Shown: piece by piece, positions 1 to 37,893 of the stretch | Layout of the letters: every line of letters starts with the position of its first letter | How positions within the stretch are numbered: the stretch's first letter is position 1 | Origin: an uncultured Bacteroidales bacterium | GTDB taxonomy: Bacteria > Bacteroidota > Bacteroidia > Bacteroidales > Muribaculaceae | Assembly (NCBI GenBank): GCA_902782465.1 | Contig: CACZNH010000025.1 | Location: 1-37,893 of the forward strand | Direction: 5' to 3' | DNA length: 37,893 bases | The notes under the pieces: model-generated | What the model saw: only the letters and a program-made list of their open reading frames with translations | Database searches by the model: none | Told to the model about the DNA's origin: nothing | Program-made: the position numbers and the translations under genes

Positions 1-23
1 TTTGCTGAAGTGCCGCCAAGCTT

Positions 24-107
24 CGGGAAATTAAACAAATTATTAAATTAAAATTAATATTATATGTATAATAATAAAAATTTTATAATTAATTTGCTTG
101 ATTTCCC
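24..107. repeat. AT-rich inverted repeat downstream of the 669-aa gene
   Basis: Positions 24-42 and 91-107 form an imperfect inverted repeat (arms begin CGGGAAAT and end ATTTCCCG) around an almost pure A/T loop of about 48 nt. The arms differ at two positions. It sits 3' of the minus-strand gene that ends at 164 and could be a hairpin terminator-like or transposition-derived element. There is no T tract that would make it a standard terminator, and the function is unknown. Confidence 0.4.
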
Positions 108-163
108 GCCCGCAGGGAGGTTATAATCCTTGCAATTGAATTATGACACGGCCGCTTCTTATT

Positions 164-2173
164 TCATCTAGTATTCTGTTGATATTGTCGCAGGTAGAGG
201 ATGGTGGGGAGCAGCAGGGTACCGGTGGTGGCGGTGCCTTCTACCGACAGGCGCAGGGTGCGCATCCTCACGGCCATGGGGGCGGTGGCCAGCGGCTGGT
301 CGATGTCACCCGCCACGGTGATGAGGCTCACGTCACGGTCCTGTGCCATGATGCCCCGCTGCCCCACAACACGCAGCGACAACTCGCCGTGTCCGCTCAC
401 GTGCCACACCACGCGGCCCACGCTGCACGACAGCAGGCTATCCACCGCCACGGGATGCGACTGCCATGCCACAGGCATGACCGCCGACGTTTCCCGCTCC
501 AGGTTCATCACGGTGCCGTCGGCACACACGGCAAGGGCATGGCGCGGGTCGCTGTACAGGCCGACGACAGCGACGGTGCGCTCGCTCAACGTTCCGCCTG
601 GCATCAGCACCAGCGGATGTCCCTGCCGGCGCAGCATCCACAGCTCGCCATGGGTCTCGCACCACGCCAGCGCCGTTGCCGCCACATCGTGCAGGCACAC
701 TTCCAGGTGCGAGCCTTCCAGTCGGCACAGGTGCCCATGTCGTGACACCAGATAAATGGCATTGCGCCCCTCGACGGGAGCCACATTGCCGTCAATCACT
801 GTGCGGTCCACCAGCCGCGCCTCGCCCAGGGTTCCCACCACGCTTTGGGGAATGGCATAGATGCCGTCGTCGGTAAACACATAGACAGGATATCGCCCGA
901 AGCCACCCGAATACAGCGGCCGTGTCACTACTGCCAGCGCCAGCGGTGACGCCCCCTGCACGCGGCGGTGGTGTGCCTCGACCAGGACGTTGCCCGGCTC
1001 ACTGACCACGACATCGCCCTTGCTGGTGCAGCAATACAGGCGTCCGCCGGCACTCGTCGAGGCCACCACCCCGTCGAGGCGGTTCATCGCGCCGACGGCG
1101 GCACACTGTGCATTGGTCAACGTCAGCGGCTCCAACGGTGTGGAGAAGGTATAGTCCGACGCCTGCTCACCGACCGGCGCCGTGGCGACGAGATGCCAAG
1201 GCGAGGAAGCCAACTGCCCCGCGATGGCGGCATCGCTGCGGCGCGACAATCCCATCTCCAGCACATGCTCGCGGGGACCGGTGGTGCGCGTCAGGCAGCG
1301 GTAATCCAGTGAACGGGATGCCGTGAGCAGCTGCGCCTCGTCGGTGGCAAACACATCGATAGCGGCCACCAGCGGCAGCCATTGGGCAGCGATGCCCTGT
1401 TGCACACTGATGTCCAGACTGTAACGCAGCTGCGTCAACGCGGTCTGCTGGATACCCGTGAAGCCGCCACTGTCCGCCTCGACCTGGGCGGTGATGCGGT
1501 TAGCGTTGGCTAGCGTGGCATCACCCACACGCACCGGCTCACTCATCCACAGGTGGGTGCCGTCGTGCAGACGCACCGCCCAGCGCACCAGCATCGGTGC
1601 GGTGTGCAGTCCCTCGGCAGCGGCATCGGCACCCAGGGCATTCCATGCCGAACGCAACATCGCTGCCAGGGCATTGCTGTCGGCATCGGCAAGCGGCGCC
1701 CGCCACTGCGTGTAAGGTGCAACAAAGGTGTAAGGAGCGATATCGGCATGGGCAGTAACCGTATTGATGCCGACACTCAGTTGCGGCACGGCATCAGCAC
1801 CGTCGAGCACCGTCCAGTGGCCTGCATGCTGCGTCAGCACGGTCAGGCCGTCTTGGGTGACTACGGCTACCAGGCCGCCGATGGCGTGAGCGCCTACAAT
1901 GCGGCCGGGCACCATCGTCACCACCGCTCCGTCAATTTTCACCGTTTGCCCCTGGCAGGTCACACGGCTGTCGCCATTCACCAGCAACAGCCTGTCGCCT
2001 GCCGCGATGCTCCCTGCCGTGACAGGCTGTCCCGTCACCTGCAGCGACTGTTCGCGCTGCCTCACGTTGCATGCCAGCGCCGCGGTGCCATTGCGCGCGG
2101 CCTCGCCGTTGGCGGGCGAGGTCATCCCCGCCGGCACAACGTTGATTTCTTTCATGGTTTTGTGTCTTTTCAT
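164..2173 (-). CDS. Hypothetical GC-rich, beta-rich protein of 669 aa (possibly phage-derived)
   Basis: I do not recognise a defined family. The protein has no signal peptide or membrane segment, is rich in Val, Ala, Gly and Thr, and shows many short beta-strand-like stretches with repeated aromatic/Gly turns. An example is VYVFTDDGIYAIPQS in the C-terminal half, a pattern seen in beta-propellers and in tail-accessory or head-completion proteins of tailed phages. The coding strand is much richer in GC than most genes here, which gives rise to several long but unconvincing antisense frames. Start: ATG at 2173, with a second in-frame ATG seven codons later (MKEINVV) that is equally plausible because no ribosome-binding site distinguishes them. 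It appears monocistronic, with an AT-rich 5' region and a divergently oriented neighbourhood. The phage relationship is inference from strand pattern only. Confidence 0.6.
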   Translation of the reverse strand: MKRHKTMKEINVVPAGMTSPANGEAARNGTAALACNVRQREQSLQVTGQPVTAGSIAAGDRLLLVNGDSRVTCQGQTVKIDGAVVTMVPGRIVGAHAIGGLVAVVTQDGLTVLTQHAGHWTVLDGADAVPQLSVGINTVTAHADIAPYTFVAPYTQWRAPLADADSNALAAMLRSAWNALGADAAAEGLHTAPMLVRWAVRLHDGTHLWMSEPVRVGDATLANANRITAQVEADSGGFTGIQQTALTQLRYSLDISVQQGIAAQWLPLVAAIDVFATDEAQLLTASRSLDYRCLTRTTGPREHVLEMGLSRRSDAAIAGQLASSPWHLVATAPVGEQASDYTFSTPLEPLTLTNAQCAAVGAMNRLDGVVASTSAGGRLYCCTSKGDVVVSEPGNVLVEAHHRRVQGASPLALAVVTRPLYSGGFGRYPVYVFTDDGIYAIPQSVVGTLGEARLVDRTVIDGNVAPVEGRNAIYLVSRHGHLCRLEGSHLEVCLHDVAATALAWCETHGELWMLRRQGHPLVLMPGGTLSERTVAVVGLYSDPRHALAVCADGTVMNLERETSAVMPVAWQSHPVAVDSLLSCSVGRVVWHVSGHGELSLRVVGQRGIMAQDRDVSLITVAGDIDQPLATAPMAVRMRTLRLSVEGTATTGTLLLPTILYLRQYQQNTR

Positions 2174-2283
2174 GGTTTATATATTTATTAATATCAATAA
2201 TGTGTAAAGTGGTCAAGTCAACCATCATGCGCAAAGGTACCACCGCCAATTCCCGCCCCACAAGCACAAAAAGCACAAACGAC

Positions 2284-2318
2284 AAAAAAAGCAGAGGCCC
2301 CATTTGGGGGCCTCCGCC
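2284..2318 (-). terminator. Rho-independent terminator of the dockerin-like gene
   Basis: The stem GAGGCCCC/GGGGCCTC (with flanking GC pairs) around loop ATTTG, read on the minus strand, is followed by TTTTTTTG. It lies about 45 nt past the stop at 2360 and is a textbook intrinsic terminator. Confidence 0.85.
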
Positions 2319-2359
2319 TTATAAGGATTGTCATGCGGTGCTAGACCGCTGGTGGTGTT

Positions 2360-4051
2360 TTACTCTTCATCAGGCCATACACCATTCAGGATGAAGTCGA
2401 TCAGCGAAGAGATGTCACCGATGCTTACGGTACCATCGAGGTCGCAGTCAGCAGACTCAGCGGTAACGTTGGGATAATAACCATTCAGGGCGAAGTCGAT
2501 CAGTGCGGAGATGTCACCGATGCTTACGCTACCATCCTGGTCAACATCGCCACGCAGACCCTGCGGCTCAAGAGCGGGAACGGTAATCTCCAGCTCAGCT
2601 ACTTCACTAACATCCTTGCCGTGAACCTGTGCAATAGCCTGTACGAGAACGGTGTAGTCCTCATCCAAGCGAGGCAGGCTGTAGGGAAGCTCCTCAGCAT
2701 ACTCTTCACCAACAACCATCAGCCACTCTGCACCTTCCTCAACCTCGAGGTTAACGAGAACTGCATCGTCGGTTACCTCGTAGGTGATAACGGGAGTAGC
2801 GGTAACACCAAAGATCCAGAAATAGTTATCCTGATCCTTAAAGATCAGCTTGTTGTTCTCGAAGGCAGGATAAGCCACAACACCAGTGCCCTCCTCTGCA
2901 GGCCAACCAATCTTGGAGTAGCTCCAAGCAATCTCATCGGGATTGCAGGTACCGGCATTGCCCTCATCGGTCAGATAAGTGCCGTCATAGGCCCAGTTAT
3001 ATCCGACATAAGAATAACCGTCAAAGCCCTCTGCGCTAAGATCCTCATAAACGCAAGGCTGGAAGGGGAACATCATGTTACCATCATCGTGGATGTACAT
3101 CTCGTTGCCAATGAAGCCAAATCCCCACAAGTTCCAAACAATAGCGGTGGTATCGTCATACTGGTACATGTAAACATCGTTGTCATAGCTACCAGTTTGG
3201 CCATTAGAGGTCATGGTGTAGGAGTGATTGCCATTGGGAGTCATCAGCCAAGTGTCGCGGTAGAGGGGGGTGTACATCTCGGCAATAGTGTCGTAGGTAG
3301 TAGTCGTCTGACCGCTACGGATAACTCTCTTCACCGTATAAGCAAGGTCGAAGAAAGCCCAACCATCCTCGAAGTAGATAGAACCATCGTTATAAACCTT
3401 ACCAGAGATATTTGCTAATTGAGCGTCATCAGAGAGCAAGAAATCCTCATTAACAACAATCATATACTCGGTGGTGTCGTAGATAATAGTGGTTTTATTA
3501 CCACTAACGGTAGTATCACTCCACTGGCCGCCCCAGACAGCACCAGCCAGCATCTCGGCGGTGTTGTTGTCCAAGTCAACGCTGATGATATTGGGAATCT
3601 GCTGGAAGTACATGTAATAGTTGTACTCGTTCTCATTCTCGCCATTCTCAACATCTACATTCCAGCCGCCCTGGTAAACGGGAAGTGTCAAGGCAAATGA
3701 GTCACCCTCTGAATCGTAGCCATAGGTTACACCAAAGAACAAAGGATTGGCATTCAGCAGAGCATCCTCGGTAACACGACGGGGAGCCTTCTTCATCAGC
3801 AGGTTGTCGTTGGGGGTCACGTTCTTCTCCTTGAAGAATTTCTGAACCGACAGACCTTTCTGCATCTGCTGAACCGACGATGACTTCATGACATTAGCCG
3901 TCATCTGCTCGGCCATGGGAGTGGTCTTCATCACCATGTTCTTGACGGGCTTGCCATCATTCATCTTCACATTAGAAGTGTTTACGTGCGGGGTAACTGC
4001 CATGGCAGTCAGACCTGCACACACAAACAAAAGTGCAAAAAACTTCTTCAT
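2360..4051 (-). CDS. Secreted protein with C-terminal dockerin-type repeats
   Basis: 563 aa. The N-terminus MKKFFALLFVCAGLTAMA is a Sec signal peptide, so the protein leaves the cytoplasm. The body (about 60-490) is Asp/Asn/Tyr/Trp-rich, with many YDSEGD-, YNYYMYFQ- and DDGNMMF-like segments that suggest beta structure and exposure outside the cell; I assign no enzymatic family. The last ~65 residues contain two repeats with the dockerin type I calcium-loop pattern (DVDQDGSVSIGDISALIDF, then DCDLDGTVSIGDISSLIDF), the second ending close to the C-terminus. In Bacteroidales such modules are common on solitary secreted proteins and do not prove a cellulosome. The start ATG at 4051 is fixed by the signal peptide. 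It is monocistronic with its own promoter-like element and terminator. Confidence 0.8.
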   Translation of the reverse strand: MKKFFALLFVCAGLTAMAVTPHVNTSNVKMNDGKPVKNMVMKTTPMAEQMTANVMKSSSVQQMQKGLSVQKFFKEKNVTPNDNLLMKKAPRRVTEDALLNANPLFFGVTYGYDSEGDSFALTLPVYQGGWNVDVENGENENEYNYYMYFQQIPNIISVDLDNNTAEMLAGAVWGGQWSDTTVSGNKTTIIYDTTEYMIVVNEDFLLSDDAQLANISGKVYNDGSIYFEDGWAFFDLAYTVKRVIRSGQTTTTYDTIAEMYTPLYRDTWLMTPNGNHSYTMTSNGQTGSYDNDVYMYQYDDTTAIVWNLWGFGFIGNEMYIHDDGNMMFPFQPCVYEDLSAEGFDGYSYVGYNWAYDGTYLTDEGNAGTCNPDEIAWSYSKIGWPAEEGTGVVAYPAFENNKLIFKDQDNYFWIFGVTATPVITYEVTDDAVLVNLEVEEGAEWLMVVGEEYAEELPYSLPRLDEDYTVLVQAIAQVHGKDVSEVAELEITVPALEPQGLRGDVDQDGSVSIGDISALIDFALNGYYPNVTAESADCDLDGTVSIGDISSLIDFILNGVWPDEE

Positions 4052-4183
4052 AAAAATTTAAAGATTTAATGTTAATAAAAGTAAATAAAAGTAGTGTTTT
4101 AATTATACTCAATTCTTGGCTTACAAGCGGCGTCCACGGTATATTGGGGATTAAGCCTGTAAGGTAGTTTTCAAAATATCGCA

Positions 4184-4215
4184 CAAATTTATGTCAATAA
4201 TTTGGATTCTACAAC
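4184..4215 (-). promoter_or_regulatory. Candidate promoter of the dockerin-like gene
   Basis: On the minus strand 4191-4184 reads TAAATTTG, an exact TAnnTTTG -7 element. A GTTG (one mismatch from TTTG) lies 20 nt upstream at 4215-4212. It predicts a leader of about 125 nt before the ATG at 4051. Confidence 0.5.
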
Positions 4216-4303
4216 TTTTTTGAACAAAAAATACACAAATGTTTACAACTTTTTACCCTCCTCATGCCAAAAACCGTTAACGAGGGCAAAAAACGCCCTG
4301 CGG

Positions 4304-4345
4304 AGCCAATGCGGATTATGCGAATTCAACGAATCACACGGATTA
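4304..4345. repeat. REP-like dispersed repeat fragment
   Basis: This fragment contains GCGAATTCAACGAAT, which matches part of the longer elements at 4945-5033 and 6127-6226 in this window. It lies between the DJ-1 stop and the dockerin-gene promoter. Confidence 0.35.
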
Positions 4346-4349
4346 TGAC

Positions 4350-4904
4350 TCATCTCAAGAGCATGCCGGTGGCGACCTCATCGGCCTTGTCGGCGCCCAT
4401 GGTCTGCTGCACGATTGCCAGGGCAAATGCCGTTGCGGCTGCGGGGCCGTTGCCGGTTACCACATGGCCATCGACGGCAACGGGCTGCTGGAGCCAGTTC
4501 ACGCCCTCGACACTGTTCTCCAGACCGGGATAGCACACGGCATCGCGGCCCTGCAGAATTCCCAACGTGCCCAACACCACTGCGGGCGAGGCACAGATGG
4601 CGGCGATGTTGCCCTCGCGCTCGTCCTGGGCCAGCAACGCATCACGCACGCCGTCATGTCCCAGCAGATTGGGGGCACCGGGGATGCCGCCGGGCAGCAC
4701 GAGCCACAGGGCAGCGCTGTAGTCGTTGTCGGCAAACAGGCTGTCGGCCAGCACCTTCACACCATGGGCTCCGGTGACCTCCAGACCAGGGTTAATCGAC
4801 ACCGTCGTCACGGGCATGCCCGCACGACGCAACACATCCACACACGTCATGGCCTCGACTTCCTCAAAGCCGTCAGCCAGAAAAACAAAACTCATCTTCT
4901 CCAT
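4350..4904 (-). CDS. DJ-1/PfpI family protein (YajL/ThiJ-like)
   Basis: 184 aa, the usual length of a single-domain class I glutamine amidotransferase-like DJ-1 protein. DGFEEVEA near residue 11 supplies the conserved acidic residue (Glu17) that contacts the reactive cysteine. Cys104 in AAICASP is the nucleophile at the expected elbow. Known roles in the family include protein/nucleotide deglycase or chaperone activity and oxidative-stress protection; which applies here cannot be read from sequence. There is no signal peptide, so it is cytosolic. The start is ATG 4904; a second ATG at 4895 (MSFVFLADG) aligns better with family N-termini and is a reasonable alternative. It is monocistronic, with a repeat-bearing region upstream. 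Confidence 0.9.
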   Translation of the reverse strand: MEKMSFVFLADGFEEVEAMTCVDVLRRAGMPVTTVSINPGLEVTGAHGVKVLADSLFADNDYSAALWLVLPGGIPGAPNLLGHDGVRDALLAQDEREGNIAAICASPAVVLGTLGILQGRDAVCYPGLENSVEGVNWLQQPVAVDGHVVTGNGPAAATAFALAIVQQTMGADKADEVATGMLLR

Positions 4905-4944
4905 ATCCTTAAATTAAATAAATACACTTATACTCATGCAATTT

Positions 4945-5033
4945 ATAACGCTAATTTCGCTAATTGGACTAATCTCACAAATTATAATAAATAACCATTG
5001 GTGTCATTTGTGAGATTCGCGCAATTCGCAAAA
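4945..5033. repeat. REP-like palindromic intergenic repeat
   Basis: Two half-elements face each other: the left arm contains GGACTAATCTCACAAAT and the right arm ATTTGTGAGATTCGCGCAAT, separated by about 25 A/T-rich nt. Related words recur at 6127-6226 and 4304-4345. Copies sit only between genes. Confidence 0.55.
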
Positions 5034-5138
5034 AAGTCCGCTCGGATGGTTTCCAGGGGTAAAATTAGGGGATTTTAGCGAGAAAAATGGGCTTTTTTGA
5101 AAAAAAACGTCGATTTTTGAAAAAAAAGTGCGATTTTT

Positions 5139-5169
5139 TTTGGTAGTTCAAAAAATAGCAGTACCTTTG
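5139..5169 (+). promoter_or_regulatory. Promoter of tRNA-Val
   Basis: TTTG (5139-5142), a 19-nt spacer and TACCTTTG (5162-5169) match the Bacteroidetes sigma-ABfr consensus exactly. The tRNA 5' end begins 20 nt after the -7 element. Confidence 0.85.
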
Positions 5170-5188
5170 CATCGCTTTTGACGGCAAC

Positions 5189-5266
5189 GGGCAGTTAGCG
5201 CAGTTGGTTCAGAGCATCTGCCTTACAAGCAGAGGGTCGGGGGTTCGAATCCCTCACTGCCCACCA
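5189..5266 (+). tRNA. tRNA-Val (anticodon TAC)
   Basis: The cloverleaf is complete: acceptor GGGCAGT/ACTGCCC, anticodon stem TCTGC/GCAGA with loop CTTACAA (anticodon 5224-5226), T arm GGGTTCGAATCCC, and an encoded CCA at 5264-5266. It is transcribed from its own promoter and ends at the hairpin just downstream. Confidence 0.97.
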
Positions 5267-5272
5267 ACAGAG

Positions 5273-5305
5273 CGGTTCAGCACTCACGTGCTGGACCGTT
5301 TCTTT
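5273..5305 (+). terminator. Terminator after tRNA-Val
   Basis: The stem is GGTTCAGCAC/GTGCTGGACC (one G-U pair) with a TCA-type loop, followed by GTTTCTTTG. It lies seven bases past the tRNA CCA end. Confidence 0.8.
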
Positions 5306-5331
5306 GTATATTACGACAATCCTTATGGGGG

Positions 5332-5444
5332 TTAACGACAAGAAAGACAATGAAAGACTGCATTAATTGAACCCACATGCGAGATAAGGCGTTCTAACAT
5401 CTGATTTCAAAAATAATAGTCATTATTGTCTTTCTTGTCGTTAA
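5332..5444. repeat. MITE-like element, copy 1 (113 bp, terminal inverted repeats)
   Basis: The ends are a 20-bp terminal inverted repeat: TTAACGACAAGAAAGACAAT at 5332 and its exact reverse complement ending at 5444. The right half (5401-5435) is identical to 8101-8135 of copy 2. There is no coding capacity and no clear target-site duplication by eye. It lies between the tRNA-Val terminator and the first outer-membrane barrel gene. Confidence 0.65.
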
Positions 5445-5516
5445 AAATATCCAATAGTCTTTGGGGATTGGGATATTTAGTGTAGTTTTGGGGCCTGATT
5501 GATAACGAGTAAGACA

Positions 5517-6110
5517 ATGAAGACTATCAGACATATCCTTGTTGGCCTAGCGATGGCAGCGGTGGTGCTGCCGGCATGGGGCCAGGTGCGAGTGGGCCTG
5601 CGGGCCGGTGTCACGGTAAACAAGCTGAGCCTGGACCGCGACTTGGTGAGCAGCGACAACCGCGTGGGCTATACCGGCGGCCTGCTGGTGGACCTGAACA
5701 TCCCCGTGGTGGGGCTGGGCATCGAGGCGTCGGCGATGTACACCTATCGCAACAACCGCCTGAGCAGCGAGAACCAAACCTACAAGCGGCACTACATCGA
5801 TATCCCGGTGTATGCCCGCTACAGGCTGACGCTGCCCAAAGTGGAGCGCTACTTCGCCCCTTACGTGTTCACGGGTCCCGACTTTTCCATCCTGTTTAAC
5901 GACAATGCCCCGGTGACCATCAACAACAGCCGCACCTACACGTCGTGGGACGTGGGTGGCGGTGCCGACCTGTTCCAGCACCTGCGGCTATCGGTGTGCT
6001 ACGGCATCGGCATGACCCGCGCGATGGAATTCATCGACCGCGACTACATGGGCAGCGCGGTCGAGGGCAAGGACCGCCACTGGACCATCAGCGCCGCCTG
6101 GCTCTTCTAG
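5517..6110 (+). CDS. Small outer-membrane beta-barrel protein (PorT/OMP_b-brl type)
   Basis: 197 aa. It starts with a signal peptide (MKTIRHILVGLAMAAVVLPA, cleavage after AWGQ), followed by alternating polar/aromatic strands such as VGLRAGVTVN and IEASAMYTYR, and ends in a terminal aromatic residue (ISAAWLF) as expected for Bam-assembled barrels. This fits the PorT-like/outer membrane beta-barrel domain common in Bacteroidetes; no transport substrate is implied. The ATG at 5517 is chosen; an in-frame TTG at 5499 would add six residues that spoil the signal peptide. It precedes a second barrel gene of similar size in the same orientation (174-nt gap holding a repeat), probably a paralogue. Confidence 0.85.
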   Translation: MKTIRHILVGLAMAAVVLPAWGQVRVGLRAGVTVNKLSLDRDLVSSDNRVGYTGGLLVDLNIPVVGLGIEASAMYTYRNNRLSSENQTYKRHYIDIPVYARYRLTLPKVERYFAPYVFTGPDFSILFNDNAPVTINNSRTYTSWDVGGGADLFQHLRLSVCYGIGMTRAMEFIDRDYMGSAVEGKDRHWTISAAWLF

Positions 6111-6126
6111 CCCACTATTTTAAACA

Positions 6127-6226
6127 CTGATTTCACGAACCTTTAGCTCGGCGTAGCCAATTCAACGAATTGCGCGAATATTTTTTATTCGTGAAATTAG
6201 TCTAATTCGCGTATTTCGCATTAAAA
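6127..6226. repeat. REP-like palindromic intergenic repeat
   Basis: The left part has TGATTTCACGAA and AATTCAACGAATTGCGCGAA; the right part has TTCGTGAAATTAGTCTAATT then CGCGTATTTCGCA. Arms ATTTCACGAA/TTCGTGAAAT are inverted. The right part aligns with the reverse complement of the element at 4945. It fills most of the gap between the two barrel genes. Confidence 0.5.
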
Positions 6227-6242
6227 AATGAGATTTATTTTG

Positions 6243-6250
6243 TAATTTTG
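6243..6250 (+). promoter_or_regulatory. Candidate -7 element of second barrel gene
   Basis: TAATTTTG fits TAnnTTTG and lies 34 nt before the ATG at 6285. A convincing TTTG at the -33 distance is not seen. Confidence 0.45.
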
Positions 6251-6284
6251 TGCCCATTATTCAATTAAGGTTAAGACAAAAATC

Positions 6285-6914
6285 ATGAAGATGAAGAAGA
6301 TAACCCTGTTACTGGCGGCAATCGCCGTGTGCTGCGCCACGATGAGCGCCCAGACCACCTCGCGCTGGGGTGTGACCGCCGGTGTGAACATCAACAACGT
6401 GCACTTCAAGCAGTTTGACATCCTGCCCACCTCCACGATGTGCGGCCCGCAGGTGGGCCTCACCAGCGAGATGAACTTTGGCAGCGGCGGTTTCGGCGTG
6501 GACGCCGCACTGCTCTACACCCTGAAGCAGGGCAAGGTGGACTACGGCAGCCGCACGGCATGGTCATCGCTGGGTGCCGGTCGCGAGACAGTGTCGATGC
6601 ACTACATCGACGTGCCCCTGCATCTCAAGTTCAAGTACAACCGCCTGGGCGGCATGGAGGACACGTTCATGCCCCTGGTATATTTTGGCCCGCAGTTCTC
6701 CTTCCTGCCCTACGGCAACCACAGCGACCTGAACAAGTACACGCCTGTGAGCGTGTATCTGGACATGGGCGTGGGCTGCGAGCTGATGCGCCGTGTGCAG
6801 ATCAAGGGCGGATACAATTTCTCCATTGGCCAGTCGTTCCACACCAAGCTGCTGGACGACAACGTTGCCAAGAACCGCACCTGGTACGTCAACGTCACCT
6901 GGTTCCTGAAGTAG
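6285..6914 (+). CDS. Small outer-membrane beta-barrel protein (PorT family)
   Basis: 209 aa with signal peptide MKMKKITLLLAAIAVCCATM (cleavage near SAQ). Strand-like segments RWGVTAGVNINNVHF, FGVDAALLYTLKQG and IDVPLHLKFKY are characteristic of the PorT/outer membrane beta-barrel family, and the protein ends in WFLK. Length and layout parallel the upstream barrel, including the central YIDVPLHLKFKY versus YIDIPVYARYRL motif, so the pair look like paralogues. It is likely monocistronic or weakly coupled to apbE 76 nt downstream. Start: two ATGs at 6285 and 6291; the first is kept, and the signal peptide works with either. Confidence 0.85.
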   Translation: MKMKKITLLLAAIAVCCATMSAQTTSRWGVTAGVNINNVHFKQFDILPTSTMCGPQVGLTSEMNFGSGGFGVDAALLYTLKQGKVDYGSRTAWSSLGAGRETVSMHYIDVPLHLKFKYNRLGGMEDTFMPLVYFGPQFSFLPYGNHSDLNKYTPVSVYLDMGVGCELMRRVQIKGGYNFSIGQSFHTKLLDDNVAKNRTWYVNVTWFLK

Positions 6915-6990
6915 CCCCTTCGCCCCAATGGAGTTGCCCTAACGGGCAAGAAATCCTGCAAATCTCTACAAATCACTGATATTTAAGTTA

Positions 6991-8001
6991 ATGAGGAGAT
7001 ACGTTGCCATACTGATTGCGCTGGCAGTGGCTGTCATCGCGATGTTCTGCTCACGTGACCGCAAGCGGTTTTTCTCGCACGAGGGCGTGGTGTGGACCAC
7101 TGAGTACCATATCACCTACGAGGCGACGCGCGACCTGGGCGACAGCATCCAGCTCATCCTGGGCAACATGGACATGAGCGTGTCGCCCTACAACAAGGCA
7201 TCGCTCATCAGTGCCATCAACGGGAATGCCACGACACGCACCGACGCCTACATCCGACGCCTGATTGATGCCTCGCGCACGGTCAACAACGAGAGCGGCG
7301 GCGCCTTTGACCCGACAGTGATGCCGCTGGTCAACGCCTGGGGCTTCGGCTATAAAAGCGGCACCCTGCCCTCTCGCGCCCAAATCGACAGCATCCTGAC
7401 GTTTGTGGGGATGGACAAGGTGAAACTCAACGGCGACACCCTCGTCAAGAGCGACCCGCGGGTGATGCTCGACTTCTCTTCCATCGCCAAGGGGATGGCG
7501 TGTGACGAAATCGGCCGGATGCTGGCGCGCAATGGCTCCGTCAACTGGCTCGTAGAGATCGGTGGCGAGGTGATGGCAAGCGGGGTGAACAAGCGCGGCA
7601 CGCCGTGGCAGGTGGCTGTCGACATGCCCAACGAGGAGCAGGACGGCGAGGTAAGGCATGAGAACGCCATGACCATCGCCCTGGACAGTGCTGCCGTAGC
7701 CACTAGCGGCAACTACCGCAAGTGGCGCAACGAGGGCGGCAACAAGCTGTCACACATCATCGACCCGCGCACGGGCGACAGCCGCAGCGGCACGCTGCTC
7801 AGCGTCACCATCGTCGCCAGCGACTGTATGACTGCCGACGCATGGGCCACCGCCTGCATGGTGATGGGTGAAAACGAGGTGAAAAAGATGATGCAGCCGC
7901 GTCATGACCTGGGCGTGATGACCATCGCCGCCGACACCGTCACGGGCAGCCTGGTCGTGTGGAGCAACGCCGCCTTTGCCGACCGCATCCAACCCCAATG
8001 A
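6991..8001 (+). CDS. apbE: FAD:protein FMN transferase (ApbE)
   Basis: 336 aa, standard ApbE length. It transfers FMN from FAD to a Thr of flavoproteins such as RnfG or NqrB/NqrC in a Mg-dependent reaction at the periplasmic face. Family motifs are in order: FDPTVMPLVNAWGFG (107-120), DFSSIAKGMACDEIG (161-175, the classic D-x-G-x-x-A-K-G site), EIGGEV (189-194), ATSGNYRKW (237-245), HIIDPRTG (255-262) and DCMTADAWATA (278-288), which carries metal-binding Asp/Thr. The N-terminus has one hydrophobic segment (3-19) followed by Cys20, so it is either a signal anchor or a poor-match lipoprotein (AMFC). It follows the barrel genes and converges on glpR across a MITE-like repeat. No flavinylation substrate gene is nearby. 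Confidence 0.95.
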   Translation: MRRYVAILIALAVAVIAMFCSRDRKRFFSHEGVVWTTEYHITYEATRDLGDSIQLILGNMDMSVSPYNKASLISAINGNATTRTDAYIRRLIDASRTVNNESGGAFDPTVMPLVNAWGFGYKSGTLPSRAQIDSILTFVGMDKVKLNGDTLVKSDPRVMLDFSSIAKGMACDEIGRMLARNGSVNWLVEIGGEVMASGVNKRGTPWQVAVDMPNEEQDGEVRHENAMTIALDSAAVATSGNYRKWRNEGGNKLSHIIDPRTGDSRSGTLLSVTIVASDCMTADAWATACMVMGENEVKKMMQPRHDLGVMTIAADTVTGSLVVWSNAAFADRIQPQ

Positions 8002-8026
8002 CCTCACGCTTAGACACTAAGTTTTT

Positions 8027-8146
8027 TAAACGACAAGAAAGACAAGAAAGACAAGAAATACAAATTATTTGAAATCAGGAGTAAGACAACGCGAAAACAC
8101 CTGATTTCAAAAATAATAGTCATTATTGTCTTTCTGGTCGTTAAAT
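8027..8146. repeat. MITE-like element, copy 2 (about 120 bp)
   Basis: The left end TTAAACGACAAGAAAGACAA and the right end, complementary to TTAACGACCAGAAAGACAAT, form terminal inverted repeats. The left end also carries three tandem GACAAGAAA units. An inner inverted pair TTTGAAATCAGG/CCTGATTTCAAA (8069-8079, 8100-8110) nests inside. 8101-8135 is identical to 5401-5435. It sits between the convergent genes apbE and glpR and touches the glpR stop codon, so it may act as their shared transcript end. Confidence 0.65.
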
Positions 8147-8147
8147 T

Positions 8148-8912
8148 TTATTGGGCGATGATGAGTTCGATGCCCAAATTCTCGATTTGCTTGACGACCT
8201 TAGGGGAGACACCGGCGTCGGTGATGATGACATCGATGGCGTCGATGTCGGCAATCTTGGCAAAGCCACGACGCCCGAACTTGCTGCTGTCGGCAAGGAC
8301 GATGGTCTTCTGGGCCGCGGCAATCATCTTCTGGTTAAGCGCTGCCTCGCGCATATCGGTCGTCGTGATGCCATAATCAAAGTCGATGCCGTCCACGCCC
8401 ATGTACAACTTGCTGAAGGAGCACTCGTCAAGGATGCGCGCGCTGTATTCGCCCACCACCGACAGGCTGCTGTGACGCAACATGCCCCCCAACTGGATGA
8501 TGTCGATGTTCTCGTGCTGTGACAGGATGTTGCTCACCGGAAGCGACGCCGAGACAACCGTCAGTTTATGGATGGGCTGGATATTGCGTGCCAGGGCATG
8601 CACCGTCGTGCCCGAAGCGATACAAATGCTGTCGTCACGCGTGATGAGACGGGCAGCCTCGCGCCCGATGGCGTGTTTCTGGTCGGGAGCCAGCTTCTCC
8701 TTCTCGCTCACCGAACGGTTGTTGATATAAGGATTGACAAGCACCGCCTTGCCATGGCTGCGGTACAGCCTGTCGTTCTTCTCTAGCTCGGTGAGATCCT
8801 TGCGCACCGTCACCGCCGAAACCTCCAGCCTGGACACGAGGTCCGACACAAGCACCGTGCCGTGCTTGATCAGCTCCTCCATAATCATTTCATGGCGTTC
8901 TTCCTTAGTCAT
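8148..8912 (-). CDS. glpR: DeoR-family transcriptional regulator, GlpR-like
   Basis: 254 aa, typical for DeoR/GlpR. The N-terminal winged HTH (about 6-55) includes VSDLVSRLEVSAVTVRKDL, the DeoR signature. The C-terminal sugar-phosphate sensor domain has the conserved SGTTVHALARN (effector pocket), ASLPVSNIL, GGMLR and VLADSSKFGRRG segments. In this family a phosphorylated effector, here presumably glycerol-3-phosphate, releases the repressor. The divergent position to glpABCT supports this; substrate assignment is by context. Start ATG 8912; an AT-rich 367-nt region separates it from glpA and should carry the operators. Complete and apparently functional. Confidence 0.9.
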   Translation of the reverse strand: MTKEERHEMIMEELIKHGTVLVSDLVSRLEVSAVTVRKDLTELEKNDRLYRSHGKAVLVNPYINNRSVSEKEKLAPDQKHAIGREAARLITRDDSICIASGTTVHALARNIQPIHKLTVVSASLPVSNILSQHENIDIIQLGGMLRHSSLSVVGEYSARILDECSFSKLYMGVDGIDFDYGITTTDMREAALNQKMIAAAQKTIVLADSSKFGRRGFAKIADIDAIDVIITDAGVSPKVVKQIENLGIELIIAQ

Positions 8913-9019
8913 AGCAAAACGAAGATATTTTGGTTACTTTTTGATGCCACAAAAGTAGTCCAAATCCTGAAACCTGCAAAAAAATCAAGCAAATATTTTC
9001 AAAAAATTTTAAAACAAAA

Positions 9020-9040
9020 GCAAAAATCAAGCATTTTTGC
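9020..9040. promoter_or_regulatory. Candidate GlpR operator (inverted repeat)
   Basis: 8-bp arms GCAAAAAT and ATTTTTGC around CAAGC. It lies in the divergent region about 110 nt from the glpR ATG and 160 nt upstream of the glpA promoter. The role is inferred from position only. Confidence 0.35.
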
Positions 9041-9201
9041 CAAAAATAACCTTTGTTTTTGCTCTAAAACGAAACCTAAACAAAATAGAAATGAAACAAC
9101 GATTTTCGGTGAATTTGACTTGTTAGCATCCTTTATATCCTTATTTTTTAGGTACTTGAATTAATATTTTAATAAAATTTCAAAAATAATTACGAAATTA
9201 T

Positions 9202-9232
9202 TTTGCCAATTCAAAAACTTGGATTACCTTTG
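9202..9232 (+). promoter_or_regulatory. Promoter of the glp operon
   Basis: TTTG (9202-9205), a 19-nt spacer and TACCTTTG (9225-9232) are a perfect Bacteroidetes promoter. The predicted transcript start is near 9239, giving a leader of about 40 nt before glpA. Confidence 0.85.
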
Positions 9233-9279
9233 CAACGAAACTAATTCACACGATTGGTTTTGCTTAACACAACGTATTT

Positions 9280-10923
9280 ATGAAAACAAGCGAGATTTAC
9301 AAGAAGGAATATGACGTGATCATCGTGGGAGGCGGCGCTACCGGCGCCGGCACCGCAAGAGATTGTGCCTTGCGCGGCCTCAAGGTGCTGCTCGTCGAGC
9401 GCAACGACTACAGCACGGGCGCAACGGGCCGTAACCATGGCCTGATGCACAGCGGCGCACGCTATGCCGTGACCGACGGCGAGAGCGCCAGCGAGTGCAT
9501 CAGCGAGAACATGATTCTCAGGCGCATCGCACGCCATTGCGTGGAGGAAACCGATGGCCTGTTCATCACCCTGCCCGAGGATGACCTCGAGTACCAGAAG
9601 ACCTTTGTCGAGGCGTGCCAGCGTGCCGGCATCCGCGCCGACATCATCGACCCCGAGGAGGCCCGCCGCATCGAGCCCGCGGTCAACCACGACCTCATCG
9701 GCGCCGTCCGCGTCCCTGACGCCGCCATCGACCCGTTCCGCCTTACCGTCGCCAACCTGCTCGACGCCCGCATGCACGGTGCCGAGACCCTCAACTACCA
9801 CGAGGTGGAAGGCGTCATCATCAACCAGAACCGCGTCGAGGGCCTGAAGCTGTTCAACAAACTCAACGGCGAGCACGTTGAGGTGAGGGCCCGGGTAGTG
9901 GTCAACGCCGCCGGCATCTGGGGCCAGCGCATTGCCCAGATGGCAGGCGTGAACATCTCGATGTTCCCCGCCCGCGGCGCCCTGCTCATCTTCGGCCACC
10001 GCGTGAACAACATGGTCATCAACCGCTGCCGCAAGCCCGCCAACGCTGACATCCTCGTGCCCGACGACACCGTGTGCGTCATCGGCACCACCAGCGACCG
10101 CATCCCCATCGAGACCGTTGATGACATGCGCGTGACACGCGAGGAGGTGGATGTGCTGCTCAAGGAGGGCGTGAAAATCGCACCTTCGCTCGCCACCACT
10201 AGAATCATACGCGCCTACGCAGGCGTGCGACCCCTGGTCGCCAGCGATGACGACCCCAGCGGCCGCAGCATCAGCCGCGGCATCGTCTGCCTGGACCACG
10301 CCAAGCGCGACGGACTGGAGGGTTTCATCACCATCACGGGCGGCAAGATGATGACCTATCGCCTGATGGGCGAGATAGCCACCAACGCCGTGTGTGCCAA
10401 GTTGGGCAACACAGCGCCCTGCGTCACTGCCAGCCAGCCGCTGCCGGGTTCCGAAGAGGACGCACCCAGCCAGAGCGACGCCACCAAGCGCTACAGCTTT
10501 GGCCAGCGCGCCGCCATCGGCCGCCATGGCTCGTTGGCTGCCCGCATCGAGAAAGACAATGATATCGACAACGCCCTGGTGTGCGAGTGTGAAGGCGTCA
10601 CCGTGGGCGAAATCAAATATGCCGTACACCAGCTCCACGTTCACAACCTGGTGAACCTGCGCCGACGCACACGCGTGGGAATGGGCACCTGCCAGGGCAA
10701 ACTCTGCTCCTGCCGTGCCGCATCCCTGATGGGTGAATTCCGCAACGACGTGAAGGGCGCACAGGAAGACCTCGCCGCCTTCCTCGACGAGCGCTGGAAG
10801 GGCATGAGGCCCGTGGCATGGGGCGACACGCTGCGCGAGGCGCAGCTCACCGCCGCCATCTACGAGGGCTTGTGTGGACTGGACATGGCTGTTAATATGG
10901 AAGGAAAGGAGGACGTACAATGA
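9280..10923 (+). CDS. glpA: Anaerobic glycerol-3-phosphate dehydrogenase subunit A
   Basis: 547 aa, as in other GlpA. It is the FAD-dependent catalytic subunit that oxidises sn-glycerol-3-phosphate to DHAP. The N-terminal dinucleotide fold DVIIVGGGATGAGTARDCA (12-30) binds FAD. ATGRNHGLMHSGARYA (48-63) and GVRPLV (315-320) are GlpA/GlpD landmarks. The C-terminal BFD-like [2Fe-2S] domain has Cys435-x-Cys437 and Cys471-x4-Cys476. It is the first gene of the operon, with its ATG about 40 nt after the predicted transcript start; its TGA overlaps the glpB ATG (ATGA), so the two are translationally coupled. Electrons should pass through GlpB/GlpC to menaquinone at the inner membrane. Complete; no missing cofactor ligand. 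Confidence 0.98.
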   Translation: MKTSEIYKKEYDVIIVGGGATGAGTARDCALRGLKVLLVERNDYSTGATGRNHGLMHSGARYAVTDGESASECISENMILRRIARHCVEETDGLFITLPEDDLEYQKTFVEACQRAGIRADIIDPEEARRIEPAVNHDLIGAVRVPDAAIDPFRLTVANLLDARMHGAETLNYHEVEGVIINQNRVEGLKLFNKLNGEHVEVRARVVVNAAGIWGQRIAQMAGVNISMFPARGALLIFGHRVNNMVINRCRKPANADILVPDDTVCVIGTTSDRIPIETVDDMRVTREEVDVLLKEGVKIAPSLATTRIIRAYAGVRPLVASDDDPSGRSISRGIVCLDHAKRDGLEGFITITGGKMMTYRLMGEIATNAVCAKLGNTAPCVTASQPLPGSEEDAPSQSDATKRYSFGQRAAIGRHGSLAARIEKDNDIDNALVCECEGVTVGEIKYAVHQLHVHNLVNLRRRTRVGMGTCQGKLCSCRAASLMGEFRNDVKGAQEDLAAFLDERWKGMRPVAWGDTLREAQLTAAIYEGLCGLDMAVNMEGKEDVQ

Positions 10924-12164
10924 GAATGGACACTGTCATCATCGGCGGAGGCCTGAGCGGACTCTCCTGCGGTATCGCGCTCGCCAAGCGCGGCAAGCGT
11001 GTCACCATCGTGGCCAGCGGACAAAGCACCATGCTGTTCAACGGCGGCTCGATGGAACTGCTGGGTCACATCGACGGCAAGGCGGTAACCAACCCGCTCG
11101 AAGCCATCGCTACCCTGCCCCAAAGCCACCCGTACAGCAAAATCGGAGCCGACCGCATCGCCGAGCTCACTGAGCGCGCCAAGCTGATGCTCACCGACTC
11201 GGGCATCAACATGGTGGGCAACGCTGCCGCCAACCACTGGCGCATCACCCCCATGGGCGTCGCCAAGCCCGCATGGCTCACCCTGAGTGACCACCTGCGT
11301 ATCGACGACCTCAACAGCCTGCCCGCCAAGCGATTGGCACTGATGTGCATCCGCGGCTACTTTGACCAGCCCAACGCCATGCTGGCACAGGGCCTGCGCG
11401 AACTGGGCTTCGAGGTGGACACCATCGAGTTCACCACCGACGACATCACCGCCCTGCGCCGCAGTCCCAGTGAGATGCGCGCTACCAGCCTGTCCAAGCA
11501 CCTGATGAGCAACAACGCCCTGAGACGTGTTGCCGACCAAATCAACACCCTGGCAACTGATGCCGACATGGTGCTGCTGCCCAGCGTGTTGGGACAGAAC
11601 GACGATAGCGACATCCAGACCCTGCAGTCGATGACCAACAAGCCGTTGCGCCTCGTCGCCACCCTGCCTCCCGCAGTGGCCGGCATGAGGATGATGAAAC
11701 AGCTGCGACACTACTTCAAGATGCTGGGCGGCAACTACCTGATGGGCGACAGCGCCGTGAGCGGCACCTTTGAGGGCGACCGTCTGGTCAGCATCAGCAC
11801 CGCCAAGCTTGCCGACATGCCGCTGAAGGCCGACAACTTCGTCCTGGCCTCCGGCTCGTTCATCAGTCGTGGCCTGATTGCCGACTATGAGCGCGTCTAT
11901 GAGCCTGTACTGGGTGTCGATGTGGATGCCGACAGCAACCCCGACGCATGGACCAGCTTCGGCGTGCTGCAACCGCAGGCCTATTCCCGCTACGGCGTCG
12001 CCACCGACGACCAGCTGCACTGCCTCAAGCAGGGCAAGCCCGTCAGCAACCTCTACGCCATCGGTTCAATACTGAGCGGCCACGATGCCGTGAAGATGGG
12101 CGACGGCACGGGTGTATCACTGATGACGGCACTGGCTGTCAACGACCTCATTATCAAGAAATAA
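10920..12164 (+). CDS. glpB: Anaerobic glycerol-3-phosphate dehydrogenase subunit B
   Basis: 414 aa, typical. It is the second flavin-binding subunit of the GlpABC complex. The N-terminus has DTVIIGGGLSGLSCGIALAK, a Rossmann FAD/FMN motif, followed by FNGGSMELLG as in E. coli GlpB. The C-terminal part contains YAIGSILSGHDAVKMGDGTG, the expected second flavin contact. Its start overlaps the glpA stop by four bases and is preceded by GGAAAGGAGG, a rare clear Shine-Dalgarno sequence in this window, suggesting reinitiation. 21 nt separate it from glpC. Confidence 0.97.
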   Translation: MRMDTVIIGGGLSGLSCGIALAKRGKRVTIVASGQSTMLFNGGSMELLGHIDGKAVTNPLEAIATLPQSHPYSKIGADRIAELTERAKLMLTDSGINMVGNAAANHWRITPMGVAKPAWLTLSDHLRIDDLNSLPAKRLALMCIRGYFDQPNAMLAQGLRELGFEVDTIEFTTDDITALRRSPSEMRATSLSKHLMSNNALRRVADQINTLATDADMVLLPSVLGQNDDSDIQTLQSMTNKPLRLVATLPPAVAGMRMMKQLRHYFKMLGGNYLMGDSAVSGTFEGDRLVSISTAKLADMPLKADNFVLASGSFISRGLIADYERVYEPVLGVDVDADSNPDAWTSFGVLQPQAYSRYGVATDDQLHCLKQGKPVSNLYAIGSILSGHDAVKMGDGTGVSLMTALAVNDLIIKK

Positions 12165-12185
12165 ACAATTAGATAGACGGATATT

Positions 12186-13448
12186 ATGGCTGAACGAATG
12201 CAAAGCTGCAACCTCAGCGAGCACAACTTTGAGCAGTGCACCAAGTGCAGCATCTGCACGACGGTCTGCCCGGTTGCCGCAGTAACCACCGACTACCCCG
12301 GCCCCAAACAGGCCGGCCCCGACGGTGAGCGTTACCGCTTGAAGGACCCCGCCTATTACGATAAGGCGTTGAAGCTGTGCCTGAACTGCAAGCGCTGTGA
12401 AGTGGCCTGCCCCAGCGGCGTGCACATCGCCGACATCATCCAGCATGCCCGCATGCGTGCCACCCTGGGCAAGAAAGCCAGCCTGCGCGACACCATGCTC
12501 GCCAACACCGACCTGCTGGGCACCATGGCCAACCTGGTGGCTCCCGTCGCTAATGCGACGCTGGGCCTCTCGCCCACCAAACTGGTGATGGACAGCGTGA
12601 TGGCCATCGACAAGCACCGCACCTTCCCCGCCTACAGCCGCCAGAAGTTCACGACCTGGTACAAGCGCCATGCCGCCAAGGAGCAGGACGCCTACCGCAA
12701 CCACGTGAGCTATTTCCACGGCTGCTACGTGAACTACAACTTCCCCAAGCTGGGTCAGGACCTCGTGAAAATCATGAACGCCGTGGGCTATGGCGTGCAC
12801 CTGCTTGACAAGGAGCAGTGCTGCGGCGTCGCCCTTATCGCCAACGGCCTGTACAAGCAGGCCAAGCGCCAGGCACACACCAACATCGACAACATCCGCA
12901 AGGCAGTCAACACCGACCACCGCACGGTCATCGCCACCAGTTCGAGCTGCACGTTCAACATGCGCGACGAGTATCCCTCGATGCTGGGCATCGACAATGC
13001 CGATGTGCGCGACAACATCAACCTGGCGACGCGATTCATCTACAACCTTGTGGATGAGGAGAAAATCAAGCTGGTCTTCAAGCAAGACTATAAGCGACGC
13101 ATCGCCTATCACACCGCCTGCCACATGCAGCGCATGGGCTGGCAGCTGTTCAGCATCGAACTGCTGCGCATGATTCCCGGACTGGACCTGCAGGTGCTGG
13201 AACAGGAGTGCTGCGGCATCTCGGGCACCTATGGTTTCAAGAAGGAAAACTACGAGCGCTCACAGGCCATCGGCGCCGCCCTGTTCAAGAGCATCGAGGA
13301 GGCCCAGGTCGAGGCCGTCGCCACCGACTGCGAGACCTGCAAGTGGCAAATTGAGATGTCCACCAGCCTGCCCGTTGAGAACCCCATCAGCGTCCTTGCC
13401 GACGCCCTCGACGTGGAGGCCACCCGCCAAGCTAACGGAATCAAATAA
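12186..13448 (+). CDS. glpC: Anaerobic glycerol-3-phosphate dehydrogenase subunit C
   Basis: 420 aa. It is the iron-sulfur subunit that anchors GlpAB to the membrane and hands electrons to quinone. Two [4Fe-4S] motifs are intact: Cys18-x2-Cys21-x2-Cys24-x3-Cys28 and Cys65-x2-Cys68-x2-Cys71-x3-Cys75. Two CCG domains follow: FHGCYVNYNFPKLG with EQCCGV, and YHTACHMQRMGW with QECCGISGTYG. These bind further cofactor or heme-like groups in heterodisulfide-reductase relatives. There are no transmembrane helices, as in E. coli, where association is through amphipathic segments. It lies third in the operon, 50 nt before glpT. Confidence 0.97.
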   Translation: MAERMQSCNLSEHNFEQCTKCSICTTVCPVAAVTTDYPGPKQAGPDGERYRLKDPAYYDKALKLCLNCKRCEVACPSGVHIADIIQHARMRATLGKKASLRDTMLANTDLLGTMANLVAPVANATLGLSPTKLVMDSVMAIDKHRTFPAYSRQKFTTWYKRHAAKEQDAYRNHVSYFHGCYVNYNFPKLGQDLVKIMNAVGYGVHLLDKEQCCGVALIANGLYKQAKRQAHTNIDNIRKAVNTDHRTVIATSSSCTFNMRDEYPSMLGIDNADVRDNINLATRFIYNLVDEEKIKLVFKQDYKRRIAYHTACHMQRMGWQLFSIELLRMIPGLDLQVLEQECCGISGTYGFKKENYERSQAIGAALFKSIEEAQVEAVATDCETCKWQIEMSTSLPVENPISVLADALDVEATRQANGIK

Positions 13449-13498
13449 ACGACACATATATTACTTAAAACTAACAACCAACAACTTAAAACTTAATT

Positions 13499-14923
13499 AT
13501 GGCAAGTTTTTTAGCTCCCCCGGCCTATAAGCCGGAACAGACTGGCCCCGAGGCCGATGCCCGTTACAAAAGACTGCGTTGGCAGGTCTTTGTCGGCATC
13601 TTCATCGGCTATGCCGGCTTTTACCTGGTGAGAAAGAATTTCTCCATGGCAATTCCCATGCTCGAGCCCTTCGGCTTCACCAAGGGCATGCTGGGTACCG
13701 CCCTGGCGATGAATGCCGTGGCCTATGGCTTCTCCAAGTTCGTCATGGCCAGCATCAGCGACCGCAGCAATGCGCGCCGCTTCCTGCCGCTGGGACTTAT
13801 CCTGTCGGCCATCGCCATGTTGTTCATGATGGTTCCCATCACCGTGCTCGACCCCATCAATCATCCCGAGCGCAAGGGTCTCGCCGTCTTCCTGATGGGT
13901 GCCTTCAACTTCCTCGTGGGTTGGTTCCAGGGAATGGGCTGGCCTCCGTGCGGACGCGTGATGACGCGCTGGTTCTCCATTAAGGAGCGCGGCACCTGGA
14001 TGAGCGTGTGGAACTGCGCCCACAACGTGGGTGGCGCCCTCGTCGGCCCCATGGCCGCCTATGGTGCCATGTGGTTCGGCTCGTGGTTCTACGGCAACGA
14101 TGAGAAGATGTACTTCCTTATCGGTACCTATGCCTTCCCCGCTGCTGTAGCCATCCTGATTGCGATTATCGCCTACATCCTCATCCGCGACACCCCTCAG
14201 TCCTGCGGTCTGCCCTCGATTGAGAAATGGAGCGGTAGTGCTTCCAAGAACTATGACGAGAAGAAGAGCGAGCAGTCGCTCAGCATCGGCCAGATTTTCA
14301 AGACCGTGCTCTCGAACAAGTTCCTGTGGTACATCGCACTGGCCAACTCGTTCATCTACATGGTGCGCTACGGCTGTCTGGACTGGGCTCCCACCATCCT
14401 GAGCGAGCAGGGCGTGGATATCAAGAATGCCGGTTGGGCTTACTTCGCCTATGAGATTGCCGCTATCCCCGGCACCATCTTCTGCGGCTGGCTCAGCGAC
14501 AAGGTCTTCAACGGCCGTCGCGCGTTGCCCACGATGATTTTCATGGCACTGATTATCATTGCCATAGTCATCTACTGGCAGAACATGACCAACCTGAGCA
14601 TCGTTCTCGCCTGCCTGATTGCCATCGGCTTCCTTATCTACGGTCCCGTGATGCTCATCGGCGTGCAGGCCCTTGACCTGGCACCCAAGAATGCAGCAGG
14701 CACCGCCGCCGGCCTCACCGGTTTCATGGGCTACGTGCTGGGTACCGCTATCCTCGCCAACACCGTGCTCGGTTATGTTGCCGAAAGCACCGGCGGATGG
14801 GACATGCCGTTCATCCTGCTCATTGTGGGCTGTGTGGGTGCCATCTTCTTCATGGCCCTGACCTACAAGGAGGAGCAATACCTCGTTGCCGACCGCAAGG
14901 GCGAGCACATCGAGAAGAAATAA
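13499..14923 (+). CDS. glpT: Glycerol-3-phosphate transporter (OPA family MFS)
   Basis: 474 aa with about 12 membrane helices; the long loop after helix 6 (about 235-265) and the cytoplasmic N-terminus fit the organophosphate:phosphate antiporter family. WQVFVGIFIGYAGFYLVRKN near residue 24 and FQGMGWPPCGRVMTRWFS in the first half are the family signatures, with Arg residues that grip the phosphate. It exchanges G3P for inorganic phosphate across the inner membrane. The neighbours (glpABC upstream, diesterase and porin downstream) support GlpT rather than UhpT or PgtP. The start ATG 13499 follows an A-rich leader. Confidence 0.95.
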   Translation: MASFLAPPAYKPEQTGPEADARYKRLRWQVFVGIFIGYAGFYLVRKNFSMAIPMLEPFGFTKGMLGTALAMNAVAYGFSKFVMASISDRSNARRFLPLGLILSAIAMLFMMVPITVLDPINHPERKGLAVFLMGAFNFLVGWFQGMGWPPCGRVMTRWFSIKERGTWMSVWNCAHNVGGALVGPMAAYGAMWFGSWFYGNDEKMYFLIGTYAFPAAVAILIAIIAYILIRDTPQSCGLPSIEKWSGSASKNYDEKKSEQSLSIGQIFKTVLSNKFLWYIALANSFIYMVRYGCLDWAPTILSEQGVDIKNAGWAYFAYEIAAIPGTIFCGWLSDKVFNGRRALPTMIFMALIIIAIVIYWQNMTNLSIVLACLIAIGFLIYGPVMLIGVQALDLAPKNAAGTAAGLTGFMGYVLGTAILANTVLGYVAESTGGWDMPFILLIVGCVGAIFFMALTYKEEQYLVADRKGEHIEKK

Positions 14924-14966
14924 TCAATTATCACAATAATTTATTCATTTAAAAAACTGACTACTT

Positions 14967-16589
14967 ATGTTTAAAAATCTCGTTAGAGTAGGTTTGTTAA
15001 GCACCGTTTTGCTTGCAACCTTCACCTCATGTGAGGAAGAACAGCAGTTCACCAATGAGAAGCTTGACGCCAAGCGTGTCGAGGTTCAGGTGCTGAACGA
15101 CGACCTGGCTAAGGTTCGTGACTATGTGCCCCTGTATGCCGTTATCGCACACCGCGGCTCCACATTCTGGGCTCCCGAGGAGACCGAGGCTTCGTGGCGT
15201 TGGGCCCGTGAAATGGGTGCTGACTATCTCGAGAGCGACGTGCAGTGCACCAAGGACGGTATCGTCCTGGCCAACCACGACGAGAACCTGAAGCGTACCA
15301 CCAACATCGAGAACGTCTTCAGCGAGAACGTTCCCGCCAACCGTGTTGAATTCTATATGAGCCTGGGCTTCACCCGCGCTGACGCCGAGGCACAGTATGG
15401 CCGCGACATGGCCGCCTTCCGCCCGTTCTACACCCTGAGCTACTACTATGCCGAGCTGCTCATGCTTGACGCTGGCAGCTGGTTCAACGAGAGCTCGCTG
15501 GAACAGGCTCGTCCCACCTTCAAGGCTACCGAGAACGGTCGCTTTGAGAACGGCCACATCGTTTACAGCAATGGTCTGTACATCAGCGCCATCCAGGACC
15601 AGATTGCCTATGCACAGGGCAAGCGCCTGATCCGCGACGCCAATGGCCGCCGCATCCTCACCTATAAGGTGAAGGACGAGTACAAGGGCATGACCCTGGA
15701 GCAGATTTACAATGCCATCAAGGCCAAGGGCCAGTACAACGCCAAGTATATGGACTTCATCGAGTACGACTTTGCCAACGCCTATGAGGCCGACCCCGAG
15801 GACACCGGCAACCGCCCCGGCATCTATGTCGAGTTCAAGGAAAGCTGGCTCAACCCCGGCAACATGGAGCAGCGCGTGTATGACGTGCTGGCCGAGCAGG
15901 GTTGGAACATTATCACCAACGATCCCGGCGACCAGCCCTTCTACAAGAACGGCAAGGTGAACGTGGGTAACACCCGCGGCCGCGTCATCCTGCAGACCTT
16001 CTCGTTCGACGCCCTGCGTCGCGCCAACGACGTCTTCAAGGGTCGCATCCCCATGTGCTACCTGTTGTGGATCAGTGAACCCGCCTACGCTACCGATATC
16101 GCCTATGACACCCCCACCGGCTATGCAGCCTTCATCAAGTGGGCACAGGACAATGGCGCTCACATCATCGGCCCGGCTATCAGCGGTGCCCCCAACAACT
16201 ATCCTGAGATGAACGCACCCTGGCAGGCCTACATGATTCGTCGCGCCGGCATGATCAACCATCCCTACAGCTTCGACAGCTGGGCTCAGATGACCAAGTA
16301 CATGGGCTACTACAACTATGGTTGGGAGACCGAGTTTGACGACTTGCTGCGCCTTGAGATTCCTGCTACCCCCTACTGCACCAGCAGCTATCCCAGCAGC
16401 GTACCCGTGTACATGGACGGTTTCTTCACCAACCGCACCGAGATGTCGTTGCGCTACATGATTGAGAACGGTTTCCGCGGCAACGCCCAGCTTCCCAATC
16501 CCTTCCACGCCGGACAGAAGTATGACAACTCGCAGGCCAACGTCATCGTTCCCGATGCAGTTGCCACCCTCGAGCGTCTGGGTTACTAA
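14967..16589 (+). CDS. Glycerophosphodiester phosphodiesterase lipoprotein (GlpQ-like)
   Basis: 540 aa, longer than E. coli GlpQ (about 358) because of an insertion between residues ~115 and 270. The signal peptide ends in ATFTSC, a lipobox with Cys22, so it is membrane-anchored on the periplasmic side or surface. GDPD catalytic features are present: His62-Arg63-Gly64, EET (71-73), ESDV (89-92) and NHDENL with His104. It hydrolyses glycerophosphodiesters to sn-glycerol-3-phosphate and an alcohol, supplying GlpT. The C-terminal ~200 residues complete the TIM barrel (VYVEFKE-, ILQTFSFDALR-like strands). It lies fifth in the operon, with a 43-nt gap before it and 48 nt before the porin gene. Confidence 0.93.
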   Translation: MFKNLVRVGLLSTVLLATFTSCEEEQQFTNEKLDAKRVEVQVLNDDLAKVRDYVPLYAVIAHRGSTFWAPEETEASWRWAREMGADYLESDVQCTKDGIVLANHDENLKRTTNIENVFSENVPANRVEFYMSLGFTRADAEAQYGRDMAAFRPFYTLSYYYAELLMLDAGSWFNESSLEQARPTFKATENGRFENGHIVYSNGLYISAIQDQIAYAQGKRLIRDANGRRILTYKVKDEYKGMTLEQIYNAIKAKGQYNAKYMDFIEYDFANAYEADPEDTGNRPGIYVEFKESWLNPGNMEQRVYDVLAEQGWNIITNDPGDQPFYKNGKVNVGNTRGRVILQTFSFDALRRANDVFKGRIPMCYLLWISEPAYATDIAYDTPTGYAAFIKWAQDNGAHIIGPAISGAPNNYPEMNAPWQAYMIRRAGMINHPYSFDSWAQMTKYMGYYNYGWETEFDDLLRLEIPATPYCTSSYPSSVPVYMDGFFTNRTEMSLRYMIENGFRGNAQLPNPFHAGQKYDNSQANVIVPDAVATLERLGY

Positions 16590-16637
16590 TCGGCTACAAT
16601 GAACATTATCAACAACATTAAATCGACATAATTTAAT

Positions 16638-17981
16638 ATGAAAAAATATATTTTGATGCCTCTTCTGGCAGTCTTTGCTCTCACGGCCGCTGCCCAGGAC
16701 TTTGACACCGATCCCACCCTGGAGCTCGAGAACGCTGAGAAGGAAGTGAAGTTCACCGTTGGTGCCCGCATGATGGCCGACGCAGCTCTCTACCACACTG
16801 ACTTCACCCCGCTGCAGAGCGGTGCCTCGATCACCGACGCCCGCATCCGCACATCGATGACCTATAAGAACTGGTATTTCTACGCCGACTTCGGTTTTGG
16901 CGGCGGCAAGTTCGCGCAGAAGAACATCTTCCTGCAGTACAGCCACCAGGACAATGCCGACAACACCCATGCCATCAAGGTGGGTTACTACAATGACCCC
17001 GCCGGTTCCATGGCACGCAACACCTCGCTGGGCAGCTACCACTTCATCAGCCGCCCCGGCTCGAGCAACGCGCTGGGTGAGGGCCGTGAGCTGGGTATCA
17101 CCTACAAGTTCAACAACGACCACTTCATGGCCTATCAGGGTGTGTTCACCGAGAATGCTTACAACAAGGTTGAGGCAGGTTTCAACGGCATCACCGTTGC
17201 CGGCCGCTACCTGTTCCGTCCCATCGCCACCAGCAACCAGACCCTGCACGTGGGTGTGAGCGGACGCTTTGCCCACCTGGGCGGCGGCACCGTTTATAAC
17301 AACGTGCTCAAGAAGACCCTGCACCTGGGACAGCCCCTGGAGACCTACGTTGACCAGGACGAGCAGTTCGTCAGCGCCGATCTGGATTGGGCCAACAACG
17401 TGGCCAACCTTGGTGCCGAGGCTCTCTACCACAACAACAAGTTCTTTGCACGTGGTGAGTTCCTGTACAAGCACGTGACCAAGAAGCGTGACAGCTACTC
17501 ACTGTTTATCGACGCCCAGAACAACATCGACGGTTGGGGCGACATCGAATGGTGGGAGAATGCCAACAAGCTCAAGAACAACAACTTCTTTGGTGGCTAT
17601 GTAGAGGCCGGTTTCCAGATCCTGGGCAATGGCTACAAGTACAACAAGCAGGAAGGTCTGCTGGGTGGCATCGACGGCAAGTCGCTCGAAATCGTGGCAC
17701 GCTACAACTACACCGCCCTGAACAACCTCACCGACGGTGAGTACTACAATGCAGGTCGTGGCCACTACTATGCCAACGGCTACATGGAGGATTGGCCCGG
17801 CACCGGTGCTACCAGTGTTGGTGGCGGTAACGTCCACAGCGTGACCGTGGGTATGAACTACGCATTCAACAAGTATGCCCTGTTCATGCTCGACTACACC
17901 TTCCATAAGCTCGACAAGCCCTTCTTGCCCAACGACAAGAACTTCCACATGGCTCAGGCCCGCGTACAGTTCACCTTCTAA
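16638..17981 (+). CDS. OprO/OprP-like phosphate-selective porin
   Basis: 447 aa. It has a signal peptide (MKKYILMPLLAVFALTAAAQ), then a 16-18-strand barrel rich in aromatic girdles and Gly/Asn turns, ending with an aromatic strand (ARVQFTF). VKFTVGARMMADAALY, YFYADFGFGGGKFAQKN and IKVGYYNDPAGS match the Pfam porin O/P layout. By family it forms an anion-selective channel. In this operon the likely cargo is G3P or glycerophosphodiesters rather than free phosphate; that is inference from context. It is the last gene of the glp operon, with an intrinsic terminator 85 nt after its stop. Confidence 0.9.
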   Translation: MKKYILMPLLAVFALTAAAQDFDTDPTLELENAEKEVKFTVGARMMADAALYHTDFTPLQSGASITDARIRTSMTYKNWYFYADFGFGGGKFAQKNIFLQYSHQDNADNTHAIKVGYYNDPAGSMARNTSLGSYHFISRPGSSNALGEGRELGITYKFNNDHFMAYQGVFTENAYNKVEAGFNGITVAGRYLFRPIATSNQTLHVGVSGRFAHLGGGTVYNNVLKKTLHLGQPLETYVDQDEQFVSADLDWANNVANLGAEALYHNNKFFARGEFLYKHVTKKRDSYSLFIDAQNNIDGWGDIEWWENANKLKNNNFFGGYVEAGFQILGNGYKYNKQEGLLGGIDGKSLEIVARYNYTALNNLTDGEYYNAGRGHYYANGYMEDWPGTGATSVGGGNVHSVTVGMNYAFNKYALFMLDYTFHKLDKPFLPNDKNFHMAQARVQFTF

Positions 17982-18065
17982 TGGGGTAAGATCTAAGAAT
18001 CTAAATCAATCCTGATACCATTAGGGTAAAGAAAAAATGTTTCTTTAATATTTGTAAATACGTTG

Positions 18066-18108
18066 AATCCCGCCTCACCCGTGATGGGTCAGGCGGGATT
18101 TTTTATTT
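18066..18108 (+). terminator. Terminator of the glp operon
   Basis: Perfect 10-bp stem AATCCCGCCT/AGGCGGGATT with an inner CCC/GGG pair, then TTTTTATTT. It ends the glpABCT-diesterase-porin transcript. It carries no T tract on the other strand, so it does not serve miaA. Confidence 0.93.
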
Positions 18109-18127
18109 CCACGATTTGTCTTGTTTT

Positions 18128-19048
18128 CTACATCTGGTCGGCCAGGGCGAGAACTTGGCGAGTGAACTCGTCAGACTCCAGGTGGCATGAGAGCCAGTGG
18201 ATGGGCGTGCCGCGCTTTTCCATGCCACGGAACCAGGTCATCTGGCGCTTGGCGAACTGGTGGATGGCGATTTCGAGCTGGCGGAACATCTCGTCCTCGC
18301 TCAGCTGTCCCAACACGTGCTGGGTAACGAATTTGTACTCCAGGCCGTAGTAAATCAGGTCCTCGGGGGCGATACCCTCGTCGATGAGGCGCCGCACCTC
18401 GTCAATCATGCCCTCGTCGAGACGGGCACGCAGGCGGCGGCTGATGCGCTCACGGCGTGTGTCACGGTCCACCTCCACGCCGATGACCAGGGCATTTTCC
18501 ATGGGATGCGGCTCGGTGAGGGCCTTGAGTTCGGGATGCTGCTCGTAATAGCGGCAGATTTCGATGGCGCGTGTGGCACGCTGCACGGTGTCGATGTCGC
18601 TGTTGTTGCGCAGGGTCTTCATGGTCTTGAGCAACGCGGTGAGTTCCTCGAGCGACTTGCCGGCGAGCTCGGCACGCAGCGCCTCGTTACGAGGCACAGG
18701 CGGCAGCTTGATGCCCTTGACCACCGTCTCGACATACATCCCCGTGCCACCACACATGATGACGGGTTTGCCACGACCTCGGATGTCCTCATAGACACGC
18801 TCAAAGTCCTCCAGAAACTCATACAGGCTGTAACGGTAGCCCGCGGGGCGTATATCGATGAGATGATAGGGCACGCCGTCATACTCGGCCAGGTCCTTGC
18901 CCGTGCCGATGTCCATACCGCGGTAAATCTGACGCGAGTCGGCGCTGATGATTTCGCCGCCAACCGCCTTGGCCAGATGCACCGCCCGCGCCGTCTTGCC
19001 CGTCGCCGTCGGCCCCGTCACCACAAAAAACACATCCCTATAATCCAT
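18128..19048 (-). CDS. miaA: tRNA dimethylallyltransferase (MiaA)
   Basis: 306 aa from the ATG at 19048. It adds a dimethylallyl group to N6 of A37 in tRNAs reading UNN codons. P-loop GPTATGKT lies just after the N-terminus; ISADSRQIYRGMDIGTGKDL holds the DSxQxY tRNA/DMAPP site; GGTGMYVETVVKGI and FAKRQMTWFRG are conserved. The GTGKDL variant replaces the usual GTAKP and the linker is divergent. Bacteroidetes often carry two MiaA paralogues, and this looks like the less common type (inference). A TTG at 19087 would extend the frame by 13 residues encoded by simple-sequence repeats, so it is rejected. It lies 59 nt downstream of the DPP IV gene on the same strand. Confidence 0.93.
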   Translation of the reverse strand: MDYRDVFFVVTGPTATGKTARAVHLAKAVGGEIISADSRQIYRGMDIGTGKDLAEYDGVPYHLIDIRPAGYRYSLYEFLEDFERVYEDIRGRGKPVIMCGGTGMYVETVVKGIKLPPVPRNEALRAELAGKSLEELTALLKTMKTLRNNSDIDTVQRATRAIEICRYYEQHPELKALTEPHPMENALVIGVEVDRDTRRERISRRLRARLDEGMIDEVRRLIDEGIAPEDLIYYGLEYKFVTQHVLGQLSEDEMFRQLEIAIHQFAKRQMTWFRGMEKRGTPIHWLSCHLESDEFTRQVLALADQM

Positions 19049-19050
19049 AC

Positions 19051-19103
19051 TCTCCGTTATATCCGTTCCCTCCGTTTTATCCGTCAAATCCGTTTTATCC
19101 GTC
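19051..19103. repeat. TCCGTT simple-sequence repeat
   Basis: Six TCCGT words occur, including a nearly tandem TCCGTTTTATCCGTC twice, between miaA and the DPP IV gene. It is probably a slippage-prone tract and adds false codons in front of miaA if a TTG start is used. Confidence 0.6.
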
Positions 19104-19107
19104 CAGT

Positions 19108-21276
19108 TTACTTTAGGTACTGGTCGTAGAACTCCAGGGCGCGCTTGTAAACGACGTAGCGGGCCGAGCAGTCGCGGATGCTGTGGTTCATGTTGGGGAA
19201 CACCATCATGTCGCAGGTGCGGTTCATGTCCACCAGCTTGGACACATACTGCATCGAGTTGACAATGTGCACGTTGTCGTCTGCACTGCCAAACATGATG
19301 AGCACCCTACCCTTCAGGTTCTCGACACGGTTCAGCGGGAAGTTGCTGTAGCCTTCGGGGTTCTCCTGAGGCGTGCGCATGTAGCGCTCGGTGTAGATGC
19401 TGTCATAGTAGCGCCACGTGGTCACGGGAGCGATGCTCACGCCGCAGGCATAGTTGCTGCCGGGCTCACTCATCGCCATCAGCGTCTGGAAACCGCCGTA
19501 GCTCCAGCCCATGATGCCGATGTGGTCGGCATCCACCCACGGCTGCTGCGCCATGTAATTGGCGGCGGCAACAGCGTCCTCGGTCTCGTATTTGCCCAGG
19601 TTCAGGTAGGTCACCGACTCAAAGTCCTTTCCCCTGAAGCCCGTGCCGCGGCTGTCCACCTCGCACACGATGTAGCCCTCGCTGGCGAAGTACTGCTCCC
19701 AGCCCATGCGCCACTTGTTTAGCACCTCCTGTGAGCCGGGACCGTTGTAATGCTCCATGATGACGGGATATTTTTTCGTCGGGTCAAAGTCCACAGGCTT
19801 AATCATATAGCCGTTCAGGGTATAACCGTCATGCTCCATGGTGAAGAACTCCTTCTTGGGGACATCGACAGCCGTGTATTTGCGCGCATATTCCTCGTTG
19901 AGCTGCAGGTCACGCACGCGGCGGCCCTTGCGGTCATAGATGCGGTACTGGTCGGGCGTCACGGCATCGCTGTAACGGCCCACATAATAGGTAAAGTCAC
20001 CGTTGAAGATGGCCGAGGCGGTGCCTTGGCCGTCGGCGGTCGACGGTGCCAGGCGGGTCACCTTGCCCTTGGGGTCAACGCACTCCACCACACGGTTCAG
20101 CGGGCCGCATGAGGCCTGGTAATAGAAACGCTTGGTGGCCTTGTCATAGCCGTAGAACTGCGACACGATGCGGTCATTGTCGTTGGTCAGCTGACGCATC
20201 AGGTTGCCATCCAGGTCATACTGGTAGAGCTGCATATAGCCCGAGCGCTCGCTGGGGATGACAAAGAAATTGTCCTCGTACTGCACCTGCTGTGACGTTT
20301 CGGCATCCACCCATGTTTCAGAGGTCTCGTAATAGACCTGCTTGGCATCGCCCGTCATCGGATTCACGGCATAGATGCGCAAATCGTTCTGGTGGCGGTT
20401 CAGGCGCTGCACCATCAGGCGCTGCGGGTCGGGGCTGAAGGTGATGTGGCACACATAATCTTCCTCGTCAAGGGGCACATTGAGTTTCTTGAAGGTGCCG
20501 TCCACCACGTCATAGCAATGAACGCTCACGATGGAGTTCTTCTCGCCGGCAACGGGGTACTTGAAGTCGTAGCGGCCGGGATACAGCGCATACTCGTCCT
20601 TGGGGTTACAGGTGCCCTGATAGATGACCATCGACGCCATCTTCACCTGACTCTCGTCCCAGCGCAGGAAGGCCAGCGAGCGGCTGTCGCTGGACCAGGT
20701 AAAGGTATTGAGCATCCCCAGCTCCTCCTGATAGACCCAGTCGGGAACGCCGTAGATGATGTTGTTCTTCTTGCCGTCGCGGGTCACCTGCACGGTCGTG
20801 CCGTCAACCAGGTTGCGCACAAACACGTTGTTGCCCTTGACATAGGCCACGCGCTTGCCGTCGGGCGACAGCGTGGCGATCTCCTCACCCCCACCCTCGC
20901 TCAGCGACTTCATCGTCTTGTTCTTCAGGTCATAGACGTAGTAGTCGGCGCTGAAGCTGTAACGGTAAATCTCCTGCGAGTTGTTCCACAGCAGCACATA
21001 GGCGCCGTCGGCCGTCACCTCAAAGTCGTCCCATCCGGTCACCGCCTCGTTGCGGGTATCCACCAGCACGCTCTCGTCACCCTTGGCGTAGCTGATGCGG
21101 TTGATGGCATTGCCGTCATTGCTCAAGCGATAAAAGTAGCGCCCGTCACTCTTTGAAGGCTGCATCTGACCGATGCCACGGGGCGAATAGCCGCGCAGCA
21201 CACAATCCTCAAGCGTCAACGCACCGGCACCCATGGCAAGCGCCAGCATCACAATCGTCAAAACTATCTTCTTCAT
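19108..21276 (-). CDS. Dipeptidyl peptidase IV family serine peptidase (S9B)
   Basis: 722 aa, standard DPP IV length. Signal peptide 1-19 (MKKIVLTIVMLALAMGAGA) exports it to the periplasm or surface. The N-terminal eight-bladed propeller spans ~40-470, with DWVYQEE (179-185) holding the paired Glu residues that bind the free amino terminus of substrates. The C-terminal alpha/beta hydrolase has DSRGTGFRG (541-549), nucleophile Ser592 in GWSYGG, Asp666/667 in GSADDNVH and His698 in NMNHSI. It releases X-Pro (or X-Ala) dipeptides from peptides. In Bacteroidales such enzymes feed peptide catabolism. First gene of a minus-strand pair with miaA. Confidence 0.95.
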   Translation of the reverse strand: MKKIVLTIVMLALAMGAGALTLEDCVLRGYSPRGIGQMQPSKSDGRYFYRLSNDGNAINRISYAKGDESVLVDTRNEAVTGWDDFEVTADGAYVLLWNNSQEIYRYSFSADYYVYDLKNKTMKSLSEGGGEEIATLSPDGKRVAYVKGNNVFVRNLVDGTTVQVTRDGKKNNIIYGVPDWVYQEELGMLNTFTWSSDSRSLAFLRWDESQVKMASMVIYQGTCNPKDEYALYPGRYDFKYPVAGEKNSIVSVHCYDVVDGTFKKLNVPLDEEDYVCHITFSPDPQRLMVQRLNRHQNDLRIYAVNPMTGDAKQVYYETSETWVDAETSQQVQYEDNFFVIPSERSGYMQLYQYDLDGNLMRQLTNDNDRIVSQFYGYDKATKRFYYQASCGPLNRVVECVDPKGKVTRLAPSTADGQGTASAIFNGDFTYYVGRYSDAVTPDQYRIYDRKGRRVRDLQLNEEYARKYTAVDVPKKEFFTMEHDGYTLNGYMIKPVDFDPTKKYPVIMEHYNGPGSQEVLNKWRMGWEQYFASEGYIVCEVDSRGTGFRGKDFESVTYLNLGKYETEDAVAAANYMAQQPWVDADHIGIMGWSYGGFQTLMAMSEPGSNYACGVSIAPVTTWRYYDSIYTERYMRTPQENPEGYSNFPLNRVENLKGRVLIMFGSADDNVHIVNSMQYVSKLVDMNRTCDMMVFPNMNHSIRDCSARYVVYKRALEFYDQYLK

Positions 21277-21326
21277 TCTCTTGGTTTTAAGTTCTCAGTT
21301 TATGTAAAATGGCTAATTGCTAAAAG

Positions 21327-21779
21327 CTAAATGTTCAAATCCAGAATCTGGTTGGCGCTGTCCTTGGTGTTCACCTTCTCGATGATGTGCTTGACCACCC
21401 CATTCTCGTCGATGATGAACGTGGTGCGCACGGTGCCCATATAGGTGCGGCCAGCCATCTTCTTCTCGCGCCAGACGCCGAAGGCCTGGTTCAGTGTCGT
21501 GTCCACATCGGCTATCAGCGGGAACGGCAGGCTGTACTTGTCGGCAAACTTCTGGTGGCTCGCCGCGCTGTCCTTGCTCACACCCAGCAGGGCATATCCC
21601 GCACGCTTCAACGCACCGTAGCCCGTCGCCAGACTGCAAGCCTCGGCAGTGCAACCGGGAGTATTGTCCTTGGGATAGAAATAGATAATCAGTTTCTTAC
21701 CGGCAAAATCACTGGCTTTCACCTCATTGCCATTCTGGTCCACGCCCAGATTCTCAGGTATCTTGTCTCCAATCTTCAT
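21327..21779 (-). CDS. bcp: Thioredoxin-dependent thiol peroxidase (Bcp/PrxQ)
   Basis: 150 aa from the ATG at 21779; an upstream TTG adding four residues is not used. The thioredoxin-fold peroxiredoxin carries YFYPKDNTPGCTAEAC, with peroxidatic Cys43 and resolving Cys48 five residues later, the atypical 2-Cys arrangement of Bcp. PGCT and the later Arg in GTVRTTFIID complete the active site. It reduces H2O2 and organic hydroperoxides using thioredoxin in the cytosol. Monocistronic; a CAAAATTA (TAATTTTG on its strand) lies 34 nt upstream. Confidence 0.95.
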   Translation of the reverse strand: MKIGDKIPENLGVDQNGNEVKASDFAGKKLIIYFYPKDNTPGCTAEACSLATGYGALKRAGYALLGVSKDSAASHQKFADKYSLPFPLIADVDTTLNQAFGVWREKKMAGRTYMGTVRTTFIIDENGVVKHIIEKVNTKDSANQILDLNI

Positions 21780-21812
21780 AACGTGATGCAATTTTTAAGT
21801 CTATTCAAACAA

Positions 21813-21820
21813 CAAAATTA
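21813..21820 (-). promoter_or_regulatory. Candidate -7 element of bcp
   Basis: Reads TAATTTTG on the minus strand, matching TAnnTTTG. A second match (TACTTTTG) is at 21851-21844. No -33 TTTG stands at the usual spacing, so which one is used is unclear. Confidence 0.35.
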
Positions 21821-21924
21821 GTAAAAATCCGCTCAGAGTGAACACAAAAGTACATTATTATTTCGTTTTGCCTCTCCACTGCCAATTTTATCCAAAAAAA
21901 TAACATCACCTTAGGAAAAATCAC

Positions 21925-21932
21925 TATCTTTG
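21925..21932 (+). promoter_or_regulatory. -7 element of the SPOR-folE operon
   Basis: TATCTTTG fits TAnnTTTG and stands 32 nt before the ATG at 21965. No clear -33 TTTG was found. Confidence 0.5.
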
Positions 21933-21964
21933 CGCCAAATTTCGACACCAATCAATTTCTAGAC

Positions 21965-22627
21965 ATGTTTAAGAGACTAGATATCCGCCTGTTGAGCCTG
22001 TGCATTATGCTTGTTATTGCACTGGCAGCCAGCGCACAACGCCCCCAAACGACCGAACGCCTGAACCGCACGGGACAGGTCACTGTCGATGCGCCCAAGG
22101 AGCTGGAGAAACGCAACAATGCCGACCTCGGCAAGCAACCGCAACAGTCCAAGGACAAAGACAAGAAAGTCAAAGAAAAAGATAAAAAGAAAGTTGACCC
22201 CAAGAGCGAGGAGGAGAAACTCAACGACCTCGACGAGGAAGACATCAACGCCAAGAAGGAAGAGGACAAGAAGAAAGAGGAGAAAAAGAAAGAGGAAGTG
22301 ACGCCCAAGAAACCCAAGCGTCAGCACACCTCACAACAGACCATCGAGAACCGCGGCGTCGGCTTCCGCATCCAGGCCTATACCGACAATAACGCCAAGA
22401 CCGGTAAGGCCAATACGCAGAAACGCGCCCGCGACATCGCGATGAAGTTCCCGCAGTACCGCTCCTACATCTCCTACAAGGCACCGTCGTGGCGCTTGCG
22501 CATCGGCGACTTCAAGACACAGCAGGAAGCAAAGGCCGCACTGCAGCGCATCAAGAGCGTATATCCAAGCTTTGCGCGAGAAATGGTCATCGTCAAAGAC
22601 CGCATAAACATCTGGAGTAATGATTAA
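21965..22627 (+). CDS. SPOR-domain protein with charged linker
   Basis: 220 aa. The N-terminal hydrophobic stretch (about 6-24, ending ASAQ) is a signal peptide or anchor. Residues ~60-118 are almost entirely Lys/Glu/Asp with repeated KKEE blocks, a flexible charged spacer. The C-terminal ~80 residues (GVGFRIQAYTDNNA... SWRLRIGDFKTQQEAKAAL) are a SPOR fold that binds peptidoglycan stripped of stem peptides. Likely periplasmic and cell-wall associated, perhaps at the septum. Its stop overlaps the folE start by 8 nt, so the two are cotranscribed, though functionally unrelated. The family is clear; the individual role is not. Confidence 0.88.
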   Translation: MFKRLDIRLLSLCIMLVIALAASAQRPQTTERLNRTGQVTVDAPKELEKRNNADLGKQPQQSKDKDKKVKEKDKKKVDPKSEEEKLNDLDEEDINAKKEEDKKKEEKKKEEVTPKKPKRQHTSQQTIENRGVGFRIQAYTDNNAKTGKANTQKRARDIAMKFPQYRSYISYKAPSWRLRIGDFKTQQEAKAALQRIKSVYPSFAREMVIVKDRINIWSND

Positions 22628-23213
22628 AATGAAATTCAGCGACGAGGACATCCGCCTCGCCGAAAAAATAGCCGAACACTACCGCGCCATCATCGAACTC
22701 ATCGGTGAGAACCCTGACCGCGAGGGGCTGGCCAAAACGCCCATGCGCGCTGCCAAGGCCCTCATCGAGAACACCCGCGGCTACAACGAGGACGCCGATG
22801 CCATCGTGCACAGCGCCATCTTTGAGCACGAGGGCAGCGAAATCGTCATTGTCAAGGACATCGAGTTCTACTCCCTGTGCGAACATCACATCCTGCCCTT
22901 CTTCGGCAAGGTATCCATCGGTTACATCCCCGCCGGCGGCATCGTCGGCCTGAGCAAGCTGGCCCGCATCGTCGACACCTTCTCACGCCGCCTGCAGGTG
23001 CAGGAGCGCATGACGCACGACATCTGCGAGCTGCTCACACGCGTGCTGCCCAACCGTGGCGTCATCGTCTATGCCGAGGCACAGCACATGTGCATGAAAA
23101 TGCGCGGCGTCGAGAAACAGGATTCAACCACCATCACATTTGAGTATAGTGGTGAGTTTGAGGACATTCACCGCCAGAACGAGTTCTTCACTCTGCTCGG
23201 CGTGAAAAAATAA
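22620..23213 (+). CDS. folE: GTP cyclohydrolase I
   Basis: 197 aa. Converts GTP to 7,8-dihydroneopterin triphosphate, the first step of folate (and queuosine) synthesis, as a cytosolic homodecamer. NPDREGLAKTPMRAAKAL (31-48), SLCEHHILPFFGK (85-97) and QHMCMKMRGVEK are the family motifs; zinc ligands Cys87, His90 and Cys158 are intact. The start is placed at the ATG that overlaps the preceding gene by 8 nt; an ATG three codons later (MKFSDED) is also possible. Ends 35 nt before the promoter of the tRNA cluster. Confidence 0.97.
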   Translation: MIKMKFSDEDIRLAEKIAEHYRAIIELIGENPDREGLAKTPMRAAKALIENTRGYNEDADAIVHSAIFEHEGSEIVIVKDIEFYSLCEHHILPFFGKVSIGYIPAGGIVGLSKLARIVDTFSRRLQVQERMTHDICELLTRVLPNRGVIVYAEAQHMCMKMRGVEKQDSTTITFEYSGEFEDIHRQNEFFTLLGVKK

Positions 23214-23247
23214 TTTAAGAAAAAGTGATTTTTTCTGGCAAAAAATT

Positions 23248-23278
23248 TTGCCAGTTCAAAAAGTCGCTATATCTTTGC
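23248..23278 (+). promoter_or_regulatory. Promoter of the tRNA-Gly/Gly/Leu operon
   Basis: TTTG (23248-23251), a 19-nt spacer and TATCTTTG (23271-23278). The -33 box is embedded in the palindrome CTGGCAAAA/TTTTGCCAG (23236-23255), which may also serve as the end of the folE transcript. Confidence 0.85.
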
Positions 23279-23323
23279 ACCGCAATTCTCGAAAGCACCC
23301 CTCCAAAGGGGGCTGAATTGACT

Positions 23324-23396
<73 letters not shown>

Positions 23397-23443
23397 CAAC
23401 GTTCTTTGAACTTAACAATTGTACTGGAAACAGTACCCAGATT

Positions 23444-23516
<73 letters not shown>

Positions 23517-23525
23517 CTCTTTTTT

Positions 23526-23609
23526 GTCCAGGTGGCGGAATTGGTAGACGCGCTACTTTGAGGGGGTAGTGCCCAATTGGGCGTGTGAGTTCGACTCTCA
23601 TCTTGGACA
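23526..23609 (+). tRNA. tRNA-Leu (anticodon GAG)
   Basis: Class II tRNA with acceptor GTCCAGG/CTTGGAC, anticodon stem CTACT/GGTAG around TTGAGGG (GAG at 23560-23562), long variable arm GCCCAATTGGGC, and T loop TTCGACT. CCA is not encoded. The accessory segment begins directly after it, so its 3' end is a natural attachment-site candidate. Confidence 0.95.
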
Positions 23610-23618
23610 CCTTTTTCG

Positions 23619-23655
23619 AGCGGAAGCCGTTGAAATTCAACGACTTCCGCTTTTT
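23619..23655 (+). terminator. Terminator of the tRNA cluster
   Basis: Long stem AGCGGAAG-CGTTGAA / TTCAACG-CTTCCGCT with one mismatch, loop ATT-type, then TTTTTC. Begins 10 nt after tRNA-Leu. Confidence 0.9.
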
Positions 23656-23667
23656 CGTGGTCAAAAT

Positions 23668-23747
23668 TGCACACAAATTGCACACTTATTCTCTGAAAAC
23701 TGCACACTTTTTTGGCCTCTGCACACCAATTTCTGCAAATTGCACAC
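23668..23747. repeat. Five phased TGCACAC repeats
   Basis: TGCACAC occurs at 23668, 23679, 23701, 23720 and 23741, with start-to-start distances 11, 22, 19 and 21, close to whole helical turns; three copies are preceded by AAATT. This looks like an array for a DNA-binding protein on one face of the helix, such as integrase arm sites or initiator iterons. It lies between the tRNA terminator and the first gene of the accessory segment. Confidence 0.55.
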
Positions 23748-23801
23748 CACATCTCCCCGTATCTCTTTTTCTAAAAAAATCATAAGCCTCCCACCCCATC
23801 A

Positions 23802-23833
23802 TATCTCACTTTAGAGATAATTTAGTAACTTTG
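23802..23833 (+). promoter_or_regulatory. Promoter and overlapping inverted repeat of the 327-aa gene
   Basis: TAACTTTG at 23826-23833 fits TAnnTTTG. Just upstream, TATCTC-ACTTTA-GAGATA (23802-23819) is a 6-bp-arm inverted repeat covering the -33 zone, as an operator would. Confidence 0.5.
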
Positions 23834-23871
23834 CGTTCTAGAACCATTACAACACATAAAACAATGTTTCC

Positions 23872-24855
23872 ATGGCGTATTTAGCAATTAAAGAATATGG
23901 CAAACGTATTAATGAAATGGCCATCCGTTTTTCAAAGTATGATAACATATTCGATGGGGCAAGTTCATTAATGGAATATAATGAAATTCATTATATTTTC
24001 TCTCGATTGGCTTGTCGAGAGCTCTACGCTAATGATATCTACCCCGGCAACCAAAGAGTTGTTACTACCCTATATAATAAATTTGTTTTTTCAGAACTGT
24101 TGAAGAAGGCGTTTCTATCTAAACCTTTTAAGAACCAAGACACAGAAATTGAATTTATTGAAAAAGGGATTGAAGATGGATATTACCTTCTCTGTCATGC
24201 ACAGGAACTTTTGATGGCAATAACAGTAACAGCCTATCCTGACCGCTTTAAAGAATCACGCGTTAAAGAAGCCATAGCGACCCTCAAGGAGGTGACCGCA
24301 TTGACAGAAGCAAATGTTAGTAGATTTAATCTTGCTTACGCAAAACTTGCAGCTAAAGACGCCCAAAGAATTGAAATGATGCAAGCAGAGGCCGTAGAAC
24401 AAGAAAAGAATCAAGACAATAGCCCAGGCAACCAGAAAAAAGACACTGTTGCAGAATGCCCAGAAATGACTCAGAATCAAGATGGCAAACAAGTGCAGCC
24501 AGCCTATCAAGTGGCAAGAAAGTATATCATTGAGAATAATGATCTTCTTCTTCAGATACATAAATTTCTTGTTGAAACAAAAGTGCTTTTATCAGATGTT
24601 CTTTTTCCTGTTTTTCTTGACATGGCCATTAATGCAGATGCTAGCAACATCACACCTCAAAAGAAGTGGAAGTTTATTACCAGCCTTTGGTATGTAGCAA
24701 CTTGTGTAAAAGGTGATCAAAAGGTCTGGGCAAGGGATATTTGCAAATCAATCGGGAAAAAACCTAGTGATTTAACAAAGTGCGCTGAAAAAGATCCAGG
24801 ATGGCTAGATGATTTAAAAAAACTAGTGGAAAACAACCAAAAAAATCAATTTTGA
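23872..24855 (+). CDS. Hypothetical protein of 327 aa in accessory segment
   Basis: Family not recognised. It is soluble and mostly alpha-helical by composition, with no signal peptide. Two helical parts (about 1-170 and 215-327) are joined by a Gln/Asn/Glu/Lys-rich linker (about 172-212). The C-terminal part holds KWKFITSLWYVATC and KSIGKKPSDLTKCAEKDPGW. The coding sequence is clearly more A/T-rich than the core genes to the left, which together with its place after tRNA-Leu suggests transfer. It has its own promoter-like element with an overlapping inverted repeat, and its stop codon merges into GACCAGAAAA repeats. No partner gene indicates a role. Confidence 0.75.
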   Translation: MAYLAIKEYGKRINEMAIRFSKYDNIFDGASSLMEYNEIHYIFSRLACRELYANDIYPGNQRVVTTLYNKFVFSELLKKAFLSKPFKNQDTEIEFIEKGIEDGYYLLCHAQELLMAITVTAYPDRFKESRVKEAIATLKEVTALTEANVSRFNLAYAKLAAKDAQRIEMMQAEAVEQEKNQDNSPGNQKKDTVAECPEMTQNQDGKQVQPAYQVARKYIIENNDLLLQIHKFLVETKVLLSDVLFPVFLDMAINADASNITPQKKWKFITSLWYVATCVKGDQKVWARDICKSIGKKPSDLTKCAEKDPGWLDDLKKLVENNQKNQF

Positions 24856-24892
24856 CCAGAAAAGCCAGAAAAGACCAGAGAAGACCAGAAAA
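24854..24892. repeat. Four direct GACCAGAAAA repeats
   Basis: Units at 24854 (GACCAGAAAA), 24864 (GCCAGAAAA), 24873 (GACCAGAGAA) and 24883 (GACCAGAAAA) run head to tail, beginning inside the stop codon of the 327-aa gene. The 9-10 bp period matches one helical turn, iteron-like. Confidence 0.6.
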
Positions 24893-24970
24893 ATAATTAA
24901 GTAAAAATGCATTTAATTCGTTGAAACACAACGAATAAACATGTGTTAGCTTTTGTGATTTTTTCTTCAT

Positions 24971-25009
24971 TTACCAGACAATTACCAGACAGCAATGGTT
25001 GTAACTTTG
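24971..25009 (+). promoter_or_regulatory. Promoter region of the HTH/replication operon
   Basis: TTACCAGACA occurs twice in tandem (24971 and 24982), followed by TAACTTTG at 25002-25009, a -7 match. A canonical -33 TTTG is absent; the doubled ACCAGA word, shared with the repeats at 24854-24892, may be an activator or autorepressor site instead. The transcript leader would be about 105 nt. Confidence 0.5.
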
Positions 25010-25121
25010 CAATGTCCGAACGATGATGGACTGGCGCAAAGTTTCTGCGACCGAGAGCTGGAATCGGGAGGGCGTAAAACAAACCCGAGCGAGAATCTGC
25101 TCATTTTAAATACATCATTTT

Positions 25122-25436
25122 ATGGGAAACACACTTGTTTTATCAGACATCCTGGCATCAGATGCCAATGTCATCCTTCAAGTTTCAGCAAAGGACTTGA
25201 AAGAGTTCGCGCAGAACATTCTTGTCGGCGCAAAGTCAGTCGCTATGATCGAAGCCGAAGCCGCTGCGACGAGCGACCAGTTATTAACCATCGACGAGGC
25301 ATCAGAGTTGCTATCCGTCTCCAAGATGACGCTCTACCGTTGGGACCAGAACGGCATCCTCAAGAAGGTAGAGATCGGCGGCAAGCGTCGCTACCGCAAA
25401 AGCGACATCGAACGACTCGTCGGTTGTAAAATCTAA
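25122..25436 (+). CDS. Excisionase-type helix-turn-helix protein
   Basis: 104 aa. Residues ~53-100 are an HTH_17/MerR-type winged helix: LLTIDEASELLSVSKMTLYR is the HTH and the wing follows with KRRYRKSDIERL. Such proteins in Bacteroidetes elements act as directionality factors or small transcription regulators. The N-terminal half (MGNTLVLSDILAS...) is a helical extension of unknown role. First gene of a plus-strand operon of four, with its stop 6 nt before the next start. Coding GC is higher than in the 327-aa gene. Confidence 0.85.
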   Translation: MGNTLVLSDILASDANVILQVSAKDLKEFAQNILVGAKSVAMIEAEAAATSDQLLTIDEASELLSVSKMTLYRWDQNGILKKVEIGGKRRYRKSDIERLVGCKI

Positions 25437-25442
25437 TCTATC

Positions 25443-25529
25443 ATGGAAAACACACTGTATTCGAAAGGCAAGTTCAGCCTCCTTGTGGAGGCTGAGTTGT
25501 CGGTCGACGAACTTTCAAAGAGATTGTAA
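25443..25529 (+). CDS. 28-aa small protein in the replication operon
   Basis: ATG to TAA, 28 codons, with product MENTLYSKGKFSLLVEAELS plus eight residues, fitting snugly between the HTH gene (6-nt gap) and the winged-helix gene (2-nt gap). It starts M-x-NTL like the HTH protein upstream and ends in a similar amphipathic L-S-V-D-E-L segment, so it may be a duplicated N-terminus lacking the DNA-binding part. Support is position, tight spacing and that resemblance only. Confidence 0.45.
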   Translation: MENTLYSKGKFSLLVEAELSVDELSKRL

Positions 25530-25531
25530 CT

Positions 25532-26272
25532 ATGAACGACAGGGGCTTCACCATGGTTCCAAACGCCATCATCCGTTCGTCAGTACTTAGCATTGCTGAG
25601 AAAATGGTATGGAGCTACATAGCTTCCATGCCTAACGGGTATAGGTATTCGATTCATTCAGCGTGTAAGACGCTGCACATCGGTGATAAGATTTGGCGCC
25701 GTGCCATAATCAAACTTGAGAAATTAGGCTTGATATCCGTAAGGCATGAACCCGGGATGGCGACGGTTTATGAAGCCTCGAAAGATGCCCTCGAATGGGA
25801 TGGGACCCCTGGTCAAATGACCAACGGTTTAGATGACACCCCTAGTCAGATAACCAGCGGTTCAAACGACACCCCTAGTCAATTAACCACACCACCCCTG
25901 GTCAATGAGCAGCAGGTTACACATATTAATAAGAAAAAACTATTAAATAACAACGTCGACGACGATACGTGTGCACACATGAGAGAAAAACTTGAACATG
26001 AAGTGATGATTGACGGCAACATTGAGCTCGCATGTAAGAGTTGCGGCATAACGCAGACACAATACATGGAACTCGCTACAGCAATTATCGCAGAATGGAA
26101 ATTCAAAGATCTTCCAGACAGTGAGTGGACCAAGAACCACTTCATATCTGTGCTTAGATACAAAGTTAAAAGCTTTAAAAATCACAATTATGAAAAAGAA
26201 AATTCAAGAAATACTGCAACAACAAGTAACCCGCTTTCAAATGCAACCATCCACACCGCCAATATCGGTTGA
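25532..26272 (+). CDS. Winged-helix replication-initiator-like protein
   Basis: 246 aa. Residues 1-75 resemble the N-terminal winged helix of plasmid/phage initiators and DnaD-like proteins: FTMVPNAIIRSSVLSIAEKM, YRYSIHSACKTLHIGDKIWR and a wing with LISVRHEP. Then comes a linker with three DTPSQ-like repeats (about 93-118), and a C-terminal helical domain ending in EWTKNHFISVLRYKVKSF (about 195-212), a pattern seen at the end of primosome-type proteins. Next to a DnaC-like ATPase this suggests an origin-recognition/loader-recruiting role, by analogy with phage replication pairs. The ATPase gene overlaps its last 83 nt in another frame. Confidence 0.75.
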   Translation: MNDRGFTMVPNAIIRSSVLSIAEKMVWSYIASMPNGYRYSIHSACKTLHIGDKIWRRAIIKLEKLGLISVRHEPGMATVYEASKDALEWDGTPGQMTNGLDDTPSQITSGSNDTPSQLTTPPLVNEQQVTHINKKKLLNNNVDDDTCAHMREKLEHEVMIDGNIELACKSCGITQTQYMELATAIIAEWKFKDLPDSEWTKNHFISVLRYKVKSFKNHNYEKENSRNTATTSNPLSNATIHTANIG

Positions 26273-26885
26273 TTGGGCCAAAGAAATGGCCTTCTTCCGA
26301 GCTGCTTTCCTTAAAGTCGAACCTCGTTTTGACCCGAAACTGGCTGATAGGAACATCTTAAACTCACTCTTTGCCTGGGTATGGAAGCTCGATGAGTACA
26401 ACAAGCTCAAGTTGGATTACAATAAAGGGTTTTGTTTCTATGGAGATATCGGTCTAGGCAAGAGTATGACCCTGCAAGCTCTACGCCAATACCGGAATGG
26501 TCTAGTTTCTCGAAACGAAAGTAAGAGAGAAGATTTCCGCATGAAGGGAACTTGGCTGAAGGCTGCAAGTGAATTGGCGAACATATTTTCAGTTGATGGG
26601 CAGCCAGCTCTTATAAAATACACAACCGACGAAATCAACCTTATCATCGATGAGTTGGGAAGAGAACCCAGACCTGCGAAATATTTCGGTACCGAACTGA
26701 ATGTCATCCAGTTTGTACTTCAGTTGCGCTATGATCACAGGCGTGATAGTGTCACCCATATCACTACCAACCTAAAACTCGAAGACATTGCGCAGAAATA
26801 TGGTGCATATATTGCTGACCGTTGCCTGGAGATGTTCAACTTTATCGAGTTCAAGGGCGCTAGTCTCCGATCAAAAATACACTAA
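26190..26885 (+). CDS. DnaC-like AAA+ helicase-loader ATPase
   Basis: 231 aa from the ATG at 26190 (MKKKIQEIL); an upstream in-frame start at 26121 lies deeper in the preceding gene and adds residues without family character. Walker A is GDIGLGKS (85-92), Walker B is LIIDELG (151-157), sensor 1 is HITTN (190-194), and Arg211 in ADRCLEM is the arginine-finger position. The nearest families are DnaC/phage loader and IstB; without a transposase nearby, helicase loading is favoured. The start lies inside the upstream winged-helix gene (83-nt overlap), consistent with translational coupling. It ends 92 nt before an intrinsic terminator. Confidence 0.85.
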   Translation: MKKKIQEILQQQVTRFQMQPSTPPISVDWAKEMAFFRAAFLKVEPRFDPKLADRNILNSLFAWVWKLDEYNKLKLDYNKGFCFYGDIGLGKSMTLQALRQYRNGLVSRNESKREDFRMKGTWLKAASELANIFSVDGQPALIKYTTDEINLIIDELGREPRPAKYFGTELNVIQFVLQLRYDHRRDSVTHITTNLKLEDIAQKYGAYIADRCLEMFNFIEFKGASLRSKIH

Positions 26886-26976
26886 CATGTCTAACCCATT
26901 GACATCGGCACGTTTTTCTACTATTGCCAGCGATTTGGTGTGGTATGAGATAGTTTATATTGAAGCTGTTATTGAA

Positions 26977-27017
26977 CCTTCCGCTGGCGTTTTCGGACGG
27001 CAGCGGAAGGTCGTTTT
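26977..27017 (+). terminator. Terminator of the HTH/replication operon
   Basis: Stem CCTTCCGCTG/CAGCGGAAGG with a 14-nt loop, followed by TCGTTTTTGG. It closes the four-gene operon and separates it from the structured non-coding region. Confidence 0.8.
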
Positions 27018-27061
27018 TGGTTGCGACTTTTTGTGAGTGCGTGACAAAAAACAGCCAAAAA

Positions 27062-27312
27062 TTTAACATTTGAGGGTGGTCTCGAAAGTGGCCGTAAAAC
27101 CTGTATTCATCGGGGTTCTTTCAGAAAAAAAAGTGTTAAAATGCACGTTTTTTTACGACTTGTAAAGGATTGAAAAAATCAAATGCTTGATTATCAAGCA
27201 TTAAAGGGTTAAAAAGGGAAATTTTTCCCTTTGTCTCTCTCTCAGGAGCCCCCTACCGCCCTGCGGGGCGCTTCTGAAAATGGCCGTCAAAAAAGCGCTA
27301 TATGCAGGGCGA
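27062..27312. repeat. Structured module, copy A
   Basis: No gene. Ordered blocks: TTTAACATTTG (27062), CGTAAAA (27093), GTTAAAAT (27135), the palindrome AATGCTTGAT-T-ATCAAGCATT (27182-27202), the hairpin AAAGGGAAA-TT-TTTCCCTTT (27213-27232), TGTCTCT, ACCGCCCTGCGGGGCG (27255), and GCGCTATATGCAGGGCGA (27295-27312), whose GCAGGGCG pairs with CGCCCTGC. The same blocks recur in copy B, most of them 525-526 nt downstream. Confidence 0.7.
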
Positions 27313-27330
27313 ATGTGCGGTAATGTCGCT

Positions 27331-27513
27331 TAGGTGCATAGATGAAATCGGGCGACAGTTCGGTTTCATCCATGCCTAGGGAACTAATTCGGCCTGGTGC
27401 AAAGGCCGAAGCATGGCAGAATGGCCTTTGCCCTGGCATTTTCGGCATTTATGTTGTGCGGTGAGACGGTTTTAACGAAAGCTGTTACCGCTTTTCTCCG
27501 TGGCGATAACAGC
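27331..27513. other. Hairpin cluster between the two modules
   Basis: Three strong stems are visible: TAGG/GCAT with GATGAAA pairing to TTTCATC and ATGC-CTA (27331-27378); TTCGGCCT/AGGCCGAA with a 7-nt loop (27388-27410); and GCTGTTA-CGC/GCG-TAACAGC (27481-27513). No reading frame of substance. Confidence 0.5.
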
Positions 27514-27587
27514 CGCTTTCAAATGGTGACGTCTTGCTGATGCATCGTGTTGCCTGCTGGGACTTCATGAATGATTAAGCGGAAAAT

Positions 27588-27838
27588 TTTAACATTTGGG
27601 CTTCCATTTTTAAGGCGTCGTAAAAATACCTATATCAGCAAGTTAGACTATAGTCTCACGGACGAGAATTTGTTAAAATCACATTTTTTCCGCACTTCAA
27701 AAAAAATATCCGCTGATAATCAGCGGATTAAAGGTTGAAAAGGAAATTTTTTCCTTTTGTCTCTGTCACAGGACCCCCCAACCGCCCTGCGGAGCGTGTT
27801 ACAAACTCGCTTTCAAAAATGCGCTATATGCAGGGCGA
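27588..27838. repeat. Structured module, copy B
   Basis: Same block order as copy A: TTTAACATTTG (27588), CGTAAAA (27619), the palindrome ATCCGCTGAT-A-ATCAGCGGAT (27708-27728), the hairpin AAAAGGAAA-TTT-TTTCCTTTT (27738-27758), TGTCTCT, ACCGCCCTGCGGAGCG (27781), and GCGCTATATGCAGGGCGA (27821). Half of the palindrome arm positions differ from copy A, yet pairing is kept. Only GTTAAAAT breaks the fixed offset (537 instead of 526). Confidence 0.7.
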
Positions 27839-28868
27839 TTCTGGCATTGTGCGGTGATGATGCTGACGTGCGTGAGCGCATCCTACACGCAGTATCGGTT
27901 GCGCTTATGCTCGTCAATACCGCTGATTTCTGTGCGACAACATCGTGCCTTGAACTTGTTCCAGGCTTGATGTTGTGCTCTGGCGATGGCGACGGGCGGT
28001 GAAGCGCAGGCAAGGGAGCGCAGAATGGCGACAGAGGCTGGAGTGTGCCCAAGGCTCACAGCACCGATACCCCTGAGCGCAGCGAAAACAGCGGGGTGCG
28101 GAGGGAATGAAGTGGAGGCACAAGATGAATGGAGTCATCGTGAGTGCCAGGCGGGATGCCGGCGTTGCGGGGCAATCTACGATTGAGCATCGGGCTTGCG
28201 TAACGTCAGGATTGGGTTGAGGACGAAGGACGAACCCGATACCAGTGCAGCGAGCCGGGTGCGTACCCGAACCCGCCGTCAGCAGACCGCCTTGAACCGC
28301 AGGTGTTGCACTGTCGATGACGCAGCGAAGCGCAGTGCGGAACGGGAATGACCGCAGCAGCCGGCTGTGGGGGTGTCGGCGCGGCCAGTGAGCCTGACCA
28401 GGCACTCTCCAGCCGATAAGTCAGTCATTCGGAGCGGACGCAGACGGAGCGGAACGGCCCATCGCCATCGGGGTTCGCGGGTGGGCCAATCGCTGCAGGC
28501 GATGAAAAGATTCTCCTAATGGCCGAAGGCTTGACCTTGGGATCGATGGCCATGACGCAGGCTGCACCGACGGCGACCGAGCGTAGCGAGGTTTGCCGCC
28601 GGTCTGGGGCTTGTTCCCTGGAGCTTTAGCCGACGTGCCAGGATGAACGTAGTGGACGAGTGTGCCATGGGGCTGGCAGCATCGATACCTCCGAGCGTAG
28701 CGAGAACGCTGGGCTTGATTGAGGAGCGTGCATCAAATCGAGCGTAGCGAGACCTGATGCGTCAGCGACGAAACGAGCCGTGCGTGTGAGGTTTCGATGC
28801 GTACAGACAGCCCGATAAGGCACTCTCGGTAACGGAGTGATCCCGACACGGCGGTATCAGCGGCAGGG

Positions 28869-29141
28869 CCATCGATGAGCGGTGGGAACAGGGTGATCTC
28901 CGCCGGGCGAAGTCGCCCAACGGCATGAGGCTGTAGTGGAGCAGCTCAATCCAGCCAGCGCAGCCGGTTGGTTGAGGTGCGGAACGTATAGCAGCCGAAT
29001 ACAACCCCGTGACCAGAGCAAGTGAATTTCCCATGCAATGATGGAATGGTGGAGGCCTTCTCAAGTGTATGCTGTCTGTCGGGGATTGTTGTTTGTCCCA
29101 TTGACAAAAAATGTGGGGAGCCTTGATAGCGCCCCACACCA
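28869..29141 (+). repeat. 272-nt repeat, copy 1
   Basis: Matches 31832-32103 with roughly 20 differences by eye; weaker similarity begins earlier at GCACTCTCGG (28820). Stems include GGGCG-AAGT-CGCCC, GAG-CTG(T)/(G)CAG-CTC and CCAGC/GTTGG. The right end is a minus-strand terminator hairpin. Confidence 0.85.
29106..29138 (-). terminator. Terminator of the btuR-transporter operon (inside repeat copy 1)
   Basis: TGTGGGG/CCCCACA stem, which on the minus strand is followed by TTTTTTG. It lies 58 nt past the transporter stop at 29196. Confidence 0.85.
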
Positions 29142-29195
29142 ATCACTTAATTCAATTAAATAATTGTTCAGAAAGATTTATCCGATTCTCTCTCT

Positions 29196-30701
29196 TTATA
29201 GTAAGTGTGCTTTTCCAATTAAATACAGAAGGGCGTAGCCCAACACCATGCTGATAATGCCCACGATGATGCCCATGCGACTCATGTCCTTTTGGTTAAC
29301 GAGGTTGGTCGAGAACGCGAGGGCATTAGGCGGTGTGCTGATAGGCAACACCATAGCACTTGATGATGCGATGGCGATGCCGATGAGCACGGTGGCGGTA
29401 CCGCCGATGGCATCCAGTTTGTCACCCATAGCGCCACAGACGATGGCGAGAATGGGCATCAGCAGGGCTGCCGTCGCCGAGTTGCTGATGAAGTTGGACA
29501 ACAGGTAACAGATCAGACCGGAAAGCAGCAGTATCAGAATGGGCGAGAACGTGTTGAACGGGATGCTCTTGACGGCATTCTCGGCCAGGCCTGATGCATT
29601 GAGGCTGTAGCCCAGGGCAAAACCGCCCGCTACCATCCAGATCACGCTCCAGTTTATTTCCTCAAGATCATATTTGTTGATGACTCCTGTCATGGAGAAG
29701 ACGGCAAACGGAATCAGTGCAACCGTGTTGGCATTGATACCCGTGAGACTATCGGTGAGCCACAGGAGGACGGTGACGATAAACGTCCAAATGACGATCT
29801 TGGTATGCTTGGTTTTCTCCATATTGCTCTCTATCTCAAGGTGGATGGTCTTTTGGCTGAACGGGTACATCGTCTTGAGCAGGAACCAGCCGATGAACAA
29901 CAAGAGAATCACAAGCGGGAACATGAACAGCATCCATTGACCGAAGCCAAGGCCCATATTCAGGCCATCGGGGTCATTAAGGAACTTCATGGCGATGGTG
30001 TTGGGCGGTGTGCCGATGGGCGTTCCCATACCTCCCAGGTTGGCAGCGAGAGGGATAGCCAGCGTCAAGGCAATACGCCCCTTGCCTTCGGGCGGCAGCT
30101 GTTTGAATACGGGGGCAAGGAAGGTGAGCATCATTGCCGCGGTGGCCGTGTTGCTGACAAACATCGAGAAAAAGCCCGTGATAAGGATAAATCCCAACAG
30201 GACATTCTCGCTCTTGGTGCCGAACGGCTTTAACAGCACATGTGCCAGATGGGTGTCAAGACCTGTCTTGGATGCCGCAATGGCAAGAATAAAACCGCCG
30301 ATGAACAGCATGATGACCGGGTCGGCAAAACTTGACATGATGTCCTTGTAACTGAGCAGTTGCCCCACCTGCTCCTCATTGACCATGGGTTTGATACCGC
30401 TGTTCGAGGTGAAGAGCAACAAGAACACCATGATGAAGATGGAGGTGGCCCATGAGGGCACGACCTCGGTAATCCACATCAGCGTTGCCAGAATGAAGAT
30501 GGCGATGATGCGTTGTTGGATGACTGTCAGACCATCGATGCCGAACACACCAGCAGGGAGGTTCCAGATGATTAACGTGATCACCGACAGAATGAGCGCG
30601 GTAATAATGCGCTTGTTCACCGATGACTCCTGACTGCGGTTTTCTCTCTTGTTCTTGTGGTAGGCTTCAACCATGTGGAAGCCATGAAATATCTTAAACA
30701 T
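29196..30701 (-). CDS. DASS/SLC13-family sodium:anion symporter
   Basis: 501 aa with 11-12 hydrophobic segments after a short charged N-terminus. The family (CitT, NadC, VcINDY) moves dicarboxylates, tricarboxylates or sulfate with sodium. The two sodium/substrate motifs are present: SNTATAAMML (first half) with GTPIGTPPNT, and SNSATAALLM (second half) with STPPNALAF. The second gene of a minus-strand operon, 17 nt after the corrinoid adenosyltransferase and therefore under the cobalamin riboswitch. A succinate-type cargo would fit B12-dependent methylmalonyl-CoA mutase metabolism, but substrate is not determined. The start ATG 30701 gives a 30-residue cytoplasmic lead; a later Met (HMVEAY) is possible. 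Confidence 0.92.
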   Translation of the reverse strand: MFKIFHGFHMVEAYHKNKRENRSQESSVNKRIITALILSVITLIIWNLPAGVFGIDGLTVIQQRIIAIFILATLMWITEVVPSWATSIFIMVFLLLFTSNSGIKPMVNEEQVGQLLSYKDIMSSFADPVIMLFIGGFILAIAASKTGLDTHLAHVLLKPFGTKSENVLLGFILITGFFSMFVSNTATAAMMLTFLAPVFKQLPPEGKGRIALTLAIPLAANLGGMGTPIGTPPNTIAMKFLNDPDGLNMGLGFGQWMLFMFPLVILLLFIGWFLLKTMYPFSQKTIHLEIESNMEKTKHTKIVIWTFIVTVLLWLTDSLTGINANTVALIPFAVFSMTGVINKYDLEEINWSVIWMVAGGFALGYSLNASGLAENAVKSIPFNTFSPILILLLSGLICYLLSNFISNSATAALLMPILAIVCGAMGDKLDAIGGTATVLIGIAIASSSAMVLPISTPPNALAFSTNLVNQKDMSRMGIIVGIISMVLGYALLYLIGKAHLL

Positions 30702-30718
30702 AATTTGATTGGTATTTT

Positions 30719-31246
30719 TTATTGGTTAATGGCATCACACAACATGGCTTCCATCTCGTTGGCTGTGTGTTTGATTTCGTGCATTTCGGTTACGCAATCG
30801 GCCGCGTCAATAAGCCATTGAGGGGCATCGGCGCCGGTAATGATGACTTCGGTATGGGCAGGACGCTGCGACAGCATTTCCATCACCTGTTCACAGGTCA
30901 ACAACCCATAATGGATGGCTACACACAACTCGTCCATCACAATCATGTCATACATGCCGCTTGCCATCAGCGTCTTGCAGCGGTCAAGGCCGGCAAGGGC
31001 CGCCGCACGGTCATCTTCGTTGGGAGCGCGGTCCTCAAAACCTCCAAATCCCAATTGCTCGATATGGAGGCTGTCATACTGGTGGCCCAGCAGGCTCTCT
31101 TCGTCAAGCTCGTTCTTGATGAATTGCCCCACATAGACCGATTTCCCTTCAGACAACGCTTTGACGGCCATTCCCATGGCTGTCGTCGTCTTACCCTGGC
31201 CGTTGCCGGTATACACGCGCAAAAGGCCTTTCTCGTTTGTAATCAT
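30719..31246 (-). CDS. btuR: Corrinoid (cob(I)alamin) adenosyltransferase, CobA/BtuR type
   Basis: 175 aa. It transfers the 5'-deoxyadenosyl group of ATP to cob(I)alamin, making coenzyme B12. The P-loop GNGQGKTT (14-21) near the N-terminus, VYVGQFIK, MIVMDEL and VIITGADAP are the family landmarks. It is the small CobA/CobO-type enzyme, not PduO or EutT. The leader is about 480 nt long and carries a cobalamin riboswitch and a 13-bp hairpin just before the start, so expression should fall when B12 is plentiful. It is followed by the DASS transporter on the same transcript. Confidence 0.95.
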   Translation of the reverse strand: MITNEKGLLRVYTGNGQGKTTTAMGMAVKALSEGKSVYVGQFIKNELDEESLLGHQYDSLHIEQLGFGGFEDRAPNEDDRAAALAGLDRCKTLMASGMYDMIVMDELCVAIHYGLLTCEQVMEMLSQRPAHTEVIITGADAPQWLIDAADCVTEMHEIKHTANEMEAMLCDAINQ

Positions 31247-31272
31247 TTCAATTACTCGTTTAGTTCAGTTTT

Positions 31273-31319
31273 GCAGTCATGCCGCAGGTTGGCAGAAAAA
31301 GGTTGAGCGGCATGACTGC
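31273..31319 (-). promoter_or_regulatory. Hairpin in the btuR leader
   Basis: Perfect 13-bp arms GCAGTCATGCCGC and GCGGCATGACTGC with a 21-nt loop, ending 26 nt before the btuR ATG. No T tract follows, so it is not a normal terminator; it may be part of the riboswitch expression platform or a ribosome block. A second palindrome CTGCCTGCAGGCAG lies at 31440-31453 between it and the aptamer. Confidence 0.55.
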
Positions 31320-31544
31320 GCCACCGAAAAGGTTACTATATACATACACTTATTGTTTCATGCCACGAGGCATTACACAATCAAAATCTGCAAGTGACCT
31401 TGACAATGGGCATAGACGTGAATAAATCGGATGGATTGACTGCCTGCAGGCAGCCACACACGCGAGTTTCCTCATTCAGGAGGATGACTGGTGTCTTGAT
31501 TGTCCAACTCTATTACCACGAGAGTCAAAGCAACTTATGTCCAA

Positions 31545-31728
31545 CTTGGCAGGTCTTCTGGCTTATCCCATTGTCACACGGCCTTCCCATCCTTGGCGGA
31601 CAGTGACTCTGTCTGTGTGACAACTTGGTCGGGACTTACAGCAGCGGGTCTGCTCAGGATTCTCACCTGATTCCCTTTTAATCTGCGACACATCACGGCG
31701 TGATGCCCGCAGCACCAAATTTTCGGCT
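31545..31728 (-). promoter_or_regulatory. Cobalamin riboswitch
   Basis: Read on the minus strand it has the class hallmarks in order: TTTGGTGCTG at the 5' end, AAAAGGGAATCAGGTG, AATCCTGAGCAG, CCCGCTGCTGTAA, and the B12 box AGCCAGAAGACCTGCC (31563-31548). It sits about 300 nt before btuR and directly after a promoter. By the known class, adenosyl- or other cobalamin binding represses the operon. Confidence 0.95.
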
Positions 31729-31729
31729 G

Positions 31730-31759
31730 CAAAATTACTACTTTTTTTAATATAACAAA
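31730..31759 (-). promoter_or_regulatory. Promoter of the riboswitch-btuR-transporter operon
   Basis: TAATTTTG (31737-31730 on the minus strand) with TTTG (31759-31756) 18 nt upstream, one nt short of the usual spacing. It places the transcript start at the 5' edge of the aptamer. Confidence 0.65.
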
Positions 31760-31831
31760 TAATCCAGCATATTGCAAGCACTCTCGGATACGGATTGAAG
31801 TTATAAAGGCTGGGCTGTGGGACACCCTAAT

Positions 31832-32103
31832 CCATCGATGAGCGGTGGGAACAGGGTAATCTCCGCCGGGCGAAGTCGCTCAGCGGCATGAGGCTGTGGT
31901 GGAACAGCTCAATCCAGCCAGCGCTGCCGGCTGGTTGATGTGCGGAACGTATAGCAGCCGAATACAACCCTGTGACCAAAGCAAGTGAATTTCCCATGCA
32001 ACGATGGAATGGTAGAGCTCTTATCAAGTGTATGTTGTCTCGGGGGATTGGTGTTTGTCCCATTGACAAAAAATGTGGGGAGCCTTGATAGCGCCCCACA
32101 CCA
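31832..32103 (+). repeat. 272-nt repeat, copy 2
   Basis: Second copy of the element at 28869-29141, same orientation, about 3 kb away. Similarity of lower quality reaches back to GCACTCTCGG at 31780, next to the riboswitch promoter. No larger part of the structured region is present here. Confidence 0.85.
32068..32100 (-). terminator. Terminator of the FKBP-receptor operon (inside repeat copy 2)
   Basis: Same TGTGGGG/CCCCACA hairpin with six T residues on the minus strand, 42 nt past the receptor stop at 32142. Confidence 0.85.
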
Positions 32104-32141
32104 TTGTACTCATATCGTTAGTTTTTCGGTTAATCGTGGTC

Positions 32142-34502
32142 TCATTCACCCAGCCTGATGACACTGCGGTCCTCTTCCTGCTTCTTCTGACCTCCTGCGG
32201 GCTTGAAGGAGTGGAAATTCCAACTGATGCCGAGCCACAGCATGCGGCTGCGATTCTTGCTATTGTTCACGAGCGTATAGACTGGATTGTCTGACGAGAT
32301 GTCCCATCGACGCGTGTTGAACACATCGGTCAGCAGAGCCGAGAGCGTCAGCGACTTTTTAAGCAGCTGCTGTTTCACACCCAGATTGCAGTAGTGAACG
32401 GTCTTGGTGGTGAACTGCGGGAAGTATTGGGGTGAAGTGACGAAATACTGGGCCTGGATGGTCATCCCCTTAAGCGGTATGATGTTCAGTGTCGCATTGC
32501 TGTTGCTGGTCCAGCCGTGATTGCTGAAGGTGACTCCCTGGCTGGTGCCACGCGCCCTGGTGTAGAAGATGTTAGTGCCCAAGTCCACACCCAGCCATTG
32601 CAGGGCGTTCCATCTGACATTCTGTTCATAACCCGTATTCAGGTACTGGTCGCCGTTAATGTAGGTTGTCACAAGGATATCCCGGTCAAGGTAGGCGATC
32701 TGGCTGATGTAGTCCTGCGTATAATTGAAGTAGGCGGTGCCGTTCAACTTCACGGCCCGTCCAGCATAGGAGTAGCCGAGGTCAATTTTGTTGGCCTTCT
32801 CGGGTTTCAGACGGACGTTGCCTGTCTCATAGGTCTGGTTGTCGATGAGATTGACATAGGGGTTGAGCTGCGGATAGGTCGGACGCGATATGCGGCGCGA
32901 CAAGCCGAATGAAAACTGCAGCGGCTGGCTTACGCGATAGTTCAACACGACATTGGGCGACAGGAAATAGCAGTTGCTGCTCTCGTCCAGGCGGTCTTTA
33001 TCGTTCTGAAGTGTCACATGGCTGTATTCAAAGCGCAGTCCAGCCTTATAAGTGAGTTTGTCATTCCACTTCGACGAATACATGACGTAGGCGGCAGGGA
33101 TGAATTCACGGTGGCGCAGGTCGTTGCTCAGGGGAATCGACAACTGCCAGTCGCCAGTCGCCTCGTCATACGCGTACATCTTGTGGTCGATGTTGTTGTG
33201 GCGATAGGTCATCTTCACTCCAGTCTCCAGCTTGCCCTTGCCCAGCTGTGTCATGTTGTCGAGTTGCCAAGCCGCAATTCGCGGATGACCGCCAGACCTG
33301 GAACGCTGCACCATCTGGCCCGCTTCATAGTAATAGGATGGGCGGTGGCCGTTGATGGCCGACAGCGATGCCGAGGTGCTGATCTCACGCTTTCCTGGCA
33401 CGTAGATGTGCCTGTAGGTAAGTGAGCCTTCTACCATTTCACGGTTGAAGGTGATGTCGGTCTCACGAGCCTTGTCGCTTGGCACACCGTCGGTGATGTA
33501 GTGATTATGGAAGGTCTGATAGTTGCTCATGCGAGGGAAGCCTGCCTTGACATCCAGCACGACAACATCCTTTTTCGTCGCTTTATAGTTGACGTTCAAG
33601 CCGATGTTGTGTCCGGTGGTCTTCTTTGAAGCGTCAATGATTTGGTCGATGCTGTTGCCTGTCTGCAGGAACTGGCGGTGCAGCTCGCTCTCGATGCGGT
33701 CTTTCTCATATTTGCCGTTGTAGTTCAGGCGAACGCCCCATTTGCCCGCGTTATAACTCATGGCCAGGTTCCCGTTCATGAAGTTATTGAAGCCGTAGTT
33801 TGCCGAGGCCATCAGGGCGAAGGCATCTTGTGTCTGTTTCTTGGAAACGATGTTGATGATGCCGCCTGTTCCCTCCGAGTCATATTTCACGTCGGGGCTG
33901 GTCACGATGTCAATACTCTGCACGTTGGCAGCGGGAATACCCCCCAACCCGTCAAGTGCAGTGGGGACGCCATCCACCAGGATGAGCACGTTGCTGTTGC
34001 CGCGTATGGAGACTTGACCTGCTCCATCCACCGAGACTGCCGATGAGGCGCGGAGCATGTCGAGCACCGATCCCGTTGCTGCGCTCATCGATGCGGCAGC
34101 ATTGATGCTGGTCTTTTCCAGAGTCACAGACTTGTCGGCAGGACGTCCTGTAACCACAACACCATCCAGTAGCGTGGCTCGTTCCGTCATCACGATTTGT
34201 CCGAGGTCGTGTGACTTGCCGTCGGATAACATGAGGTCCTTCAGAACGTCCTCATGGCCTATCGAAGTGATCTTGAGTTGATAACTGCCCTTGAAAGCGC
34301 CTTTCATGACAAAGAGGCCCGTCGTGTCGGTCAATGCACCAGCCGCGGCCTTTCCGTTCTGAATCATCGCCACCGAAGCATACATCACGGGCGTGCCGTC
34401 TTCCTCAACGACAATTCCCCTGATTCCAGTTGCATTCTGCTGTGCCAATAAGGTTAAACTGCCCAATGCCAAGAATAATATGAGAAAAAAGCGTTTTATC
34501 AT
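32142..34502 (-). CDS. Outer-membrane receptor, OMP_b-brl_3 / TonB-dependent type
   Basis: 786 aa from the ATG at 34502; the open frame reaches further upstream, but only through the antisense of the FKBP gene, and MIKRFFLILFLALGSLTLLA is a clean signal peptide. A carboxypeptidase-regulatory-like domain (about 25-110: IRGIVVEEDGTPVMYASVAM), a plug domain (about 125-225: VSIRGNSNVLILVDGVPTAL, GTGGIINIVSKKQ) and a 20+ strand barrel follow. It resembles the small group of TonB-linked receptors without a SusD partner. Substrate unknown; despite the nearby riboswitch it is not under B12 control, since it lies upstream of it. 17 nt after FKBP, likely one operon. Confidence 0.9.
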   Translation of the reverse strand: MIKRFFLILFLALGSLTLLAQQNATGIRGIVVEEDGTPVMYASVAMIQNGKAAAGALTDTTGLFVMKGAFKGSYQLKITSIGHEDVLKDLMLSDGKSHDLGQIVMTERATLLDGVVVTGRPADKSVTLEKTSINAAASMSAATGSVLDMLRASSAVSVDGAGQVSIRGNSNVLILVDGVPTALDGLGGIPAANVQSIDIVTSPDVKYDSEGTGGIINIVSKKQTQDAFALMASANYGFNNFMNGNLAMSYNAGKWGVRLNYNGKYEKDRIESELHRQFLQTGNSIDQIIDASKKTTGHNIGLNVNYKATKKDVVVLDVKAGFPRMSNYQTFHNHYITDGVPSDKARETDITFNREMVEGSLTYRHIYVPGKREISTSASLSAINGHRPSYYYEAGQMVQRSRSGGHPRIAAWQLDNMTQLGKGKLETGVKMTYRHNNIDHKMYAYDEATGDWQLSIPLSNDLRHREFIPAAYVMYSSKWNDKLTYKAGLRFEYSHVTLQNDKDRLDESSNCYFLSPNVVLNYRVSQPLQFSFGLSRRISRPTYPQLNPYVNLIDNQTYETGNVRLKPEKANKIDLGYSYAGRAVKLNGTAYFNYTQDYISQIAYLDRDILVTTYINGDQYLNTGYEQNVRWNALQWLGVDLGTNIFYTRARGTSQGVTFSNHGWTSNSNATLNIIPLKGMTIQAQYFVTSPQYFPQFTTKTVHYCNLGVKQQLLKKSLTLSALLTDVFNTRRWDISSDNPVYTLVNNSKNRSRMLWLGISWNFHSFKPAGGQKKQEEDRSVIRLGE

Positions 34503-34519
34503 GCTGTGTCCGATACTTA

Positions 34520-34927
34520 TTAATTGATGGCGAGTAGTTCGATGTCGAAGATGAGGGTGGAGCCGCCGGGGATACCTGGCTGGGAGAATTTGCCGTAGCC
34601 CATTTCGGCGGGGATGTAGATCTCCCATCGGTCGCCGATGTGCATCTGCTGCATGGCGATGATCCAGCCCTCGATGAGGTCGCGCAGCCGGCATGCCAGG
34701 GGCACGTCGCCACGGCTGCTGTCGAATGTCGCCCCGTCGATGGTCTTGCCCGTGTAATGGGCGGTGATCACGCTGCTGGGCGTTGGAGTCGCACTCGTTG
34801 CGTCTCCCTCGGCCAGCACCTTGTAATAAACGCCCTTAGGCAACGACTTCACGCCCTCTTCCTGGGACTTCGCTACCAGCCAATCCCTGTTGGCCTGCAC
34901 ATACAGTTGATTCTTGTTCTTCTTCAT
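34520..34927 (-). CDS. FKBP-type peptidyl-prolyl cis-trans isomerase
   Basis: 135 aa without signal peptide, so probably cytosolic. The FKBP core spans ~45-135: VITAHYTGKTIDGATFDSSR, GWIIAMQQMHIGDRWEIYIP, the active-site MGYG, and the terminal strand STLIFDIELLAI. It catalyses cis/trans isomerisation of X-Pro bonds and may act as a chaperone. The N-terminal ~40 residues (NRDWLVAKSQEEGVKSLP) are the short helical lead of the FklB/FkpA group without the dimer domain. It directly precedes the receptor gene; cotranscription is likely, a functional link is only possible. Confidence 0.93.
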   Translation of the reverse strand: MKKNKNQLYVQANRDWLVAKSQEEGVKSLPKGVYYKVLAEGDATSATPTPSSVITAHYTGKTIDGATFDSSRGDVPLACRLRDLIEGWIIAMQQMHIGDRWEIYIPAEMGYGKFSQPGIPGGSTLIFDIELLAIN

Positions 34928-35009
34928 ATCCGTTGCAGTATTATAACTTATCGGATTCGATGATTTATACGGGTATTTCTACTCTAACTTATCGAATCGT
35001 TGTATTTAT

Positions 35010-36266
35010 CTATCTCTGGTTTTTGCTATATACCTGTTCAAAAATCTCCATTTCACGTTTGGCAATACCTAGTCGTGTGGCGATTGCTTTCCATTGGCTA
35101 ACCCCTGCTTTTACTTCATCGATGATGCGTTTGGCCTCATCCTTACTAATCATATATTCCTCTGAAGACTCAAGCAGCACATCAAGATCGGCATAATTGG
35201 TAGTCGAGTTGATAAGCAGTGCCTGGTATTCATTCAGTGTCGGGTTCATATCATATGCAGGTGACAGCGTCCAACCACGAGGAGAGAGCAAGAAACCATG
35301 ATTGCGGAAATGGTCGTCACTGTTGCCAATGGCGATATTAAATGCCACTCTTCGATATAGCTGACGCAGGTTGTTGTTCACGTCACAACAATTAAGCAAG
35401 ATGAAGTCCACGATGTCGAGGTAGCCGTTGCCGGACTTTGCATCGCAGCCATCAGTCAGGCCCAAAAGGGTTAAGGCCGTAGCAAAATGCTTCCGGCGTT
35501 TACTTTGAAGCCTGTCAAATCGTTTTGACAAGAGGGTATGGTACTTCTGGCCTGTTTGAATCGTACTCGTGCTAGCGGCGTTTACTCCAGCTGCTTTTGC
35601 TAAGAGATGGCTGTGATGCTCCCACAGGGCCACATCGTAATCATCGTTCCTCGAAGGGAATTTAGCTACGTAAAGGTTTCCTTCACTGTCGATTACACTG
35701 GCTTTAGGACGCGCACCGCCAAGCGAGGTGCCTGGATGAACCAGCTGCTGGATCCAACGTGTTTCGGGCAATTGGTTCAGTTCTTCGCTTTTTTCAATTT
35801 CCATACTTGCCACTGCCAATGAACGGACATCGGCCAATGGCGGGATGCGCAGGCTTGTCTGAGTGTTAATGAAGTCTCCGTCGAGATCTTCCTTAAATCG
35901 AAGGCCGCCCATGCGAGAAAAATCATCGATACCCATGAGATAGTCGAATGAGGACAGCTTGCGAATTGGGCGTTTTTCTTCCCTGGCAAGAATCTGTTCA
36001 CGTCTGTTGAGCAGTAAGCGCCCCCAACGATCGGGCAAAGCATCACTGAAACAGCCGAAGATGTCTCGGTCTGGTTGAGTGTACTGCGGGCCGGGATAGT
36101 TGTTGATGTCGGCGCTCAGGAACAGGTTGCCAAATCTGTTCAGCCACTCATTGTCGAACTTGAAAGAGTACGAGTCAGAGCCACGCAGCGATTCGTAGCC
36201 AAGTTCACCAACCAGCTTGGGCTCATCCAGCCAGTCAAAATCCGCAAAGACAAATAGCGTTCTCAT
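35010..36266 (-). CDS. hipA: HipA-like serine/threonine kinase toxin
   Basis: 418 aa, full-length HipA architecture. The N-terminal HipA_N-like part (1-110) has the domain-joining FSDALPDRWG. The P-loop-like GTSLGGARPK (179-188), Lys202 in VAKF, catalytic loop GNSDDHFRNHGF (314-325, Asp317/318) and metal-binding AYDMNP with Asp339 are all present, so the kinase looks active. HipA proteins phosphorylate aminoacyl-tRNA synthetases or similar targets and slow growth; the target here is unknown. It follows hipB by 3 nt on the same strand, the usual antitoxin-first order. Confidence 0.93.
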   Translation of the reverse strand: MRTLFVFADFDWLDEPKLVGELGYESLRGSDSYSFKFDNEWLNRFGNLFLSADINNYPGPQYTQPDRDIFGCFSDALPDRWGRLLLNRREQILAREEKRPIRKLSSFDYLMGIDDFSRMGGLRFKEDLDGDFINTQTSLRIPPLADVRSLAVASMEIEKSEELNQLPETRWIQQLVHPGTSLGGARPKASVIDSEGNLYVAKFPSRNDDYDVALWEHHSHLLAKAAGVNAASTSTIQTGQKYHTLLSKRFDRLQSKRRKHFATALTLLGLTDGCDAKSGNGYLDIVDFILLNCCDVNNNLRQLYRRVAFNIAIGNSDDHFRNHGFLLSPRGWTLSPAYDMNPTLNEYQALLINSTTNYADLDVLLESSEEYMISKDEAKRIIDEVKAGVSQWKAIATRLGIAKREMEIFEQVYSKNQR

Positions 36267-36269
36267 GGC

Positions 36270-36590
36270 TTATGACTTTTTTGATGCTCGTTCACGACGT
36301 TTTAGGGCGAGATCCTGTAAGGCATGGCCCATCTCATCCTTTTGCGCCAACAACAGGATGTCATCATCAAGTTGCAAAGCGTAGAGTACCCTCAGATAGA
36401 TTCCGATGGCCACCGTGGGGGTACCTTTCTCAATACGTGTTATCGTCACGGGAGAACACGTTGCACGCTCGGCCACTTGCGCAATGCTTAGGTTGCGACG
36501 CAGCCGTGCGAGTTTGATCTGTTCACCCACAGTCTGCATTTTCTGCTCCAGTTTTTTGGGCAACTTTGTACCCATTGTAGTCTTACTCAT
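36270..36590 (-). CDS. hipB: HipB-like antitoxin / XRE repressor
   Basis: 106 aa. An XRE helix-turn-helix occupies ~22-75 (IKLARLRRNLSIAQVAERAT, CSPVTITRIEKGTPTVAIG). The C-terminal basic tail (LALKRRERASKKS) may extend over HipA. HipB proteins neutralise HipA and repress the operon. A promoter-like element (36618-36625) is just upstream; three inverted repeats (36751-36837) lie further upstream and may be operators. Start ATG 36590; later Met residues are less likely. Confidence 0.92.
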   Translation of the reverse strand: MSKTTMGTKLPKKLEQKMQTVGEQIKLARLRRNLSIAQVAERATCSPVTITRIEKGTPTVAIGIYLRVLYALQLDDDILLLAQKDEMGHALQDLALKRRERASKKS

Positions 36591-36617
36591 AATAATGACA
36601 ACATTTAATTACAGGTG

Positions 36618-36625
36618 CAAATATA
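36618..36625 (-). promoter_or_regulatory. Candidate -7 element of hipBA
   Basis: Reads TATATTTG on the minus strand and stands 28 nt upstream of the hipB ATG. No -33 TTTG at the standard distance. Confidence 0.4.
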
Positions 36626-36750
36626 ATACTTTTTCTATATTTTATGATATGTTGAGCAAAAAATCATTTTCTAATCAAGAGAGAGAATGTGACCTATGAC
36701 TCGATATTTTTTGGACTTATAGCTCATCCGCGGGTAGTGCCAATTGTTCA

Positions 36751-36837
36751 TTTTCGCTTACTCCAATAAGCGAAAAATGGCAAAAATCGCTTACCAAGAT
36801 AAGCGAAAAACACAAAAATCGCTTATTGCGATAAGCA
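36751..36837. promoter_or_regulatory. Three phased inverted repeats CGCTTA-N6-TAAGCG
   Basis: IR1 TTTTCGCTTA-N6-TAAGCGAAAA (36751-36776), IR2 TCGCTTA-N6-TAAGCGA (36787-36806), IR3 TCGCTTA-N6-TAAGCA (36819-36837). Centres are 33 and 32 bp apart, three helical turns. Spacers are always 6 nt although their sequences differ. They lie 160-250 nt upstream of hipB and upstream of nothing else visible. Confidence 0.7.
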
Positions 36838-36985
36838 TTTTTTGCCTTTTTCCTTGTCTCAGCTGATACTTCCGTTCCCTTGGGTTGTTGCCTGCCAAAA
36901 GCTTTAATTAAAGCAGCTACCCTGGAATATAGCTCATCGAACTTGGTCGGTACTTGTTCGGTGTGGTTTCTTCGGCACCAATGGG

Positions 36986-37012
36986 CAAAGAAAAAGCCAC
37001 CTTGTGGTGGCT
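36986..37012 (-). terminator. Terminator of ardA
   Basis: AGCCACC-TTGT-GGTGGCT; on the minus strand the hairpin is followed by TTTTTCTTTG. 25 nt after the ardA stop. Confidence 0.85.
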
Positions 37013-37036
37013 CCTTCTCGCTGGGTGCGCTACGGC

Positions 37037-37708
37037 TTAGCAGGTGCGGAACACGTGACCGCCATCGCCCATGTCATAGTCAGACATGAACAGCTCGCGG
37101 GCAAAAGCCTTGAAGTCAAAAAAGCGGGTGATGCTCTCGGGGACATTGTCGAACATGCAAAGCTCATCGGCGAGGTGCTGGGCGAACTCCTCCTCGCTGT
37201 CCCATCGGCCGCAGTAACGCTCGCGGAAATCCGACAAATCCGCATCGCTGTCGCTCGTGACATCCAGAAACGCCCTGAAGGCCTCCTGCTCGTCATCATC
37301 GAGGTCAGCGTACTCGAGAATGCGCTCGAACGTGTCCTCATCGAGGCCGCTCTCACTATACCAAGCATCGCAAAAGTTCTCGTAATCGAGGAACATAAAC
37401 TCGGGATCCTGTTCATCACGGTGCAGCCATCGGCAGGCGGCCACAAAATCCTCATAGCAGCTGAAGGTGTACAGGTCAAGCCACATGCCAGCCAGCGGCC
37501 TCCCTTCATTATACTTGTGATAGGTGCAGCAGAACACGGCAGGATGGCCGCTGCGGTAATCGTACTTGTGGAAATCGAGGTCAACCTCCTCAAGCTCATC
37601 AACGATATTGAAATTGGATGAGCTGAGCGAGCCTTTTACCAACTGCTCTTGAACACTGGCGCTGTCAGCACCGCTTGCAGGATTGAAAGAATTGAGATTG
37701 TTGTCCAT
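37037..37708 (-). CDS. ardA: ArdA-type antirestriction protein
   Basis: 223 aa; canonical ArdA is about 165, and the surplus is an N-terminal ~50-residue Ser/Asn/Asp-rich extension. From NEGRPLAGMWLDLY onward it follows ArdA: FLDYENFCDAWYSES, FERILEYADLDDDEQEAF, YCGRWDSEEEFAQHL, and a C-terminus FKAFARELFMSDYDMGDGG. It is extremely acidic, as expected for a DNA mimic that occupies type I restriction-modification enzymes when an element enters a new host. No conjugation gene is in view, but such genes mark mobile elements, so the element probably continues past the right edge. Monocistronic with its own terminator. Confidence 0.9.
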   Translation of the reverse strand: MDNNLNSFNPASGADSASVQEQLVKGSLSSSNFNIVDELEEVDLDFHKYDYRSGHPAVFCCTYHKYNEGRPLAGMWLDLYTFSCYEDFVAACRWLHRDEQDPEFMFLDYENFCDAWYSESGLDEDTFERILEYADLDDDEQEAFRAFLDVTSDSDADLSDFRERYCGRWDSEEEFAQHLADELCMFDNVPESITRFFDFKAFARELFMSDYDMGDGGHVFRTC

Positions 37709-37787
37709 AACTGAAAAATATTAAAAGTTAAACATACGATCTTGAACTTGTTGTCGCTTTCGCTTCGCCTTTACGATGCCTGCAAAG

Positions 37788-37893
37788 TGCGGCTGGAGCA
37801 CACTAAAGCAAGGCTTGCCCGGGAATTACTACCCGCAGGGCTGGAGAATTTCCGAAGGCAACTCGTCTCGGCCTTGCGTGTGGGTAAGCCGCA
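37788..37893. other. Large hairpin upstream of ardA, cut by the window edge
   Basis: Nested arms TGCGGCT/AGCCGCA (37788-37794, 37887-37893), CACAC/GTGTG and CAAGGC/GCCTTG close a ~100-nt structure whose centre also has short GC-rich pairs. It lies 80 nt upstream of the ardA ATG and could be a leader structure on the minus strand or part of a feature continuing to the right. Confidence 0.45.

Follow-up and report, generated by a model that had tools for sequence, protein, structure and literature searches.

The closest described systems are GOLLD and ROOL. According to the parts of PMC12286853 that deal with them, both are large, elaborately structured RNAs of phages and prophages (many GOLLD RNAs exceed 800 nt, and a rumen example of ROOL is described) that are often located near tRNAs and form RNA cages; their function is unknown, and the role of such giant phage RNAs is an open question. 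A comparable setting is known from Vibrio where, according to the relevant sections of PMC7567579, phage ICP1 transcribes an ~800-nt non-coding RNA, encoded next to its lysis cluster, more abundantly than anything else, and the satellite PLE of this phage has an abundant non-coding RNA of its own, the IIR RNA; those sections do not describe the two RNAs as related.

The window, that is, the whole stretch of 37,893 nt analysed here, carries a member of what seems to be an uncatalogued family of large structured RNAs from Bacteroidales phages and satellite-like islands (Table 1). As far as can be seen, this RNA is like GOLLD and ROOL in kind but belongs to neither family, and it resembles them, as well as the RNAs of ICP1 and PLE, in anatomy and setting. 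With GOLLD and ROOL it shares large size, extensive covarying structure and a location in phages and prophages. On the other hand, their covariance models gave no match at the gathering score in the window and seven related loci, and an Rfam search of 23500–29200 at E ≤ 10 returned neither, the best non-tRNA match being anti-hemB (23 bits, gathering score 49.5). No Rfam family was matched, in line with the initial annotation, which knew of no named element with this layout. Here, unlike in GOLLD, it is the 5′ domain that is detected widely; the layout differs from that of ROOL in the tandem shortened copies found in islands; and, in contrast to what is said of ICP1 and PLE, the phage and island RNAs are homologous. 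We found neither similar DNA in collections of plasmid and phage records nor a recognisable description of the RNA in the open-licence PMC papers searched.

Table 1. Features of the window referred to in the text, in order of position.
Feature	Position	Strand	Evidence or remark
tRNA-Leu(gag), upstream of island	23526..23611	+	
327-aa protein	23872..24855	+	no Pfam, PHROGs or PADLOC match
Helix-turn-helix protein, excisionase-like	25122..25436	+	Pfam HTH_17 (1.7e-13); PHROGs excisionase families
DnaD-like replication-initiation protein	25532..26272	+	PHROGs 428 (4.6e-7) and 186 (8.7e-7)
DnaC-like helicase loader	26187..26885	+	PHROGs 3277 (6.9e-15)
RNA copy 1, 5′ domain, shortened paralogue without body	27164..27383	+	R1, 202.6 bits
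P1 palindrome, copy 1	27182..27202	+	read from sequence
RNA copy 2, the full-length ~780-nt RNA (about 27709–28490)	27690..28490	+	R1 (27690–27918, 219.4 bits), R2 (28130–28326, 212.6 bits), profile (27711–28510, 863 bits), structure
P1 palindrome, copy 2	27708..27728	+	sequence and repeat search
P2 A/T-rich hairpin, copy 2	27738..27758	+	G/C-rich in many phage copies
Predicted closing helix	27775..28484	+	27775–27779 with 28479–28484
P5 long hairpin, most persistent covarying element	27864..27916	+	8 of 11 outer pairs changed on both sides (16-sequence set)
Hairpin after P5	27937..27976	+	9 of 14 pairs changed on both sides
Body domain	27984..28470	+	bounded by long-range helix 27984–27991 / 28463–28470
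Nested body helices	28088–28099 / 28357–28368 and 28161–28171 / 28266–28277	+	predicted; in the former, long-range helix, 7 of 9 pairs changed on both sides
Third, partial body copy	28648..28838	+	R2, 35.0 bits, E 2.8e-8; profile pieces 28657–28732 and 28762–28828

The locus was originally singled out for paired non-coding modules with compensated palindromes, and these are real. An ungapped repeat pair (27188–27317 and 27714–27843; 130 nt, 78% identity) has a spacing of 526 nt, as has a further block upstream (27057–27072 and 27583–27598); the arms of P1 differ between the copies at 5 of 10 positions with self-complementarity kept in both, and the 18-mer GCGCTATATGCAGGGCGA is unchanged. The pair is beyond chance, as 40 of the 101 genomes searched from the window's genus contain similar DNA. 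The extent assigned to the modules, 27062–27838, proved too narrow: past the 18-mer, conservation continues into another hairpin in the aligned copies, and for copy 2 up to ~28490. What had been taken for a self-contained module of ~250 nt is really the 5′ domain of longer RNAs. The body model R2 has no match at copy 1, whose 3′ end lies perhaps near 27560 and whose single-sequence fold (27248–27560) has a z of −3.5. Among relatives sharing the xis-repD-dnaC operon, some have two copies (the window, L102, L103, L104, L106, L123, L126 and L127) and others one (L125, L129, L130, L135, L136 and L137), so the doublet is not essential; of the two things expected of relatives, the pairings are largely kept, whereas the doublet is not constant. 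A search of viral contigs for the 18-mer gave three matches, taken as chance since their flanks, judged by eye, lack the other blocks of the module.

The proposed selection for structure was supported on 26 diverse copies. Their MAFFT alignment (83 modules, of which 71 had enough flank and 28 remained after those ≥88% identical were dropped; L140 and L161 were excluded from this alignment, A1, and the window's two copies replace two L102 copies) supports hairpins P1, P2 and P3 and the long P5; modules below 90 bits had been dropped in an early module comparison and those below 60 bits later. For 40 hand-drawn pairs, a set whose score is favoured because it was drawn with the same alignment in view, covariation was 0.357 compared with 0.204 ± 0.010 after shuffling (0 of 500), 81.7% of cells pair (72.6 ± 0.7 shuffled), and sliding the partners lowers covariation to 0.08–0.15. 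RNAalifold's own prediction from the 26 copies has 17 of 24 pairs with both sides changed and pairing kept. Nineteen phage copies (L276 being, judged by its length, the same contig as L254) were absent from the set that built the covariance model R1, yet all were found with it. Without a shuffle control, P5 is predicted in all 19 (−15.9 to −36.6 kcal/mol) with its sequence largely replaced, while P1 is absent from four (L240, L259, L284 and L333) and weaker in some others; P1 was therefore rejected as a universal feature. RNAalifold applied to these 19 alone gives 17 pairs, 5 of them with both sides changed, recovering the base of P5 and missing P1 and upper P5, regions that the plain alignment handles poorly. 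In locus L128 (5900–6010), a tRNA-Leu terminator hairpin occupies the place of P1 and is followed by the perfect palindrome GGTCAAAATTGACC instead of P2; the RNA is thus fused directly to the tRNA.

Homologues of copy 2 align over ~800 nt, in both islands and prophages. With 16 full-length sequences (L125 was omitted because an insertion interrupts its RNA), 62 of the 151 pairs predicted by RNAalifold changed on both sides with pairing kept, against 30.6 ± 3.6 in shuffled alignments (0 of 200); 95.9% of cells pair (88.2 shuffled), and the alignment energy is −133.9 kcal/mol, compared with −50.2 ± 5.7 in 20 column-shuffled alignments. Some of the supported helices are long-range. The closing helix is nearly invariant and hence was not tested by covariation, and some others also vary too little to enter that test. 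For 14 body sequences, RNAalifold gives 8 of 26 pairs with both sides changed. The single-fold z is −4.3 for the long RNA and −5.2 for 28505–29040, and −0.3 and −1.0 for two coding stretches; across eight phage copies it is uneven, ranging from 0.0 to −4.2 (with −1.1, −1.5, −2.7 and −3.3 among the values), which we count against the reading preferred below. Six loci (L104, L105, L121, L124, L128 and L134) have insertions of ~67–68 nt in the body, near window positions 28043–28047 and 28347–28352, with flanking matches overlapping by 5–6 nt, resembling a very small mobile element. Elsewhere in the window, 31832–32017 is a fragment 94% identical to 28869–29054 that adjoins a cobalamin riboswitch (31531–31734, minus strand).

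A first wobble count (157 G-U and 18 A-C) was discarded as biased, since the prediction accepts G-U. When G-U was barred from the prediction, so that pair choice favours neither strand, the plus-strand pairs held 36 G-U and 14 A-C cells, and the minus-strand pairs, in their own sense, 11 G-U and 31 A-C. These counts favour the plus strand as the functional single strand, and the alignment energy of the minus strand is −103.8 kcal/mol. The same wobble test finds no strand bias in the 5′ domain alone, and the single-sequence z does not separate the strands (−4.3 and −4.7). The RNA is non-coding: substitutions are level across codon positions, many indels are not multiples of three, and stops occur. 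A 163-aa minus-strand open reading frame (27914–28405) was rejected as a protein by the codon-position and indel pattern.

The 5′ domain is far more widely detected than the body. At E ≤ 0.01 per genome, where about three chance matches are expected in the family search, R1 matches 68 of 297 sampled family genomes in 15 of 30 genera. In the order it matches 9 of 344 sampled genomes, namely the window's own, two strongly (3.6e-21 and 5.5e-14), two moderately and four near the threshold. R2, whose locus search covered 72 loci, matches 18 of the 297 family genomes and 1 of the 30 genera, the window's own; that phage copies outside the genus share only the 5′ domain at R2's sensitivity also counts against the preferred reading. 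An exact-pattern search found 23 contigs from metagenome-assembled genomes labelled Muribaculaceae, Prevotellaceae, Porphyromonadaceae or Bacteroidales, several of them from ruminants; the window itself presumably stems from a rumen or gut Bacteroidales, probably one of the Muribaculaceae.

Two genomic contexts recur. The 85 loci compared are those fetched rather than all matches of the genus and family searches, and some share one genome. In 27 of them the RNA is divergent from a tape-measure gene. Upstream of the RNA, 24 others show both a tRNA and replication genes, 6 show replication genes without a tRNA and 16 a tRNA without replication genes, and 12 loci fall into neither context. None combines the tape-measure and island contexts. 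A special tie to replication, given the replication-like operon pointed out in the initial annotation, is not borne out, as 27 loci adjoin a tape-measure gene and 16 adjoin a tRNA with no replication gene detected. The 12 loci outside both contexts count against the preferred reading; they include L111, with two copies, and L112, with four, the latter in fact containing a tRNA-Ala end. A same-strand tRNA lies ≤5.5 kb upstream in 40 of the 85 loci, but in 0 of the 27 tape-measure loci.

In the phage context one copy of the RNA is present; it is oriented divergently to the tape-measure (tail-ruler) gene and lies in the long gap that separates this gene from its neighbours. Twenty-six of the tape-measure proteins align (34–98% identity to the first), and the five scanned (L225, L160, L254, L249 and L226) all match PHROGs tape-measure families; the RNA of phage contig L225 lies between the tape-measure gene and an endolysin-family gene. 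An independent test used IMG/VR loci fetched by tape-measure alignment alone (L274 is the same contig as L225). Among the best 79 of 166 relatives, 68 of which have at least 700 nt upstream, R1 matches 36 at E ≤ 0.001 and 42 at E ≤ 0.05, and 31 of the 36 matches are divergent and ≤1.5 kb upstream of the tape-measure gene. Against the association stand, within the same best 79, the 5 of 36 matches outside the expected place and the 43 loci with no match at E ≤ 0.001. In Flavobacterium phage laban6-1 (L357), the spot that the RNA takes in Bacteroidales phages, upstream of the tape-measure gene and divergent to it, is occupied by genes for a methyltransferase and an HNH endonuclease.

The other context comprises 46 of the 85 loci, islands linked to a tRNA and/or replication genes, the latter being detected upstream in 30. 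Each of the 40 same-genus loci fetched, and the window, has one to four tandem copies, and a same-strand upstream tRNA (Leu(gag), Ala(ggc), Lys, Arg or Pro) is present in 35 of 41 loci. Island RNAs comprise one to four copies, full-length and/or tandem 5′ domains, often directly after an excisionase-like gene and replication genes. As small tRNA-linked islands with such genes, one of them with defence-like genes, they resemble phage satellites of the PICI, P4 and PLE types, and may well be satellites themselves. The window's island differs from these in two respects that count against the comparison: no integrase was found among its proteins tested (Pfam and PHROGs), and the search for a duplicated tRNA end gave only chance-level matches of 11–16 nt, though islands may extend beyond the stretch searched. 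The L117 island does have an integrase. A reading of the modules as integrase sites was dropped because they share no core.

Several further observations concern these islands. Diverged relatives of the 327-aa protein (22–35% identical) occupy the same post-tRNA place in others, and after the tRNA terminator, in window positions 23612–23760 and at the left ends of other islands, tandem pairs of ~10-nt direct repeats can be seen by eye (AAATTGCACAC twice, CCCCATATA twice) that resemble recombinase arm sites. Three consecutive tyrosine-recombinase genes lie directly upstream of a full-length RNA in L161 (155–3324). In L111 (2717–6572), a two-copy array is immediately preceded by genes for an AAA ATPase, a PDC-M55B-like protein and GmrSD_N (PADLOC PDC-M55 models).

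R2 finds the body in both contexts, and in a tree of 16 full-length RNAs phage and island copies are mixed in each of two supported clades, so that, by a count made by eye, the context must have changed at least twice. At least two copies are present in 22 of 46 island loci, a lower bound as many contigs end in the array, and in none of the 27 tape-measure loci, each of which has one plus-strand copy. The genome from which the window comes contains a single locus of each kind, island and tape-measure (prophage); as regards induction or packaging of the island by a helper phage, the prophage with the same RNA is only suggestive.

Taken together, these observations make it somewhat probable, in our view, that the family is a trans-acting RNA of a phage programme of which islands bear their own versions. 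The RNA would be transcribed from the plus strand and form a large folded particle that works in trans during the lytic programme of the phage, and islands would carry versions of it to use, or compete for, that step of the helper phage, by which they may be mobilised. A rival reading, which we hold to be unlikely, is a cis-acting DNA signal common to helper phage and islands (a packaging, replication-origin or recombination site) whose hairpins would form as cruciforms or in single-stranded DNA and whose tandem copies would raise packaging or replication. Its presence in phages and islands alike, the tandem copies in 22 of 46 island loci, the palindromic 5′ domain without strand bias and the position after the replication genes in replication-linked loci are all as such a signal would have it. 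Yet the body has strand-biased wobble and covarying long-range helices, 16 tRNA-linked loci show no replication gene, and in the 11 of 12 phage records that have a terminase-like match, a weak one, it lies ~9–42 kb away (hand-computed distances), which argues against a cos or pac site.

It is rather unlikely that the RNA is accessory cargo of phages and islands for defence, superinfection exclusion or counter-defence. The patchy presence (68 of 297 family genomes), the defence-like genes upstream of the RNA in L111, the gene-less arrays adjoining tRNA-Ala and the laban6-1 genes, which indicate that the tape-measure spot can be a cargo site, would fit; against this, no partner protein was seen conserved beside the RNA in both contexts, and the cargo at the spot is that of the one named phage inspected there. 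A mobile, MITE-like intergenic repeat with hairpins serving transposition might explain why parts of the downstream region turn up again at several loci, that at 31832–32017 among them, but appears very improbable given the recurrent position and orientation beside one phage gene, the position-specific subtypes that array members keep across genomes, and the elaborate covarying body.

The trans-acting RNA may be envisaged more specifically, though we consider this version quite improbable: the phage RNA would assemble into a homo-oligomeric particle that the lytic cycle requires, and the shortened tandem RNAs of the islands, 5′ domains lacking the body, would co-assemble with the helper's RNA or titrate it. 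If true, the islands would be doing with RNA what satellites do with proteins when they redirect helper phages. The family amounts to a natural experiment, with homologous RNAs in phages and in islands that are maybe phage-dependent and carry tandem shortened copies. Its occurrence in over a fifth of the family genomes sampled, together with the lack of an Rfam entry, makes it a concrete and testable system in culturable gut-type bacteria.
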